Position numbers and translations under genes: made by a program
Assembly (NCBI RefSeq): GCF_030652235.1
Contig: NZ_JAUSBA010000050.1
Coordinates: forward strand, 38,403-102,402
Source: Cypionkella sp.
GTDB taxonomy: Bacteria; Pseudomonadota; Alphaproteobacteria; Rhodobacterales; Rhodobacteraceae
Length of the DNA: 64,000 bases
Direction of reading: 5' to 3'
Shown: positions 1-64,000 of the stretch, piece after piece
Position numbering within the stretch: position 1 is the first letter of the stretch
Layout of the letters: each line of letters opens with the position of its first letter
Notes under the pieces: generated by a model
The model's database searches: none
Seen by the model: only the letters and a program-made list of their open reading frames with translations
Told to the model about the DNA's origin: nothing

Positions 1-1
1 C

Positions 2-2683
2 CAACGCGCCGAGGTGTGCGATCTGGGCCGCCGCATCTGCGCCTATGTCGGCTATGAATGTGCTGGTACCGTCGAATTCCTGATGGATATGGACAACCAG
101 CAGTTCTATTTCATCGAGGTCAACCCCCGCGTTCAGGTCGAGCATACCGTCACCGAACAAGTCACCGGCATCGACATCGTGCAAGCACAAATCCTGATCG
201 CCGAGGGTAAAACCCTGGCCGAGGCCACCGGAAAGGCCAATCAGGAAGAAATCCACCTCACCGGCCACGCGCTGCAATGCCGTGTCACCACCGAAGACCC
301 ACAGAACAACTTCATCCCGGATTATGGCCGGCTGACCGCGTACCGTTCGGCCACCGGCAACGGCATCCGTCTGGATGGTGGCACGGCTTACGCAGGCGGC
401 GTGATCACCCGCTATTACGATTCGCTGCTGGTGAAAGTCACCGCCACCGCCCAGACCCCCACCGCCGCCATCCGCCGGATGGACCGGGCCTTGCGCGAAT
501 TCCGTATTCGCGGGGTGTCGACCAACATCGAGTTTGTGATCAACTTGCTGAAGCACCCGACCTTCCTCGATGACACCTACACCACCAAATTCATCGACAC
601 GACGCCAGAGCTGTTCCAGTTCAAGAAGCGCCGCGACCGGGCCACCAAAATCCTGACCTATATCGCCGATATCACCGTCAACGGGCATCCAGAAACCGCG
701 GGGCGCACCAAACCCCATGCCGAAGCGCGCACGCCAAAAGCCCCGAAGGCATTGGGCGAGCCTGCAATGGGCACCCGCAACCTGCTGGAACAACACGGCC
801 CGCAGGCTGTCGCCGACTGGATGGGCAAACAGCAAAAGCTGCTGCTGACCGACACCACGATGCGCGACGGCCACCAATCCCTGCTGGCCACCCGGATGCG
901 CTCGATCGACATGATCAAGGTCGCGCCCGCCTATGCCGCCAACCTGCCACAGCTTTTCAGCGTCGAATGTTGGGGCGGGGCCACTTTCGACGTGGCCTAC
1001 CGCTTCCTGCAAGAATGCCCGTGGCAACGCCTGCGCGATCTGCGCGCGCTGATGCCGAATGTGATGACGCAGATGCTGCTGCGTGCGTCCAATGGCGTCG
1101 GCTACACCAACTATCCCGACAACGTGGTGCAAGCGTTCGTCAAACAAGCCGCCAGCACGGGCGTCGATGTGTTCCGGGTATTCGACTCCTTGAACTGGGT
1201 CGAAAACATGCGCGTCGCGATGGATGCGGTGATTGAGGCGGGCAAAGTCTGCGAAGGCACCGTCTGCTATACTGGCGATATGCTTGACCCCAATCGCGCC
1301 AAATACGATCTGAAATACTATGTCGATACCGCCAAACAGTTGAAAGCCGCAGGCGCGCATGTGCTGGGCTTGAAGGATATGGCGGGCCTGTTGAAACCCG
1401 CCGCCGCCAAACAACTGATCAAAACCCTAAAGCAAGAGGTCGGCCTGCCGATCCACTTCCACACTCATGACACCAGCGGCGCGGCAGCGGCGACGATCAT
1501 GGCGGCCTCAGATGCAGGCGTCGATTGCGTCGATGCGGCGATGGATGCGTTTTCGGGCGGCACCTCGCAGCCCTGCCTCGGCTCCATTGTCGAAGCCTTG
1601 CGCCATACCGACCGCGATACGGGGCTGGATATGGCCGCGATCCGGCAAATCTCAAACTATTGGGAAGCGGTGCGCGGCCAATATGCGGCGTTTGAATCCG
1701 GCATCCCTGCCCCCGCCTCGGAAGTCTATCTGCACGAGATGCCCGGCGGCCAGTTCACCAACCTGAAAGCCCAAGCCCGCTCGCTGGGGCTGGAGGAACG
1801 CTGGCACGAGGTCGCGCAGACCTATGCCGATGTGAACCAGATGTTCGGCGATATCGTCAAAGTCACGCCGTCGTCGAAAGTTGTCGGCGACATGGCGCTG
1901 ATGATGGTGTCTCAAGGTCTGACCCGCGCGCAGGTCGAAGACCCGAAGGTCGAGGTGGCCTTCCCGGATTCGGTGATTGATATGCTGAAAGGCAATCTTG
2001 GCCAACCGCATGGCGGCTGGCCCGCAGGGATTTCCAAGAAGGTGCTGAAGGGCGAAACGGCCTCTACCGCCCGTCCGGGTGAAAGCTTGGCCCCGGTTGA
2101 TCTGGAAGCAGTGCGCGCGAAACTGTCTGAAGAACTCGGCGGCTTCAAGATCGACGACGAGGATCTGAACGGCTATCTGATGTATCCCAAGGTGTTCCTT
2201 GATTACATGGGCCGCCACAAAGCCTATGGCCCGGTGCGCACCCTGCCGACGCGGACGTTCTTCTACGGCATGGCCCCCGGCGAAGAAATCACCGCCGAGA
2301 TTGACCCCGGCAAAAAGTTGGAAATCCGTCTGCAAGCGGTGGGGGAAACCACCGACGACGGCGAAGTGAAGGTGTTCTTTGAGCTGAACGGTCAGCCCCG
2401 CGTGATCAAGGTGGCGAACCGCGCGATCAAAGCGAAAGTTGCGGCCAAGCCGAAAGCCGTTGAGGGCAATCCGGGCCATATCGGGGCGCCGATGCCCGGC
2501 TCGATTGCCTCTGTTGCTGTGGTGGCGGGGCAAAAGGTAAACGCGGGCGATCTATTGCTGACCATCGAGGCGATGAAGATGGAAACCGGGATTCATGCCG
2601 ACCGCGCCGCTGTGGTCAAAGCGCTGCATGTGCAGCCGGGCAGCCAGATCGACGCCAAGGATCTGTTGGTCGAGTTGGAGTGA
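2..2683 (+). CDS. pyc: Pyruvate carboxylase, 3' part (5' end outside window)
   Basis: Biotin enzyme that carboxylates pyruvate to oxaloacetate in the cytoplasm, refilling the TCA cycle. The frame is open from base 2, so the start lies upstream; about 894 residues are visible of the usual roughly 1,150. In order: the end of the biotin carboxylase domain (FIEVNPRVQVEHT, residues about 35-50), its C-terminal subdomain, the carboxyltransferase barrel opening with LLLTDTTMRDGHQS near residue 285, and a C-terminal biotinyl domain with EAMKMET, the biotinylated lysine codon being at 2576-2578. Having all parts on one chain separates it from two-subunit oxaloacetate decarboxylase or pyruvate carboxylase types. 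A hairpin follows the stop. Confidence 0.96.
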   Translation, partial: QRAEVCDLGRRICAYVGYECAGTVEFLMDMDNQQFYFIEVNPRVQVEHTVTEQVTGIDIVQAQILIAEGKTLAEATGKANQEEIHLTGHALQCRVTTEDPQNNFIPDYGRLTAYRSATGNGIRLDGGTAYAGGVITRYYDSLLVKVTATAQTPTAAIRRMDRALREFRIRGVSTNIEFVINLLKHPTFLDDTYTTKFIDTTPELFQFKKRRDRATKILTYIADITVNGHPETAGRTKPHAEARTPKAPKALGEPAMGTRNLLEQHGPQAVADWMGKQQKLLLTDTTMRDGHQSLLATRMRSIDMIKVAPAYAANLPQLFSVECWGGATFDVAYRFLQECPWQRLRDLRALMPNVMTQMLLRASNGVGYTNYPDNVVQAFVKQAASTGVDVFRVFDSLNWVENMRVAMDAVIEAGKVCEGTVCYTGDMLDPNRAKYDLKYYVDTAKQLKAAGAHVLGLKDMAGLLKPAAAKQLIKTLKQEVGLPIHFHTHDTSGAAAATIMAASDAGVDCVDAAMDAFSGGTSQPCLGSIVEALRHTDRDTGLDMAAIRQISNYWEAVRGQYAAFESGIPAPASEVYLHEMPGGQFTNLKAQARSLGLEERWHEVAQTYADVNQMFGDIVKVTPSSKVVGDMALMMVSQGLTRAQVEDPKVEVAFPDSVIDMLKGNLGQPHGGWPAGISKKVLKGETASTARPGESLAPVDLEAVRAKLSEELGGFKIDDEDLNGYLMYPKVFLDYMGRHKAYGPVRTLPTRTFFYGMAPGEEITAEIDPGKKLEIRLQAVGETTDDGEVKVFFELNGQPRVIKVANRAIKAKVAAKPKAVEGNPGHIGAPMPGSIASVAVVAGQKVNAGDLLLTIEAMKMETGIHADRAAVVKALHVQPGSQIDAKDLLVELE

Positions 2684-2723
2684 GCCAAACCGATTTTTGA
2701 TAAAAATCGTGGTCCCATACATG

Positions 2724-2752
2724 AAACCCCCGCGCCAGATGGTGCGGGGTTT
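2724..2752 (+). terminator. Hairpin after pyc
   Basis: Arms aaacccc-cgc and gcg-ggggttt enclose a loop of about ten bases 40 nt after the pyc stop. There is no long T run after it, so this is a possible rather than a textbook intrinsic terminator. Confidence 0.5.
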
Positions 2753-2797
2753 ATGCGTTCAATCGTTAAGAAAGTCTGAATTTCGACTTGCAAGCTG

Positions 2798-2837
2798 TTG
2801 ATATTGAAGCATATTAAAAAGGTCCCGAGTTGGGACC
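2798..2837 (+). repeat. 40-bp hairpin element, copy A
   Basis: Starts TTGATATT, has an A-rich middle ending AAAAA, and closes with the hairpin GGTCCCGAGTTGGGACC. Near-identical copies lie at 14234-14272 (minus strand) and 56062-56101. It sits between the convergent ends of pyc and the PhnA-like gene and may also serve as their shared terminator. Confidence 0.75.
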
Positions 2838-2840
2838 GCC

Positions 2841-3362
2841 CTAAATCTTCTTCACAAACGCGGTCAAGATCACGATCCGCTGATCCTCAACCCGGCCTTC
2901 AATCTGCTCGGGATTATCCGCCACCAAAGAAATCCGCCGCACTGCCGTGCCGCGTTTGGCGGTGAAATTCGCGCCTTTCACCACCAGATCCTTGATCAAC
3001 ATCACCGAATCGCCGTGGGCCAGCAAAACCCCATTGCTGTCGCGATGCTCGACACTGGCCGCAACTTCCGTCCACCCCTGCACCTCATCCGACAACACCA
3101 TGCCCTCGCGCGCCTCGACCGCCCAAGGTTCGGCCAACTGCCCCAGCTTGCGCCAGACCGCCAGTTGCACCGCAGGCTCTACCGACCAAGCCGCGCCCTC
3201 AAGGCAGCGCCAATGCGAAGCATCAGCGGGCACATCCTCGCGACAGGCGGGGCAAAGAGCCACTTCACCCGCAGGCGGCACATCGACCGCAGCCAGATCG
3301 GCGGCAGCGCCACAGAATTCGCACGCATTGCCCGCGCGGGCCAGAAGATCGGAAAGTGCCAT
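2841..3362 (-). CDS. PhnA-like zinc-ribbon protein
   Basis: A 173-residue protein of the PhnA/YjdM family. The N-terminal half has two CxxC pairs (CEFCG near residue 15 and CPACRED near residue 38), as in the zinc-ribbon N-domain, and the C-terminal half (ending about residue 170) has the PhnA core with GDSVMLIKDL. Despite the name, the family has no demonstrated catalytic role in phosphonate breakdown. The chosen ATG at 3362 is preceded by AAAGGA at good spacing; a longer upstream reading has no ribosome site. It lies 65 nt downstream of a LysR gene on the same strand and may share its transcript. Confidence 0.85.
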   Translation of the reverse strand: MALSDLLARAGNACEFCGAAADLAAVDVPPAGEVALCPACREDVPADASHWRCLEGAAWSVEPAVQLAVWRKLGQLAEPWAVEAREGMVLSDEVQGWTEVAASVEHRDSNGVLLAHGDSVMLIKDLVVKGANFTAKRGTAVRRISLVADNPEQIEGRVEDQRIVILTAFVKKI

Positions 3363-3427
3363 GATATGTCCTTTGGTTTCCCCAGCCCTAGACCCCGCGT
3401 CCGGCAAAGGCCAGCGCAAAGCGGCGG

Positions 3428-4375
3428 CTAAAGCACCCGCAGCGTCTCACCCAGCCAAGGCCATTCCGCCTGCGCAGGCGCAACGATCTGCGCCGCGATC
3501 AGGCCGCGCAGACGGCTGGCGATCTGCCGGGGCATGTCGCGCAGCACGCCTTCACGCGCGGAAAGCGAGAGGGTGCGTTGCAAGGGTTCAAACGGCGGCG
3601 GGGCCACATCAATCTGGCGATGAAAGCGTGCGGCGTGGTGCAAGGCCAAGGGCGGCAAGATCGTCCAGCCCTGCCCGCCCGCCACCATCGCCAAGATCGC
3701 ATGATAGCTGTCCAATTCAAACCGATGCGCCAGCCGCAGGTTTTGCCGTGCCAGATGGCCCGCGATCTGACGGCCCATCACATGCCGCGCGGTATATTGG
3801 ATCAGCGGCAGATCTGTATGGCTGCGACCTTTCGGGGTCACGGCGAGGAAGGGTTCGGCGAGCAAAGGATGCACCTCGCGCCAGCCTTGGTCGGCGGTGT
3901 CGGAATCCAGATCGGCGGCCACCACGATGTCAAGCGAGCGGCTTTCAAGCTGATCAAGCAGGCGGTGGCTGGCCCCGGTTTCCAAGAGGAACCGACAGCC
4001 TTTGAGCTCGCCCGCCAAGGCTGACAGCAGGCTGGGCGTCACCTCGGCGTCGAAATCTTCGATCATGCCAAGCCGCAACGTGGTCAGGCCCGACAGATCA
4101 GCCACCGCCAGATCAGCACGGGCCTCGGCCTCGGCATTCAGGATGGTTTGAGCGTGGCGACGAAACATCGCGCCCGCAGGCGTCAACCGCATCGGACGGG
4201 CGGAGCGATCCAGCAGCACGGCGGCGAGCGCGGTTTCAAGCCCGGTCAACTGCTGACTGATCGCCGAGGGGCTGACCCCTAAGCGTTTCGCAGCCGCAGA
4301 AATCGCGCCCTCTTCGGCGACGGCGAGGAAGACCTCAATCCCCCAAAGCGTGACGCGACCCTGTTGTTCTGCCAT
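3428..4375 (-). CDS. LysR-family transcriptional regulator
   Basis: A 315-residue LysR regulator. Residues about 8-67 form the winged helix-turn-helix (WGIEVFLAVAEEGAISAAAK, then SAISQQ), followed by a two-lobed co-inducer domain of the periplasmic-binding type. Its start lies 15 nt downstream of the phaR stop, so it may be co-transcribed with phaR, and the PhnA-like gene follows it. The ligand and targets cannot be read from sequence; there is no divergent partner gene to suggest one. The length is normal for the family. Confidence 0.9.
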   Translation of the reverse strand: MAEQQGRVTLWGIEVFLAVAEEGAISAAAKRLGVSPSAISQQLTGLETALAAVLLDRSARPMRLTPAGAMFRRHAQTILNAEAEARADLAVADLSGLTTLRLGMIEDFDAEVTPSLLSALAGELKGCRFLLETGASHRLLDQLESRSLDIVVAADLDSDTADQGWREVHPLLAEPFLAVTPKGRSHTDLPLIQYTARHVMGRQIAGHLARQNLRLAHRFELDSYHAILAMVAGGQGWTILPPLALHHAARFHRQIDVAPPPFEPLQRTLSLSAREGVLRDMPRQIASRLRGLIAAQIVAPAQAEWPWLGETLRVL

Positions 4376-4390
4376 CTAAAGATTTGGCAT

Positions 4391-4945
4391 CTAAAGCTTC
4401 GACAGCTTTTTCTGCAGCTCGGCGAATTGCTTTTTGATCTCGGCCAGTTCCTCAGCCGGGTCTTGCGCAGCGTCTTCCTTGGCGGGGCCAGAGCCTGCCC
4501 ACCCGGGCACCCCACCCATCATGGTTTTCATAAACGCTTCCTGCTGTTTGCGCATCAAATCAAACCCCGGCATCGCGGTCAGCGGGTTCGGGATGACGTT
4601 CATGTTTTCGATCACCTTGGTCGGGCCATCCCGCAGCATCTCAAAACTGGCGGCAAGGAATTGCGGCACCACGGATTGGATGTTGGTGGTGTAGCTGCGC
4701 ACCAAGTCCGTCAACACATTGGTCGGCAGAACGGTGTCGCCCTTGGATTCATGCTCGGCGACGATCTGCAACAGATATTGCCGGGTCAGGTCATCACCGG
4801 ATTTCAAATCAATAATCTGCACCTCGCGCCCAGCGCGGATGAAGCCTGCAATGTCTTCAAGGGTGACGTAATCAGAAGTCTCGGTATTATAGAGACGGCG
4901 GCTGGCATAGCGCTTGATCAGCAGCGGCTTAGCAGGTTCGGCCAT
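4391..4945 (-). CDS. phaR: PHA synthesis repressor PhaR
   Basis: A 184-residue cytoplasmic regulator that in Paracoccus and relatives represses phasin and its own gene and also binds PHA granules. The N-terminal PHB/PHA accumulation DNA-binding domain is clear at residues about 9-70 (IKRYASRRLYNTETSDYVTL), followed by the granule-associated region up to about 115 and a charged, coiled C-terminus (EELAEIKKQFAELQKKL). TGC-rich motifs of the kind PhaR recognises lie just upstream of its start (4965-4998), in front of phaP and between phaC and phaZ. Position at the end of the PHA cluster agrees with this role. Confidence 0.95.
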   Translation of the reverse strand: MAEPAKPLLIKRYASRRLYNTETSDYVTLEDIAGFIRAGREVQIIDLKSGDDLTRQYLLQIVAEHESKGDTVLPTNVLTDLVRSYTTNIQSVVPQFLAASFEMLRDGPTKVIENMNVIPNPLTAMPGFDLMRKQQEAFMKTMMGGVPGWAGSGPAKEDAAQDPAEELAEIKKQFAELQKKLSKL

Positions 4946-4964
4946 AGTTCTCTCCCCAAGATAT

Positions 4965-4998
4965 TGCAGTGCAGAGAAAGTCTAGGGCAGTGCAGCAT
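4965..4998. promoter_or_regulatory. TGC-rich motifs upstream of phaR (possible PhaR sites)
   Basis: Contains TTGCAGTGCAG and, 12 nt on, GGCAGTGCAGCAT, which match the core of the perfect palindrome in front of phaP. They lie 20-53 nt upstream of the phaR start, a position that would allow autorepression. Confidence 0.55.
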
Positions 4999-5030
4999 AA
5001 AAAGAAAGGGCGGGCACAATGGCCCGCCCC
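4998..5030 (-). terminator. Terminator of phaP
   Basis: On the minus strand GGGCGGGC and GCCCGCCC pair around a six-base loop and are followed by a run of mostly T. It lies about 50 nt after the phaP stop and separates phaP from phaR, which then has its own promoter region. Confidence 0.8.
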
Positions 5031-5077
5031 ATGCATCCCAAGCCAGGGAAGAAATCAGGATGCGCGATCCTTGCAGA

Positions 5078-5533
5078 TTACTTGGCAGCGGTCGCTGCGG
5101 TGGCTTTTTTGGTCGCAGCGGTCACTTCGTCGGTGGCTTTTTTGACAACAGCCGAAGCTTCAGCTGAAACGTCTTTGCCAGCAGCCAGCATCAGTTCAAC
5201 AGTTTCCATCTGCACTTTTTTGGCCACTTCAGCGAAAGCAGCCATATTTTCCGAAGCCAATTCAGCAGCAGCCGAAGCGAAATCGGTGATGGATTTGGTA
5301 TAATCAGCCGGCTCGGGTTTGGCCTTTGCAGCGCCCGACAGCTTGGCAATGGTCTCTTTTGCCCATTTGGACGAGATTTCGGTCGATTTTTCAGCAGCTT
5401 CCAGAGCCACTTTCGACAGTTTCTCGCCAAACGCAGCTTGGGTTTTGAAAGCGTTCTGGAACGCCGAAGCGTCAACCGGGAACTTAGCCATCATGTCTTG
5501 CATGGTTTTGGTGAAATCATTCGCATTGTTCAT
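5078..5533 (-). CDS. phaP: Phasin (PHA granule coat protein)
   Basis: A 151-residue helical, amphipathic protein of the phasin family that coats polyhydroxyalkanoate granules. The middle (residues about 20-125) is rich in A, K, E and heptad-like helices; the last 20 residues are an A/K/T tail typical of PhaF/phasin-type proteins. An AGGAG sits just upstream of the ATG. A perfect 19-bp palindrome plus a second CTGC-N3-GCAG motif lie 56-98 nt upstream, fitting PhaR repression. It sits between phaC and phaR, all leftward, and has its own terminator. Confidence 0.9.
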   Translation of the reverse strand: MNNANDFTKTMQDMMAKFPVDASAFQNAFKTQAAFGEKLSKVALEAAEKSTEISSKWAKETIAKLSGAAKAKPEPADYTKSITDFASAAAELASENMAAFAEVAKKVQMETVELMLAAGKDVSAEASAVVKKATDEVTAATKKATAATAAK

Positions 5534-5588
5534 TTTATGCTCCTAATGGTTTGCGGGGGCATCCCCGTTTTCCGATGAGATAAATGTA

Positions 5589-5631
5589 AATGCTGCAGTG
5601 CAGCATTGCAAGTGAATTTTCTGCAACGCAG
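5589..5631. promoter_or_regulatory. PhaR-type operator in front of phaP
   Basis: 5589-5607 is a perfect 9-1-9 palindrome (AATGCTGCAGTGCAGCATT) and 5621-5631 is CTGCAACGCAG, an exact CTGC-N3-GCAG. PhaR of Paracoccus denitrificans is known to bind such TGC-rich sites upstream of phaP. Binding here is inferred. Confidence 0.7.
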
Positions 5632-5686
5632 CGGTGACGGTGTCGCAGGTCTTGCACAGGGTGCCGCTAGGGAAACGCAAGCAAAC

Positions 5687-7492
5687 TCAGCCCTTTGGCA
5701 AGTTGGGTTGCAGCGAGACATAAGTGCCAGGGGCGGCGCACAGCACCGGGCGGACCGAATCACCTGGAACGCGGGCGGGAATTTGCGTGCCGGATTGCGC
5801 GGCTAGCCATTCCCCCCAACGCGGCCACCAACTGCCCTGATTGAAGCTGGCGCTGGCCATCCAATCATCCGGCGCGCCCGCCACTGGACCTGCATTGGTG
5901 TAGTGGCCGTATTTGCCCTTTGAGGGTGGGTTGATGATGCCCGCGACATGGCCCGATTGCGAGACGATGAAGGTTTTGTCCTTGGACCCCATCTGCTTGA
6001 AGCCGTTAAAGCTGCCGCGCCAATGGGCGATATGGTCAGTCTCACAGGCGATGGCGCAGACCGGGATCTGGATGTCCTTCAGGCTGACGTTATGGCCGAA
6101 AACCTTATAAGTGCCCTGGGCCAAACCATCATCTTGGCAAAGGCCTCGCAGGTATTCGATCGCCATCTTGCAGGGCAGATTGGTGCCGTCGCCGTTCCAA
6201 TACAGCAGATCAAACGCGGGCGGAGCCTCACCCATCATATAGCTTTTGATTGCCGGGCCGTAGATGAGGTCATTGGAACGCAGATAGCTGAAGGTGCGAC
6301 TCATGAAGGTTTTAGACAGCATACCATCGGCAAGGCTTTGGCGCTCTATCCCATCAAGGAAATCATTGTCGAGGAATACGCCGACCTCGCCCGGATCAGA
6401 GAAATCGGTCAGCATGGTGAAGAAGGTCGCGGATTTCACCGAGGTGTCACCTGCACGGTGCAGGTGCGACAGCGTCAGGCTGAGGGTGGTGCCCGCGATG
6501 CAATAGCCGACCGCGTTGATCTGTTTTTCGTCGGTAATCCGGCGCACCTCGGCCATCGCGGTGAGGTAGCCCTCGCGGATGTATTCATCCATGCCGACAT
6601 CGGCATAGGACGCATCCGGATTAACCCACGAGACGATGAACAATGTGAAACCCTGATCGACGATCCATTTGATCAGCGAGTTTTCCGGCTTCAGATCCAT
6701 CACGTAGAATTTGTTGATCCACGGCGGGAAAATCAGCAAAGGCGTCTGGAAAACCGTTTTGGTGGTCGGGCTGTACTGGATCAGTTCCAGCATCCGGTTG
6801 CGGAACACCACTGATCCGGGGGTGGTGGCGATGTTTTCGCCCAATACAAACGCCTCACGGTCGGCCAAAGTCACGGCGAGTTCGCCGTTGTTGGCCTCGA
6901 TATCAGCGACGAGATTCTCAAGGCCGCGCACCAGACTTTCGCCATCGGTCGCCAAGGCTTTTTCCAAAGCATCCGGGTTGGTGCCCAGAAAATTGGTCGG
7001 CGACAGCATATCCACGATCTGTTTGGTGAAATATTCGACGCGCTTTTTGTCGCCGGGATCAATCGATTCCATATCGCCTACGGCATCGCGCACCGCTTCG
7101 GCATTGAACAAATATTGCTGTTTCAAGTAGTTGAAGGCAGGATGCGTGTCCCACAACGGGTTTGAGAACCGCCGATCCGTCGGGCCCGCATCGACGGGGG
7201 CCCTCAACTCACCGCTCGCCAAGGCAGCTTGGGCCTCGACATAATGCTTCATCGTCTTGCCCCAATAGGCAACCTGATGCTCCAGCACTTTCGCCGGATT
7301 CTGCATCATTCCGGCCAGATAGGCCGCGGCGGCTTTCAGATACATGTCTTGCCCCGGCCCCTGCACGCCGGGATCGGATGACTTTTTATTTGCCAAAGCT
7401 GCCATCAAACGTGCTGACAATGCTTCAATTTTGGCAAGATTAGCAGTCATCTTCTCTAATTTTGCACCTGCGGCATTGTCTTCGGTTGTCAT
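5687..7492 (-). CDS. phaC: Class I polyhydroxyalkanoate synthase
   Basis: Polymerises (R)-3-hydroxyacyl-CoA into PHA at the granule surface. At 601 residues it has the class I length. The N-terminal PhaC domain spans about 80-250 and the alpha/beta hydrolase part about 250-570. The lipase-like box GYCIAG gives catalytic Cys331; the Asp is in CETDHIAHW and the His in SQSGHVAGI near the C-terminus. It is divergent from the depolymerase gene phaZ, with a CTGC-N3-GCAG motif in the shared upstream region, and phaP and phaR follow it. Confidence 0.97.
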   Translation of the reverse strand: MTTEDNAAGAKLEKMTANLAKIEALSARLMAALANKKSSDPGVQGPGQDMYLKAAAAYLAGMMQNPAKVLEHQVAYWGKTMKHYVEAQAALASGELRAPVDAGPTDRRFSNPLWDTHPAFNYLKQQYLFNAEAVRDAVGDMESIDPGDKKRVEYFTKQIVDMLSPTNFLGTNPDALEKALATDGESLVRGLENLVADIEANNGELAVTLADREAFVLGENIATTPGSVVFRNRMLELIQYSPTTKTVFQTPLLIFPPWINKFYVMDLKPENSLIKWIVDQGFTLFIVSWVNPDASYADVGMDEYIREGYLTAMAEVRRITDEKQINAVGYCIAGTTLSLTLSHLHRAGDTSVKSATFFTMLTDFSDPGEVGVFLDNDFLDGIERQSLADGMLSKTFMSRTFSYLRSNDLIYGPAIKSYMMGEAPPAFDLLYWNGDGTNLPCKMAIEYLRGLCQDDGLAQGTYKVFGHNVSLKDIQIPVCAIACETDHIAHWRGSFNGFKQMGSKDKTFIVSQSGHVAGIINPPSKGKYGHYTNAGPVAGAPDDWMASASFNQGSWWPRWGEWLAAQSGTQIPARVPGDSVRPVLCAAPGTYVSLQPNLPKG

Positions 7493-7516
7493 GTTAATCT
7501 TTAGCCCCTATTCTTT

Positions 7517-7527
7517 CTGCTGTGCAG
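7517..7527. promoter_or_regulatory. CTGC-N3-GCAG site between phaC and phaZ
   Basis: CTGCTGTGCAG, followed by CAT as in the phaP palindrome, lies 25 nt upstream of the phaC start and 70 nt upstream of phaZ. It could let PhaR act on synthesis and degradation genes together; this is inferred from the motif. Confidence 0.55.
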
Positions 7528-7596
7528 CATAATGTCGCCCCGCCGCAAGGGCCCGACGACGATTGGGCCGGGGCCCCCTCCCCGTAAGGAATCGTG

Positions 7597-8955
7597 ATGA
7601 AGTATATGGCGACCTACGACCTTATGGAAAGCATTCGTAACACCAATGAGTGGATGGGCGCTACTGCGCGTGCCATGGCATCTTATCCGGCGTTCTCGAT
7701 GACGATGAGCCCGATGTTGAACGTGATGGCGGCTTGGGGAGAGGTGACCGAACGCAGCTTTGGCCGCATGGTGGTCAAGCCAGATTGGGGCATCCGATCG
7801 ATTCCAGGCCCTGACGCGCAAGACCATTTGGTTGATGTGGTGCCGGTGGTGGAGCGCGCTTTTGGTAGCCTGATGCAGTTCAAAGTGCGCAGGCGAGCAC
7901 CCATGGCCCGCAAAGTGATGCTGGTGGCCCCGATGTCGGGACATTATGCCACACTGCTGCGCTCGACCGTGTCCAGCCTGTTGCCGGACGCCGATGTCTA
8001 TATCACCGACTGGCACAATGCCCGCGACATACCAGTGTCGGAAGGCAAGTTCGATATCGAAGATTACACGCTGTATCTGGTTGATTTCATGCGCGCGCTT
8101 GGCCCCGATACCCATGTGATCGCGGTGTGCCAGCCAGCACCCTTGACCTTGGCCGCGACGGCTTATTTGGCCGCCGAAGACCCGGATGCGCAGCCGCGTT
8201 CGCTGACTTTGATCGGCGGGCCGATTGATCCCGATGCGGCGGCAACCGATGTCACCGACTTTGGCCGCCGAATCACCATGGGCCAGTTGGAGCAGATCGC
8301 CATCCAGCGTGTGGGCTTCAAATACAAAGGTGTCGGCCGTTTGGTCTATCCGGGTTTGCTGCAACTGCAAAGTTTCATGTCGATGAACGCCGAGCGCCAT
8401 AAGAAAGCGTTCAGCGACCAGATCATGCGGGTGGCGCAGGGCGATGCCTCGGATCACGACGCGCATAACCGCTTTTATGATGAATATCTGGCGGTGATGG
8501 ATATGACCGCCGAATTCTACCTTTCCACCGTCGAGCGGATCTTCAAGAATCGTGAGATCGCGAAAAATGAATTCATCGTCGCGGGCAAAAAGGTCGATAT
8601 CGGGGCGATCACTCGCGTTGCGGTCATGACGGTAGAGGGCGAGAATGATGACATTTCCGCCCCTGGCCAATGCGTCGCCGCGCTGGATATGCTGACCGGT
8701 CTGCCTGACAGCAAAAAGGCGCAACACCTTGAACCCGGCGCGGGCCATTACGGCATCTTCGCGGGCAAAAGCTGGCGGTTGAATATTCGGCCGTTGGTGT
8801 TGTCGTTCATTGACGCCAATTCGGGCGCAGCGCCTGTTGTTCAAGCGCCTGTTTCCGAAACATCCGTCGCCGCAGCATCGGCTGCCGAAGCACCTGTCAC
8901 CTCAGCCCCGGCTGCGAATGTCACCCGACTGGCTTCGGCAAAGTCCAAGCACTAA
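7597..8955 (+). CDS. phaZ: Intracellular PHA depolymerase
   Basis: Breaks down stored PHA inside the cell. A 452-residue protein of the PHB depolymerase family, with the nucleophile box VCQPAP (Cys178) instead of a serine lipase box, as in PhaZa1 of Ralstonia, and the His in GAGHYGIFAG near residue 390. The C-terminal 40 residues are a low-complexity A/P/V tail. ATG at 7597 is placed behind GTAAGGA; a GTG one codon earlier is the alternative. It is divergent from phaC and followed by a strong terminator. Confidence 0.94.
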   Translation: MKYMATYDLMESIRNTNEWMGATARAMASYPAFSMTMSPMLNVMAAWGEVTERSFGRMVVKPDWGIRSIPGPDAQDHLVDVVPVVERAFGSLMQFKVRRRAPMARKVMLVAPMSGHYATLLRSTVSSLLPDADVYITDWHNARDIPVSEGKFDIEDYTLYLVDFMRALGPDTHVIAVCQPAPLTLAATAYLAAEDPDAQPRSLTLIGGPIDPDAAATDVTDFGRRITMGQLEQIAIQRVGFKYKGVGRLVYPGLLQLQSFMSMNAERHKKAFSDQIMRVAQGDASDHDAHNRFYDEYLAVMDMTAEFYLSTVERIFKNREIAKNEFIVAGKKVDIGAITRVAVMTVEGENDDISAPGQCVAALDMLTGLPDSKKAQHLEPGAGHYGIFAGKSWRLNIRPLVLSFIDANSGAAPVVQAPVSETSVAAASAAEAPVTSAPAANVTRLASAKSKH

Positions 8956-8973
8956 CCACTTGTTATTGCAACA

Positions 8974-9004
8974 AAGGCCCGAGGGGAAACCTTCGGGCCT
9001 TTTT
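8974..9004. terminator. Terminator between phaZ and the hydrolase pair
   Basis: AAGGCCCGAGG and CCTTCGGGCCTT pair around a short loop and are followed by TTTT. The reverse strand also has A/T-rich flanks, so it can serve both the rightward phaZ and the leftward hydrolase transcript that ends at 9006. Confidence 0.85.
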
Positions 9005-9005
9005 C

Positions 9006-9722
9006 CTATCGCAGCATCATCGGACCGGCGAAAAATCCCTCGATCGCCTTGGACACCACCTCAGGCTGCTCCAAGCTCGCCAGATGCCCGGCGGCCTCGA
9101 TCACCAAAAGCTTGCCATAGGGCATCAGATTGGCGGTGAATTCCTGCCTGCGCATCGGCACCAATGTATCGGCCTCTCCCGCGATCACCAGCACCGGCAG
9201 CTTCACGCGGCGCATGGTTTTCTGCTGATCGGGCCTACGTTGCAGGGCGCGCGATTGACGCAGGAACACGCCCTCCCCCAGACCCAGCGCCATATCCTGC
9301 ACCAAAGCCATGATCTCGTCGCGCCAATCTGCCTCGACAATGGCCGACAACGGAATTTCCTGCCGCATCGCTTCAGCCAAGCGGCCCGATTTCGCGGCAA
9401 CAATCCGGGCTTCGCGGGCAGCGGCGGCTTGCGGCGGCTCTGACAACGGATCGGTTGCCATCAGCACCACACGGGTGACGCGCTCAGGGAGACGCCGGAT
9501 CAGATCCAGCGCAATATCGCCGCCCAAGCCATGGCCCAGCAGCGCGAATTTCTCGGGAAGACCGGGCAGCATGGCCTCTGACATCTGCTCCACCGTCTCG
9601 CCCTTGGTCGGCAGCACCACCTGCATCGCCCGCGCCGCCCCTAAGCGCACCATCTGCGGCAAAAACAGCCGCGCATCGGCCATCAGGCCGGGGATCAACA
9701 CAAGGGGTTCGGGGTGCGGCAT
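9006..9722 (-). CDS. Alpha/beta hydrolase-fold protein with altered nucleophile box
   Basis: A 238-residue protein of the alpha/beta hydrolase fold: oxyanion segment LVLIPGLMADARLF at the start, a nucleophile-elbow position, an acid strand (LVIAGEADTLVP) and a late His (EAAGHLASLEQP). At the elbow it reads LLGHGLGGDI, so residue 65 is Gly where these enzymes have Ser. It may therefore be a non-catalytic member, or use another residue. The ATG at 9722 overlaps the stop of the upstream hydrolase gene by one base (TGATG), so the two are translationally coupled. Substrate unknown. Confidence 0.85.
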   Translation of the reverse strand: MPHPEPLVLIPGLMADARLFLPQMVRLGAARAMQVVLPTKGETVEQMSEAMLPGLPEKFALLGHGLGGDIALDLIRRLPERVTRVVLMATDPLSEPPQAAAAREARIVAAKSGRLAEAMRQEIPLSAIVEADWRDEIMALVQDMALGLGEGVFLRQSRALQRRPDQQKTMRRVKLPVLVIAGEADTLVPMRRQEFTANLMPYGKLLVIEAAGHLASLEQPEVVSKAIEGFFAGPMMLR

Positions 9723-10477
9723 CAGTTTGTAGCTTTCAGCACATCGGCAATCGCGTCTGTGATCAACGACAGGCAAGCGGGGGTAGAAAAGCGGTGGTCT
9801 GCGCCTTTCACCAGTGTCAGGCGGATATCGCCTCCCGTGGCATGATCCAGCAGGCGCAGCGCAACCGAGGGCGGCACGTCAATGTCATCGGTGCCTTGCA
9901 GCAGGCGGGTGGGGAAATTCAGCGTCAAAGCCGTGCGCAGAACCAGCCGATTGCGACCCTCGTTGATCAGGCGGCGGGTGATTACATAAGGCGCGTCAGA
10001 GTATTCTGACGGCAGCGCGATCTGACCTTTATTCATGATTTCAGCGCGTTGGGCATCGGTAAAATCAGCCCACATGGAATCTTCGGTGAAATCTGGCGCG
10101 GCCGCGATGCCGACAAGCCCTGCAATCCGTGCCGGAATCGCCAGTGCCACCAACAGCGAAATCCACCCCCCCATGGAGGACCCAACCAGCACAAGCGGCC
10201 CCGAAGTCACCGCCCCAATCACAGCAAGCGCATCCTCAAGCCAATCGCCTATCGCGCCATCAAGGAAATCACCCGATGACACCCCATGCCCTGAATAATC
10301 CAACCGCAGGAAAGCCCGCCCCGTAGCCTCGGCCCAATCCTGCAAATACACCGCCTTGGTCCCGGTCATATCCGACTTGAAGCCGCCCAGAAACACCACG
10401 CAAGGCCCCTGCCCTTTGGTGAAATGATAGGCAATCCGGCGGCCCTGAGGCGTCGTCAACTGATGCGGTTCGGTCAT
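9722..10477 (-). CDS. Alpha/beta hydrolase (serine hydrolase)
   Basis: A 251-residue serine hydrolase resembling the ABHD10-like acyl-protein thioesterase/carboxylesterase group. It has the nucleophile elbow VGSSMGGW (Ser near residue 99), the acid residue in LLQGTDDIDVP and the His in GADHRFS. No signal peptide is visible, so it is cytoplasmic. It is followed, with a one-base overlap, by a second hydrolase-fold gene that lacks the nucleophile serine, which suggests a two-protein unit. It lies near the PHA genes, but no PHA-specific feature was seen. Confidence 0.85.
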   Translation of the reverse strand: MTEPHQLTTPQGRRIAYHFTKGQGPCVVFLGGFKSDMTGTKAVYLQDWAEATGRAFLRLDYSGHGVSSGDFLDGAIGDWLEDALAVIGAVTSGPLVLVGSSMGGWISLLVALAIPARIAGLVGIAAAPDFTEDSMWADFTDAQRAEIMNKGQIALPSEYSDAPYVITRRLINEGRNRLVLRTALTLNFPTRLLQGTDDIDVPPSVALRLLDHATGGDIRLTLVKGADHRFSTPACLSLITDAIADVLKATN

Positions 10478-10602
10478 GCTGCCTCACTTTTTCTTCACCT
10501 TAGCCGCCTGCGGTTGACAAGGCCACGGGCGATAGGCAAAACCCCGCTCACATAACCCGCAACCGGGCGTTTCGTAGGCGCCAAAACGACGAGGAGGACG
10601 AT

Positions 10603-12549
10603 ATGTCCCAGATTTCGCTTACATTCCCTGATGGCAACAAGCGCGATTACGCCGCTGGCGTGACGGGTGCCGAGGTGGCCGCGTCAATCTCGACCAGCTT
10701 GGCAAAAAAGGCGATCTCCGCCACGATCAACGGCGCGCATTCCGATCTGCAATGGCCGATCCACAGCGATTCGAGCATCGCTATCCACACGCTTTCCGAT
10801 GACGTGCAGGCGCTGGAGCTGATCCGCCACGACGCCGCCCATATCATGGCGCGCGCGGTTCAGGAAATCTGGCCGGATGTGAAAGTCACCATCGGCCCGG
10901 TCCGTGATTACGGCTGGTTCTATGATTTCGACCGCGCCGAGCCGTTCACGCCGGAAGACCTTGGCCAGATTGAGGCCAAGATGAAGCAAATCATCAACGC
11001 CCGCGATCCGGTGAAAACCGAAGTCTGGGACCGCGCCCGCGCAATCAAATTCTACGAGGACAAGAACGAGCCGTTCAAGGTCGAGCTGATCAACCGCATT
11101 CCGCCCGGCGAAGATCTGCGGATGTATTGGCACGGGCCTTGGCAGGACTTCTGCCGTGGCCCGCATTTCGCACACACCGGCCAAGTCCCCGCCGACGCCT
11201 TCAAGCTGACGCATGTGGCCGGGGCCTATTGGCTCGGCGATGCCAGTCGCCCCATGCTGCAACGCATCTATGGGCTTGCGTTCAAGAACCGCGACGAACT
11301 GAAAGCCCACATGACGATGCTGGAGGAGGCCGCCAAACGCGACCACCGCAAGCTGGGCCGCGAGATGGACCTGTTCCACATCCAAGATGAAGCCCCCGGC
11401 ATGGTGTTCTGGCACCCGCATGGCTGGACGATTTACCGTCAGTTGGAAGACTACATGCGCGGCCGTCAAAAGGCAGCGGGCTACAAAGAAATCAAGACGC
11501 CACAAGTGGTTGACCGCGTGCTGTGGGAGAAATCCGGCCATTGGGAAGCCTACCGCGAGAACATGTTCATCGTCGAGGTTGACGAGGATGGCGCGAAGGA
11601 AAAGCGCATCAACGCGCTGAAACCGATGAACTGCCCGTGCCATGTGCAGATCTTCAACCAAGGTTTGAAATCCTACCGCGACCTTCCCTTGCGCTTGGCG
11701 GAGTTCGGATCGTGCCATCGTTACGAATCTTCCGGCTCGATGCACGGCCTGATGCGGGTGCGTGGCTTTACCCAAGACGATGCGCATATCTTCTGCACCG
11801 AAGATCAGATCGGCAGCGAGTGCGAGGCCTTCATCAAACTGCTGGCATCGGTCTATAAAGACCTTGGCTTTGACGGCTTTGAGATCAAATTTTCCACCCG
11901 CCCGGATGTCCGCATCGGCTCGGATGAGACATGGGATAAGGTCGAGAGCATGTTAGAGGCCGCGATCAAGGCTACAGGCGTGGCCTATGAGGTCGATCCC
12001 GGTGAAGGCGCGTTTTACGGCCCGAAGCTTGACTTCAAACTGACCGACGCGATTGGTCGCAAATGGCAATGCGGCACCTTCCAGGTTGACCCCAACCTGC
12101 CAGTGCGGCTGGACGCGGAATATGTTGGCGAAGATGGCGCAAAGCACCGCCCCTATATGCTGCACCGCGCGATTTTAGGGTCTTTCGAGCGGTTTATCGG
12201 CATCCTGATCGAAAACTACGCCGGAAAACTGCCGTTCTGGCTGGCACCGCGTCAGGTCGTGGTGGCCGCGATCGTCTCAGATGCCGACCCGTTCGTGCAT
12301 GAAATCACCAATGCGCTGATCAAGGCTGGCGTCCGGGCAGAGGCTGACACCCGCAATGAGAAGATCAACTACAAGGTGCGCGAACATTCGGTTGGCAAGG
12401 TTCCGGTAATCCTCGCTGTGGGGATGAAAGAGGTCGAGGACCGCACGGTTTCAGTGCGGCGTCTTGGTGACAACCGCACCGAGACGATCAGCTTGGATCA
12501 GGCTTTGGCCGAGTTTGGCTTTGCCGCCCTGCCGCCCTCGGGGCACTAA
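10603..12549 (+). CDS. thrS: Threonyl-tRNA synthetase
   Basis: Class II synthetase that charges tRNA-Thr. The 648 residues hold an N-terminal TGS domain (1-62), the second additional (editing) domain with [10 protein letters not shown] near residue 75, the catalytic core with PMNCPCH (zinc-binding Cys near residue 345) and [19 protein letters not shown] (motif 2 region), motif 3 around [11 protein letters not shown], and the C-terminal anticodon domain ([11 protein letters not shown] onward). GAGGAGGA precedes the ATG. A strong hairpin follows. Full-length and intact. Confidence 0.98.
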
Positions 12550-12579
12550 AACTCTGGCCAATTTCACATTGGTCTGAAC

Positions 12580-12632
12580 ACTCCCGCCGGAGGCATCCAG
12601 ATCTGCCTCAGAAGCCTCCGGTGGGAGTATTT
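12580..12632 (+). terminator. Terminator of thrS
   Basis: Fifteen-base arms (ACTCCCGCCGGAGGC and GCCTCCGGTGGGAGT, with one G-T pair) separated by about 19 nt, then ATTTTAG. The right arm and tail (GGGAGTATTTT) resemble the start of the dispersed tail repeats described elsewhere in this window. Confidence 0.75.
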
Positions 12633-12703
12633 TAGAAAGAGCAAATCCAAGACGCGGCAGCTCCGCCGAGCGGTGGCTCGATCCCGCCCGAGGTGGCCCC
12701 TGT

Positions 12704-13099
12704 TTAATGGGCATCCGGTTGCCGTGCGGCCAGTGCGAACACGCCGCCAAGGCCGCACATCGCAATCGGGAACATCGTGAAGACGTTGAATCCGAAGGCG
12801 ACATAGATGCCCACCGCAGCCGCCAGCATGAGAACGCCTGCCGGAATATTCTGCGACCGCGCCATCGCAGCACCCGCAATCGCAAGGATAGGCGCCAGAA
12901 AGCTTGCCATTTTGATCACCATCGGATGATCGACTTGCTTGCCAATATCGCCAATGGCGCCGTGGCTCGCGACAAACTCGGTGTAGCCATAGCCGAAAAA
13001 CCCAACAATCATGGCCAAAACGCCGCCAATCAGGCCTAAAGTCAGTGCTGCGTTTCTCACCCGAATCTCCGTGCTTGATTTTCGCCTAAGGTTTGGCAT
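12704..13099 (-). CDS. Small four-helix membrane protein, function unknown
   Basis: A 131-residue inner-membrane protein with four hydrophobic helices (about residues 17-40, 60-77, 86-104 and 107-125) and a basic, hydrophilic N-terminus (MPNLRRKSSTEIR). It may belong to the DUF4064-like small membrane proteins, but no motif proves this. ATG 13099 is preferred because the longer upstream reading would run through the cold-shock promoter region. It is divergent from the cold-shock gene, whose start is 110 nt away, and convergent with thrS. Confidence 0.7.
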   Translation of the reverse strand: MPNLRRKSSTEIRVRNAALTLGLIGGVLAMIVGFFGYGYTEFVASHGAIGDIGKQVDHPMVIKMASFLAPILAIAGAAMARSQNIPAGVLMLAAAVGIYVAFGFNVFTMFPIAMCGLGGVFALAARQPDAH

Positions 13100-13208
13100 G
13101 ATTTCATCAGTGACGACAGACTTTCTGAACGCCTGCTTGGCCCGAAAGACCTGGATTGCACGGCCCGGGGTAATATCGCCTCGGGGGGGTTGAGATAGGA
13201 GAGACGGC

Positions 13209-13415
13209 ATGCCAACCGGCACCGTAAAATGGTTCAACAGCACGAAGGGCTACGGCTTTATTGCGCCCGATGATGGCGGGAAGGATATCTTCGTTCACAT
13301 CTCGGCAGTCGAGCGCGCCGGATTGAAAAGCCTGAACGACAACCAGAAAATCGGCTTCGAGCTGCAATCTGGTCGTGATGGCAAGGAATCCGCAGGAGAT
13401 CTGCGCTTGCTATAA
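13209..13415 (+). CDS. cspA: Cold-shock domain protein
   Basis: A 68-residue CspA-type RNA/DNA chaperone made of a single cold-shock domain. RNP1 is KGYGFIAP (residues 14-21) and RNP2 is DIFVHIS (residues 27-33). The ribosome site GATAGGAGA precedes the ATG. The gene is monocistronic: divergent from a membrane protein gene and followed at once by a hairpin terminator. Which paralogue it is, and whether it is cold-induced, cannot be told. Confidence 0.93.
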   Translation: MPTGTVKWFNSTKGYGFIAPDDGGKDIFVHISAVERAGLKSLNDNQKIGFELQSGRDGKESAGDLRLL

Positions 13416-13421
13416 GGTCTG

Positions 13422-13447
13422 AAAGCGGCCCTTTCGGGGGCCGTTTT
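13422..13447 (+). terminator. Terminator of the cold-shock gene
   Basis: CGGCCC and GGGCCG pair around a TTTC-type loop and are followed by TTTTCC, directly after the stop codon and before the convergent ArsC-like gene. Confidence 0.75.
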
Positions 13448-13449
13448 CC

Positions 13450-13773
13450 TTACAGCAGGGCCGCTTGCACCGCATCATCCCAGCCGAGGTAGAACTTGCC
13501 ATCGGCGTCAATCACTGGTCGTTTCATCACTGCGGGTTGGGCTGCGATTTGTGCCTCGGGGTCAGAGACTTTCAGGAAATCGTTTAAACCGCGATAGGTG
13601 GTGGATTGCTTGTTCACCGCGCGATCACCAAATTCGATCACGATCTTGTCGATCTCGGCCTCGGAAAGCGGCTGCGCCCGGATGTCGCGGAAGGTGACGT
13701 CGCGACCTGCGGTCTTAAGCGCTTTCAGGGCTTTCTTGCAAGTGTCGCAGGTGGAAATGCCGTAAAGGATCAT
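13450..13773 (-). CDS. ArsC/Spx-family thioredoxin-fold protein
   Basis: A 107-residue protein of the ArsC/Spx/YffB family with the redox motif STCDTCKKA (CxxC at residues 9-12) and the late RPVIDADGKFYLGWD segment typical of YffB-type members (the R is kept). Annotation as arsenate reductase is common but no arsenic gene is nearby, so the function stays open. Its ATG overlaps the stop of the upstream DUF2177-like gene (ATGA), giving a two-gene operon. Confidence 0.85.
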   Translation of the reverse strand: MILYGISTCDTCKKALKALKTAGRDVTFRDIRAQPLSEAEIDKIVIEFGDRAVNKQSTTYRGLNDFLKVSDPEAQIAAQPAVMKRPVIDADGKFYLGWDDAVQAALL

Positions 13774-14174
13774 TGCAGGCCTTTGAATATCAGCTTGGTG
13801 AGATACACGCCGCCCCAAGCTGAGAACGCCGTTAGGAAGGTGCCCCAGATCAGGTCGGTGGCGACCATCTCGGGGCTCCACGCCTTCATAATCGCGTAGC
13901 TGGTGAATTCATAGGTGCCGTAGGCCATTGCGCCCACGATCGCGGCAGGCAGGAACACCGGAGTGTCGGATTTCAGACCAGGGATTGAGATCAGGTATAA
14001 GAGGCCCGCGACATAGGCGGCGTAGAAAGCGGCGGCGGGAAGGTAGCGGATCTCGGTTAGCAGTTGGTCACCCAGATTGCGGCGAAACAGCGGCTGCATG
14101 TGGAGGGTCAGCATCACCGCGTCGAGGATCAGGAAGATCAGCGCGGTCAGGATGTAGAGGGTGATGATTTGCAT
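13770..14174 (-). CDS. DUF2177-family membrane protein
   Basis: A 134-residue inner-membrane protein with four hydrophobic helices; the pattern LDAVMLTLHM near the first helix and AMAYGTYEFTSYAIMKAWS in the third match the DUF2177 family, whose role is unknown. AAAGGAGA lies in front of ATG 14174. It is the first gene of a pair with the ArsC-like protein, joined by a four-base overlap. Copy B of the hairpin element lies 60 nt upstream, in the divergent region shared with the CDP-alcohol phosphatidyltransferase gene. Confidence 0.85.
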   Translation of the reverse strand: MQIITLYILTALIFLILDAVMLTLHMQPLFRRNLGDQLLTEIRYLPAAAFYAAYVAGLLYLISIPGLKSDTPVFLPAAIVGAMAYGTYEFTSYAIMKAWSPEMVATDLIWGTFLTAFSAWGGVYLTKLIFKGLQ

Positions 14175-14233
14175 GGGGCTCTCCTTTAGTGAATAATTAG
14201 AGTGCGGCATGAATTTGGGAAGGGGTCGCGGAT

Positions 14234-14272
14234 GGTCCCAACTCGGGACCTTTTATTTGTCTTTTATATCAA
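14234..14272 (-). repeat. 40-bp hairpin element, copy B
   Basis: On the minus strand: TTGATAT, an A-rich middle, then GGTCCCGAGTTGGGACC. It lies upstream of both divergent genes (starts at 14174 and 14403), so here it is not a terminator for a convergent pair, unlike copy A. Confidence 0.75.
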
Positions 14273-14402
14273 TGCGTTGATATACGTGAATTAATGAAAA
14301 ATTAAATCTTTGCCGCCGGACTCACGTTTTTGACATCTGATTGAAAGATGAAGCACAAACACGGCCAAGTCCCTATGCTGGTGCGGAATGTGGGGAGCAG
14401 GC

Positions 14403-15008
14403 ATGATAGACGCGAAACTTTTGCCGTTGCAGAACTGGCTGTTGCGGGGGCCCGCGCGGGTGCTGGCGAGGTGGGTTTCGGCGGATCAGGTCTCGCTGGC
14501 CGGATTTGCTTTAGGCGCGCTGGCGGTGCCGGCTTTGGCGTTTGGGTTTTATGGACTGGCGCTGGTTTTGCTGGCGCTGAACCGGGTGGCGGATGGCTTG
14601 GATGGTGCTGTGGCGCGGATCAACCGGCCGACAGATCGCGGGGCTTTCTTGGATATCGCGCTGGATTTCGTGTTTTACGCGCTGTTTCCACTGGGGTTTG
14701 CTTTGGCTGATCCGGGCGGCAACGCCCTGCCTGCCGCGGTGCTGATCGCCAGTTTTGTCGGCACCGGATCGTCGTTTCTGGCTTTTGCCAGCATTGCGGC
14801 GCGGCGGGGGATGCAGGCGGCTGATTATCCCAGCAAAGGGATTTATTACCTTGGTGGCTTGACCGAAGGCTTTGAAACGATTGCGATCTTCACCTTGATG
14901 GCGCTAAATCCGGCGTGGTTCTCTGTGCTGGCTTATGGCTATGCGCTTGCCTGCTGTCTGACCACGGGCTTGCGTTGGCGGATGGGCTGGCAAGCCTTTG
15001 CCTCGTAA
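14403..15008 (+). CDS. CDP-alcohol phosphatidyltransferase family protein (YnjF-like)
   Basis: A 201-residue, five- to six-helix membrane enzyme of the CDP-alcohol phosphatidyltransferase family, which joins a CDP-lipid to an alcohol. The family signature is complete at residues about 64-89: ADGLDGAVAR followed by GAFLDIALD, giving all four Asp residues. ATG 14403 follows GGGAGCAGG. The alcohol substrate is unknown. In E. coli the related ynjF lies in the same cluster as ynjBCD, and here too the YnjBCD-like transporter follows directly, so the link seems conserved. Confidence 0.85.
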   Translation: MIDAKLLPLQNWLLRGPARVLARWVSADQVSLAGFALGALAVPALAFGFYGLALVLLALNRVADGLDGAVARINRPTDRGAFLDIALDFVFYALFPLGFALADPGGNALPAAVLIASFVGTGSSFLAFASIAARRGMQAADYPSKGIYYLGGLTEGFETIAIFTLMALNPAWFSVLAYGYALACCLTTGLRWRMGWQAFAS

Positions 15009-15063
15009 GCTGCGCGGGCTATACCCTGCTGATATGATATGAATTTCTAAGATTGGAGTTACC

Positions 15064-16248
15064 ATGAAACTGCCGCTGGTTGCCGCCCTTGGGCTGCTGT
15101 TTGCCACCCCTGCGCTTGCCGATTGGGCGCAGACTTTGGCCGAGGCGAAGGGCCAGACGGTGTATTTCAACGCCTGGGGCGGCGATGCGCGCACCAATGC
15201 GTTTATCGCTTGGGTGGGTGCCCAAACCGAGGCGCAATATGGCGTGAAGGTGGAGCAGGTGAAGCTGACCGACACGGCCGAGGCGGTGACTCGGGTGATT
15301 TCGGAAAAGGCGGCGGGGCAAGACACGGGTGGCTCGGTCGATCTGATCTGGATCAATGGGCCGAATTTTCTGGCAATGAAGGATCAAGGTTTGTTGCATG
15401 GGCCGTTTGTGGCCGATTTGCCGAATGCGCAGTATCTGGATTTGGCGACTTCGTCGGCGGCTTCGGTGGATTTTACGGTGCCGGTCGAGGGCATGGAAAG
15501 CCCGTGGCGGCTGGCGAAGTTTGTGTTCAGCTATGACAGTGCCAAGGTGGCAGAGGTGCCTGGCGATATGGCCGGATTTGTCGATTGGGCGGCGGCGCAT
15601 CAGGGCCGGATGACGCATCCGGACCCGTCGAATTTCATGGGGGCGACGTTTTTGAAGCAGGCGTTGATTGAACTGGCCCCCGATCCTGCTGTGTTGCAGC
15701 AGCCGGTGACCGACGCGGCGTTTGCCACGGCGACGGTGCCGTTGTGGGCGTGGTATGACGCGTTGCGGCCGAACCTGTGGCAAGGCGGGGCGACGTTTCC
15801 GGCAAGTGGCGAGGTGCAAAGCCAGATGCTGAACGATGGCGAGGTGGATATCTCGATGTCGTTTGATCCGGCCTCAACTGCGGCGGCGATTGCCGAGGGG
15901 ACTTTGCCAGCGACGGCGCGGGTGTTCGTGCCGAAAGCGGGCAGCATTGGCAATATCAGCTTTGTGGCGATCCCGTACAACGCGGCCCATGCGGCGGGGG
16001 CGGAAGTGGTGGCGAACTTTCTGCTAGAGCCTGCGACCCAAGCGCATATGCAGGATATTACGGTTTTGGGCTCGTTTGCGGTGCTGGACCCGGCGCGGCT
16101 GGATGATGCGGGCAAGGCCAGGTTTGCGGCTTTGCCAAAGGCTGACGCCCTGCCCGCGCTGGAGGATCTGGGGCCGGTACTGTTGGAGCCGCATGCCAGC
16201 TGGATGACGCGTTTGGTCGCAGAATGGGCCAAGCGTTACACCAAGTGA
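15064..16248 (+). CDS. ynjB: ABC transporter substrate-binding protein (YnjB-like)
   Basis: A 394-residue periplasmic binding protein with a clear Sec signal peptide (MKLPLVAALGLLFATPALA, cleavage after residue 19). The mature part is a two-lobe binding protein of the YnjB/thiamine-binding-like group (FNAWGGDARTNAF near the N-terminus, DLIWINGPNFLAM near residue 95). The cargo of YnjBCD is not established. Its stop overlaps the start region of the permease gene, and ATPase follows, so these form one operon, probably with the upstream YnjF-like gene 55 nt away. Confidence 0.87.
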   Translation: MKLPLVAALGLLFATPALADWAQTLAEAKGQTVYFNAWGGDARTNAFIAWVGAQTEAQYGVKVEQVKLTDTAEAVTRVISEKAAGQDTGGSVDLIWINGPNFLAMKDQGLLHGPFVADLPNAQYLDLATSSAASVDFTVPVEGMESPWRLAKFVFSYDSAKVAEVPGDMAGFVDWAAAHQGRMTHPDPSNFMGATFLKQALIELAPDPAVLQQPVTDAAFATATVPLWAWYDALRPNLWQGGATFPASGEVQSQMLNDGEVDISMSFDPASTAAAIAEGTLPATARVFVPKAGSIGNISFVAIPYNAAHAAGAEVVANFLLEPATQAHMQDITVLGSFAVLDPARLDDAGKARFAALPKADALPALEDLGPVLLEPHASWMTRLVAEWAKRYTK

Positions 16249-17906
16249 GCCGCTTGCGTGGCGCGGTTTTGGCGGTGGTGCTGCTGGGGCTGATCGCGCC
16301 GATTTTGGTGGGATTGGCCGAAACCGCGCGCGCGGCGTTTGGGGTGTTGCCTGCTTTGGGGTTGAACGCATGGTCGCTGAAGCCGTGGCGGATGCTGTTT
16401 GCGCAGCCGGGGTTTGGCAGCAGTCTGCGGTTGAGTGTGGTGACCGGGCTGGGATCGACCCTGATCGCGCTGGCCTTGGCGGTGGGGTTTTGTGCCGCGG
16501 CACCGGGGCGGATGCGGTGGCTGCCACCCTTTCTGGCCGTGCCGCACGCGGCGATGGCGGTGGGGTTGGCGTTTGTTTTGGCGCCCTCGGGCTGGATCGC
16601 ACGGGCTTTGGCACCGGTGATGGGATGGGTTCAGCCGCCCGATATCGCCTCGGTGCATGACGCTTGGGGACTGGCGCTGATGCTGGGGCTGGTGGTGAAA
16701 GAGCTGCCGTTCTTGCTGTTGGTGATGGCATCGGGGCTGAGCCAGCTTCCCGTGGCCCGGCAGATCGCCGTCGGGCGGGCGATGGGCTATGGGCCGGGGG
16801 TGGCGTGGATCAAGCTGATCTTGCCGCAGCTTTGGCCGCTGATCCGGCTGCCGGTTTGGGTGGTGCTGGCTTACGGTGTGTCGGTGGTGGATATGGCGAT
16901 CATTCTGGGCCCGTCAAACCCGCCGACATTGGCCGTGGCGGTGCTGCGCTGGTTTAGTGCGGCAGATGTGGCGATGATCCTGCCCGCCTCGGCAGGGGCA
17001 TTGCTGCAAGCGGGGCTGGTGGTGGGCTGTATTGCAGTGCTGTGGGGTGCAGAGGGCGTGCTGCGCGTTGTGGGTCGTTGGTGGTTGCGGCGCGGGGGGC
17101 GGGGGATGTCTTGGGCACCGGGTTTGCAACTGGCACGGGTTGGGGTTTGGGGTCTGATCGGGTTGGCTGCGGTGGCGCTGCTGTCGCTGATGGTGTGGTC
17201 GCTGGCCTGGCGCTGGTCTTATCCGATGATCTGGCCGGAAGCGTGGTCGGGCGGGATTTGGATGCGCGCTGACTGGGGTAAAGCCCTGATAAATACACTT
17301 GTTTTGGCGGGCGTCACGGTGGTGCTGTCGCTGCTGTTGGCGGTGTTCTGGTTGGAGGCGGAAGAAAACCTCACGCGTGCAGCTTGGGCCGAAGCGTTGA
17401 TTTATCTGCCACTGCTGATACCGCAGATTGGCTTTCTTTATGGGCTGAACGTGGTGTTTTTACGGGCTGGCATTTCGGGCGGTTACGGCGCGGTGGTCTG
17501 GGCGCAGGCATTGTTCGTGTTTCCCTATGTGATGATCGCTTTGTCAGAGCCTTGGCGGGCGTTGGATGCGCGGTTGCTGCGGCTGGCGGCGGCGTTGGGC
17601 GCGGGGCGCTGGCGACGGTTGATCGCGCTGCGCTTGCCGATGCTGCTGGGGCCGATCCTGACCGCGGCTGCGATTGGGGTGGCGGTGTCGGTGGCGCAAT
17701 ATCTGCCGACGCTGTTCTTGGGCGCGGGGCGGATTGCGACACTGACAACCGAGGCGGTGACGTTGTCTTCCGGCTCGGATCGCCGGGTGACCGGTGTGTA
17801 TGCCAGTCTGCAAGCTGCCCTGCCCTTCGCGGCCTATGGGCTGGCGGCGCTGGTGCCTGCGTGGTGGCATCGCAACCGGCGTGATCTGCGCAGAGGTGGG
17901 GTATGA
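16224..17906 (+). CDS. ynjC: ABC transporter permease, two fused membrane domains (YnjC-like)
   Basis: A 560-residue inner-membrane permease with two tandem binding-protein-dependent transport domains (about residues 60-260 and 335-545), each with an EAA-like loop (AVGRAMGYGPGVAWIKLILP near residue 185; LAAALGAGRWRRLIALRLP near 455). This fused layout and length match YnjC. ATG 16224 overlaps the binding-protein gene by 25 nt; a GTG at 16245 forming a GTGA overlap is an equally good start. ATPase start overlaps its stop (ATGA). Confidence 0.88.
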   Translation: MGQALHQVSRLRGAVLAVVLLGLIAPILVGLAETARAAFGVLPALGLNAWSLKPWRMLFAQPGFGSSLRLSVVTGLGSTLIALALAVGFCAAAPGRMRWLPPFLAVPHAAMAVGLAFVLAPSGWIARALAPVMGWVQPPDIASVHDAWGLALMLGLVVKELPFLLLVMASGLSQLPVARQIAVGRAMGYGPGVAWIKLILPQLWPLIRLPVWVVLAYGVSVVDMAIILGPSNPPTLAVAVLRWFSAADVAMILPASAGALLQAGLVVGCIAVLWGAEGVLRVVGRWWLRRGGRGMSWAPGLQLARVGVWGLIGLAAVALLSLMVWSLAWRWSYPMIWPEAWSGGIWMRADWGKALINTLVLAGVTVVLSLLLAVFWLEAEENLTRAAWAEALIYLPLLIPQIGFLYGLNVVFLRAGISGGYGAVVWAQALFVFPYVMIALSEPWRALDARLLRLAAALGAGRWRRLIALRLPMLLGPILTAAAIGVAVSVAQYLPTLFLGAGRIATLTTEAVTLSSGSDRRVTGVYASLQAALPFAAYGLAALVPAWWHRNRRDLRRGGV

Positions 17907-18532
17907 GTCTGGAACTGTTGGAGCTTTCGGTGCGGCGAGGGGGGGTGGCGTTGTTTCCGCCCCTGTCCTTGCAGGTCGCGGGCGGCGCGGTGGCTGCGGT
18001 GATGGGGCCATCGGGGGTAGGAAAATCCACCCTGCTCGATGCTATCGGTGGCCATTTGGCGCATGGGTTTTCGCTGACCGGTCGGGTGCTTGTGCAGGGC
18101 CGCGATGTGACCGCCCTGCCCGCCGAGGCGCGGCGGATCGGGGTGATGTTTCAGGATGCGCTGCTGTTTCCGCATCTGTCGGTGGGGGATAACCTCGCCT
18201 TTGGGCTGCCTGCTGCGGTGCGCGGGCGGGCGGTGCGGCAGGCGGCGGTGGAGGCGGCTTTGGCACAGGCGGGGCTTGAGGGCATGTATGGCCGCGATCC
18301 GGCGACGCTGTCGGGTGGCCAGCGGGCGCGGGCGGCGTTGATGCGGGCGCTATTGGCCGAGCCTTTGGCGTTGCTGTTGGATGAGCCGTTTTCCAAGCTG
18401 GATGCGGCTTTGCGCGGCGAGATGCGGCGGTTTTTGTTCGGCCATCTGCGCGCGCGCGGGATTGCGACACTGATGGTGACGCATGATCCCGAGGATGCAG
18501 CGGAGGCAGGTGGGGCAGTGGTGGTTTTGTGA
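17903..18532 (+). CDS. ynjD: ABC transporter ATPase (YnjD-like)
   Basis: A 209-residue ABC ATPase with Walker A GPSGVGKST (about 35-43), Q-loop MFQDALLFPHLSVG, signature LSGGQRARAALMRALLAEP, Walker B LALLLDEPFSKLD and switch His in VTHDPEDA. It is short, without the regulatory extension seen in sugar or polyamine ATPases, as expected for the YnjD group. It overlaps the permease stop by four bases and is the last gene of the unit; a tail repeat lies about 85 nt downstream. Confidence 0.92.
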   Translation: MSLELLELSVRRGGVALFPPLSLQVAGGAVAAVMGPSGVGKSTLLDAIGGHLAHGFSLTGRVLVQGRDVTALPAEARRIGVMFQDALLFPHLSVGDNLAFGLPAAVRGRAVRQAAVEAALAQAGLEGMYGRDPATLSGGQRARAALMRALLAEPLALLLDEPFSKLDAALRGEMRRFLFGHLRARGIATLMVTHDPEDAAEAGGAVVVL

Positions 18533-18616
18533 GGGTTGGGTTTGGGGCTGGCCGCTAGGGGTTTCACGTCTCCCGCTACGACATTTCTTCGCTACATCGT
18601 AGCAAACTTCGACGCA

Positions 18617-18665
18617 CCCGTAGGATATTTGAGCCAATGTGAAACAAATTTTAGATAAATTTTAG
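18617..18665 (+). repeat. Dispersed AT-rich tail repeat, copy 1
   Basis: Reads GGATATTTGAGCCAATGTGA then AACAAATTTTAGATAAATTTTAG. Similar copies lie at 23131-23160, 36136-36181, 42781-42826 and, shortened, at 58692-58716. It sits in the gap between the convergent ynjD-like and folA genes. Confidence 0.65.
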
Positions 18666-18669
18666 CGGG

Positions 18670-19146
18670 TTAGCGGCGGAGGTATTCTGTGGCGATGCAG
18701 GCGGGAGCCTCGGCGCGCAGTGGGATTGATCGGAGTTGCTGCCAGTCTTTTACGTCAAAATCCGGGAAGAAGGCGTCGGCGTCGGGGATGTCGAGGCCGA
18801 CTTCGGTGATCAGCAGGCGGTCCGCGAGGGGCAAAAGCGCGCGGTAGATACCTTCGCCACCGATGCCGTAAGCGCGGGCATAGCCTTGGGTGCGGGCGAA
18901 ATCCAGGGCGGCTTCGGGGGTGGGGAAGACGTGCTCTGTCAGGGATTTGTCAGACGAGACCACGCAATTCAGACGATTTTTCAATGGCTTAAATGGCAGG
19001 CTTTCCCATGTCTTGCGGCCCATGATGATGCCCCCCCCGGTGGTTTCGCGTTGGAAAAACGCCAGATCCTCGGGCGCGTGCCACGGGATCAGGTTGTCTT
19101 TGCCAATAGCGCCATTGCGCGCGCGGGCGACGACGAGGCTAAGCAT
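18670..19146 (-). CDS. folA: Dihydrofolate reductase
   Basis: Reduces dihydrofolate to tetrahydrofolate with NADPH, which restores the folate used up by thymidylate synthase. The 158 residues show the family landmarks: VVARARNGAIGKDNLIPWH at the N-terminus, then DLAFF with the catalytic acid near residue 28, IMGRKTWESLP near 41-51 and the late GGEGIYRALLPLADRLLITEV. It follows thyA with a one-base overlap, the usual thyA-folA pairing. Confidence 0.96.
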   Translation of the reverse strand: MLSLVVARARNGAIGKDNLIPWHAPEDLAFFQRETTGGGIIMGRKTWESLPFKPLKNRLNCVVSSDKSLTEHVFPTPEAALDFARTQGYARAYGIGGEGIYRALLPLADRLLITEVGLDIPDADAFFPDFDVKDWQQLRSIPLRAEAPACIATEYLRR

Positions 19147-19979
19147 CAGACCGCCACCGGCGCTTTGATCGCCGGATCGGGATCGTAGTTCAGAAAATCA
19201 AAATCTTCGTATTTGAAGTCGAAAATCGACGTGACCTGCCGCTTGATGCGCAGGGTGGGCAGGGGTTTTGGGCTGCGGGCCAGTTGCGTCTGCACCTGAT
19301 CCAGATGGTTCGAATAGATGTGCGCGTCGCCCATGGTGTGAATGAAATCGCCCGGCTCGTAGCCCGTCACATGCGCCAACATGCATTGCAGCAGCGCATA
19401 AGACGCGATGTTGAACGGCACGCCGAGGAACATATCGGCGGAACGTTGGTAAAGTTGCAGGTGCAGCTTGCGGCCTGCGATGCGGACTTGCCACAGGGTG
19501 TGGCAGGGCGGCAGCGCCATATCCGGCACCTGCGCAGGGTTCCAAGCCGAGACAATCAGGCGGCGGCTGTCGGGGGTTTTGCGAATCGCGGTCACCAAAC
19601 CCTCGATTTGATCGACGCTGTCGGCATAGAACACCGGGCGGCCTTCGGGGTCTGCGCCTGCGGGGGTCAGCTTGGGGAAGCGCCGCCATTGCGCGCCGTA
19701 AACCGGGCCCAGATCGCCGTTCGCATCCGCCCATTCATCCCAGATGCCGACGCCATTTGCCTTGAGATAGCCGATGTTGGTGTCACCGTTCAGGAACCAC
19801 AACAGCTCGTGGATGATGGATTTCAGGTGCAATTTCTTGGTGGTGACCAGCGGAAAGCCTTGGGTCAGGTCATAGCGGCTCTGCATCCCGAAATACGAAA
19901 TCGTCCCGGTGCCGGTGCGGTCGGTCGAGGTTTCGCCCTCGGCCAGCACGGTACGCAATGCGTCGAGATAGGTTTGCAC
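19146..19979 (-). CDS. thyA: Thymidylate synthase
   Basis: Makes dTMP from dUMP with methylene-tetrahydrofolate. At 277 residues it has the expected length, with the catalytic cysteine in LPPCHTLWQ (Cys159), the phosphate-binding arginines in [12 protein letters not shown] (about 137-148), and [13 protein letters not shown] near the C-terminus. It ends at the folA start, so both enzymes of the cycle are made from one message. The region upstream is shared with the divergent lipoprotein gene. Confidence 0.98.
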
Positions 19980-20053
19980 GTCTGTGTTCCGTTTGGTTTA
20001 AGGGTTTTGGTTTGCGGGCGCGTGACAAGCTGTTGTCAGGCTTGGCGGTGGTT

Positions 20054-20069
20054 TGTCTATATATAGACA
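20054..20069. promoter_or_regulatory. Perfect 16-bp palindrome, possible operator
   Basis: TGTCTATATATAGACA lies 75 nt upstream of thyA's start and 159 nt upstream of the lipoprotein gene. It is an exact inverted repeat in an AT-rich patch that could also hold a -10 box. The regulator is not known. Confidence 0.5.
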
Positions 20070-20227
20070 TGATCTATGCGCTAGGCCAAGGCCGAAGCTT
20101 GCACTTGCAAGGGGTGATGCCGGGCGGGCACAGCGGTGAAAGATTGGATGTCAAAATCGAATCCTTTTTGACTTTCAAGGGTTTTGCACGCAAAGTTGAT
20201 GTGATTTTCGTGAGGTTGGGACTGTTG

Positions 20228-21232
20228 ATGAAACCGATTTATCTGCTGTTTGCTGCGGCACTGACTTTGGCAGCTTGTGACGGCAACCCATTCTTGCCGG
20301 ATGATCCGAGCACAGGTGTTCCTCCCACCGGCACCGGTGGCACGACGGATGGCACGGCCAAATCTGCGATCCGGCGCGTCGAGGTGAAAGACACCTCTAC
20401 CGGTAACGGTTATGCGGAAGGCTTCAAGTACAACGCTGCTGACGATACGTTTGATGTGGATGGCTTGGGTTTTGACGGCGGCAACGTTTACCAGCGCGGC
20501 ACAGCTGTGGCCTCACTTGGGCCTTTCAAGGTCTACGAAGGCGATAACACCTTTACCGACCCTGCTACCGGGACCGTGATCAACCAGTTTGCGCATCGCG
20601 CGATCTATGGCATTTCGTCCAGCGGGCGCACCAGTTTTGCCGTTGTGCGCACTGGGGCGTATATCCCTTACGGCTTTGGCGGGTTTGTCTATCAGCGCGA
20701 TCGTGGGGTGACGTTGCCGAGTTCAGGGCAGGCCGGCTATCAGGGAAAATATGCGGCGTTGCGCGATTTCGACGGCACTGCCGGGTTGGAATATGCCACG
20801 GGTGACATGCAGGTGGCGATCGACTTCAACGATTTCAACGATGGGGCAGCGGTGCAGGGCCAAGTGTTCAACCGCGCGATCCTTGACTCGAATGGCAATG
20901 ACATCACCGGCAGCGTGATCACGGCGATGAACGACAACCTTGACCCGACAACTCCGCTGACCGAATTGCCGACCTTGGTTTTCGCAGTCGGGCCTGGCGT
21001 GCTGAATGGCGGCGACAAATCGGCAGGCGAAATCGCGGGCAATTTGAGCAGTCATTATGTCGACGGCAGTGGTGTGCAGACTTTTGAGTCCGGAAAATAC
21101 TACGCGCTGATCACAAATGGTGAAAATCTGAACGCGGGCGAAGTGGTTGGCATCATCGTGGTCGAAGCGGAAGATCCCCGGCTTGAGGGCGTCACCGTGC
21201 GTGAGACCGGCGGATTTATCCTGTATCGGTAA
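20228..21232 (+). CDS. TbpB-like beta-barrel lipoprotein, candidate surface lipoprotein
   Basis: A 334-residue lipoprotein. The signal ends in LTLAAC (lipidated Cys17), then a Pro/Gly/Thr-rich linker. The C-terminal half has the alternating strand pattern of TbpB-type lipoprotein barrels: YQGKYAALRDF, GDMQVAIDFNDFND, GAAVQGQVFNRAIL, then AGEIAGNLSSHYVDG and late GEVVGIIVVE. The ligand is unknown; it need not be transferrin. The next gene, five bases away, encodes a Slam-like outer-membrane protein, the kind that carries such lipoproteins to the cell surface. ATG 20228 was chosen because it directly opens the signal peptide. Confidence 0.8.
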   Translation: MKPIYLLFAAALTLAACDGNPFLPDDPSTGVPPTGTGGTTDGTAKSAIRRVEVKDTSTGNGYAEGFKYNAADDTFDVDGLGFDGGNVYQRGTAVASLGPFKVYEGDNTFTDPATGTVINQFAHRAIYGISSSGRTSFAVVRTGAYIPYGFGGFVYQRDRGVTLPSSGQAGYQGKYAALRDFDGTAGLEYATGDMQVAIDFNDFNDGAAVQGQVFNRAILDSNGNDITGSVITAMNDNLDPTTPLTELPTLVFAVGPGVLNGGDKSAGEIAGNLSSHYVDGSGVQTFESGKYYALITNGENLNAGEVVGIIVVEAEDPRLEGVTVRETGGFILYR

Positions 21233-21237
21233 GCCCA

Positions 21238-22605
21238 ATGCACCGCCTTGCCAGAGCCCTGCTGATCGCGGCCAGTCTGATCAGCCCGATGGCTGCGCAG
21301 GCGAAGCCGGTCACTCTGGGCGTCGAGGCCATGCGGCAACTGGCGTTCGAGGCGGTGACGGCGGGCTTTGCAGAGCAGGCCTTCGTTTACACCGATCTAC
21401 TGCTGCAACGCGACACAAAGGACAGCACGGCACTGGCGATCCGCGCGCAAGCTTTGCGCGCCCTGGGCCGCACCGAAGAGGCGCAAGTGGCGGCGAGATT
21501 TGCTTGGAAGTATGCGCACAGCGATAACGGTCGCTATGGGGCCGCAATGGCGATGGCGCAGGTGTTGTCGACCGAGGGCAGGCGCACGGCGGCGCAGTTA
21601 TGGTTGCGGCGTGCGGCAGAAGTCGCGCCCAACGCCCGCGCCTATGCGATCGCGCGGCGTGATTTTGGCTATGTGAAGTCGCGTAATCCTTGGGTTTTCC
21701 AGCTCGACGCCTCGGCTTCGCCGTCGTCAAATGTGAATAATGGCAGCAGCAACAGCTTCATGAGCATTGGCGGCCTGCCGATTCTGTTTGATATCCCCCC
21801 TGACCAACAGGCGCTGTCAGGATTTCAATTCGGCCTTGGTCTGACAGGCAAATATCGGTTTTCACCAACCGCCCCGAATCGTCAGACCGAAGCGAGGATC
21901 GGGCTCATGTCGCAGGGCGTGGCGCTGTCTGGCGATGCCAAGGATAAGGCACCAGATGCACACGCGCAGGACTACACCTATACCGCGCTGGAGTTCGGGA
22001 TGGCGCATCATCGCGGCTTGGACCCTGCAGCACAGAATGTGCTGCATGTTACGGGCACGGCAGGACATAACTGGTATGGCGGCGATGATCTGTCGAATTA
22101 TCTGCGCCTCTCGCTGGGCTTGGACCACAAATTGGCGCATGGCTCCAGTCTCAGCTTTGGCCTTTCGGGCGATCATACCGCACGGCTGGATCGGCCTATC
22201 CAGTCGTCAGATCGGATTACCGCCTCGGTGGGTTACACCTTTGCTTTGGGGGCAAATCGTCTGTCGGTTGAGGTCGAGGGGGCGCAGACCACTTCCGATT
22301 CGGCTGAGGTGCGCAATGATGCGGTGACACTGTCGCTGGGGTGGAAAAAAACCAAGCCTGTGGCGGGGCTGATCTTGTCAGGTGGGTTGGATCTGACACA
22401 GCAGGTGTTTGCCGACTCGCGGTATGTTATCGGTGGGCGCGAGGATGACAAGCTGACCGCGCAGTTGCAGGTTGGTTTCCAGAATATTGAGTATATGGGG
22501 TTTTCGCCCGTTGTGACGATGCAGGTGACGCAGGTGCAATCGAATACCGCCCAAAATGAGCGGCGCAACCTTGGCATCACTCTGGGCATACAATCAGCCT
22601 TCTAA
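21238..22605 (+). CDS. Slam-like outer-membrane protein (TPR plus beta barrel)
   Basis: A 455-residue outer-membrane protein. A Sec signal (residues 1-22, ending MAAQA) is followed by helical TPR-like repeats (about 30-140: ALAIRAQALRALGRTEEAQ) and then by about 300 residues of amphipathic strands with a terminal aromatic residue (GIQSAF), as in outer-membrane barrels. This is the layout of the surface lipoprotein assembly modifier (Slam) family, and SPSSNVNNGSS resembles the family's barrel entry. It lies five bases after a TbpB-like lipoprotein gene, its probable client. Another TPR-barrel outer-membrane type cannot be ruled out. Confidence 0.78.
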   Translation: MHRLARALLIAASLISPMAAQAKPVTLGVEAMRQLAFEAVTAGFAEQAFVYTDLLLQRDTKDSTALAIRAQALRALGRTEEAQVAARFAWKYAHSDNGRYGAAMAMAQVLSTEGRRTAAQLWLRRAAEVAPNARAYAIARRDFGYVKSRNPWVFQLDASASPSSNVNNGSSNSFMSIGGLPILFDIPPDQQALSGFQFGLGLTGKYRFSPTAPNRQTEARIGLMSQGVALSGDAKDKAPDAHAQDYTYTALEFGMAHHRGLDPAAQNVLHVTGTAGHNWYGGDDLSNYLRLSLGLDHKLAHGSSLSFGLSGDHTARLDRPIQSSDRITASVGYTFALGANRLSVEVEGAQTTSDSAEVRNDAVTLSLGWKKTKPVAGLILSGGLDLTQQVFADSRYVIGGREDDKLTAQLQVGFQNIEYMGFSPVVTMQVTQVQSNTAQNERRNLGITLGIQSAF

Positions 22606-22660
22606 CCCCTCGCCTTTCCCGGTTTGCCTGCTAAGTTGAACGCCAACACAGGAGCTGCGC

Positions 22661-23089
22661 ATGACAATTCGCTATTTACACACGATGGTCCGGGTGCTGG
22701 ATCTTGACGCTTCGATGGCGTTCTATCGCCTGCTGGGGTTGGAGGAGACCAAGCGCTATACCAATGACAAGGGGCGGTTTACGCTGGTGTTCATGGCACC
22801 TCCGGGGCAGCCGGATTGCCCGGTGGAGTTGACCTATAATTGGGATGGTGATGCGGGATTGCCGTCGGATTCGCGGCATTTTGGGCATTTGGCCTATGAG
22901 GTGGACGATATCTACGCCACTTGCGCGCATTTGGCGGCCAATGGTGTGCTGATCAACCGTCCGCCGCGCGATGGGCATATGGCGTTTGTGAGATCCCCGG
23001 ATAACGTCTCGATCGAGATTTTGCAGAAGGGGGAGTCGTTGGCTGCGGCGGAGCCTTGGGCTAGCATGGGCAATACCGGCAGTTGGTGA
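22661..23089 (+). CDS. gloA: Lactoylglutathione lyase (glyoxalase I)
   Basis: Converts the methylglyoxal-glutathione adduct to lactoylglutathione. The 142 residues form the two paired VOC modules. All four metal ligands of glyoxalase I are recognisable: His in YLHTMVRV (residue 6), Glu in VELTYN, His in HFGHLAYEV and Glu in SIEILQ. The segment LEETKRYTNDKGRFTLVF is typical of the enzyme. It stands alone, convergent with ribD, with a tail repeat after it. Confidence 0.93.
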   Translation: MTIRYLHTMVRVLDLDASMAFYRLLGLEETKRYTNDKGRFTLVFMAPPGQPDCPVELTYNWDGDAGLPSDSRHFGHLAYEVDDIYATCAHLAANGVLINRPPRDGHMAFVRSPDNVSIEILQKGESLAAAEPWASMGNTGSW

Positions 23090-23130
23090 GGATTTTCTCT
23101 GGAAGCGCGTGTTGAAACATGCACCTTCGG

Positions 23131-23160
23131 CGGAAGTATTTTTGCCAATGTGAATAGTTA
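23131..23160 (+). repeat. Dispersed AT-rich tail repeat, copy 2 (short)
   Basis: GGAAGTATTTTTGCCAATGT followed by GAA and an AT-rich stretch, preceded by a small ACCTTCGGCGG hairpin-like patch. It fills the gap between the convergent gloA and ribD ends. Confidence 0.55.
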
Positions 23161-23173
23161 AGAAATTGGGCCA

Positions 23174-24259
23174 TTAGAAGGACCAGAGGCTGTAGGCGTC
23201 TGGTCCTATGGTTTTTGTTTCGCGCAGGGTCAGGCGCGGGGCGTCTTTCAGGGCGGTAAGGTTGAGGGCGGCGAGGCTGGCTTTGCCGTCACAGCCGATT
23301 AGCGCGCCTGCGGTGAACAGCGCCAGATCATCCACAAGATTGGCGCGGATCAGCGCGGCTGCGAGCGTGCCGCCGCCTTCGCAGAAAATCCGGGTCAGGC
23401 CTTGGTTGGCAAGGGTTTGCAGCGCGGCGTGGGGGTTTATGGTTGCGTTTTCGCAGGCGGTTTCCAGCAGGATCGCGCCCTGCCCTGCCCAAGCCTCGCG
23501 GTTTTCCTGCGGGGCATAGGGGCCATGCAGCAGCCAGACCGGGGAGGTTTTGGCGGTTTGACCCAAGCGGCTTTCAGGGCTGTGGCTGAGGCGACTGTCC
23601 ATCACGATGCGGATCGGCTGATGCGTGGCCCCAAGCTCGCGCACCGTCAGATCGGGATCATCGGCGCGGGCGGTGCCAGAGCCGATCAGCACGGCATCGT
23701 GGTTCAGGCGCATGGCGTGTACCGCGCGGCGCGATGCGGGCCCGGTGATCCAGCGGGATTCTCCCGTGGCGGTTGCGATACGGCCATCCAGAGTTGTGGC
23801 GAGTTTCAGGGTGACAAAGGGCAAGCCTTGGGTGACGCGCTTGAGAAAGCCTGCATTGGCGCGGGCGGCCTCGGCTTGCAGAATGTTTTCCGTTACGTCA
23901 ATGCCAGCGGCGCGGAGCATGGCATGGCCTTTGCCCGATACACGCGGGTCGGGGTCTTGCAGGGCAGAGACCACGCGCGCCACACCTGCGGCGATCAAAG
24001 CTTCGGCACAGGGCGGGGTTTTACCGTGATGCGCGCAGGGTTCCAGGGTGACGTAAGCCGTGGCGCCGCGCGCTGCGGGCCCGGCTTGGCGCAGCGCCAT
24101 CACCTCGGCATGCGGGCGTCCTCCGGGCTGTGTCCAGCCGCGCCCGACGATAATGCCACTACGGTCGATCACGCAGCCGACCGCCGGATTGGGCCAAGTG
24201 CGACCCAAGCCCCGCGCAGCAATGCGCAGGGCATGGGCCATATGGTCTGCGTCGCTCAC
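23174..24259 (-). CDS. ribD: Bifunctional riboflavin enzyme RibD (deaminase/reductase)
   Basis: Performs the second and third steps of riboflavin synthesis. The 361 residues contain the N-terminal deaminase with zinc motifs HAEVMAL (about 48-54) and [11 protein letters not shown] (about 73-83), then the reductase domain from about residue 145 ([41 protein letters not shown]). It overlaps the nrdR stop by four bases (ATGA), the nrdR-ribD pairing common in alphaproteobacteria. No FMN riboswitch was seen upstream of nrdR. Confidence 0.96.
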
Positions 24260-24723
24260 TCGTCCGCAGCGGTGCCGGGGCGGAGCTCGGACACGAAGCG
24301 GTCGAAATCATCGGCGGCCTGGAAGTTCTTGTAAACACTGGCAAACCGGACATAAGCGACGGTGTCGATGCGCGCTAAAGATTCCATCACGATCTCACCG
24401 ATCACCTTCGAAGAAATGTCGGTATCGCCCAAGGATTCGAGACGGCGCACAATACCGGAAATCATCTGATCAATCCGTTCGGGATCAATCGGGCGTTTCT
24501 GCATTGCGATGCGGATCGAGCGTTCCAGCTTGGTGCGGTCGAAATCCTCGCGCTTGCCAGAGGTTTTTACGACGACCAGATCGCGCAACTGCACGCGTTC
24601 GTAGGTGGTAAAACGCCCACCGCAGGCCGGGCAAAACCGACGGCGGCGGATCGAGACGTGATCCTCCGCAGGGCGGCTATCCTTGACTTGCGTATCGACG
24701 TTTCCGCAGAATGGGCAGCGCAT
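24256..24723 (-). CDS. nrdR: Transcriptional repressor NrdR
   Basis: Represses ribonucleotide reductase genes according to the ATP/dATP state. The 155 residues have the N-terminal zinc ribbon with four cysteines (MRCPFC at 3 and 6, CPACGGRF at 31 and 34) and the ATP-cone from about residue 49 ([20 protein letters not shown]). The last 15 residues are less conserved. An AGGGAGCC site is near the ATG. It leads ribD, overlapping it by four bases. Confidence 0.97.
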
Positions 24724-24870
24724 AGGCTCCCTCCTTGCTTGTTATTTGTGACTGCCTCGGCCCCGGCTATCCTGCCGAGTTATCCACAGACCCTAGCGCC
24801 ATTGCCTAGCCTTCGCCTAGGGGGCTGATCGCGGATACTGCATATAGGTGCAAGGTGTGGCGGGCAGGAC

Positions 24871-25322
24871 TCAGGTCAGGTCTAAAACCCGGGTTTTCTG
24901 GGCCGCGTCCGGGATCAGGCGAGTGTCGTCGCGGCCAAGGATGCGGTAGCGATTGCGCGCGATCGGTTTGTAGACCGCGTCTTTCAGCACTTTCGGAAGG
25001 TATCGTGTGATGCGGGCGCAGCGCCAAGGGCTTGGCAGTTCCGCCATCGCGGCGGCGAAGGCATCGAGACGCTGGTGGATCTCGCCGTTGATGATCACGA
25101 GATTAGTTTCAAAATCTGTCAGCGGCAGGTTCAGGATGGTGTAAAGTGCTCGGCCGAGCGGACTTTGCGCGGTGGCATAGTGGAACTTCTGCGCACAGTC
25201 GTGTGCATAGCATGAAGCGGAAGAAGGTCGAGCAGAACACGCATGCACCGTCGCACACGATCAGGTTTTTGCCCGCCAAGCGGTGATTGAGCGGGCTGGG
25301 AAAAGGTCAGCGGTTTGCACAT
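24871..25322 (-). pseudogene. DCC-family (DUF393) thiol-oxidoreductase-like gene, frameshifted
   Basis: Two halves of one protein are read in different frames. Near 25265-25205 one frame gives NLIVCDGACVFCSTFFRFML, the CxxC signature of the DCC/DUF393 family. The next part in another frame gives HDCAQKFHYATAQSPLGRAL and runs on to the family end (VYKPIARNRYRILGRDD) and the stop at 24871. The switch lies at about 25205-25210 and would be cured by one base. The 5' end is unclear: the first frame has a stop at about 25307 and only a TTG start (25279), while an ATG at 25322 is in a third frame. Either a real pseudogene or a sequencing slip. Confidence 0.75.
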
Positions 25323-25542
25323 GAAAACTGTGGCGCAGGTTTTGCGGCAGGGCGAGAGGGTGTGATGCCGCAGAGGGGCTAGCCCTAGCCCTGCGAGCTT
25401 ACCCCTGGATATTTGCGCGTGGAGGATAACAATCTTAGGAAAATTGGCGCGATCCCGCCAAAACCGCGCGGATAACGCAAGCGTGAATGGGCGGACGGGC
25501 GGTGTGTCCTAGACTTTTGTCTTTACAACCATGGAGCGTACA

Positions 25543-26430
25543 ATGACCCGAATGACCGCAAAGGATTTCAGCCCGAAGCTGCTGGAGCTTTATGATTTCT
25601 ACGCGCATGGCCGGATCTCGAAGCGCGAATTTCTGGAGAAAGCTGGCAAATTCACCGTGGGCGGCCTGACGGCGGCGGCGCTTTTGGGCTTTATGTCGCC
25701 GAACTATGCTTTGGCCGAGCAGGTCAGCTTTAATGACCCCGATATTGTGGGCGATTATGTCACCTACCCTTCGCCGAACGGCAATGGCGATGTGCGGGGC
25801 TATCTGGTCAAGCCTGCGGCTGCGGTGGGAAAACTGCCCGCCGTGGTGGTGGTGCATGAAAATCGCGGGCTGAACCCCTATATCGAGGATGTGGCGCGGC
25901 GGCTGGCCAAGGCTGGATTTTTGGCTTTGGCCCCGGATGGGCTAAGCAGCGTCGGCGGCTATCCGGGCAATGACGAGGACGGCAAGGCGCTGCAATCATC
26001 GGTCGATCCGACCAAACTGATGAATGATTTCTTCGCGGCGATTGAATGGATGATGGCGCATGAAGGCTCCACGGGCCGCGTCGGCATCACCGGGTTTTGC
26101 TATGGCGGTGGGGTGTCTAACGCGGCCGCGGTGGCTTATCCTGAATTGGGCGGCGCTGTGCCGTTCTACGGCATGCAGCCGAAGGCCGATGATGTCGCAA
26201 AGATCAACTGCCCGTTATTGCTGCATTATGCCGAATTGGACACCCGGGTGAATGAAGGTTGGCCCGCCTACGAGGTTGCGCTGAAACAGGCCGGGACCAA
26301 GTATGAGGCGTTCATTTATCCGGGCGTCAACCATGGCTTCCACAACGATTCCACGCCGCGCTATGACAAGGCGGCAGCGGAATTGGCTTGGGATCGGACC
26401 TTGGCGTTTTTCCGCGCAAATTTGGTTTAG
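25543..26430 (+). CDS. Dienelactone hydrolase family protein (YghX-like)
   Basis: A 295-residue alpha/beta hydrolase of the dienelactone hydrolase family. An N-terminal stretch of about 60 residues (HGRISKREFLEKAGKFTVGG, then a hydrophobic segment) resembles the membrane-targeting leader of YghX-type members, so it may be exported or anchored. The hydrolase part has the Cys nucleophile in GFCYGGG, the acid in HYAELDTRVN and the His in GVNHGFHND. ATG 25543 is chosen because GGAG lies seven bases before it; another ATG is 12 nt upstream. Substrate unknown. Confidence 0.83.
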   Translation: MTRMTAKDFSPKLLELYDFYAHGRISKREFLEKAGKFTVGGLTAAALLGFMSPNYALAEQVSFNDPDIVGDYVTYPSPNGNGDVRGYLVKPAAAVGKLPAVVVVHENRGLNPYIEDVARRLAKAGFLALAPDGLSSVGGYPGNDEDGKALQSSVDPTKLMNDFFAAIEWMMAHEGSTGRVGITGFCYGGGVSNAAAVAYPELGGAVPFYGMQPKADDVAKINCPLLLHYAELDTRVNEGWPAYEVALKQAGTKYEAFIYPGVNHGFHNDSTPRYDKAAAELAWDRTLAFFRANLV

Positions 26431-26450
26431 ATCTGGTCGGCTCTGGGCGG

Positions 26451-27836
26451 CTAGTGCCGCCCGGTCAGCCAGTTGCCAAAGGCTGCGAATTTTGACGGTG
26501 GGATGCCGAGTTTGGCTTCGCGCTGATCGGCTATGCGCAAAAGTTTGTACATCAGATGCACGCCGAACCAGCGGAAGGGTTCAGGCTCCCATTGCCGCAC
26601 CCGGCGGTTGACCCAAGGGAATTTCGCGATTTTGGTGTCGCGACCTAGCGCAAGATCGGCCAAAGTGCGGCCTGCAAGATTGGCGGTGGAAACCCCCGTG
26701 CCGACATAGCCGCCAGCCCAGCCGAGGCCAGTTTTGCGGTCTAGCCCCACCGTCGCGCACCAGTCGCGCGGCACAGCGATGACGCCGCACCAGGCGTGGT
26801 CGATGGGATAGGCGGCCGCTTCGGGGAAATGCGTGTGCAGGGTTTCGGTCAGCCTACGGATGGTCTCGGCGTCCGGTTCGCCGTTATTATCCATTTGCGA
26901 CGCATACTTATAAGGCACGCCGCGCGCGCCGACGGTGATGCGCCCTTCGCGGGTGCGCTGGCAGTAGCAATAGGCGTTGTTCATGTCGCCGATCAACTCG
27001 TGGCCGTTCCAGCCGATCTTCTCCCAGACCTCGGGGGGCAAGGGAACGGTGGCGATCTGCGCCGAGTTCAGCGGCAGCCATTCGCGTTTATGGCCGGCCA
27101 GAGTGGCGGTGAAGCCTTCGGTGCAGCGCAGGATGATCGGCGCTTTGATCACTGCTTTGGGCGTGATGATTTCGCCTTGATCGTAGGAAAGCACCTCAGT
27201 TGCCTCGGCGATGCGCACGCCCAGCCGCTCGCAAGCCTCGGCCAAACCGCGCACCAGCTTGGCGGGCTGTATCCGCGCCATGCCAGAGACGACCATCGCA
27301 CCCAGCACATTGGGCACGGTGATCCGCTGTTTGACCTCAGCGGCGGAAAGTTCACGGACGCGGTGGGCATTGCCCCAGAGTTTGTGATGTGTGATGGAAT
27401 CGTGCATCCGTGCCAATTGCGCGGGGTTGGTGGCGATCATCAATTCTTCCGAGGGGATAATATCAGCGTCGATGCCTTCCTCGGCGCAGACGCGGGTGAT
27501 CTCGGGCACGGTGGTTTCGAGTTCTTCAACCATTTCAAGCACCGCCTCACGGCTGGTGGCGCGGGCATAGGCCTCGTGGTTCCACGCGAAGGTGCCCATG
27601 CACCAACCACCGTTACGCCCCGATGCACCAAAACCTGCGAATTCTTTCTCAATCACCAGCACATTCAGCGCTGGATTTGCCTTTTTCAGATAATAGGCGG
27701 TCCAGAGGCCGGTAAAGCCCGCGCCGATGATCGCCACATCAGCTGTGGTATTTTCGGTCAAGCTGGCGCGGCGGGTTTTGGGCAGGCCGATGTCGGCGTA
27801 CCAGAACGACACGTCTCCGATGTGGTTAGGTTGCAT
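26451..27836 (-). CDS. FAD-dependent oxidoreductase (DAO/PuuB-type amine oxidase)
   Basis: A 461-residue flavoenzyme of the DAO family. The FAD-binding motif is near the N-terminus (VAIIGAGFTGLWTAYYL, about 28-45); the substrate part ends with the second FAD motif GLGWAGGYVGTGVSTANLAG near residue 385-405. It resembles the PuuB/OrdL group that oxidises gamma-glutamylputrescine or similar amines. ATG 27836 follows AAAGGGG. It lies beside LysR and gcdH and about 5 kb from a polyamine-type ABC transporter, which would suit amine or lysine-derived substrates, but this is inferred. Confidence 0.82.
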   Translation of the reverse strand: MQPNHIGDVSFWYADIGLPKTRRASLTENTTADVAIIGAGFTGLWTAYYLKKANPALNVLVIEKEFAGFGASGRNGGWCMGTFAWNHEAYARATSREAVLEMVEELETTVPEITRVCAEEGIDADIIPSEELMIATNPAQLARMHDSITHHKLWGNAHRVRELSAAEVKQRITVPNVLGAMVVSGMARIQPAKLVRGLAEACERLGVRIAEATEVLSYDQGEIITPKAVIKAPIILRCTEGFTATLAGHKREWLPLNSAQIATVPLPPEVWEKIGWNGHELIGDMNNAYCYCQRTREGRITVGARGVPYKYASQMDNNGEPDAETIRRLTETLHTHFPEAAAYPIDHAWCGVIAVPRDWCATVGLDRKTGLGWAGGYVGTGVSTANLAGRTLADLALGRDTKIAKFPWVNRRVRQWEPEPFRWFGVHLMYKLLRIADQREAKLGIPPSKFAAFGNWLTGRH

Positions 27837-27968
27837 GCTGGGCCCCTTTGTTTGCGGCAAGATGCCGGGGCGTTTGATCAAAAGCAAGGGGGGCTTCCGC
27901 CCGCCTCGGCCTGCGCGCTCACCCTCTGAGGACAATTGACCGCGGAGGATGATGCTTCGCGTTTAATT

Positions 27969-28853
27969 TTAGGCGTCGCGCTCGGCGGCAATCCAGTTGC
28001 GGAAGGAAGCGAGCGGCGCGCGCGGGACGGCGTCTTTCGGCCAGACCAGATAATAGCTGCCAAGCGACGGGATGGCGGGGCCGAAAACCGGCGTCAGGCG
28101 GTTCTCCGTCAGTTCGCGCTCGATCAGGAACAGCGGCAGCAAAGCCACGCCAAGGCCGTGGATGGCTCCTTGGGTCATGGTGGCAAATTGGTCGAACAGC
28201 ATGGCGGGCGGGCGCTGGTTCGGGGTGCCATGATGTGCCAGCCAGCGGCCCCAATCGCCGGTGCGGCTTTCGAGTTGCAGTAGGGGGTATGAGAGAATGT
28301 CATCAGCGGAGGCGAGCGGCGTTTTCAGCAGGCCGGCGGAGGATACGGCAAGCAAGTCTTCCGCCATCAAGGGCAGGTAATCGACGCCCGACCAATCTTG
28401 TCGACCGTAATGGATGGCAGCGTCGAAATGGCTGATGGCAAAGTCGAAGGGTTGCAGGCGGGTCGACAGATTCACCGTGACTTCAGGATGTTGCGCGGCG
28501 AAACGGGCGAGGCGGGGGGCGAGCCAATGCATGCCAAAGGCAGGAAGAATCGCCAGATTGAGCGTCCCGCCGTTGGGATTGGCGCGCAGCGTGAGGCTGG
28601 CTTGGTTTAGCGCTTGCAGGGCGCGGCGGATCTCGCGGCAATAGTCTTGCGCCGCAGGGGTCAGCCTTAGGCGGTGCTTGTCGCGGATGATCAGGCCTAA
28701 GCCCAACTGGCCCTCAAGCACCTGCAACTGCCGCGAAATCGCACTTTGCGTCAGGTTCAATTCCTCGGCTGCGGCAGAGGCGGAGCCGAGACGCTCGACG
28801 GCCTCTAGGGCCAGCAAGGACGGCATCGAGGGCAGATAGCGGCGCGAGAGCAT
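27969..28853 (-). CDS. LysR-family regulator divergent from gcdH
   Basis: A 294-residue LysR regulator of the GcvA-like type: helix-turn-helix at residues about 8-65 (SLLALEAVERLGSASAAAEE, TQSAISRQ) and an effector domain after residue 90. ATG 28853 is preferred since GAGGA lies eight bases before it; ATG 28868 is the alternative. It is divergent from glutaryl-CoA dehydrogenase with a 91-nt shared promoter region, the usual layout for a LysR controlling its neighbour, so a role in glutarate/lysine breakdown is likely. Confidence 0.9.
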   Translation of the reverse strand: MLSRRYLPSMPSLLALEAVERLGSASAAAEELNLTQSAISRQLQVLEGQLGLGLIIRDKHRLRLTPAAQDYCREIRRALQALNQASLTLRANPNGGTLNLAILPAFGMHWLAPRLARFAAQHPEVTVNLSTRLQPFDFAISHFDAAIHYGRQDWSGVDYLPLMAEDLLAVSSAGLLKTPLASADDILSYPLLQLESRTGDWGRWLAHHGTPNQRPPAMLFDQFATMTQGAIHGLGVALLPLFLIERELTENRLTPVFGPAIPSLGSYYLVWPKDAVPRAPLASFRNWIAAERDA

Positions 28854-28944
28854 ATGAGGTTTCCTCATGTTTTGTTGCGAGAACCTTGTTAGGTGTTTTG
28901 GCTGGGCTGTGCAATATAATCGGCAAAACCATAGGAGATGCGCC

Positions 28945-30165
28945 ATGACCGACAGACCCAAGCTGAAAGCCAAAGACGCGCCCGATCTGGCGCGGTTTGA
29001 TTGGCAAGACCCGTTCCGTATGGAAGACCAGTTGACCGAGGAAGAACGCATGTTGCGCGATGGGGCGCGGGCCTATGCGCAGGAAAAGCTGCAACCGCGG
29101 GTGATTGCGGCCTACCGCGAGGAATCCACCGATCCGGCGATCTTCCGCGAAATGGGTGAGATGGGGCTTTTGGGCGTCACTGTTCCCGAGCAATACGGCG
29201 GGCTGGGCGCGTCTTATGTGGCTTACGGGCTGATCGCGCGGGAAGTTGAGCGGGTGGATTCGGGCTATCGCAGCATGATGTCGGTGCAATCCAGCTTGGT
29301 GATGTATCCGATCTACGCCTACGGCACCGAGGCGCAGCGGATGAAATATCTACCGAAGCTGTCATCGGGGGAATGGATTGGTTGTTTTGGCCTGACCGAA
29401 CCGGACGCTGGATCTGACCCTGCGGGCATGAAAACCGTGGCGAAGAAAACCGCCAATGGCTACGTTTTGAACGGCGCGAAGATGTGGATTTCCAACGCAC
29501 CGATTGCCGATGTGTTCGTGGTTTGGGCAAAATCCGAAGCGCATGGCGGCAAGATTAAGGGCTTTGTGCTGGAAAAGGGCATGAAGGGGCTATCTGCGCC
29601 GAAGATCGGCGGCAAACTCTCCCTCCGGGCTTCGGTGACCGGCGAGATTGTTATGAAGGATGTGGAAGTCGGCGAAGATGCGCTGCTGCCGCATGTCGAG
29701 GGGCTGAAGGGGCCGTTTGGCTGTCTGAACCGGGCGCGCTACGGGATTTCCTGGGGCGTGTTGGGCGCGGCGGAGTTCTGCATGGGGGCGGCACGGCAGT
29801 ACGGGCTGGACCGCAAGCAGTTTGGCAAGCCTTTGGCGCAGACCCAGCTTTATCAATTGAAGCTGGCGAATATGTTGACGGAAATCAGCCTTGGCATGCA
29901 GGCATCTTTGCGCGTCGGGCGGCTGCTGGATGAGGCCAATGCGGCACCTGAGATGATCTCGATCATCAAGCGCAACAACTGCGGCAAGGCCCTCGACGCC
30001 GCAAGATGGGCGCGGGATATGCATGGCGGCAATGGCATTCAGGAAGATTACCAGATCATGCGGCATATGGTGAACCTTGAGACGGTAAACACATATGAGG
30101 GTACGCATGACGTGCATGCGCTGATCTTGGGGCGGGCTGTGACCGGGCTGCAGGCGTTTTTCTAA
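28945..30165 (+). CDS. gcdH: Glutaryl-CoA dehydrogenase
   Basis: Oxidises and decarboxylates glutaryl-CoA to crotonyl-CoA in lysine, tryptophan and glutarate breakdown. The 406 residues are those of an acyl-CoA dehydrogenase, with signature [14 protein letters not shown] (about residues 147-160), KMWISNAP, and the catalytic Glu385 in [10 protein letters not shown]. The FDWQDPF start and the [14 protein letters not shown] segment are those of the GcdH subgroup. AGGAGATG precedes ATG 28945. A bidirectional terminator follows. Confidence 0.95.
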
Positions 30166-30178
30166 GGCGGTTTGTGGT

Positions 30179-30243
30179 GGCGGTGGGGTGGAACCCCACC
30201 CTACGAGAATGACAAAGGCCCGGATCGCTCCGGGCCTTTGTCG
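30179..30243. terminator. Double hairpin between gcdH and the ABC operon
   Basis: First GGTGGGGT-GGAA-CCCCACC (30180-30200), then a perfect AAAGGCCCGGA-TCGC-TCCGGGCCTTT (30214-30239). The second is symmetrical and works for both converging transcripts. Confidence 0.85.
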
Positions 30244-31119
30244 TTAAATAACAGCTTCTTCCAAGGCGGCGGCGCGGCGGGCTTCTGCCTCACGCGCGGC
30301 CTCGACGTTCGCGTTGCGGCGGCGTTTTATCTCATACAGTACCGCCATCGACAGGGTGACAAGGATCAGCATCAAGGCCAATGCGTTGATCGTCGGCGTG
30401 ATGCCGGATCGCACCTTGGAGAACACATAGACCGTCAGGGTGTCAGCCCCGCCGCGGGTGAATTGCGTGACGTTGAAGTTTTCAATCGACTGGAAGAATG
30501 CCACCGCCGCCCCTGCCCCGATGGCGGGATAAAGATGCGGCAGCAGGATGCGGCGCATAACCTGGCCGTGGGTGGCACCCAGATCAAGCGCGGCCTCCTC
30601 TAGCCCTTGATCGAAACTTTGCAGGCGGGCCAGCACCAGTAGCATCACGATGGCCGCGATATAGCTGACCTGTCCCAGCACCGACAAATGCAGGCCCGGA
30701 ATGAACGGAAACGGCTTGTCAGCGCCAAACAACAGCCCCCCCATCTTGGTCCACATGATCATGGTGGAAATCCCGATCACAGCGCCGGGGATCAGGATGG
30801 TTGAGATCATCGTGCCATACAAAACCGCGCGCAGATTGCCCGAAACCGAGTTGATCAGGATTGCTGCTGCGGTGCCGACGATCACCGAAATCAACGCCAC
30901 CGCGATGGCGACGAAAATGGTGTTCTGGAAAGCGTGCCACATCCGGTCATCGGCCCAAAGGGCTTCAAACCATTTCCAAGTAAAGCCTTTCCACGGCACG
31001 ATAGACGGGGTTTTATTGTCGTTGAACGCGGCCGCCCCCATGATCACCAAAGGGATCAACATGTAAAAGATGAACGCGCCAGCATAAACGCGGGCAAGAG
31101 TTTGACGGATTTTATACAT
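30244..31119 (-). CDS. ABC transporter permease (PotC-like)
   Basis: A 291-residue inner-membrane permease with about six helices and the EAA loop EEAALDLGATHGQVMRRILLP (its core spans about residues 173-192). It is of the PotC type and pairs with the PotB-like permease encoded just upstream. The C-terminus carries an Ala/Arg/Glu-rich extension (NANVEAAREAEARRAAALEE) beyond the usual end. It is the last of four genes (binding protein, ATPase, two permeases), all leftward, for uptake of a polyamine-like or related organic cation. Confidence 0.9.
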   Translation of the reverse strand: MYKIRQTLARVYAGAFIFYMLIPLVIMGAAAFNDNKTPSIVPWKGFTWKWFEALWADDRMWHAFQNTIFVAIAVALISVIVGTAAAILINSVSGNLRAVLYGTMISTILIPGAVIGISTMIMWTKMGGLLFGADKPFPFIPGLHLSVLGQVSYIAAIVMLLVLARLQSFDQGLEEAALDLGATHGQVMRRILLPHLYPAIGAGAAVAFFQSIENFNVTQFTRGGADTLTVYVFSKVRSGITPTINALALMLILVTLSMAVLYEIKRRRNANVEAAREAEARRAAALEEAVI

Positions 31120-31132
31120 GGTCTTACCCCCC

Positions 31133-32056
31133 TCAATTCGCGATGTCAGAAAGTTTGACGCGGAAGATCTTCATCACCAAGCTGACAAACAAAGTGCACA
31201 TCACCAGCAAGAGGAAGGCGTAGGCGGCGGCGGTATTCCAGTCGAGTGCGTCGAGCATCCATTGCTGCACGGTCTGGGTGAACCATTGCGAGGTGGTTGA
31301 GCCTAAGATCGACGGCACCAACAGCGAGCCTGCAGACAGCATGAACACCATCACAGCGCCCGATGCGATGCCGGGTTTTGCGTGCGGTAAAACGATGCGC
31401 CAATGGATGCGCCACCACGGTGCGCCAAGATCTTCAGCGGCTTCGATCTGGTTGGAATCGAGCGAGGAAATCGCGTTGTAGACCGGGAAGATCATGAACA
31501 GCACATAGGTGTAGACAAGGCCGATCATCACGCCGTTATAGCCGACGATCCAGCGCACTTCGTGGTCGATCAGATGCAGTTGGATCAATATCCAAGACAG
31601 CGGGCCCTTCAGGGCTAGGATGATCCACCATGCAAAGGCGCGCAGAACCTCGGACACCCATAGGGGCACGAACAGCAGCAGGAACATGGTGGGCAGGGAA
31701 CGCGGCGAGAGGATTTTTGCCATGAAATAGGCCAAAGGATAGGCCAAAGCGAAGCATATCAGCGTCACCACAACGGAGTAGAAGATGGTGAGTGAGAACG
31801 TCAGCACATGCACCGGAATTTGAAAGCTGAAGCCAAACGGCGATACCTCAATCGCGCCGTTGAACACTTTCATGTAGTTGGCCGCGGTGTAGAGGTCTTT
31901 CGGCCCGCCTATATCGACGACGGGCAGATAGGGACGGAACGAGCTTTCCAGCAAAGTGATGTTCGGCACGATCACCAGCATCACCAGCCAGAACGCGGTG
32001 AGCAGGCAGACAAGAAGGGTCAGGCCGGGTCCGTAGCGGCGGATCATATCTCCCAT
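31133..32056 (-). CDS. ABC transporter permease (PotB-like)
   Basis: A 307-residue permease with six predicted helices; the first spans about residues 11-31, and the EAA loop is EAAEDLGAPWWRIHWRIVLP. It belongs to the PotB type and should form a heterodimer with the PotC-like protein encoded 13 nt downstream. Its start directly follows the stop of the ATPase gene. The transported compound cannot be told from the permease. Confidence 0.9.
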   Translation of the reverse strand: MGDMIRRYGPGLTLLVCLLTAFWLVMLVIVPNITLLESSFRPYLPVVDIGGPKDLYTAANYMKVFNGAIEVSPFGFSFQIPVHVLTFSLTIFYSVVVTLICFALAYPLAYFMAKILSPRSLPTMFLLLFVPLWVSEVLRAFAWWIILALKGPLSWILIQLHLIDHEVRWIVGYNGVMIGLVYTYVLFMIFPVYNAISSLDSNQIEAAEDLGAPWWRIHWRIVLPHAKPGIASGAVMVFMLSAGSLLVPSILGSTTSQWFTQTVQQWMLDALDWNTAAAYAFLLLVMCTLFVSLVMKIFRVKLSDIAN

Positions 32057-33139
32057 TTACGCCACCACAGTCGAGTCAGGCAGGATTGAGGCATGAGCGG
32101 CGTTGAAATGTGCAAACCGGGTGGCGCCGATCTCGGGCACGGTGGCCGAGCCGTCGTTGCGCACTTCGGCGACGATGATCTGGCCGGTGGTGGTTTGGGC
32201 ATGGACGGCGATGAAGGCGCCCTCGAACGACACTTCCGACACCGTCACGGGGATCGAGTTTTCCGCAGCCGCTGTTTCCGACAAAATCGTGTGTTCGGGG
32301 CGGACGTAGAGTTTGATGCTGTTGCCTTTGGCGAGTTCACCCAGACGTGCGCGGAACGGGCCTAGGGCGGTATCAAAGCCCGCCATGCCGCCCGAGGGGT
32401 TGCTGACAGAACCCGCGAAGATATTGTTTTCGCCGACAAAAGACGCAACAAAGCCGTTGACCGGGTTGTTGTAAATCTCACGCGGGTCGGCGACTTGTTG
32501 GATGCGGCCCTGGCTCATCACCCCTACCCTGTCGGACATCGCAAGCGCTTCGCCTTGGTCGTGAGTGATATAGATGAAGGTCACTTCAGTGCGCTTTTGG
32601 ATGGCGCGCAGTTCGGCGCGCATATGTTGGCGGAGTTTGAGGTCGAGCGCCGACAGCGGTTCATCAAGCAGCATCACGGCGGGCTCAACCGCCAAGGCGC
32701 GGGCGATGGCGACGCGCTGTTTCTGGCCGCCGGACAACTGGCTGATCATTTTATCAGCAGCACCCGGCAGATCGACCATTTCCAGCAAGGCCTGCGCCTT
32801 GGCGCGGCGGGTGGCTTTGTCGACGCCACGCACTTCAAGCCCGAACGAGATATTCTCCCAAATCGGCATCAGCGGAAACAGTGCCAGGTTCTGGAAGATC
32901 AGCGCGGTCGGGCGCTGGTTCGGGCGTTGACCCTTCATATCCTTACCGCCGATGCAGATCGTACCCTGCGTCGGTTCGATAAAGCCGGAAATCATCCGCA
33001 AAATCGTGGTCTTGCCGCAGCCGGATGGCCCCAAAAAGGAAAAGAACTCGCCCGGTTTGATCGAGACATTGGCGTTATCAACCGCGCGGAAGCTGCCGAA
33101 ATCGCAGCTGACATTTTGAAGATCAATCCCAGCACTCAT
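32057..33139 (-). CDS. ABC transporter ATPase (PotA-like)
   Basis: A 360-residue ATPase energising the transporter. Walker A is GPSGCGKTT (about 37-45), the Q-loop is FQNLALFPLMPIWENI, the signature LSGGQKQRVAIARALAVEP, Walker B VMLLDEPLSALD, and the switch His ITHDQGEA. The C-terminal 120 residues form a TOBE regulatory domain (YVRPEHTIL), as in PotA and related ATPases. It follows the binding-protein gene by 114 nt and runs straight into the first permease. Confidence 0.95.
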   Translation of the reverse strand: MSAGIDLQNVSCDFGSFRAVDNANVSIKPGEFFSFLGPSGCGKTTILRMISGFIEPTQGTICIGGKDMKGQRPNQRPTALIFQNLALFPLMPIWENISFGLEVRGVDKATRRAKAQALLEMVDLPGAADKMISQLSGGQKQRVAIARALAVEPAVMLLDEPLSALDLKLRQHMRAELRAIQKRTEVTFIYITHDQGEALAMSDRVGVMSQGRIQQVADPREIYNNPVNGFVASFVGENNIFAGSVSNPSGGMAGFDTALGPFRARLGELAKGNSIKLYVRPEHTILSETAAAENSIPVTVSEVSFEGAFIAVHAQTTTGQIIVAEVRNDGSATVPEIGATRFAHFNAAHASILPDSTVVA

Positions 33140-33253
33140 GGATCGTCTTTCCCCCTGATATGTTTTTGTTATGAGGCCGCAAGGGCCATTGGCAGCGTAG
33201 AAAATATCAACGCCGGGCCCCTGCGGACCCGGCGTGTTCGTCAGGCAAAAGGC

Positions 33254-34378
33254 TTACGCGGCCTTGAACTTGTCAGCATATTCCGCCCGTTTGGTCAGGA
33301 ATTCTGCCGACTGGTTTGGCCACCACCACAGTTTCGCCAACGCTTCGTCGTTGAAGGTGCCTTTGTAGTAAGCCGCGACATCGGGGTCCATCAGATCGGA
33401 TGCGCCCTTGCCAACCGGGTTCGACGAGAAGGCCGTTGCCCACATCGACGCACCTTCAGCGGTGGATACCCATTTGGCAAATTCATGCGCCTGATCGACG
33501 TTCACCGCGTTTTTCAGCAGCACGAAGCCTTGGTGCCACGCAAATGCGCCCTCAACCGGTGCCATATAACCATAGCCATCATTGCGCAGGTTGAAGCCAG
33601 TCGAATCCCAGCACAGACCGACGGTTGCGCCATTGGCGGTGAAGCCTGCGTTGGCTTCATTTTCACCCGTCCACCACTGCACGATGTTGCCCTTGGTCTT
33701 GATGGCTTCAGCCAAAGCGATGTCCCACAGCTGGGTCATCTTGGCCATATCGGAATAGCCCTCAATCCACGGGAACGGCAGTTTGCCTTGTGCATCCAGC
33801 CACCGGCCCATTGCCGCCAGCGAGGAATGCGGACGCAGCACAACTTGGTTGGCCGGATCGAACAAAGCGCCCAAGGTCGGCGGCTCGCCCAGTTTCGCGG
33901 TTTCTTTGTTGTAAACCAGCGATTCAGTGCCCCAGTTCGACGGCACATACATTAGATTGCCGTCGATGCGAGACCGCTCGCCCGCCGAGCCATCAGCCAG
34001 ACCGGGCAGATAATTGTCCATCGCCAGTTTCGCCGGATCCCAAGCGCCCAGAAGGCCGTTGGAGTTCCATGCGCCGACACGCTCGATGGTCGGTTCGGTC
34101 ATATCCATGCCGCCCGCTTCCAGCGCGACCTTGGCTTCGCCAAACATGGTGTCTTGGTCGGGAAGTTCTTTGAAATTCACCTTGATGCCGGTGGCAGCGG
34201 TGAACGCCGGGATCACCTCGGCCGCCAGTTTGTCATAGCCAGCCCACCCGGTGAAGTTCAACTCGCCCGACGAGGCCAGCGCCTTGGAGGAAATGATCGC
34301 GGGGGCCGCCAACGCGCCCACGCCAACGGCCGACGACTTTAGAAAGCTGCGGCGGTTCAGTGCGATTTGTTTTTTCAC
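33254..34378 (-). CDS. Extracellular binding protein of a polyamine-type ABC transporter
   Basis: A 374-residue periplasmic binding protein (PotD/PotF type). The leader MKKQIALNRRSFLKSSAVGV has a twin-arginine motif (RRSFLK), so it may be folded before export by Tat; mature part begins near residue 36 (SSGELNFTGWAGYDK). The segment VPSNWGTESLVYNKE is typical of this family. Spermidine, putrescine or another amine could be the ligand. It is the first gene of the leftward operon and is divergent from a DadA-type dehydrogenase gene. Confidence 0.9.
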   Translation of the reverse strand: MKKQIALNRRSFLKSSAVGVGALAAPAIISSKALASSGELNFTGWAGYDKLAAEVIPAFTAATGIKVNFKELPDQDTMFGEAKVALEAGGMDMTEPTIERVGAWNSNGLLGAWDPAKLAMDNYLPGLADGSAGERSRIDGNLMYVPSNWGTESLVYNKETAKLGEPPTLGALFDPANQVVLRPHSSLAAMGRWLDAQGKLPFPWIEGYSDMAKMTQLWDIALAEAIKTKGNIVQWWTGENEANAGFTANGATVGLCWDSTGFNLRNDGYGYMAPVEGAFAWHQGFVLLKNAVNVDQAHEFAKWVSTAEGASMWATAFSSNPVGKGASDLMDPDVAAYYKGTFNDEALAKLWWWPNQSAEFLTKRAEYADKFKAA

Positions 34379-34839
34379 AGAAGTCTCCCTAGTGTTGATT
34401 CGCTTTTTAGCGGATGGCAGCAGATGCTTTTCGCATCTTGTTTTAGAAACTCTTACCGCAAGACAGTTTCATAACAACCGGTAAAAGCCACGCGCAAAGC
34501 CTACTCCGGAGCAGGGGGATTGTGTCAACAACAGTTGTTGATTGGCGGATCAAGAAACCGCGCGATTTGGGTTTTGTCCGGGCAGATGCTTGCAAATCGG
34601 GCAGGCTGGTGGCGACTTCGCGCTGTGCTGCAGCGACTGGCACCAGAGAAAACGCTATCAGGTTTCGGTGTGTCGTGCGGAATACCGGTTTATATTTCGC
34701 CTATTATTTTATCATATCGCTGAAAGTTAGAATAATCTTCGTATATTTCCAAAAAACCTCGACAACTTTTCAAACTCCTCTCAAAGCTTTGCTTTATGCT
34801 GAACTGCATCAGCAGGGTCGGTACAATCAAGGATTGCAG
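34379..34839. other. Divergent intergenic region (461 nt) between binding protein and dadA
   Basis: No gene is supported here. The first 130 nt hold the leader of the transporter operon, with AGGGAGACTTC as its ribosome site. The stretch 34690-34800 is strongly AT-rich and is the likely promoter and control region of dadA. No clear operator palindrome was found. Confidence 0.6.
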
Positions 34840-36099
34840 ATGAAGATTATCATTCTTGGCGCGGGCGTCATTGGCGTCACCTCGGCGTGGTATCTGGCGA
34901 AAGCCGGGCATGAGGTGACGGTGATCGACCGCCAGCCCGGCCCGGCTTTGGAGACCTCTTTCGCCAACGCAGGCGAGATCAGCCCCGGCTATGCCAGCCC
35001 TTGGGCTGCGCCCGGTATTCCCGTCAAAGCGATGAAATGGCTGTTCATGCGCCATGCGCCGCTGATCATTCAGCCTATGCCCGATCTGGCGAAGGTAACT
35101 TGGGTGATGCGGATGCTGCTGAACTGCACCAGCGCCGCCTATGGCGTGAACAAAAGCCGGATGGTGCGTCTGGCCGAATACAGCCGAGATTGCCTGATGG
35201 ATCTGCGCCGTGACACCGGGATTTCTTATGACCAGCGGATGCAAGGCACGTTGCAACTGTTCCGCACCCAAAAGCAGGTCGATGGTGCCTATAAAGATAT
35301 CAAGGTGTTAAAGGCTGACGGCGTGCCGTTTGAGGTGTTGGATGCCGATGGCTGCATCAAGGCCGAGCCCGGTCTGGCCGCGCGCCGTGACGCGATTAAA
35401 GGCGGTTTGCTGCTGCCAGGCGATGAGACTGGCGATTGCTTTAAGTTTACCAATGCCCTGCAAGATATGGCCATCGCGGCAGGCGTGAGCTTCCGCTACG
35501 GCGTGCGGATTGATCGGCTGGAGGCTGCGGGCGGGCGCATTGCGGCGGTGCATACCTCTGAAGGTCGGCTGATGGCGGATGGCTTTGTGCTGGCTTTGGG
35601 GTCGTATTCGCCGATCTTGGCACGGCCTTTGGGCATCAAGCTGCCAGTCTATCCGGTGAAGGGCTATTCGATCACCGTGCCAATCATCGATGCGGCCCGC
35701 GCGCCCGAATCAACCGTGATGGATGAAACTTATAAGATCGCGATCACCCGATTGGGAGATCGGATCAGGGTCGGCGGTATGGCCGAGATTGCGGGCTTCG
35801 ACATGACCCTGCACGCCAAACGCCGCCAGACTTTGGTACATTCGGTCGAGGACCTGTTCGGCGGCGCGGGCGATCAATCGCGCGCGACGTTCTGGTGCGG
35901 GCTGCGGCCAATGACGCCAGATGGCACGCCGATTCTGGGCCGCTCGCCGATCAGCAATCTGTTCCTGAACACCGGGCATGGCACATTGGGTTGGACCATG
36001 GCGGCAGGCTCGGGGCGGGTGTTGGCGGATCTGATCTCCGGCAAGTCGGCGGAGATTGAGACGGCGGATTTGGGGTATGCGCGGTATCAAGCGGCGTAA
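34840..36099 (+). CDS. dadA: D-amino acid dehydrogenase (DadA-type)
   Basis: A 419-residue FAD enzyme that oxidatively deaminates D-amino acids and feeds electrons to the respiratory chain at the inner membrane. It opens directly with the FAD motif [20 protein letters not shown] and keeps the DadA landmarks [23 protein letters not shown] (in part), KGYSITVP and the closing [17 protein letters not shown] 34840 is preceded by AAGGA. The neighbours, an ABC transporter on one side and a GntR regulator plus decayed peptide uptake genes on the other, suit amino-acid catabolism. Confidence 0.92.
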
Positions 36100-36107
36100 T
36101 GGCGGCT

Positions 36108-36132
36108 GATGGCCGGGGGCTCGCCCCCCGGA
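36108..36132. terminator. GC-rich hairpin after dadA
   Basis: GGCCGGGGGCTCGCCCCCCGG folds into a tight hairpin nine bases after the dadA stop and is followed by the tail repeat. It has no direct T run on the plus strand. Confidence 0.55.
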
Positions 36133-36135
36133 CCC

Positions 36136-36181
36136 AGAGGATATTTGAGCACAGTGGATGACAATTTTAGATAAGTTTTAG
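36136..36181 (+). repeat. Dispersed AT-rich tail repeat, copy 3
   Basis: GAGGATATTTGAGCACAGTG then GATGACAATTTTAGATAAGTTTTAGG. The end of this copy supplies the stop codon of the convergent GntR gene (36178-36180). Confidence 0.65.
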
Positions 36182-36903
36182 GCGTTATCTGTTGGCGCGA
36201 TGATATGCCTGATCTCGGATTCGACGGAATCGAGGATGCTGTTGATCGCCACTTCGGCCGCATCAGGATCGCCTGCGACGATGGCATTGGCCAGATCGCG
36301 GTGCGGCGGGAAGCTCGCCAGACCAAAACCCGGTACTGAAAATGGCGATTCGGCGGAACGCTCCAGCGCGTCATCCATCCGGGCCAGCACTTGGCCGAAC
36401 ATCGGATTGCCCGTGGCGTCACAGATCGCGCTGTGAAACGCCATATCAGCAGCGCGGTAGGACTCGCCCGTATCGACAATCAGAGACAACACATCGCACA
36501 AGCGGCTGATCTGCTGGCGTTGCACAAGGGTCGCATTTTGCGCCGCCCGCCGCACCGTGCCGGACTCGATCACCCGCCGCATGTCCAAAAGCCGCAAGAT
36601 CGCCTCGTCCTCAAGCTGGATCATCGTCGGCAGTGGGCCCTGCGAGGTTTGCACTTTCGCGGTGAGATAAGTACCGTCACCGCGGCGGCGGCGGATGATC
36701 CCCAAACCTTCCCAGCGGTTCAAAGCCTCGCGGAGGGTCGAGCGCCCGACCCCCAATGCGGCGGCAATCGACACCTCAGGCGGCAGACGGTCACCGACTT
36801 GCATGCCTGCCCGTTCGATCATATCGGCCAAAGCGTCCAACACCGCCACCCCACGCGCGGCGGTCTCAATCGGCTCTAAGTAGCGAATGGCGGCACGCGA
36901 CAT
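36178..36903 (-). CDS. GntR-family regulator (FadR subfamily)
   Basis: A 241-residue regulator with an N-terminal winged helix (about residues 20-85: GDRLPPEVSIAAALGVGRST, then LREALNRWEGLGIIRRR) and an all-helical FCD effector domain (about 100-225), which holds metal-binding His/Asp positions such as DMAFHSAI. ATG 36903 follows GGAGAG. It sits between dadA and a decayed operon of a class V aminotransferase and a peptide transporter, and probably controlled one of them. Effector unknown. Confidence 0.9.
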   Translation of the reverse strand: MSRAAIRYLEPIETAARGVAVLDALADMIERAGMQVGDRLPPEVSIAAALGVGRSTLREALNRWEGLGIIRRRRGDGTYLTAKVQTSQGPLPTMIQLEDEAILRLLDMRRVIESGTVRRAAQNATLVQRQQISRLCDVLSLIVDTGESYRAADMAFHSAICDATGNPMFGQVLARMDDALERSAESPFSVPGFGLASFPPHRDLANAIVAGDPDAAEVAINSILDSVESEIRHIIAPTDNA

Positions 36904-36932
36904 GATCTCTCCGGTGCGCCGGGCGCGCATTC

Positions 36933-38122
36933 CTAAGTATTGCCAGATAACTGTGGCAACAATTCTGTCAAGGCTGTTACCAGATCATCCATCTGCGACT
37001 TAGTGTTATAGCCCTGCACTGAAACCCGCACGATGGTGTGATCTTGCCAATCAAAGCAGGGGATTTCGATGTGGTAGTCGTCGTAAAGCCGGGTTTTCAG
37101 CAAGCTTGGATCGCAGCGTGGAACGGGCATTGACACCATTTGCCGGGCGCAGAATTCCGGGGGGCTCAGCGCAGGCAGATGCGTGATCTGGCGCACCCGT
37201 GCAGCGGTGTCTTGCGCCAGTTGGCGGCAGCTTTCGGCGACCTTATCCCAATCGTGATCTTTGCGAAATTGCAGGGCGGCGGGCACGGTCAGCCAAGCCG
37301 AAGGGTCGCGGGTGCCCTGCATTTCCAGCCCGTCGATGAACGGCGAATTGCCGAACACCCCCTTGGTGCCGGGCAGTTTGGCGTCTTCCGTCCAGCCGTG
37401 GCTGATCACCAACGGGTTTAGCATCGCTTGCCGTTCGGGGCGCACATACAGAAAAGCCGAACCCTTCGGGGCCATGATCCATTTGTGGCAGTTGCCCGCG
37501 TAGAAATCGGCATCCAGCGCGTCGAGGTTCAGCGGTATGTGCCCCGGCGTATGCGCGCCGTCGATCACGGTATAGATGCCGCGCTTGCGGGCCTCGGCAA
37601 CCGCGTGTTCAATCGGAACACCAAGGCGGTGGCCGAGGTGATATGCGACAGAAACAGCACGCGGGTTTTATCGGTAAAGCCTGCGAGGATGGCCGCAGTG
37701 AACTGCGGCTCATCTGTGAGCGGCAGTGCGACTTCGACCACTTTGATCACCGCGCCCGTGTTACGGCAGACGTAGGACCATGTCTTTTCTAACGCGGCAT
37801 ATTCGTGATCTGTGGTCAGGATTTCATCACCGGGTTTCAGGTCAAGCGATTGCGCCACGATGTTCAACGCATAGGTGGCGTTGGTCAATCCGACGATGTT
37901 TTCCGCGGAGGTGCCCAACATCGCGGCCATCGCCGTACGGGCATCGCGCATCCAGCCGGAAAGCCCACGCGCCGGGTCCAGAAAGGCGGCGGGCTGGATT
38001 TCCAACTGCAACTGCCAGCGCTGATAGGCTTCAAACACCGGGCGCGGGCAGGCCCCGAAAGAGCCGTGGTTCAGGAAGATCACGTCGGGGCGCAACAGGA
38101 AGAAGACATCAAGGTTTTGCAA
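36933..38122 (-). pseudogene. Class V aminotransferase (isopenicillin N epimerase-like), frameshifted
   Basis: A PLP enzyme gene in two frames. The 5' part (38122 to about 37620) gives VIFLNHGSFGACPRPVFEAY and TTDHEYAALEKTW, the 3' part gives TVIDGAHTPGHIPLNLDALD then FYAGNCHKWIMAPKGSAFLY, with the PLP lysine in CHKW. Near 37614-37618 the sequence gives FRLNTRLPRP instead of the expected FPIEHAVAEARKRGIY; one missing C restores the frame. The start is a TTG at 38122. The gene is downstream of dppC-like remnants and shares their decay. A single lesion could also be a sequencing error. Confidence 0.85.
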
Positions 38123-38123
38123 T

Positions 38124-38988
38124 TCAGCGCCCTTTCATGGTCGGATCAAGTGCGTCGCGCAAACCATCACCAAAGAGGGTGGTCGCAAGTACGGTGATGG
38201 CAAGGGCTGCGGTGGGAAACACCGCCAAGCGCCCGTAAAAATATATGAGATTCATCCCCACATTGATCATCTGGCCCCAGCTTGGGATCGGCGGTGGCAC
38301 GCCGATGCCAAGGAAACTCAAGGAAGCCTCCAGCATCATCGCCAGCAGAATCGCCAGCACAAAACCGACGATGATCGGCGAGATCGCATTGCGGATCAGG
38401 TAGCGGACGATGATATAGCCGGGGGTGGCACATAAGGCGTGTGCGGAGCGCACGAACTCTTTCTGCGCGATAGCTTTGACTTGCGTGCGCACCAGCAAAC
38501 ACACCTGCACCCAGCCAAACAACGCCGCGATCAACACGATGGTGGCAAAACCGCCGTTGGTTAATGCCCCCAGCAGCATCGCGGCCAACAGGGGCGGCAC
38601 CACCGAGAACACCTCGATCAACCGCATGACGCACCAATCGGCGCGGCCACCATAATAGCCCGCGATGGCCCCAACGGGATGCCGATGATCAGCGAAAACG
38701 CGGCTGCCGTGAAGCCGATGGTCAGCGAAACCCTTGCGCCACAGACGATGCGGGTGAAGAAATCGCGCCCCAGATCATCAACGCCGAACCAGAATTCGGC
38801 CTGCGGGAAGGCATAGGCTTGGGTGAGGATTTTTTTTGATCGGCGTAGCCAGTTTTGCTGATCAGCGGCGCGAAAATCGCCATCAGGATGATCAGCAGCA
38901 GGAACACTCCAGCGACCAGTGCCGCTTTGTTATCGTCAAAACGCCGCCATGCGAAATAGAGCGGGCTGCGGGGTTTTGGCGCGCTCAT
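38124..38988 (-). pseudogene. Peptide ABC permease (DppC-like), two frameshifts
   Basis: Starts well with MSAPKPRSPLYFAWRRFDDN and the first helix, then loses frame in a run of eight A on the minus strand (about 38830-38837). The middle is read in another frame (AYAFPQAEFWFGVDDLGRDF) and a second slip in a G run near 38670 is needed to reach the 3' part, which has VQVCLLVRTQVKAIAQKEFV, the EAA-like loop region, and GDGLRDALDP at the end. Its ATG overlaps the stop of the upstream chimeric gene (ATGA), so the operon structure is still visible. Confidence 0.85.
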
Positions 38989-39707
38989 TTGCCGTCTCCG
39001 AACCGGATGCGGGGATGGAGCAGCGCATAAATAATGTCGAAAATCAGATAGGCGATGCAAAACATCATGGTGATCACCATGATCAGCGCCATGCCCAACT
39101 CGGCTTGCAACTGCTTGATCAGGTGCAAGATCTGCGCCTGAATGGTCACATCCAGCGCCGTTGTCGGCTCGTCGGCGAACAGGATTTTTGGGCGACAGGA
39201 CAGCGCCATCGCAATCATCGCACGCTGCAACATGCCCCCCGATAGCTGGTGCGGATAGCTGTTCAGAATGGCTTCGGGGTTCTTAATCTCCACCCACGCC
39301 AGAAGGGCGGTGGCCTCCGCCGATGCCACCAATTTCGACACATCCCGATGCGCGCGTATGGTTTCCACGATCTGATAGCCAATGGTGAACACCGGATCAA
39401 ACGCCGTCATCGGGTCTTGAAACATCATCGCGGCAATCCGGCCTCGCACTGCTGCCAGTTGCGCGCGCCCTGCCCGCAGCATATCGACGCCGCCGAGATC
39501 CAACCGATCTGCAACGATCCGCGAGGGTGGTTCACGGAGCAAACATAAAGCTGCCATGCAGGTGACAGACTTGCCCGAGCCAGATTCGCATACGATTCCA
39601 AGTCCTTACCTCGCTGCCACCCGCAAGGATACCCCACGCACCGTTTGCACGACGCCATCGTGTTGCGGAAAGCTAACGGTCAGATTTTCGATATCCAGCA
39701 GGGCCAT
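38985..39707 (-). pseudogene. Deletion chimera of peptide ABC ATPase (dppD-like) and permease (dppB-like)
   Basis: Begins as an oligopeptide ATPase (MALLDIENLTVSFPQHDGVV) but has an in-frame TAA about 30 codons in (VSLRVAAR, stop), and its P-loop reads CESGSGKS where GESGSGKS is normal. The ATPase continues in frame through [20 protein letters not shown] and [12 protein letters not shown], then after ELGMALIMVIT it jumps to FCIAYLIFDIIYALLHPRIR, the C-terminal end of a DppB-type permease. The rest of dppD, any dppF and most of dppB are missing, which points to one internal deletion. Confidence 0.82.
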
Positions 39708-39722
39708 ACGCGCTCCGATGAA

Positions 39723-39749
39723 AGCCCCCCGGAGTAAACCGGGGGGCAT
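39723..39749 (-). terminator. Hairpin between the binding-protein remnant and dppD remnant
   Basis: On the minus strand GCCCCCCGG-TTTACT-CCGGGGGGC followed by TTT. A hairpin at this position is common in peptide ABC operons, where it raises the level of binding protein over the membrane parts. Confidence 0.6.
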
Positions 39750-39755
39750 GGGGAG

Positions 39756-41260
39756 TTATTTCGACACATGCGTGCAGAAATACAGCCCCAACTGCCGCAA
39801 AGGCGCAAAGCCCAGCTTGTTCGGCTTGGTGCCGTCGCCTTTCATATCCGCCGACACCACCGCGTTGGTGATCGGATGCACCAGCGCACGAACGAGGCAT
39901 TGTCGATCAGCACTTGTTCAGCCTGTTCATAGAGCGTCTCGCCATCCTCCCATTTTGGGGCGCTGTCAGCCTTGGCGACCAGATCATCATAGGCTTGCAG
40001 ATGGTGGTCTTGACGGCCGCCATTGAAGAAGATGCCGAAGAAGTTCGACGGGTCGAGATCGTCGTATCATAGGGCGCGAGGAACAGGTTGCTCTTCTTCT
40101 CCATCATGCCCGCCATCCAGTGTTTGGTCGGCATAACCTTGATATTCATGGTAATTCCCAGAATATCTTTGGACTACGCTTGCAGATATTGCAGCATCGG
40201 CCCCGAGATCGCGCCATTATCGCCGCCCTGATCGCGATACCAAATCTCAACCTCTGGAAAGCCTTGGCCATTGGGATAACCCGCGTCTACCATGCATTTC
40301 TTGGCTTTTTCAGGATCAAAGACGGCTTGCGCGGTGATCGCGGCCTGAAACGCGCGGCGGAAGTTGATATTGTCGAAGGGCGGCAGATCAAGCCCGAACG
40401 AGATATAGGTGGTAGCGAACACCGCATTCTTAGCGACCTGGCTCGGAAAGCATTGCTCCACAAAGGGAATTTGGCCCGCGTTCAGGTAGGAAAGATCCGC
40501 CTCGCCTGCCATGAAGGCGGGCAAACCGACCTCTGGCGCGTCCAAGGACGGGTCAATCTCCAACCGATCCACCTGGGGCTGCCATGGCCCGGTGTAGGTC
40601 GGGTTCTTCACCAGAACCATCTTGTTGTTGGATTTCTCCCACCATTCGACAATGAACGGGCCCGAGGACACGAGGGTTTCGACATTGACGGCACAATCGT
40701 CGCCCAGCTTGTCCCAGACGTGTTTCGGCACCGGGTACCACAGCGAAACCACGCTGGGCAGATAGGGATTCGGCGCTGCAGTTTTGACTTCAATCGTCAG
40801 ATCATCCCCCGCTTTGATGCCCAAAGCAGAGACATCTTTTTCGCCCTTGGTCACCGCATCCCAATTCCCAATGCCGCCCGCATAGCCCCAATACCAAGCG
40901 AAATCATAGCCGGTGGTGGCGGCGCGTTGCAGCGCGAAAATGTAATCGAAGGCGCGCAACGGCTCGCCATCTGCCCACACCAAACCGCTACGCAGCTTGA
41001 AGGTCCAGGTCAGGCCATCGTTCGATTGTGTCCACGACTCGGCTGCCATCGGGTTCAGCACATAGTCGTTGTCGAAACTGGTCAGCAGTAGTTGGATGAT
41101 CTCAGGGTTGCCCGCGCAAGCGTAGACGGTCTTCATTTAATTCATATGTGCGCCAGAGCTGCTATCCCCCGAACTATATAGTGGTTTGCGCTGCGATCGG
41201 CGGCGTCGCAAGCAGCGTGGCTGTCACCAGCGCCCCAGCGAGTTACAGGAACTGTCGCAT
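39756..41260 (-). pseudogene. Peptide-type ABC substrate-binding protein, decayed
   Basis: An AGGAGG site leads ATG 41260 and a signal peptide MRQFL-stop-LAGALVTATLLATPPIAAQ, broken by TAA at codon 6, then by TAG. The main open part (about 41136-40177) is a clear family 5 binding protein (ESWTQSNDGLTWTFKLRSGL, INFRRAFQAAI). TAG at 40174-40176 ends it; the same frame goes on (MNIKVMPTKHWMAG), and further slips lie near 40066 and 39893. The real end is LRQLGLYFCTHVSK and TAA at 39756. At least three stops and two frameshifts make this a true pseudogene. Confidence 0.88.
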
Positions 41261-41495
41261 CTATTCCTCCTTGTTGACGCCCAGTTTAGGGCTTTTCATT
41301 GGCAGAATGCCCGGGTCTGCCCGGTGCATTTTGACTCCTGGCGTCAGAGCGACGCTGGGTCAATTTAAAATGTCTGACAAATTCCGAACCGCCGCGCAAG
41401 ATGCCAGTCAACGCGGGCCACAGATTCGTCTCAAACGGTTGACCCTGCCCTGCCTGCGGCTATGGTCCGTCGCAAACAGGTAAAGGATGGCTGCT

Positions 41496-42731
41496 ATGAC
41501 CCCCGCGATTGATCCGGTGAAACTTGCGAAACTGGCGGAGGTGGCGGTGCATGTCGGCGTGGCGCTGCAACCGGGGCAGGATCTGATTCTGACCGCCCCG
41601 ATGACCGCGCTGCCCCTTGTCCGACTGATCGTGGCTGCGGCCTACCGCGCGGGCGCGGGTGTGGTGACGCCGCTTTTTGCCGATGAGGCGATTGCTTTGG
41701 CACGCTACCAGCATGGCGTTGAGGCCAGTTTTGATGCAGCGCCGAACTGGCTGTACAATGGCATGGCCGAGGCTTTTGCCAACGGTGCCGCCCGGATGGC
41801 GATTGTTGGCGACAATCCAATGCTACTGGCCAATGAAGACGCCGCCCGCGTCGCCCGCGCGGGCAAGGCGAATTCTTTGGCCTATCAACCGGCTTTGGCG
41901 AAGATCGCAGGCTTTGATATCAACTGGTCGATTTGTTCTTACCCCGGCGAAGCTTGGGCGCGGCAAATCTTCCCCGAGCTGAGCGCCGATGCTGCGGTGC
42001 ATCGGCTGGCAGAGGCGATTTTCGCAGCCTCGCGCGTCGATCAGCTCGATCCGGTGGCGGCATGGCGCAACCATAACGCCACCCTACGCACGCGGACCAA
42101 ATGGCTGAACGGCAAGCGCTTTGCGGCGCTGCGCTTTACCGGGCCGGGCACCGATCTGACGGTCGGTCTGGCCGAAGGCCATGAATGGCAAGGCGGGGCA
42201 TCCACTGCGAAAAACGGCGTGACCTGCAACCCCAATATCCCGACCGAGGAAGTGTTCACCACACCGCACGCCCTGCGGGTTGAGGGATTCGTCAGCGCAA
42301 CCAAGCCCTTGGCGCATCAGGGCACCTTGATTGAGAATATCCAAGTGCGCTTTGACGCGGGGCGGATTGTGGAAGCCAAAGCCACCAAAGGCGAGGCGGT
42401 TTTGCAAAAGCTGATTGATTCCGACGAGGGCGCGCGGCGGTTGGGCGAGGTGGCACTGGTGCCGCATGGCTCGCCGATCTCGCAATCGGGGCTGTTGTTT
42501 TACAACACGCTCTTTGATGAAAACGCCGCCTGCCACATCGCTTTGGGCCAGTGCTATGCCAAGTGTTTCATGGAGGGTGCAACGCTGTCGCCAGAGCAGA
42601 TTGCTGCCCAAGGCGGCAATGCCAGCATGATCCATGTCGATTGGATGATCGGCTCGGGTCTGGTGGATATCGACGGTATCGGCGCGGATGGCACGGTGGA
42701 GGCGGTGTTTCGGCAAGGGGAATGGGCCTGA
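41496..42731 (+). CDS. M29-family aminopeptidase
   Basis: A 411-residue metallo-aminopeptidase of the M29 (AmpS/aminopeptidase T) family, cytoplasmic, removing N-terminal residues from peptides. The family metal-site region is kept: NIPTEEVFTTPHALRVEGFV (Glu pair and His) and later GEVALVPHGSPISQSGLLFY, HIALGQCYAKC and MIHVDWMIGSG. AAAGGA is eight bases ahead of ATG 41496, which is preferred to the ATG at 41487. It is divergent from the decayed peptide transporter, and may be what remains of a peptide-use locus. Confidence 0.9.
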   Translation: MTPAIDPVKLAKLAEVAVHVGVALQPGQDLILTAPMTALPLVRLIVAAAYRAGAGVVTPLFADEAIALARYQHGVEASFDAAPNWLYNGMAEAFANGAARMAIVGDNPMLLANEDAARVARAGKANSLAYQPALAKIAGFDINWSICSYPGEAWARQIFPELSADAAVHRLAEAIFAASRVDQLDPVAAWRNHNATLRTRTKWLNGKRFAALRFTGPGTDLTVGLAEGHEWQGGASTAKNGVTCNPNIPTEEVFTTPHALRVEGFVSATKPLAHQGTLIENIQVRFDAGRIVEAKATKGEAVLQKLIDSDEGARRLGEVALVPHGSPISQSGLLFYNTLFDENAACHIALGQCYAKCFMEGATLSPEQIAAQGGNASMIHVDWMIGSGLVDIDGIGADGTVEAVFRQGEWA

Positions 42732-42749
42732 AAGCTACCGCCTGAGGCT

Positions 42750-42780
42750 AAGGCAGGGGGTTTCACACCCCCAGCCCCCC
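42750..42780. terminator. GC-rich hairpin after the aminopeptidase gene
   Basis: GGCAGGGGGTTTCACACCCCC can pair as GGGGGT with ACCCCC around a short loop and is followed by a further C run and the tail repeat. No strong T run. Confidence 0.5.
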
Positions 42781-42826
42781 GTGGAGTATTTATGCCAACG
42801 TGAAAGCAAATTTTAATCAAATTCTA
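42781..42826 (+). repeat. Dispersed AT-rich tail repeat, copy 4
   Basis: GTGGAGTATTTATGCCAACG then TGAAAGCAAATTTTAATCAAATTCTATG. It lies between the convergent aminopeptidase and cytochrome genes, as the other copies lie after gene ends. Confidence 0.6.
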
Positions 42827-42851
42827 TGAACTTAGGCAAAGGCAATCGCCA

Positions 42852-43253
42852 CTATTTCACCTGAAGCGTCTTAAGGTATTCCGCCAGCTCCACCAGCCGG
42901 ATCGGGGTGGGCGTGGCAATGCCATCGCCGCCGTCATAGGGCACAGAGTGGCCCTCCAGCAAAGGCGCAAAATCCGGCATCACCCCTTGGCCCTTCTTGC
43001 CCGCATAGCCCCAGATCTGCGCCATCACCTTGGTTGTCGGAAACACGCCCTTGTTGCGGGCAGCCAAAGTGCTGAGATCAGCGGGCTTTTTGCCGAGCCC
43101 CGCCACCGTCTCGCCATCGCCCTTACCCGCAGGCCCATGACAGGCGGCGCAATAATCGTTGTAATCCTGCGCTCCGGTGGTTTTCTCGGGCGGCGTGCCG
43201 GTTTCCACACAGGCAGACAGCACCAAAGCGGCGCCAAGCAGCAAGTTTCGCAT
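42852..43253 (-). CDS. c-type cytochrome lipoprotein
   Basis: A 133-residue monohaem cytochrome c. The leader ends in a lipobox (LVLSAC, Cys15), so it should be anchored to the outer face of the inner membrane or to the outer membrane. The haem site is YCAACHG (35-39), and a distal Met ligand is likely in GQGVMPDFAP. AGGAGA precedes ATG 43253. It stands before (upstream in transcription direction: lolD is 60 nt away) the lol genes on the same strand. Electron partner unknown. Confidence 0.88.
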   Translation of the reverse strand: MRNLLLGAALVLSACVETGTPPEKTTGAQDYNDYCAACHGPAGKGDGETVAGLGKKPADLSTLAARNKGVFPTTKVMAQIWGYAGKKGQGVMPDFAPLLEGHSVPYDGGDGIATPTPIRLVELAEYLKTLQVK

Positions 43254-43315
43254 GATGTTCTCCTGTTCGCAGGCGCTATCCTGCACCGAAAGGCAGCGCC
43301 AGACCTTGATCTGTA

Positions 43316-43999
43316 TCAGGAGGTGACAACGCGGCCTTTGTCCAGCCGCACCACGCGGTCCATCCGGGCGGCCAGTTCCAAATTATGAGTGGCGATCAGG
43401 GCAGCAAGCCCGGTTTCGCGCACCAAAGCCATCAGCGCGCCAAACACCTGATCCGAGGTGCCGGGGTCAAGGTTGCCGGTGGGCTCATCCGCCAGCAGCA
43501 GTTTTGGCTTATTGGCAAGCGCGCGGCAGAACGCGACGCGCTGTTGCTCGCCCCCCGACAAAGCGGCGGGGCGATGGCTGGCGCGCGGCAGAACGCCAAC
43601 ATGGGCGAGCAGATCCCGCGCGCGGGCCTCGGCTTCGGCCATTGCAACACCATTGGCAAGCTGCGGGATCACCACGTTTTCAAGCGCGGTGAACTCGGGC
43701 AAAAGATGGTGAAACTGGTAGATGAAGCCGACATCATTGCGCCGCGCCTCGGTGCGGGCCTTATCCGCCAGCCCGACCATATTGCGCCCACCCAAAGCCA
43801 CCGAGCCTTCGTCCGGCGTATCCAGCAGCCCCGCGATATGCAGCAGCGTCGATTTGCCCGCCCCCGACGGGGCAACCAAAGCCACCACCTCGCCACGTTT
43901 TACTTCCAAAGTCGCGCCATGCAGCACCATGACTTCCGACGGCAAACCGCGATTGTAGCATTTCTCAATGCCCGCCAGTTCCAGCGCAAACTCACTCAT
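43316..43999 (-). CDS. lolD: Lipoprotein-releasing system ATPase LolD
   Basis: ATPase of the LolCDE complex, which extracts outer-membrane lipoproteins from the inner membrane. The 227 residues hold Walker [10 protein letters not shown] (about 43-51), the LolD-type Q-loop [18 protein letters not shown], signature [19 protein letters not shown] and Walker [13 protein letters not shown]. It overlaps the stop of the permease gene by eight bases. The nearby candidate surface lipoproteins would depend on this machine. Confidence 0.95.
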
Positions 44000-45275
44000 A
44001 GCGCAGCGCCTCCACCGGGTTCATCCGGGCGGCACGGCGCGCCGGAAAGATCGTGACGATGAACGACAGCCCCAACGACAAAGCCATCGCCGAGGCGACA
44101 TCGCCCAGTTTCAATTCAGCAGGCAGCGCATAGATCCCCCGGATCGACGGATCCCAAACATCGCCGCCCGTCACCAGATTGATCAGCGCCACCACATCAT
44201 CAATATAGGTTGCAAACAGACAGCCGATCACCACCCCCATCAGCGTGCCGACCACCCCGGTAAACGCGCCGCAGATGAAGAATATCCGCAGGATCGAGCC
44301 CTCGGTCAGCCCCATCGTACGCAGAATCCCAATGTCGCGGCCCTTATTTTTCACCAGCATGATCAGGCCGGAAATGATGTTCAGCGTCGAGATCAGCACT
44401 AGGATCGACATGATCAGGAACATCACATTGTCTTCAATTTTCAAAGCGTTGAGATAACTTCCGGCGCTGTCCATCCAGGTCCATAGCATCGCATCCTGCC
44501 CCCCAGCCGCCATCACCGCATCACGGTAGCTGTCGATCGCTTCGGGGTCTTGCACCATCACCTCAAACTCATCGGCGAGATTGTCACGGTTAAAAAACGA
44601 CTGCGCCTCGGCGAACGGCATATACATCCGGCTTTGGTCAATCAGATAATTGCCCGAGGTGAAGATATAAACCACCGGATAAGCGTTCACCCGTGGGCTG
44701 GAGCCGAACGGCGATTTCACCCCCGAAGGCGAGATCACCCGCAGCTTGTCGCCCACCGTCACGCCCAAAGTCCGCGCCAAACCAGAGCCAATCGCGATGC
44801 CTTGGTCGTAATCGTCCAGATTGCCGTAAGCATCGGCGCCATCGCCAATACGCGGAATCTGGCGCAGATCGGCCAGCCGCAGCCCGAACACCTCGGCGCC
44901 GCTAGAACCCTCGCCAGCCGTCAGCATCACCTGACCTTTTATCTGCGGAGCCGCCTCGGTCACACCGGGCACCGCCACCAGTTTTGCTGCAATCGCGTCG
45001 TAATCGGCAAAGCCCTTTACTATCTGGCCCTCGGCATCCATATGCCCCGCCGAATACACCGTCACATGCGCGTTCGACCCCAAAAAGGTCGATACCAATT
45101 CGGTGCGAAAGCCCGAGCGCACCGCCAGCGTCACGATCAGCGCGAACACTGCCAAAGTGATGCCGATCAGGCTGATCCAGGTCATCACTGACACGCCACC
45201 CTCAGCGCGTTTGGCGCGCAAATAGCGCCAGGCAATCATGAATTCAAAGCGCGAGAACGGGGAGGTCGAGGCCAA
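43992..45275 (-). CDS. lolC: Lipoprotein-releasing system permease LolC/E
   Basis: Inner-membrane permease of about 427 residues of the LolC/LolE family: a first helix (about residues 26-50, [20 protein letters not shown]), a long periplasmic domain with the MacB-type fold, and three C-terminal helices (about 280-415: [33 protein letters not shown]). A single LolC/E gene (LolF-like) beside lolD is normal in alphaproteobacteria. The start is uncertain: no ATG precedes the first conserved block ([20 protein letters not shown]), so a TTG at 45275, or one further upstream at 45329, is used. Confidence 0.92.
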
Positions 45276-45373
45276 GATGCTGCTCTTTCTTTTTTGCGTC
45301 AAAGTGCAACGTCTCGAAGGCAGGGTCAAGGAACGCTTGTGTGACGGCGGGCAGCAGCGATGACAGGCAAGAG

Positions 45374-45709
45374 TCAGAGATCTGTTTCTGCCCCCGGCAG
45401 GGACTCCAGCTTCAACTCGGCCGGGGTTTTCCGCCGCAGAATAATATCGCCATTCGGCAACTTTTCCGGTGCATGATAGTTCTTCAGATCATCCATCATG
45501 CCCAGGATTTCCATCAGCTTCGGCTGCGCCTCTTTCAGCGCCTGCGCCATTTCTTGCAGGCTTGGCTCCACCTGACCCATCATGTGGTTGAACAGCAGCT
45601 CTGCGCCCTGCTGCATCAGGCTTAACCCCCTATCCGCATCAGACGGCGGCGGGGTCTGCGCATAGGCGGGCGCGGGCAACAGCATCACGGCAAGGAGAAG
45701 ATGTTTCAT
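45374..45709 (-). CDS. Small periplasmic protein, function unknown
   Basis: A 111-residue protein with a signal peptide (MKHLLLAVMLLPAPAYA, cleavage after residue 17). The mature part is helical and acidic, with repeated Met/Gln/Glu-rich helices (LSLMQQGAELLFNHMMGQVE, LKEAQPKLMEILGMMDDL) and a short strand region at the end. It resembles small AAA+-family-like periplasmic proteins annotated only as hypothetical in Rhodobacterales. An upstream GTG at 45736 is possible but would spoil the signal peptide. It sits alone between lolC and the nuclease gene. Confidence 0.75.
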   Translation of the reverse strand: MKHLLLAVMLLPAPAYAQTPPPSDADRGLSLMQQGAELLFNHMMGQVEPSLQEMAQALKEAQPKLMEILGMMDDLKNYHAPEKLPNGDIILRRKTPAELKLESLPGAETDL

Positions 45710-45744
45710 CTCCCGATTATGCCCGGCTTGGATCACAATTCAAA

Positions 45745-46827
45745 TCACAATGCCAAATCCAGCGTCACCGGAAAGTGGTCAGAGGCGGAAAGCAGCGCAT
45801 CCGCCAGTTCCGGCACCGCCAGCACGCCGGGATCGTTGAACGGATGCCAAATCCGCCAGATCGGCTTTGTCGCCGCCAAATCCGGCGAGACCATGATGAA
45901 ATCCAGCAACGCCTCGAAATAACGCTTCTGCGGTTGCAGCCAGAACCGCGCCGAACTGGGGGCCAGCGCATTGGTCTCGGTCAGCGCCATTTCAGCATGA
46001 GGGTCATGCAATCGGGTCTGGTCACCCTGCCCCAGCACAATCTCAATCCCGGAATGGCCAAACAGCTTTTCATATTCATCCAACCCCGGACCATCGTTGA
46101 AATCGCCCATCACGATCAGGCCCTCGCCCGCCTCTAACTGCCGATCAATCCGCGCGCGCAGCCACAGACATTCCGCCAACTGCTTGCGGCGATTATCAAT
46201 CGAAATCCGCTTGAAGGCGGCATCATCCCCCGCCTCATGTGGCGCTTTCGATTTGGCATGAACCCCGATCAGCCGCAATGCGCGCGCCGATGTGGTGGTA
46301 ATAGCCAGTTCCAACGGTGGCTTGGAAAACCGCACCAGATCCTCCAGCCCATCGCCGTTGATATCCAGCCGTAACTGGCTGTCAAACCGCGGAGCGCCGG
46401 GCGCACCACGGCTGGGGGCAGGCTCGCCCTTCGGATCATGCCGCACAGAGAGCTTGTCAGGATCATATAGAAACGCAATTTCCTGTTCAGTTTCAGAGAC
46501 ATATCCGATAATCGCCTTGCGCGTCCGCAAGCCAAAATGCGCCGCAAAACGTTCCAATGCCGTCACGGTCGACCTGCGGCTGTTGGTATCCGGCGCTTCA
46601 ATGATCATCACGCCATCAGCATCCAAGGCGGTGAACACCACGCCCAAGGCCGCCAGTTGTTCGCCCCGAGTGATCTTATAGCGCGCCGAATACTCGCGAT
46701 CCTCCAGCAGATGCCCGCGATCATCGAACAAAGCGTTGAACCATTCGACGTTGTAACTGGCCAGACGAAGATGATCGGGCCTGAGTTGATCGGGCCTGAG
46801 TTGATCGGGCCGAAGCTTTTCGCTCAT
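45745..46827 (-). CDS. Endonuclease/exonuclease/phosphatase family protein
   Basis: A 360-residue cytoplasmic protein of the EEP (DNase I-like) fold. The metal and catalytic positions are visible: RLASYNVEWFN with the Asn near residue 26, VMIIEAPDTNSRR (Glu), GVHAKSKAPH, VMGDFNDGPGLDEY and the closing SDHFPVTLDLAL. Substrate (nucleic acid or phosphoester) is unknown. The N-terminus has a 5-residue tandem repeat (RPDQL, RPDQL, RPDHL). Its ATG overlaps the stop of the upstream DjlA-like gene. Confidence 0.87.
   Translation of the reverse strand: MSEKLRPDQLRPDQLRPDHLRLASYNVEWFNALFDDRGHLLEDREYSARYKITRGEQLAALGVVFTALDADGVMIIEAPDTNSRRSTVTALERFAAHFGLRTRKAIIGYVSETEQEIAFLYDPDKLSVRHDPKGEPAPSRGAPGAPRFDSQLRLDINGDGLEDLVRFSKPPLELAITTTSARALRLIGVHAKSKAPHEAGDDAAFKRISIDNRRKQLAECLWLRARIDRQLEAGEGLIVMGDFNDGPGLDEYEKLFGHSGIEIVLGQGDQTRLHDPHAEMALTETNALAPSSARFWLQPQKRYFEALLDFIMVSPDLAATKPIWRIWHPFNDPGVLAVPELADALLSASDHFPVTLDLAL
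46771..46812. repeat. 15-bp tandem repeat at the start of the nuclease gene
   Basis: Two exact copies of CTGAGTTGATCGGGC and a third partial one encode RPDQL repeats at residues 6-20. The unit is a multiple of three, so copy-number change would keep the frame. Confidence 0.8.
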
Positions 46828-47537
46828 GCGGCGACCTTGGCCTGAATCTCGTCCCAAGCCGCATTGATCGCGATCAACCGCCGCGTCGCCAGTTGCACCG
46901 CCTCGGCGGGAACCCCGCGCGCGATCATCACATCGGGATGGCTGTCTTTCACCGCCGCCCGCCATGCCGCGCGGGCATCGTCCAGGCTCGCCTGATGCGG
47001 AATCCCCAAAACATCGTAAGGGTCCCGCAGCGCACCATCGACAAATCGCCCGCGCAGCACCCGGAAACAGCGATCGTCCAGCCCGAAAATCTGCGCCACT
47101 TCGCGCAAAAACGCATCCTCTGCCGGGTGATATTCACCATCCGACATCGCGATCTGGAACAGACCTTCCAGAATGTCGATCAACACATTGCGGTCGTCAG
47201 CGCACAGAGGTAATCCCGGTTTATTGAACAAAGTCGCGACCTTACGGGCGTAAGAATCAAAGCCTGCCACATCCTGCCGCGCCAAGTTGTACACATGTGC
47301 GGCATTGGCTTCTTCGGCTTTCGAGATCGAAAATATCCGCCGAAACATCGCCACTTCGTCGCGGGTGACCTCGCCATCCGCCTTGGCCATCTTCGCGCCC
47401 AAAGCGATCACCGCAATGGTGAAGCCAACCGAGCGTTCCGGCGCCGCCCCGCCGCGCAGACGGTCGAACACAGCCGCCAACCCCTCGCCCGAGGCAAGGG
47501 CGGCAATGGCTTCGATGATGCGGTTCCAGATCGACAT
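46824..47537 (-). CDS. DjlA-like protein (TerB domain plus J domain)
   Basis: A 237-residue co-chaperone-like protein. Residues about 35-160 form a TerB-type helical domain with acidic repeats (KMAKADGEVTRDEVAMFRRI, QIAMSDGEYHPAEDAFLREV). Residues about 170-237 are a J domain with the diagnostic HPD in KDSHPDVM, which stimulates Hsp70 ATPase. Unlike E. coli DjlA no N-terminal membrane helix is obvious. It leads the nuclease gene with an ATGA overlap. Confidence 0.9.
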   Translation of the reverse strand: MSIWNRIIEAIAALASGEGLAAVFDRLRGGAAPERSVGFTIAVIALGAKMAKADGEVTRDEVAMFRRIFSISKAEEANAAHVYNLARQDVAGFDSYARKVATLFNKPGLPLCADDRNVLIDILEGLFQIAMSDGEYHPAEDAFLREVAQIFGLDDRCFRVLRGRFVDGALRDPYDVLGIPHQASLDDARAAWRAAVKDSHPDVMIARGVPAEAVQLATRRLIAINAAWDEIQAKVAA

Positions 47538-47568
47538 GGGGTCAGTCTATCGGTTTCTTTTACGGCTG

Positions 47569-48042
47569 TCAGGACAGGAATTTCTGCATCAGCACAAGAT
47601 CGATAAACCGGCCGAACTTAAAGCCCGCATCGCGGATGATCGCGATCTCGTGATAGCCAAGCGCCGCATGAAACCGCTGGCCTTCTGGGTTTTCGCCCGA
47701 CACACCCGCAATCATCTGATGCGCACCAGCGGCACGGGCATGATCCTCCACCGCCACCATCAACGCCCGCCCCGCGCCCATCCCGCGCGCAGAGGGCAAC
47801 AGGATCACCGAATGTTCCATGCAAGTGGCATAGCCGGGGCCGCTGCGAAATTGGCTATAAGTCGCAAAGCCTTGCACGCCGTTGTTGACGTGAACCAGAA
47901 AGCAATCCCGCGCCGCAATCATCGCCAACAGATCGGCCTCAGACTTTTCAGCCGAGTTAAACGTCACCGCCGTATCCCTGATCCACGGGTTCCACAAAGC
48001 CGCCAGCGCGCACGCATCCGCAGGCACAGCCGCCCGGATCAT
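47569..48042 (-). CDS. GNAT-family N-acetyltransferase
   Basis: A 157-residue acetyltransferase. The acetyl-CoA loop is at LLPSARGMGAGRALMVAVED (R-x-x-G-x-G/A) and the substrate side has WNPWIRDTAVTF near the N-terminus, which resembles the phosphinothricin acetyltransferase-like subgroup. The acceptor is not known. ATG 48042 overlaps the stop of the VOC-protein gene by four bases, so it belongs to the ppk-ppx run and is its last member before a 31-nt gap. Confidence 0.88.
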   Translation of the reverse strand: MIRAAVPADACALAALWNPWIRDTAVTFNSAEKSEADLLAMIAARDCFLVHVNNGVQGFATYSQFRSGPGYATCMEHSVILLPSARGMGAGRALMVAVEDHARAAGAHQMIAGVSGENPEGQRFHAALGYHEIAIIRDAGFKFGRFIDLVLMQKFLS

Positions 48043-48656
48043 TCCAACACACGCAGCCCATGCGGTGTGGTAAACGTCGCCCGCATCGCCTTCGCCACCC
48101 CCGGCACGATCACCACCCGGCGGTCGGTGAAAATGCTTGCAAGTGCAGCATTCAGCGCCTGCGCCTGCGGATGCGCTATCTCCAATCGCTGCAACCGCGC
48201 GCCACTTTCTGGCAAAGACTGCGCCGGGTGCAAAGACCCTGCCCATTCGATCAAAGCCGGGAAGCAACCGTCAAACGGCAGCTTGCCATCGCTGGGCACC
48301 ACCATCTGCCAGCGGTAATCTCCGCGCTGCAACGCCAACGGAATCCCCAACCCTTCCGGGCTGGCGGCCACTGCGGCACTTATACTATCACAACATGCAA
48401 CCCAGTTCGTGAGCCTCGCGCTGCCTTCGAAATTGTCTAAATCGAACCATCGCGGCCACAGCGGGGCTATCTGCGCCGGGTCCGCTGCGATCACCTCCAA
48501 GTACAGATCGCCAAGCCCCAACAGCCGGTTGTGCGTCGCCATATGCGGATGCTGACCGCCCCGCGCCAGCGCCACACCCAAAGCCGCCTCGACCGCAGCC
48601 ACCCCTTCAGCCAAATCCAGCGCCGATACTGCAAGGTGATCAAACCGCAGCATCAT
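48039..48656 (-). CDS. VOC/glyoxalase-like domain protein
   Basis: A 205-residue protein with a VOC-type fold of the Glyoxalase_3-like group (LRFDHLAVSALDLAEGVAAV near the start, then GDLYLEVIAAD, and the second module from about residue 110). The first His and the Glu of VOC metal sites are present, but its substrate is unknown. ATG 48656 overlaps the stop of the ppx gene by four bases, and its stop overlaps the GNAT start. Confidence 0.82.
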   Translation of the reverse strand: MMLRFDHLAVSALDLAEGVAAVEAALGVALARGGQHPHMATHNRLLGLGDLYLEVIAADPAQIAPLWPRWFDLDNFEGSARLTNWVACCDSISAAVAASPEGLGIPLALQRGDYRWQMVVPSDGKLPFDGCFPALIEWAGSLHPAQSLPESGARLQRLEIAHPQAQALNAALASIFTDRRVVIVPGVAKAMRATFTTPHGLRVLE

Positions 48657-50188
48657 GGCTGGACCCCCAAGCTGGTTTGCGCCTTCAATGCCTGCGCCAG
48701 CGAGTTAAACCGCGCCTCGGCGACCTCGCCAAACAGCCCGCGGCCTTCTTCGGTCAGTTGCAGTTCCAGCAGCCGCGTCGCGGGCTGCCACACCATGCGT
48801 CCCGCCCGCCGCGGATCGCCGACCGAAAACATCGCACCAAACCGCATCGCCTTGCCCAGAACTTCCGCGTCCAGCAGCTCATCTTCGCGCAGCAGCTTGA
48901 ACAAAGGCTCCATCCGCGAGCCATTGCGGCTATTTTTATAGCGGTGCAGCAGCGCCAGCCCCAAAAATACCCGGCCCGGATGATCCAAACCGCCCAAATT
49001 CGCCCGTGTGGCATTGTCAAAACACGCCTCGGCGCGATAATCTGGGTGCGCCCGCCATGTCGTGTCATGCAGCAAACAGGCGGTCTTGATCAGCCGCAGC
49101 CGCTCCTCACTCACCTCGGGGAACAAAGGCAGCAGAAATTCATACAGCTTTTTACCAAACCCAGGTATCCGCGACGAGAGCTTTTCTGCCATCCGCGCCG
49201 CCTCAATCAGCGGGTCGCGCGCGCGCAGTTTTTCCGGCATCTGCTCAAACAACAGCCCCTCGCGGATGCCATAAGCCGAGACGTCAATCTCCGAAGGTTT
49301 CAGCATCTTGATCAGCTCGCGCATCACCTCGCAGGCCAGCGGCACCAGCTCCATCCGCTCCACCCCAGTGCCAGTTTTGCTGCGCAACTGGCTTAGATCG
49401 CTGGCGGCAATCCAATCCATCGTTTCCAGCAAGTCCTTGGGCAGCATACGATATTCATGCAAAACCGTCAGCGGATAGCCGCGCCGCTCCATATCCAACC
49501 GCGCGATCACCCGCCAAGAGCCGCCCACCAGATAGATCCGCTCGCCTTCCGAATTCAACTTCGCCTGACAGTCCTTCAAAATCCGGTCGATGTGGGCTGC
49601 ACGCTTTTTCGGCGTGTCGCCAACCTGCTGCAATCGGAAAGGCCCCAACGGTGTTGATACCCGTTGCCCCACCGTGCCACCGCCGATTTTCGCCAGTTCC
49701 ATCGAGTTGCCGCCAATATCGCAGACAATGCCCTTCGCATCTGGCCAGCCCAAAAGCACGCCTTGGGCCGACAGCCGGGCTTCTTCGTCGCCGTCCACCA
49801 CCCAAATTTTCAACCCGGTCTGCGCCAACACTTCGGCCTGAAACTCTGGACCATCGGACGCTTCCCGCGCAGCAGCGGTTGCCACCACCGTCAGCGTCTC
49901 AATCCCCATCCCCTTTGCCAGCAACGAGAATCTTTTCAGAGCCAGCAGCGCCCGCCGCCGCCCTTCCGGGTTCAGCTTGCCGGTTTCGGCCAACCCCTTA
50001 CCCAGACCGCACATCAGTTTTTCGTTGTAGAAATACGCCGGTGAGCGCGCAGCGCCATCAAACACTACCATCCGCACCGAGTTTGATCCAACATCCACCA
50101 CGCCCACGCGGCTTAGCGCCCGCGCCGAAGCGTCGTCGAACAAGGGGCGGCCGAATGGGCCGTGGTCGTCGTCATGGTCTTCGCTCAT
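48653..50188 (-). CDS. ppx: Exopolyphosphatase (Ppx/GppA family)
   Basis: Releases phosphate from polyphosphate (or converts pppGpp to ppGpp). The 511 residues have the two-part ASKHA ATPase fold: VGVVDVGSNSVRMVVFDG at about 28-45 and GIVCDIGGNSMELAKIGGGT near 140-160, then an HD-like C-terminal helical domain (LLHDTTWRAHPDYRAEACF). ATG 50188 was preferred to the one at 50209. It lies 51 nt downstream of ppk, so synthesis and breakdown are encoded together. Confidence 0.93.
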   Translation of the reverse strand: MSEDHDDDHGPFGRPLFDDASARALSRVGVVDVGSNSVRMVVFDGAARSPAYFYNEKLMCGLGKGLAETGKLNPEGRRRALLALKRFSLLAKGMGIETLTVVATAAAREASDGPEFQAEVLAQTGLKIWVVDGDEEARLSAQGVLLGWPDAKGIVCDIGGNSMELAKIGGGTVGQRVSTPLGPFRLQQVGDTPKKRAAHIDRILKDCQAKLNSEGERIYLVGGSWRVIARLDMERRGYPLTVLHEYRMLPKDLLETMDWIAASDLSQLRSKTGTGVERMELVPLACEVMRELIKMLKPSEIDVSAYGIREGLLFEQMPEKLRARDPLIEAARMAEKLSSRIPGFGKKLYEFLLPLFPEVSEERLRLIKTACLLHDTTWRAHPDYRAEACFDNATRANLGGLDHPGRVFLGLALLHRYKNSRNGSRMEPLFKLLREDELLDAEVLGKAMRFGAMFSVGDPRRAGRMVWQPATRLLELQLTEEGRGLFGEVAEARFNSLAQALKAQTSLGVQP

Positions 50189-50239
50189 AGGTATTTCCGT
50201 TCGGGTCATTCAGCCGTAAAACTTGATGTCACATCGGCC

Positions 50240-52402
50240 TCAGGAAAGGTTTCGCACATCCTTCGCGCCCGCCTTACCGCGACCGGACAGCGAGGGATTC
50301 TCCATAAAGAAGCGGTGACAGTTGAAAGCGCTGCCGTCCACAGGCACCTGCTCCCGCTTGTAGGCACCACCGGGTTGCAACACCCAGGATTGTGTCTCAT
50401 CGGCAAGATTGGCGGCCATAATCTGCCCGACAATCTGCGCCTGCACGGTTGGATTGTGGATTTCCACCAAAGTCTCCACCCGCCGCGTCAGATTGCGCCC
50501 CATCCAATCCGCCGAGGAAATAAACACCCGCGCCTGCTTTGACGGCAGCCCGTGACCATTGCCAAAACAGATGATCCGGCTGTGCTCTAGGAAGCGCCCG
50601 ACGATGGATTTCACCCGAATATTCTCGGACAAGCCCTTGATTCCGGGGCGAACCCCGCAAATTCCGCGCACCACAAGGCTGACCTTCACCCCGGCTTTCG
50701 AGGCCGCATAGAACGCGTCGATCACATCCGGGTCGATCAGCGAATTGACCTTGCCCCAAATTTCCGCAGGCCGTCCGGCGCGAGCATGATCCGCCTCGGT
50801 GGCAATCATCTCCAGCAGCCGCGATTTCAGGGTGAACGGAGAAATTGCAAGATTTTCAAGACCTTGCGGCTCAACGTAGCCCGACAGATAGTTAAACACC
50901 CGCGTCGCATCGCGCCCCAAAGCGGCATCACAGGTGAAGAAACTAAGGTCTGTGTAGACCTTCGCGGTGATCGGGTGGTAATTTCCAGTGCCGTAATGGG
51001 TGTAGGTGACCAGATTTTCACCCTCACGCCGCACCACCGTACTGATTTTGGCGTGGGTTTTGTAGTTCATAAAGCCATAAACCACATGCGCTCCGGCGCG
51101 CTCCAACCGCCGCGATTGCCGGATGTTGGCCGCCTCATCAAACCGGGCTTTCAACTCGACCAGCGCCGTCACCGACTTGCCCGCCTCCGCCGCTTCGCAC
51201 AAAGCGGCAACGATCGGGCTGTCCCAAGAGGTGCGATAGAGCGTCTGTTTGATCGCCAGCACATTCGGATCACGGGCCGCCTGTTCCAGATAATTGATCA
51301 CCAAATCAAAGGTTTCATAGGGGTGATGCAGCAGAATATCCTTCTGCTTGATCGCCGCAAACAGATCGCCGCCATGGTCCTGCACCCGTTCCGGCACCCG
51401 TGGGGTGAAGCGTGGCCAGAGCAGATCAGGCCGAGACGACAACACCAGTTCCCTCAGATCAGCCACGCCCAAAAGCCCGCGCACCTCGACCATTTCATCG
51501 GGCGTCACACTCAGTTCTTCCATGATCAGCGCGCGCAATTCGGGCGGCGCACCCGACGACAGCTTTAGGCGAATGACTTCGCCGCGCCGCCGCCGCTTAA
51601 GTGCGGTTTCAAACTCGCGCACCAGATCTTCGGCCTCATCCTCGACCTCAAGATCACTGTCGCGCAGCACCCGGAACAGGCAATGCCCGCGATCTTTGTA
51701 GCCCGGAAACAACATATCCAGATGGATCAGCAGCAGTTCTTCCAGCGGCAAAAACCGATATTCGCCGTCTTTGTCGGGCAACCGCACAAACCGCGCAATC
51801 TGCTGCGGAATCGGCAAAAGCGCTTGCAGGCTGCGATGATCAGTCTCGCGCTCCAGCTGCAAGGCCAGCGAAAATCCGGTGTTGGGAATGAATGGAAAGG
51901 GATGCGCCGGGTCAATCGCGAGGGGCGACAAAACCGGGAACACCTTGTTCAGAAAGTGATCTTCCAGAAATTTCAGATCGCGCCCCGTCAGCTTGGAGCG
52001 CGTCAGCAGGGTGATCCCCTGCACATCCATCAGCTTTTTCAGCTTGTTGAACACCGCCTGCTGGGTGTGCATCAAGCGCCGGGCGTTGGCATGGATCAGC
52101 GTCAGCTGTTCGGCAGCCGAGCGGCCATCCTCGGAAGGCGTGAGATTCCGCGCCCGCACCTTGGCGCGCAGACCCGCCACCCGGACGGTGTAAAACTCAT
52201 CTAGGTTCGTCGCCGAGATCGACAAAAACCGCAGCCGCTCCAACAGCGGCACAGCGGGGTTTGACGCCTCATCCAGCACCCGCCAGTTGAACGCCAACCA
52301 ACTGAGCTCTCGGTTGAAAAACCGTCGCGGGCCGGTGATTTCGGCCTCGGGCACCTCAACAGCGGCGGGGAAGTCGTGCTTCAGAAAATCGGATTGGGTC
52401 AT
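50240..52402 (-). CDS. ppk: Polyphosphate kinase 1
   Basis: Reversibly makes polyphosphate from ATP. The 720 residues show the PPK1 domains: N-terminal [17 protein letters not shown] (about 28-45), the middle and head domains, and the catalytic C-terminal parts with the phospho-histidine region [17 protein letters not shown] and [20 protein letters not shown] (in part). It follows hdaA by about 45 nt and leads ppx, all leftward. Polyphosphate made here could be the cargo of the CHAD/CYTH proteins encoded at 60.9-63.7 kb. Confidence 0.96.
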
Positions 52403-52446
52403 CGGGCCTTCATACTGATCAAAGGTAACGGCAGGGTGGCATAGTC

Positions 52447-53118
52447 TCACCCCACAACGGTCAAGTCCAGCACCTCAGCGGCCAAAGCCCGCGTCACCGG
52501 GCGGCCATGCGCCAACGCGCGGGCGTCGAGAAACTTCACCCATTCGCGCGCGGCAGCGAAGGATCGGTCCATCCGCGACACCAGATACGAGATCAGGTTC
52601 GGCGCAACCACAATCTGGCGATCCGCGAACAGTTTGATCAGCACCGCCGACAGCAGCATATCATCTGGCGGGTCCAGTTGTGCCACACCCGCTGCCTGCA
52701 TCCGGCTCAGCAGATCCGGCAGGTCCAAGCCCCAATCCCGCGGCGGGCTGGTCGCTGTCACCAACAAACCCCGCCCTGCCAGCAGATTGTGCAGATGAAA
52801 CAGCGCCACCTCGGCCTGCGTGTCGCCCGCGATGCGATCAGCATTCTCCACCGCCACCGGGTGCTGCGCCAGATGATGCAGATCGACCTCCGGCAGCTTG
52901 GCAGCCGAAATCACCTCGGCCCCCGCCATCTCGGCCCAGACGTGTGCAAGATGCGTCTTGCCCGCGCCTTCCGGCCCCACCAGCACCAGCTTGCCGCCCG
53001 GCCAGCCGCGCCACGCCTCTACCGCCGCCAAAGCCTGCGCATTGGCATCCGAGACAAAGAAATCCGCCCGCCTGAACGCTTCACCGCTGGGCAGATCAAA
53101 GGCCAGCTGCAAGGTCAC
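52447..53118 (-). CDS. hdaA: DnaA-related regulatory protein HdaA
   Basis: A 223-residue AAA+ protein homologous to DnaA but without the DNA-binding domain IV. It carries Walker [17 protein letters not shown] (about 49-64) and the N-terminal [20 protein letters not shown] with the likely clamp-binding QLAFDLP motif. Proteins of this kind stimulate DnaA-ATP hydrolysis together with the sliding clamp and so limit re-initiation of replication. Its start overlaps the perM stop by four bases and ppk follows. Confidence 0.88.
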
Positions 53119-54212
53119 GCGTCGTTGTCCTCGTCCAGCGGCAAACCCATAGCATCTTGACCGGTGACCCCTTGATACAAAGGGCTCACGTGATACTGCG
53201 AGATTGCAAACCGGATCAGCACACCCATCGCCGCCGCCACCGGCACCGCCACCAGCATGCCGACAAAGCCGAACAGTGATCCGAACACTGACAGCGCAAA
53301 CATCAGCCAGACCGGATGCAGCCCCACCGATTTGCCCACCAGTTTCGGCGTCAGCACATTGCCCTCAAGGAACTGACCGATGGCAAAAATCCCCGCCACC
53401 AGCCCGATCGAGACCCAATCGCCCCAGAATTGGAACAGCGCCAGACCAATCGCCAAAACCCCGCCAACCAGCGCCCCGACATAGGGAATGAACGTGATCG
53501 CCCCGGCAATCGCCCCCACCACCAGGCCAAACTGCAAGCCCACCAGCATCAGAGACGTGGCGTAAAACGTCCCCAATGCAAGACAGACCGTCAACTGCCC
53601 GCGCACAAACGCCGACAGTGCATCATTGATCTCTCCGCCCAGACGCCGCACCACCGGGGCATGATCGCGCGGCAGCATCGCATCAATCCGCGCCACCATG
53701 TGATCCCAGTCGAGCAGCATGTAAAACGTCACCACCGGCACCACGACAATGAACACCACCGCCGACAGCAGGCTCAGCGCCGAGGTCAAAACCCCCTGCG
53801 CCAAAGCCGCCCCTTCGGCCTGAATCGCCGCACCGATTTCCGCCAAAGTGGTGCGGATGGTCGAGGTGCTATCGGTCAATTCCGGGAATTTCTCGATCAT
53901 AAAGCCTTGCAAACGCCGGGCGATTTCCGGGGCCGCATTGATCAAAGCCGAGGTTTGCTGGATCAGCGTCGGGATCACCGACAACACCAGCAGCACCATC
54001 AGCAGCAAGCCCACCAAAGTGATCACCGTGGTCGCCGCCACGCGGGAAAGCCCCAAGCGCTGCAATCGATCCGCCACCGGATCAAGGAAATAGGCCATAG
54101 CGCCCCCCACCAAAAACGGCAGCATCACCGAGCCCAGCAATAGCAGCAGCGTAAACAGCACCAGCAAGGCGATGCACCAGTATTTCACCTGCTCGCGCAC
54201 CGGAAGTGCCAT
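53115..54212 (-). CDS. AI-2E/PerM-family membrane transporter
   Basis: A 365-residue inner-membrane protein with about seven or eight helices, of the AI-2E exporter/PerM permease family. Typical parts are MAYFLDPVADRLQRLGLSR near residue 38-56 and GAIAGAITFIPYVGALVGGV near 245. ATG 54212 starts a hydrophobic helix; the longer upstream reading has no support. Such genes often precede hdaA in alphaproteobacteria, as here (ATGA overlap). The exported substrate is unknown. Confidence 0.88.
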   Translation of the reverse strand: MALPVREQVKYWCIALLVLFTLLLLLGSVMLPFLVGGAMAYFLDPVADRLQRLGLSRVAATTVITLVGLLLMVLLVLSVIPTLIQQTSALINAAPEIARRLQGFMIEKFPELTDSTSTIRTTLAEIGAAIQAEGAALAQGVLTSALSLLSAVVFIVVVPVVTFYMLLDWDHMVARIDAMLPRDHAPVVRRLGGEINDALSAFVRGQLTVCLALGTFYATSLMLVGLQFGLVVGAIAGAITFIPYVGALVGGVLAIGLALFQFWGDWVSIGLVAGIFAIGQFLEGNVLTPKLVGKSVGLHPVWLMFALSVFGSLFGFVGMLVAVPVAAAMGVLIRFAISQYHVSPLYQGVTGQDAMGLPLDEDNDA

Positions 54213-54514
54213 GTCATCGCCCCTTTTTGCTCGCCAGACATATCGCCTTTGGGGGCCCGCGTTGCAAGGGGAGGCAGGGCAACGGTGGGGCGCAGACCTG
54301 AACTTTGCCACAGTAAAACCCACCTGCCCGACAAAACCCAGCAAAATTCCCCATAAGCACGCGCTTATGACCGAGAAACTAAGCCTCTGGCCAATAGAAT
54401 GCTGCGCCATTGCCTGACATCTCAAGCTCATGCCCCAGCCGCAACACCGCGACACAGGGTTAGCCGATCCCCGGCAACAAAGGCTCAAACCAGAGCCCCT
54501 CAAAGGACGATCCG
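54213..54514. other. Divergent intergenic region between perM and the PepSY-like gene
   Basis: No gene supported. It should hold the promoter of the leftward perM-hdaA-ppk-ppx run and of the rightward PepSY-like gene. An inverted repeat CATAAGC-ACGC-GCTTATG lies at 54352-54369. Confidence 0.6.
54352..54369. promoter_or_regulatory. Inverted repeat, possible operator
   Basis: CATAAGC and GCTTATG, seven-base perfect arms around ACGC, roughly midway between the divergent starts at 54212 and 54515. Not T-rich, so not a terminator. Binding protein unknown. Confidence 0.4.
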
Positions 54515-54781
54515 ATGACCCGCATTTTGCTTCTGACCCTTGCTTTGCTTGCCACCCCGTTCGCAGCCTCTGCGATGCCCGCCGTAGGCGATATTGTCGG
54601 CACCAATGCCGAGGCTGCCAAGGCCGCGCTGGAAAAAGCCGGTTGCCCGGTCAACGCCTTTGAATCCGAAGATGGCAAGATCGAAGCCATCTGCACCGAT
54701 GCCACCACCGCGAAGAAAATGGATGTCACAATCGACCCGGCCAACGGCGCTATTTTGACCATCAAAGACAGCAACGATTGA
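54515..54781 (+). CDS. PepSY-like small periplasmic protein
   Basis: An 88-residue secreted protein: signal peptide to about residue 20 (TLALLATPFAASA), then one PepSY-like domain (VGTNAEAAKAALEKAGCPVN, then KIEAICTDATTAKKMDVTID and AILTIKDSND). Small PepSY proteins often accompany membrane redox proteins, and here the next gene is a cytochrome b561 whose ATG overlaps its stop by one base (TGATG). Confidence 0.82.
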   Translation: MTRILLLTLALLATPFAASAMPAVGDIVGTNAEAAKAALEKAGCPVNAFESEDGKIEAICTDATTAKKMDVTIDPANGAILTIKDSND

Positions 54782-55437
54782 TGGCACAAGCAGCATTGGG
54801 GGGCATCCGCCCCCCGGCCCCACGCCCACCGATCTTATGGGATCGCATCGTGCGCATCAGCCATTGGGGCATCGTCATCGTCATTCTGGCCAATGAGATC
54901 TTCACCAAGGGCGGCAGTCCCGTGCATGTCTGGTTCGGCTGGGGCGGCTTGGCCTTGCTGGTGCTGCGCATGGCTTGGGGCGTGATCGGCAACCCGGAAG
55001 CCCGGTTTTCTGCGTTTCCACCCAATCCCTTAGCCGCCCTCGCCCACATCAAACAGCTTTTCGCGGGCAAACCGCGCAGCTATGCCTCGCACAACCCTGC
55101 GGCGGCGATGATGGCCTATGCTTTGTGGGCCTGCATCGCGGTCATGGTGGCGACGGGTCTGACCATGTCCGGCCCCGATCCCTTCGCGGTGGCCGAACGC
55201 CAAGCCACTATCGACAGTGGGGATTGGTCACAGCTTGTGAAAACCGCCGATGCAGGCGAGGGTGGCGCGGAAGAAGCCTCAGCTTGGGTGAAAGACGTGC
55301 ACGAAATCACAGCCAATCTGATCCTGCTCTTGGTGGCGCTGCATATTGGCGGCGTGATCGTGGAAAGCGTGATGGTGCGACATAATCTGGTTCCAGCAAT
55401 GCTGGTGGGACGCCGCAAGGATAAATCCGGGAAGTAA
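54781..55437 (+). CDS. Cytochrome b561-family membrane protein
   Basis: A 218-residue di-haem cytochrome b561-like inner-membrane protein. The first haem His is in RIVRISHWGIVIVIL (about residue 27) and another is in LVALHIGGVIVESVMVRHNL near 195-214; four main helices are visible. It likely passes electrons across the membrane. It is coupled to the upstream PepSY-like gene and followed seven bases later by a membrane-tethered LuxR-type gene. Confidence 0.88.
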   Translation: MAQAALGGIRPPAPRPPILWDRIVRISHWGIVIVILANEIFTKGGSPVHVWFGWGGLALLVLRMAWGVIGNPEARFSAFPPNPLAALAHIKQLFAGKPRSYASHNPAAAMMAYALWACIAVMVATGLTMSGPDPFAVAERQATIDSGDWSQLVKTADAGEGGAEEASAWVKDVHEITANLILLLVALHIGGVIVESVMVRHNLVPAMLVGRRKDKSGK

Positions 55438-55444
55438 GCTGGCG

Positions 55445-55969
55445 ATGACCTTTCTCAGCGGATTGAAAGACAGCAAGGGCGGCCGCCCCGCCGTGCTTGC
55501 GCTGGTGGTATTGTTGCAAACCTCGGCTGCGGTGTTTTTCGTCGCCAATGCTTTGGCGGAATGGGGGGAAGACGGCTTAGGCCCGCAACTCTGGATGCAG
55601 GCTTTGGTGACTTTGGCGCTGATCTTGGGGGTGGCCTTGGGCGCTTCTGAATTGCGCCGCACCCTCAGCCATCAACAGGACCAAGACGCCACCATCGCCA
55701 AGGCCAGTGGCGAAATGCATCAGGTGGTGCAGCGCCAGTTCGACACATGGCAACTCAGCCGCGCCGAGCGCGACGTGGCCTACCTTGCACTGAAAGGCCT
55801 TGATGTGGCTGAGATCGCCGCTGCCCGCCGCGCCGCCCCCGGCACCGTGCGCGCGCAACTGTCCGCGATTTACGGCAAAGCGGGCATCAGTGGCCGCGCC
55901 CAATTCGCAGCGCATTTCGTCGAGGATTTGCTCGCCGAAGGTTTGCCCGGCGATCCTCCCCCCGTCTGA
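55445..55969 (+). CDS. Membrane-tethered LuxR-type DNA-binding protein
   Basis: A 174-residue protein with two N-terminal membrane helices (about residues 15-38 and 50-68), a short linker, and a C-terminal LuxR-type helix-turn-helix (about 105-160: LSRAERDVAYLALKGLDVAE, PGTVRAQLSAIYGKAGI, SGRAQF). It has no receiver or ligand domain, so a signal would have to reach it through the membrane part. Its place behind a PepSY protein and cytochrome b561 suggests the redox or ion state of the envelope as cue; this is inference. Targets unknown. Confidence 0.82.
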   Translation: MTFLSGLKDSKGGRPAVLALVVLLQTSAAVFFVANALAEWGEDGLGPQLWMQALVTLALILGVALGASELRRTLSHQQDQDATIAKASGEMHQVVQRQFDTWQLSRAERDVAYLALKGLDVAEIAAARRAAPGTVRAQLSAIYGKAGISGRAQFAAHFVEDLLAEGLPGDPPPV

Positions 55970-56061
55970 TTGGGCCTTACGCGCACCAGCCACTGCTTTC
56001 ACGCCGTAGGCTGGCGGCCCGCGCAATCCTTACCAAACCCTTAAACTCTCGCCGCAACCTA

Positions 56062-56101
56062 TTGATATTAAGAACATTCAAAAAGGTCCCAACTCGGGAC
56101 C
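56062..56101 (+). repeat. 40-bp hairpin element, copy C
   Basis: TTGATATTA, an A-rich middle, then GGTCCCAACTCGGGACC. The flank matches copies A and B in the same direction but the hairpin core is the reverse complement of theirs. It lies between the LuxR-type gene and proS. Confidence 0.75.
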
Positions 56102-56198
56102 ACCCATTTTTCCCGCCGATCCCCAAGCAAACCCGCCGCTTGCCTGCCCCCCCTCAACCCGTTAGGAAAGCCCAAACCCTATCTCATGAGGCCTGCGC

Positions 56199-57536
56199 AT
56201 GCGCGTTTCCCGTTACTTTATGCCCGTCCTGAAGGAAAACCCCGCCGAGGCGCAGATCGTCTCGCACCGCTACATGCTGCGGGCGGGGATGATCAAACAG
56301 CAAGCTGCCGGGATCTATTCATGGCTGCCCTTGGGCCTGCGGGTGCTGAACCGCATCCAGCAGATCGTGAACGAGGAACAGGAACGCGCGGGCCATATCC
56401 CGCTGTTGATGCCCACCTTGCAACCCGCCGACCTGTGGCGCGAATCCGGTCGCTACGACGATTACGGCCAGGAAATGCTGCGCATCAAGGATCGTCAGGA
56501 CCGCGAGATGCTCTATGGTCCGACGAATGAGGAGATGATCACCGATATCTTCCGCGCCCATGTCAACAGCTACAAAGACCTGCCGCTGACCCTGTATCAC
56601 ATCCAGTGGAAATTCCGCGACGAGATGCGCCCCCGTTTCGGCGTGATGCGCGGCCGCGAGTTCCTGATGAAAGACGGCTATAACTTTGACGTCGATAAGC
56701 CTGCGGCCCTGCACGCCTACAACCGCCACATGGTCAGCTACCTGCGCACCTATGAACGCATGGGCCTGACCGCCATTCCGATGCGCGCCGATTCCGGCCC
56801 GATCGGCGGCGAAGATACCCACGAATTCCTCGTGCTGGCCGCGACGGGTGAGTCCGAAGTGTTTTTTGATAGCGCCGTCACCGAGCTGCGGCTTGGCACG
56901 CGTGAGGTCGATTACGACAACCGCGAGGAAGTCGCTGCGGTCTGCAAAGAATTCACCACGCTTTACGCCCGCACCGACGAGACCCACGACCCAGCCCTGT
57001 TCGACGCCATCCCGGAAGACCGCCGCAAGGTTGCCCGTGGCATCGAGGTTGGCCAGATCTTTTACTTCGGCACCAAATACTCCGAAGCGATGGGCGCCAC
57101 CGTCGTCACCGCTGATGGATCGAAAGTTCCGGTCGAGATGGGCAGCCACGGCATCGGCGTGTCCCGCCTGCTCGGCGCGATCATCGAGGCCAGCCATGAC
57201 GACAAAGGCATCATCTGGCCCGAGGGCGTGACCCCCTTCCCGGTTGGCATTGTTAACCTAAAGCAAGGCGACGCCGCTGCCGATGCGGCTTGTGAGGGCC
57301 TTTACAAAGCCCTCGCCGCCAAGGGTCTGGAAGCGCTTTATGATGACCGCGAAGAACGCGCCGGCGCAAAATTCGCCACGATGGATCTGATCGGCTTGCC
57401 GTGGCGCATCACCGTCGGCCCGCGCGGTCTGGCGAATGGCGTGGTCGAGTTGACCTCGCGCCGCACCGGAGTTTCGGAGGAACTGACGCCAGAAGCCGCC
57501 GTGACGCGGATTGCTGAGATTTACGCAGGCGTCTAA
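56199..57536 (+). CDS. proS: Prolyl-tRNA synthetase
   Basis: Class II synthetase charging tRNA-Pro. At 445 residues it is the short form lacking the large editing insert, normal for alphaproteobacteria. Motif 1 lies near residues 30-75 ([20 protein letters not shown]), motif 2 around [20 protein letters not shown] (138-157), motif 3 near [16 protein letters not shown] (about 310-325), then the anticodon domain from about 345. It ends in front of a strong terminator. Confidence 0.97.
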
Positions 57537-57566
57537 GCCTAACAATCCATCGAAAATATCTTATGT

Positions 57567-57598
57567 CCTGTGCAGACCGCCTGCACAGGGCTTTTTTT
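57567..57598 (+). terminator. Terminator of proS
   Basis: CCTGTGCAG and CTGCACAGG pair perfectly around ACCGC and are followed by GCTTTTTTTAT, a textbook intrinsic terminator 30 nt after the stop. Confidence 0.92.
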
Positions 57599-57613
57599 AT
57601 TTGGAGCATCCGC

Positions 57614-58603
57614 ATGGACTATCGTCGCTTGGGCAAATCCGGCCTGAAGGTTTCCGAGTTTTCTTTTGGTTCTTGGGTCACTTTTGGCAAACAGGTCGAT
57701 GGCAATGATGCCAAATCTCTGATGACCATCGCCTATGACGCAGGCATCAATTTTTTTGACAACGCAGAGGGCTATGAGGCTGGCAACTCTGAGTTGGTGA
57801 TGGGGCAGGCGCTGAACAGCCTTGGCTGGACCCGAGACAGCTATATCGTCTCGTCGAAAGTGTTTTGGGGCGGCGAGAAACCCACCCAGCGCGGGCTTTC
57901 CGCCAAGCATGTGAATGAAGCCTGCCACGCCGCCCTGCGCCGCCTGCAAGTCGATTACCTTGACCTGTATTTCTGCCACCGCCCCGACATTGACACGCCC
58001 ATAGAGGAAACCGTGCGGGCGATGCACAACCTGATTGCCCAAGGCAAGGTGTTGTACTGGGGCACCTCGGAATGGTCCGCCCAGCAGATCACCGAAGCGC
58101 ATGCGGTGGCCCGCGCAGCAGGTCTGACGCCGCCTACGATGGAGCAGCCGCAATACAACCTGTTCGAACGCCAGAAGGTCGAGGCCGATTATGCGCCGAT
58201 CTACGACACCTACGGCCTTGGCACCACGATCTGGTCGCCGCTCGCCTCGGGCATCCTCACCGGCAAATATAACGCCGCGATCCCGAACGACAGCCGGATG
58301 ACCCTACCCGGCTATGAATGGCTGCGCGATATGCTGGCCTCGGATGCGGGGCAGGCCAAACTGGCAAAAACCCGCGCGCTGGGGGATTTGGCCGATAAAG
58401 CGGGCCTGCCGCTCGCACATCTGGCGCTGCTGTGGTGCTTGGCCAATCCGCGCGTCTCAACCGTGATCCTTGGTGCCTCGCGCGCCAGTCAGTTGACCGA
58501 TAACCTCTCGGCTTTACAGCATAAAGCCAAGCTAACACCCGAGGTGATGGCCGAGATCGAGACGATCATGGCCAATAAACCAGCGGCAGCGCAACGGTTC
58601 TAG
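57614..58603 (+). CDS. Aldo/keto reductase (KCNAB-like)
   Basis: A 329-residue NADPH-dependent oxidoreductase of the aldo/keto reductase barrel, closest in look to the voltage-gated potassium channel beta-subunit type. The catalytic tetrad is visible: Asp in NFFDNAEGYEAG with its Tyr, Lys in VSSKVFWGG and His in YFCHRPD; the cofactor end is VSTVILGASRASQL. GGAG stands ten bases before ATG 57614. Physiological substrate unknown. Confidence 0.92.
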   Translation: MDYRRLGKSGLKVSEFSFGSWVTFGKQVDGNDAKSLMTIAYDAGINFFDNAEGYEAGNSELVMGQALNSLGWTRDSYIVSSKVFWGGEKPTQRGLSAKHVNEACHAALRRLQVDYLDLYFCHRPDIDTPIEETVRAMHNLIAQGKVLYWGTSEWSAQQITEAHAVARAAGLTPPTMEQPQYNLFERQKVEADYAPIYDTYGLGTTIWSPLASGILTGKYNAAIPNDSRMTLPGYEWLRDMLASDAGQAKLAKTRALGDLADKAGLPLAHLALLWCLANPRVSTVILGASRASQLTDNLSALQHKAKLTPEVMAEIETIMANKPAAAQRF

Positions 58604-58639
58604 GTTGACGATCCTGCCAACAGCGGGAACTCTGCGACG

Positions 58640-58680
58640 AAGCCGGGGGGCTGCGCGCCCCCCGCGGATTTGCAGGCAAA
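58640..58680. terminator. GC-rich hairpin after the aldo/keto reductase
   Basis: CCGGGGGGCTGCGCGCCCCCCG forms a stable hairpin and GATTTGCAGGCAAATC directly after it is a second small inverted repeat. Neither has a strong T run. Confidence 0.45.
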
Positions 58681-58691
58681 TCGCCCCCGAC

Positions 58692-58716
58692 GATACTTGA
58701 GCACAGAGGATCACCA
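58692..58716 (+). repeat. Dispersed tail repeat, shortened copy 5
   Basis: GATACTTGAGCACAGAGGAT matches copy 3 (GATATTTGAGCACAGTGGAT) at 18 of 20 bases. Here it also provides the AGAGGA ribosome site of the ThuA gene. Confidence 0.5.
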
Positions 58717-59375
58717 TGACCAAAGCGCTGATCACATGGGGCGGCTGGGACGGCCATCAGCCGGATAAGGTTGCGGCTTTCTTCGCCGAGGAACTCCGCG
58801 CGGCGGGCATGCAGGTAGAGGTGACGGATAGCCTTGGCTGTTTTGACGACGCAGACCGTTTGGCCGACCTCAGCTTGATCGTCCCGGTCTGGACCATGAG
58901 CAGTATCGAGCCACACCGATCCGAAAACGTCGTCGCTGCCGTCGCAGCGGGCGTGGGTCTGGCAGGCTGTCATGGCGGTATGTGCGACGCCTTTCGTGAC
59001 GATGTGCTGTGGCAGTTCATGACCGGGGCGCAATGGGTGGCGCATCCCGGAAATGACGGGGTGAACTACCGGGTGCGGATGGTCTCGGACGATCCGCTGG
59101 TGGCCGGGATCGCTGACTTTGATGTGGCGACCGAGCAATACTACCTTCACATCGACCCCGCTGTCCGCATCCATGCCGTCTGTGATTTCCCCGTGGCCGA
59201 CGGGCCCCATGCGCCGAACGGCCCCGTGGCGATGCCAGTGGTGTTCTCAAAACTCTGGGGCCAAGGCCGGGTCTATTACAACGCTTTGGGCCATCAGGCT
59301 GATGTCATCAACCACGGCCCGGCGCGCGTGCTCATGCGGCGCGGTCTTATGTGGGCTGCCAAACTAAATGGGTGA
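58716..59375 (+). CDS. ThuA-domain protein
   Basis: A 219-residue protein of the ThuA family, a class-I-glutamine-amidotransferase-like fold named after trehalose utilisation in rhizobia. Typical features are ALITWGGWDGHQPDKVAAFF at the start, GVGLAGCHGGMCDAF near residue 85-99 and HPGNDGVNYRV, TEQYYLHIDP and GQGRVYYNALGH later. The exact reaction is unknown. It is the last intact gene before the AT-rich island. Confidence 0.9.
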   Translation: MTKALITWGGWDGHQPDKVAAFFAEELRAAGMQVEVTDSLGCFDDADRLADLSLIVPVWTMSSIEPHRSENVVAAVAAGVGLAGCHGGMCDAFRDDVLWQFMTGAQWVAHPGNDGVNYRVRMVSDDPLVAGIADFDVATEQYYLHIDPAVRIHAVCDFPVADGPHAPNGPVAMPVVFSKLWGQGRVYYNALGHQADVINHGPARVLMRRGLMWAAKLNG

Positions 59376-59479
59376 AGGGCGTTGCAAGACTTGGCGCGGG
59401 CGAAAGGCTTTGCAACCGCTGACGGTATGGGCCACGGCCAAGCCATGTCGATTTTCGCGTTGTTGAAGGGCAAGACAGA

Positions 59480-59706
59480 CTACCTGTCACATACCGGAAG
59501 GTGATATGGCTGTTTCTGAAACCACTCTGGCTTCAGCTTGTACCAGCCTTCACCGCCTGCAAGGGCGTCTTGCTGCCCAAGGCTGACTGCGGCAGCAGTT
59601 GGTTGTAGTGCAACACATAGCGGTGCAGCGTGGCTTCCAGTCCCTCGCCCGAACGGATGTGGTGGCTTTGCAGCATCACTTCGAACTGACCGTTGAAGCG
59701 CTTTAC
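59480..59706 (-). pseudogene. IS481-type transposase, 3' remnant
   Basis: Only the end of an integrase-core transposase remains: VKRFNGQFEVMLQSHHIRSG, LHRYVLHYNQLLPQSALGSK and TPLQAVK, followed in a second frame by WYKLKPEWFQKQPYHLPVCD and a stop at 59480. A frameshift near 59545 joins the two. There is no catalytic core and no clear inverted repeat. It marks the left edge of the AT-rich region. Confidence 0.72.
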
Positions 59707-60238
59707 CCGCCGCACCCACAGCCTGATCGAGGGCGAGCGCATCAGGTAAGCCGAATAAACCTCCAGCGCCTTCGCCAGAGAAGGCACACGGTCAAGCGGC
59801 ACTTTGTTGCAACGACATTCGGCGCACCCCGCTAACTCTTTATTACGATCGGATTTGATGATCGGATCGACTGACAGATCGATGATGGACCGCTCCGCCG
59901 GAGCATCCGTCGTTCGGGCCGCTACTCGCTCGAAGCAAAGAAAAACCTCTCCTTGCGCCTTTTTGCCTATTTTTTGCGGTGAAGCCCGTGGCTGACAGCC
60001 CGCTTGCGGGCGGCCCATTAAAGCGACCGCTACCACCGGCTTTGCAACGCTCGTAGGACGGCAACTGTCATTCGGTCTCCTTGCTGGCAAATATTGCTCT
60101 CAAAAAAACCAGAGCAAAACCGCGACAGGTCCAAGGCGCAGGATTTGCTAAGTAAGTTCAGATATCAATTGCCAGACGCATTTTCTATTGCATTTTCCCA
60201 TAACGCATATACAAAGTATATACAAATGGAGCGAAAAT
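59707..60238. other. Region without a recognisable gene upstream of the RHH gene
   Basis: About 530 nt. Open stretches exist on both strands but none shows a family motif. From about 60090 the base use becomes more AT-rich. The last 60 nt form the promoter of the RHH gene and hold the repeats at 60207-60226. Confidence 0.5.
60207..60226. promoter_or_regulatory. Repeats in the promoter of the RHH gene (possible operator)
   Basis: Two direct copies of ATATACAAA (60207-60215 and 60218-60226) that also form the inverted repeat ATATAC-AAA-GTATAT. They end 12 nt before the RHH start. Ribbon-helix-helix proteins commonly bind such short tandem or inverted sites in their own promoters. Confidence 0.5.
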
Positions 60239-60577
60239 ATGAGCAAACAAAAAGCAGACGGCAAAGACAAGAAGAAGAGCAGCCAACTTGTCATTCGGCT
60301 GGACAAGACCGAGCGGGATGTCTTCGTGAAGCTCTGTGAGCGGATGCATACCAGTGCCGCCCGCGAAATACGTCGGTTCATGCGCGAGTTTGTCAGCGCA
60401 AACTCGGTCAGTGAACTTGGTGCTGGCGTAGAATTGGAAACCGCTGTGGTTCCGCAAGCGCCCGACGACGCGCCGGTCCTTGACGCAATGGCAGCGCCTG
60501 AACCCGAATCGCCAGTCGAAGTTGCCGTAGACGAAACAGATAGACCCAAGAAGAAGCCGAAGCGCGTGCAGCAATAA
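60239..60577 (+). CDS. Ribbon-helix-helix (Arc/ParG-like) protein
   Basis: A 112-residue protein. A lysine-rich flexible N-terminus (MSKQKADGKDKKKSS, 1-15) leads into a ribbon-helix-helix core at about 16-50 (QLVIRLDKTERDVFVKLCER, then SAAREIRRFMREFV). The rest (about 55-112) is acidic and Pro/Ala-rich, ending in a basic KKKPKRVQQ. A basic tail before an RHH fold recalls ParG/Omega proteins, which both bind centromere repeats and stimulate ParA. A ParA-type gene lies two genes downstream. The ribosome site is weak. Simple autorepressor is the alternative. Confidence 0.72.
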   Translation: MSKQKADGKDKKKSSQLVIRLDKTERDVFVKLCERMHTSAAREIRRFMREFVSANSVSELGAGVELETAVVPQAPDDAPVLDAMAAPEPESPVEVAVDETDRPKKKPKRVQQ

Positions 60578-60865
60578 GAGGCTTGCTCGGCGCTTTCGCG
60601 CCGCCAGCTAAGCCGCCCGAAGTCAGGTGATCCACCTGTTTTTGCGTGCCCGCACATAAAGATATTCTGTTACTACTATCCTGCGTAACCGGCCTTGTGG
60701 TTTCTAATTGTGATCATCAGCAGAGCGGATTCCGGCAACAGGTGCCCGCAACAATTTGCGTCAGCGCCGCAGGACGAAGGTCTCAAGGCAGCTGAAACTG
60801 GATCGAACCATTCTGTCTTGAAAGTGGCGTCGACCGTCTGAACATACCAGAAAGACCCATGCATC
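60578..60865. other. Gap between RHH and CHAD genes
   Basis: 288 nt with a small hairpin (GGCGCTTTCGCGCC near 60590) and no supported gene. A separate promoter for the CHAD-ParA-CYTH unit may lie here. Confidence 0.45.
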
Positions 60866-62392
60866 ATGCAATCCGAGAGCGATTGTTACTATTTGCCAGC
60901 ACGCGCAATTGACACCTTAGCCGGAGGAGCCTTCGGAAGGCTGACCCCCATGCTGACTTTGACAGAAGGTGCGACCCAATTTACCGTGCTCGATTACTTC
61001 GACGAGTCTTTGCGCCGCGCTGGCCGGTTACTTCTGGAGACCGGCCCTATACTTGAGCTGCTGATGGCCGATGGTCACGTGCTTTCCCAAGCGGCCAAAC
61101 GTAGCGGGCAGTTCGTTGCTGATCTGCAAGAGGGACAGGTCAAACACGCCCTCGCGGATTTATCACCCCTGCGCAGTTTGTTGCCGATAGGGTCTGGCAA
61201 CTTGCGCAAGGGAACACTTGCTCTGCTGGATGATGACCAAAAGACCCATTGTCGCGCGAATCTGTACATGCTGTCCGACACGGGCGGAGCGGGCGTAATT
61301 CTAATTACTTTACACGGTCTACGTGGCTATGACAAATCACTTGCCGCGCTGCGCGCGCAGATCCGCGATTGCGACGGCACCGCATTGAGCAGTGGTGGAC
61401 TATATGCAAACCTATTTCCCAAGCATGTCGCATATAATGCAAAACCAAAGGTTATCATCGAGTCTGATGCGACCACATACCAAGCCGCCAGCGATATCAT
61501 CTCAACCTATCTGTCAGTAGCGCGCGCCAACGAGGGCGGCATTCGTGCAGACTGCGACTCCGAATTTCTGCACGACTATCGCATCGCGATGCGCAAAATC
61601 CGCTCGGTTCTGAGCCTTTTTAAAGGGGTTTATGAGCAAGATCAGACCATTGACCTTAAGGCTAGATTTGTTGATCTGATGGCCCCGACAGGGCGGCTTC
61701 GCGATCTGGATGTCTATTTACAGGAGAAGCAGCGGTTTTATGACCTTTTGCCGCAAACCCTGTACAGCGGCCTGGACACGATGTTCGGGATGTTCAGCGA
61801 AGAGAGAAACCGCGAGAAAACCAAACTGACAGATCACTTGCACAGCATCAAATATGCGGACGAGATATCAAGTCTTGCGAAACTGTTTGCAAAACGCAAA
61901 AAGCTGAGATCTGGACCGACAGCGGCGCTCAAGGTGGATGGCTATGCCTGCAACCTGATCTGGAAACGCTACCGAAAAATCTGCAAAATTGGTGGTGCTA
62001 TCGCGCCTGAAATGCCCGATGTCGAGGTGCACGCGCTGCGTATTCATTGCAAGAAACTGCGCTACCTGATGGAATTTTTCAGCCCGCTTTTTGCGAAGCC
62101 AGAGTTCAAAGACCTGCTCAGACCGCTAAAGCATTTGCAGGACAATCTTGGGCTGTTCAATGACTACTCGATTCAACAGATTAGCCTGCAAGACTTTCTT
62201 CGGCAAGCAAATGACTGGGCCAATGACACCAAACTGCATGTCGCTCAAAGCGTCGGCGCACTGACGGCCGTGCTACATCTTCGGCAGATCGAGGAACGAG
62301 CGAAGATTGTCGACAGCTTCGCGCTGTTCAACAGCCTGCAAACCCAATCGACATTCCGTGAGCTGTTTCACGACGGAAGGCCCAAGTCATGA
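60866..62392 (+). CDS. CHAD-domain protein with degenerate CYTH-like N-terminus
   Basis: A 508-residue protein. The C-terminal half (about 210-495) is a CHAD domain: repeated helices with conserved basic/His patches, FLHDYRIAMRKIRSVLSLFK, GRLRDLDVYLQ, VEVHALRIHCKKLRYLMEFF and LKHLQDNLGLFNDYSI. CHAD domains bind polyphosphate and target it. Residues about 25-185 resemble a CYTH fold in strand order (VLDYFDESLRRAGRLLLE, CRANLYMLSD) but lack the ExExK motif, so they are probably not catalytic. Its stop overlaps the parA-type start (ATGA). Confidence 0.85.
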   Translation: MQSESDCYYLPARAIDTLAGGAFGRLTPMLTLTEGATQFTVLDYFDESLRRAGRLLLETGPILELLMADGHVLSQAAKRSGQFVADLQEGQVKHALADLSPLRSLLPIGSGNLRKGTLALLDDDQKTHCRANLYMLSDTGGAGVILITLHGLRGYDKSLAALRAQIRDCDGTALSSGGLYANLFPKHVAYNAKPKVIIESDATTYQAASDIISTYLSVARANEGGIRADCDSEFLHDYRIAMRKIRSVLSLFKGVYEQDQTIDLKARFVDLMAPTGRLRDLDVYLQEKQRFYDLLPQTLYSGLDTMFGMFSEERNREKTKLTDHLHSIKYADEISSLAKLFAKRKKLRSGPTAALKVDGYACNLIWKRYRKICKIGGAIAPEMPDVEVHALRIHCKKLRYLMEFFSPLFAKPEFKDLLRPLKHLQDNLGLFNDYSIQQISLQDFLRQANDWANDTKLHVAQSVGALTAVLHLRQIEERAKIVDSFALFNSLQTQSTFRELFHDGRPKS

Positions 62393-63141
62393 AAATCATC
62401 GCCTGTTATTCAAACAAGGGCGGCGTGGGCAAAACCGCAACCTCGGTCAATTTAGCCTATGCCTTCGCCGCAGCGGGAAAACGCATATTGTTGTGCGACC
62501 TGGATCCCCAAGGCGCTTCAAGTTTCTACTTCCGCGTGAAGCCCTCAAAAAAACTGACCGAGGCAAGCTTCTTCGAGGATGTTGAAAAGTTTACTAAAGC
62601 GATCAGAGGCAGCGACTACGACAATCTTGATGTCCTGCCCGCGAATATGGGTTTTCGGGATTTCGACGTATTCCTGTCACGCATGCGAGACAGCCGTTCG
62701 CGCCTGAAAAAGGCGCTGGCCGCCGTCAAAGGCGATTATGATGTTATCCTGCTGGATTGTCCGCCCAATATCTCTGCCCTGTCAGAAAACGTGTTTCGCG
62801 CTGCAGATGCCATTCTTGTTCCCGTGATCCCAACGACGCTTTCCCATAGAACCTTCGAGCAGCTTGTGGACTTTTTCAAGGAGAACGACCTTCCGCTAAA
62901 GAAGCTGCACGGGTTCTATTGCATGGTGCAGGGTGTCAAGTCCCTGCATAGTGAGACCATCGACGCGATGAACCATGTCTATCAAAAATGGTTTATGACG
63001 GCGCAGATCCCGTTTGCGTCAGATATCGAACGCATGGGTCTGCACCGTGCTCCCGTCATGGCCTCTGCGCCAAACAGCTTGGCGAGCAAGGCGTATCAGG
63101 CGCTTTACCAAGAAGTCATAAAGCGGGTGGCAGGTGTATGA
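62389..63141 (+). CDS. ParA-family ATPase
   Basis: A 250-residue Walker-type ATPase of the ParA/MinD family, which uses ATP-dependent DNA or surface binding to space out cargo. The deviant Walker A is SNKGGVGKTATSVN (residues 8-21) with the signature lysine, then CDLDPQGASS and VILLDCPPNISALSENV (Walker B). It has no N-terminal helix-turn-helix, as in type Ib plasmid ParA and orphan cargo-positioning ParAs (McdA-like). It overlaps the CHAD gene upstream and the CYTH gene downstream by ATGA, so the three are made together. Confidence 0.9.
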   Translation: MKIIACYSNKGGVGKTATSVNLAYAFAAAGKRILLCDLDPQGASSFYFRVKPSKKLTEASFFEDVEKFTKAIRGSDYDNLDVLPANMGFRDFDVFLSRMRDSRSRLKKALAAVKGDYDVILLDCPPNISALSENVFRAADAILVPVIPTTLSHRTFEQLVDFFKENDLPLKKLHGFYCMVQGVKSLHSETIDAMNHVYQKWFMTAQIPFASDIERMGLHRAPVMASAPNSLASKAYQALYQEVIKRVAGV

Positions 63142-63540
63142 ATGAGAATGTCCCAGTCGAGATCGAGCGCAAGTTTTGGTACTAGCCCTACCCAACCTAC
63201 AGGACCTGACGCCGGTTCAGGTGCGTCAAGGCTTTCTCACATCAGCCGATGACTCGGTTGAAGTCCGTCTGCGTCAAATGGGCGAAGCTTGTTTCATAGC
63301 ACTGAAATCAGGCGCGGGGTTGGTGCGATCAGAATATGAGGTTCCGATCACACCAGTCGCAGTTCAATGCGCTTGTGGCCCGCAACGCAGCGTCGGCGCC
63401 TCGAAAAGACCCGCTACCAAGGCAGTTTAGGTCATGAGCGGGCCTTTGAATTAGACATATTTTTGGGGAGGTTGCCTCCTTTGATACTGGTGGAAGTCGA
63501 ATTCTCTGCCGTCAAAGCTGCGATTGACTTTACTGAGCTC
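63138..63540 (+). pseudogene. CYTH-domain (triphosphate tunnel) protein, frameshifted
   Basis: Begins with MNENVPVEIERKFW, the CYTH signature ExExK (EIERK), but hits TAG at codon 16; adding one G in the GG run at 63177-63179 would restore VLALPNLQDLTPVQVRQGFL. Further CYTH parts are in other frames: SVEVRLRQMGEACFIALKSG, then QFNALVARNAAS, then RLEKTRYQGSLGHERAFELD and ILVEVEFSAVKAAIDF. At least three slips (about 63178, 63361, 63402). After about 63540 family likeness is lost. The ATG overlaps the parA stop, so it once closed the operon. CYTH proteins act on triphosphates or polyphosphate. Confidence 0.8.
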
Positions 63541-63708
63541 GCCCTGATTAATGTTCATCGCATTGATTTTGCTATAGGAAGTGGCGTTTTTTCTCGTGTT
63601 GAGGTGCAAGGTTTAGTAGGATTTCGGTTGAAACCCTGCAATTTCGGTTCTGGTCATGAAGCACCGCCCACCCCCCGAGCAACAAGACGACCTGCTGCGT
63701 CCGCGCCT
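63541..63708. other. Region between CYTH remnant and IS3 element
   Basis: No gene supported. It may contain the displaced or degraded 3' end of the CYTH gene. The IS end begins near 63709. Confidence 0.4.
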
Positions 63709-64000
63709 TGAATAGCCCCTAGATTTGTAGACGCCTTGCTTGGTAATTTTGGAAGCAAGGAGGACGAGATGTCCGCAAACAAATTCACAGACGAGTTCAA
63801 GCGCGATGCAGTGGCCCAAGTCGAGGATCGGGGCTATCCGGTGCGCGAGGTGGCCGAGAGGCTTGGGGTCAGCACCAAGTCGATCTATACGTGGCAGAAG
63901 CAGTTTTCGCGACCTGCGAAGGTGATCCAGGAGGTCGATGCTCAGGCTGACGAGATCCGCCGCCTCAAGCGCGATTTGGCGCGGGTCACGGAGGAGCGGG
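63709..64000 (+). mobile_element. IS3-type insertion sequence, left part (cut by window end)
   Basis: The presumed left end TGAATAGCCCCTAGATTTGT lies 60 nt ahead of a transposase OrfA gene and has the TGAA-CCCC look of IS3-group terminal repeats. The right end is outside the window, so the boundary and target duplication cannot be confirmed. Confidence 0.6.
63769..64000 (+). CDS. IS3-family transposase OrfA (partial)
   Basis: First 77 residues of an OrfA protein: a helix-turn-helix of the transposase_8 type (FTDEFKRDAVAQVEDRGYPV, REVAERLGVSTKSIYTWQKQ) followed by the start of a leucine-zipper-like coil (ADEIRRLKRDLARVTEER), which continues past the window. AAGGAGG is placed well ahead of ATG 63769. 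The OrfB integrase part would follow downstream by frameshift. Confidence 0.9.
   Translation, partial: MSANKFTDEFKRDAVAQVEDRGYPVREVAERLGVSTKSIYTWQKQFSRPAKVIQEVDAQADEIRRLKRDLARVTEER

What the first reader, a model, noticed from the sequence alone, without database searches (positions are those of the whole stretch)
60207..63700. RHH - CHAD - ParA - CYTH module: candidate polyphosphate-granule positioning system
A ribbon-helix-helix gene is followed by three genes joined by ATGA overlaps (62389-62392 and 63138-63141): a CHAD protein, a ParA-family ATPase and a CYTH protein. CHAD domains are known to bind polyphosphate and localise to its granules; CYTH proteins hydrolyse triphosphates and polyphosphate; ParA-type ATPases without an HTH space plasmids, carboxysomes and other cargo. 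I infer that CHAD is the cargo adaptor, ParA spreads the granules on the nucleoid, and RHH regulates or partners ParA. I know of no named system with this composition. Alternative: a type Ib plasmid partition pair (ParA plus RHH) that picked up CHAD/CYTH genes.
Basis: partly seen in the sequence, partly recalled or inferred. Interest (0 to 1): 0.82.

Follow-up and report, generated by a model that had tools for sequence, protein, structure and literature searches.

The report
ParA motor for polyphosphate granules
A gene set found in many Proteobacteria puts a protein of the polyphosphate-binding CHAD family directly beside a ParA-type ATPase, and is predicted to use ATP to space out and share the cell's phosphate-storage granules, which would be an energy-driven positioning machine for a granule not known to have one; in this window's copy a fourth gene (CYTH) is broken.

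Summary
Real and conserved. The window holds RHH (60239-60577), CHAD (60866-62392) and ParA (62389-63141); the CYTH gene from 63138 is broken. In the 80 genome loci kept (of 372 relatives), CHAD lies directly upstream of ParA in 80 of 80 and an intact CYTH follows in 55. The CHAD protein has a degenerate, TTM-like N-terminal half and keeps the six mapped core polyP-contact residues. RHH genes of two families stand before CHAD, each with its own palindrome (TGACGTCA or GTATATAC), rare in the genomes tested: RHH is probably the operon's autorepressor. RHH is intact in only 43 of 80 loci, so ParA's constant partner is CHAD. Plasmid partition is disfavoured: the one plasmid read in full has its own RepA/RepB. 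Best reading: a ParA-type ATPase positions polyP granules through CHAD (about 0.55); no localisation data exist. In print: a folD-ppk-parA-CHAD cluster in Acidithiobacillus (PMC10892726, PMC6416229), not linked to positioning in the parts I saw. A 2025 review leaves open whether polyP granule positioning costs energy. A new variant of a known kind.

The parts
60207..60226 (.). Probable RHH-2 operator: direct repeat ATATACAAA at 60207-60215 and 60218-60226 (11-bp period), holding the palindrome GTATATAC at 60216-60223, 15 bp before the RHH start codon
   Evidence: GTATATAC is the only copy in the window; present upstream in 7 of 7 other RHH-2 loci, 0 of 36 RHH-1, 0 of 8 remnant, 0 of 29 RHH-less loci, 2 of 1303 background segments; 3 places in the own 4.8-Mb genome, 10 for the reversed control pattern
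60239..60577 (+). RHH-2 gene (112 aa): lysine-rich N-terminal tail, RHH-like fold, low-complexity C-terminal tail
   Evidence: Pfam RHH_9 E 0.013, below cut-off; relatives directly before CHAD in 7 other loci; 145 relatives in the protein database; model with two helices
60624..60638 (+). Terminator-like hairpin followed by T run, between RHH and CHAD
   Evidence: Consensus scan only, within the number expected by chance
60866..62392 (+). CHAD gene (508 aa): TTM-like N-terminal half without ExExK (about residues 1-190), CHAD domain (about 191-506)
62389..63141 (+). ParA-type ATPase (250 aa), ATGA overlap with CHAD
   Evidence: K10, K15, D39, D123 in 66 of 66 aligned core ParAs; beside CHAD in 80 of 80 loci
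63138..63711 (+). Broken CYTH gene (remnant): ATG with ATGA overlap, stop after 15 codons, later pieces in two other frames
59533..60090 (-). Flanking IS-type transposase remnant (rve_3-like)
   Evidence: Pfam E 5e-05, 23.3 bits against a cut-off of 26.5
63736..63999 (+). Flanking transposase-like ORF running off the contig end
   Evidence: ORF, named by eye; contig end

Best explanation
A conserved operon couples a CHAD-family (polyphosphate-binding) protein to a ParA-type ATPase, and the pair is likely an ATP-driven system that positions and partitions polyphosphate granules on the nucleoid, with CHAD predicted to be the cargo adaptor. Shown here: the conserved CHAD-ParA pair, the ATPase motifs, the conserved polyP-contact residues, a CYTH gene after ParA in most loci looked at, and an RHH gene of one of two kinds with a matching palindrome upstream. 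Inferred: ATP-bound ParA would dimerise and bind nucleoid DNA non-specifically; CHAD would coat granules and stimulate ParA's ATPase, so that ParA is cleared nearby and granules follow the ParA gradient, as carboxysomes do with McdA/McdB; RHH would repress its own operon; CYTH, where intact, would hydrolyse tri- or polyphosphate at the granule. In this genome CYTH is broken, so at most the RHH-CHAD-ParA part works here.
For: CHAD directly upstream of ParA in 80 of 80 kept loci, 19 of 19 family hits (some are the same loci), 6 of 6 Paracoccus plasmids, in hosts as far apart as Rhodobacterales, Alcaligenaceae and Nitrosomonas. ParA and CHAD identities correlate 0.716 over 66 loci, permutation maximum 0.207 (shared descent can also cause this). 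Six core residues whose mutation weakens polyP binding in CtCHAD are invariant in 18 of 18 relatives. Deviant Walker motifs in 66 of 66. RHH-1 found nowhere in 11 of 11 RHH-less genomes searched and RHH-2 in 2 of these 11, so in 9 of 11 ParA has no RHH of either kind and CHAD is the partner left. CHAD proteins localise to polyP granules (cited in passages of PMC6537752 and PMC9239181). Gene neighbourhood predicted the cargo of five ParA/MinD ATPases tested in Halothiobacillus (PMC10241942, passages). A 2025 review leaves open whether polyP granule localisation uses energy (PMC13052382, passages).
Confidence: 0.55

Rival explanations
1. ParA is a nucleotide-driven switch on the CHAD/CYTH complex (polyP or triphosphate turnover, granule size, stress or metal response) rather than a spatial positioner.
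For: CHAD enhances the polyphosphatase activity of ygiF (abstract of PMC6537752); a CYTH gene follows in 55 of 80 loci, and NUDIX is annotated next in 4 of 6 plasmid copies; a copper phenotype is reported for ygiF loss in E. coli (PMC10892726, passages).
Against: CYTH is absent or broken in 25 of 80 loci with CHAD-ParA kept, though 4 of these 25 have under 900 bases downstream; the CHAD protein's own TTM-like half lacks ExExK, so no enzyme is always present for ParA to switch.
Confidence: 0.22
2. RHH is ParA's activating partner, as ParG is for ParF, and CHAD only links granules to a ParA-RHH complex, perhaps tying granules to the DNA site at the operon.
For: Both RHH families have a lysine-rich N-terminal tail, the usual form of ParA partners (PMC12204374, passages), and a matching DNA palindrome; one RHH-1 protein matches Pfam ParG at E 0.047, below cut-off.
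Against: An intact RHH beside CHAD is missing in 37 of 80 loci; RHH kind or presence changes at least 15 times on the ParA tree (60 rows); 9 of 11 RHH-less genomes have neither kind anywhere at E 0.001.
Confidence: 0.1
3. A type Ib plasmid or island partition cassette (ParA plus RHH) that picked up CHAD and CYTH; its cargo is its own DNA.
For: ParA without HTH, RHH gene with palindromic site, IS remnants around the window copy, six copies on Paracoccus plasmids.
Against: pKGP1 has its own RepA/RepB beside the module; loci lie on large contigs such as a 4.1-Mb one (L047); the site is one or two palindromes, not an array; RHH is often missing; close plasmid ParAs without CHAD were not seen: the next best are at 42% identity or less, two of which were read and lack CHAD.
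Confidence: 0.06

Closest known systems
McdA/McdB carboxysome positioning and other ParA/MinD cargo systems
   Same: A ParA-type ATPase encoded beside a protein of its likely non-DNA cargo; intact deviant Walker motifs here
   Different: Cargo protein is a CHAD (polyP) protein; no carboxysome gene family is a conserved neighbour; nucleoid binding and ATPase stimulation untested. That cyanobacterial McdA lacks the signature lysine, present here, is recalled
Acidithiobacillus folD-ppk-parA-CHAD cluster (PMC10892726 section 3.3, PMC6416229 passage)
   Same: A parA gene near a CYTH-CHAD gene, with ppk1
   Different: Reported as gene context for copper resistance or cAMP signalling; gene order and ParA kinship to this clade not tested here; no RHH or separate CYTH mentioned in the parts I saw
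AlgP in Pseudomonas aeruginosa (PMC9239181, passages)
   Same: Needed for even spacing of polyP granules
   Different: Histone H1-like DNA-binding protein; no ATPase named in the passages seen
ParF-ParG and delta-omega type Ib partition (features recalled)
   Same: Short ParA, RHH protein with basic tail, RHH autoregulation likely
   Different: RHH lies before CHAD rather than after parA, is often missing, and has one or two palindromes rather than an array
E. coli YgiF (TTM-CHAD polyphosphatase)
   Same: TTM-like half followed by CHAD
   Different: The TTM-like half here lacks ExExK and is not recognised by Pfam CYTH; in loci with CYTH a separate gene carries the EIERK motif

Membership tests
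ParA/MinD ATPases (ParA branch) | Deviant Walker A with signature and catalytic lysines, Walker A' and B aspartates | tested here: met
   K10, K15, D39, D123 in 66 of 66 rows; AAA_31 E 1.5e-41
ParA/MinD cargo-positioning systems | Encoded beside its cargo or adaptor gene | tested here: met
   CHAD upstream in 80 of 80 kept loci
ParA/MinD cargo-positioning systems | ATP-dependent nucleoid binding, partner-stimulated ATPase, cargo mislocalised without the ATPase | not testable with these tools
   Needs biochemistry and microscopy
McdAB systems | Encoded with carboxysome or BMC genes | tested here: not met
   Besides CHAD, ParA, CYTH, RHH and shadow ORFs no neighbour family occurs in more than 22 of 80 loci; no BMC model was run
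Type Ib plasmid partition | RHH centromere-binding protein always paired with ParA | tested here: not met
   Intact RHH beside CHAD in 43 of 80 loci
Type Ib plasmid partition | Array of centromere repeats | tested here: not met
   One or two palindromes upstream; GTATATAC at 3 places in the own genome
Type Ib plasmid partition | Needed for stability of its replicon | not testable with these tools
   Indirect: pKGP1 has separate RepA/RepB
CHAD polyP-binding proteins (phosins) | CHAD fold with the basic polyP-contact residues | tested here: met
CHAD polyP-binding proteins (phosins) | Localises to polyP granules | not testable with these tools
   Shown for other CHAD proteins only
CYTH/TTM phosphatases (N-terminal half of the CHAD protein) | TTM fold | tested here: inconclusive
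CYTH/TTM phosphatases (N-terminal half of the CHAD protein) | ExExK motif | tested here: not met
   No ExExK in the N-terminal half (sequence)
RHH DNA-binding proteins (window gene) | Ribbon-helix-helix fold | tested here: inconclusive
   Pfam RHH_9 below cut-off; two-helix monomer model, mean pLDDT 64.6; no PDB relative at E below 0.9

The most novel reading that the evidence does not exclude
Bacteria carry a horizontally mobile, ATP-driven partition machine for polyphosphate granules: a ParA dedicated to an inorganic-polymer cargo, using a catalytically dead TTM-CHAD protein as granule adaptor and activator, controlled by exchangeable RHH repressors that each bring their own operator, and often paired with a CYTH phosphatase that trims the granule.
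Probability: 0.45. Interest if true: 0.87.

Novelty: new variant of a known kind. Interest (0 to 1): 0.74.

Why it matters
How polyP granules are placed and inherited is open: a 2025 review says that the proteins behind granule positioning in Caulobacter are unidentified, and that it remains to be seen whether energy is spent on polyP granule localisation (PMC13052382, passages). This operon gives a specific candidate that can be tested in bacteria such as Paracoccus denitrificans, and would extend ParA/MinD positioning to a storage polymer. It also offers a natural experiment in regulator exchange: two RHH families with two palindromes on one conserved core.

Tried and rejected
PPK co-occurrence: of 42 genomes (own plus 41 of the 80), 34 have PPK1, 41 PPK2, and each has at least one; but PPK1 is in 305 of 398 of the phylum sample, so this is no evidence. 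ppk1 and ppx near the module in this window (48653-52450; Pfam; ppk1 ends 7.8 kb before the RHH gene): no PPK1 or PPX ORF was found in the 80 loci, but their flanks reach only 7 kb from ParA, less than the distance here; in 7 of 7 other genomes where an RHH hit marks the module (G398, G399, G404, G411, G415, G417, G433), PPK1 is on another contig. So the proximity here is probably chance.

RHH as genome-wide anchor: disfavoured; GTATATAC has 3 places in the own genome against 10 for the reversed control; the RHH-1 double site (up to 1 mismatch) is in 15 of 20 RHH-1 genomes, 2 of 11 RHH-less ones, with 3 control hits in 31 genomes, and a perfect match occurs at one place in each of 6 genomes.

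Defence system: PADLOC gave only two weak ParA matches (PDC-M28B models, residues 3-39 at E 2.4e-7 and 4-82 at E 0.0012). None of the 25 NCBIfam rows shown of 36 reached its cut-off for ParA; none for CHAD, CYTH or the RHH proteins. RHH profiles gave no convincing PDB relative.

Sister ParAs without CHAD: the ORFs beside 19 ParA loci were listed, 17 of them without CHAD; no shared cargo emerged. The CHAD label needs 3 changes on the tree: four CHAD-linked rows (L086, L087, L094, L095) lie outside the 86-row group, so one origin is neither shown nor excluded. The tree left out 15 close relatives, mostly Ruegeria. Several loci are identical to loci, so their counts must not be added. A ParA-CHAD complex prediction was not possible with the tools.

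Literature: searched; no listing showed a ParA-based polyP positioning system. Only open-licence PMC papers are held, so absence in print is not shown.

Full report
What is in the window. An RHH-like gene at 60239-60577, a CHAD gene at 60866-62392, a ParA gene at 62389-63141 overlapping it by ATGA, and from 63138 the start of a CYTH gene that stops after 15 codons, with CYTH-like pieces in two other frames. IS-type remnants lie on both sides and the contig ends at the window end. The genome has one CHAD match.

Conservation. A scan of the species-genome collection with a profile of this ParA matched 390 stretches, 372 of which encode a relative; the best 80 were kept, so the counts below are for close relatives. 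All 80 have CHAD directly upstream on the same strand. Intact CYTH follows in 55 of 80 (53 by motif, plus L045 and L060 by profile); L018 is broken, and L026, L038, L039, L067 have under 900 bases downstream. In 295 genomes of the window's family, 19 have the ParA at E 1e-60 or better; all 19 have CHAD beside it and 11 an intact CYTH match. In 398 genomes across the phylum, 68 have a ParA hit at E 1e-40 or better and 202 a CHAD. Of the 30 best of 69 ParA places, 7 have CHAD within the 1.5-kb flanks and 23 do not; the other 39 places were not fetched. So the linkage marks one ParA subfamily plus a few deeper rows, not ParAs at large. A quick tree of 115 rows agrees: 86 rows in one group (SH-aLRT 99) are all CHAD-linked, and 4 CHAD-linked rows fall outside it. 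Among those, L086 has a CYTH gene on the opposite strand after ParA and L087 a histidine phosphatase.

Spread. The kept loci come from Rhodobacterales, Hyphomicrobiales, Alcaligenaceae and Nitrosomonas among others. For Nitrosomonas (L010, L023) a Hyphomicrobiales MAG (L036) and Paracoccus loci are among the nearest rows for both ParA and CHAD, so the pair seems to travel together. ParA and CHAD identities correlate 0.716 over 66 loci (maximum of 500 permutations 0.207), though shared descent alone can do this.

RHH and palindromes. Directly before CHAD, 36 of 80 loci have a short RHH gene (RHH-1), 8 have remnants of it, 7 have the window's kind (RHH-2) and 29 have neither. TGACGTCA lies upstream in 32 of 36 RHH-1 loci, 3 of 8 remnants, 0 of 7 RHH-2, 0 of 29 RHH-less, 11 of 1303 background segments; GTATATAC in 7 of 7 RHH-2 loci and the window, 0 of 73 others, 2 of 1303 background segments. 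With one mismatch allowed TGACGTCA is common in background (260 of 1303) and says little. In the own genome GTATATAC has 3 places, one of them 15 bp before the RHH start codon. Regulator and palindrome change together and are lost together, which points to autoregulation. RHH-1 was not found anywhere in 11 of 11 RHH-less genomes searched; RHH-2 was found in 2 of these 11, and I did not determine how far from the module. All 7 RHH-2 loci lack an intact CYTH, as does the window, though two of them (L026, L039) have short downstream sequence.

Plasmids. Of 85 plasmid records with a match, six, all Paracoccus, carry a close ParA (62-70%); all six have CHAD before and CYTH after it, four with NUDIX next. 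The next best ParA is at 42% (H7, neighbourhood not read); H8 and H10 lack CHAD. pKGP1, whose 96 listed features were all read, has its own RepA and RepB; its annotated CHAD gene is short (390 codons), so that copy may be damaged.

Mechanism. The simplest model is a McdAB-like system with CHAD as granule adaptor. That ParA/MinD gene neighbourhoods point to the cargo was tested in Halothiobacillus (PMC10241942, passages). The missing basic tail on CHAD is the main sequence-level objection; the basic tail on RHH keeps a two-partner variant alive. Positioning itself is inference.

Known and new. Two papers report parA near a CHAD gene in Acidithiobacillus together with ppk1 (PMC10892726, section 3.3 and passages; PMC6416229, one passage); in what I saw they do not propose granule positioning. 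A 2025 review lists AlgP for Pseudomonas and leaves energy use open (PMC13052382, passages).

Noticed in passing
window 48653-52450: ppx (48653-50209, minus) and ppk1 (50240-52450, minus), confirmed by Pfam, lie 7.8 kb before the RHH gene; probably chance.
   Followed up: partly
window 5687-8955: ORFs that look by eye like a polyhydroxyalkanoate synthase (5687-7492, minus) and a PHA depolymerase (7594-8955, plus): the window also holds genes of a second storage granule (not scanned).
   Followed up: no
L113, L136, L137, L138, L139: On Paracoccus plasmids a NUDIX gene follows CYTH in L113, L136, L137, L138, and a second annotated CYTH gene lies further down in L137, L138 and L139.
   Followed up: no
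L017 4195-4530 and 5296-5487: A Falsochrobactrum locus carries both RHH kinds before CHAD.
   Followed up: no
L141 about 1225: One of the two other GTATATAC places in the own genome lies between two divergent small ORFs that look by eye like Arc-type RHH genes.
   Followed up: partly
L013: A contig titled Enemella (Actinomycetota) has a ParA identical to that of L116, a genome of the window's family: probably mislabelled or contaminated.
   Followed up: no
L087 2271-2783: In a deep CHAD-ParA locus the next gene is a histidine phosphatase (His_Phos_1, E 6e-12) instead of CYTH.
   Followed up: partly
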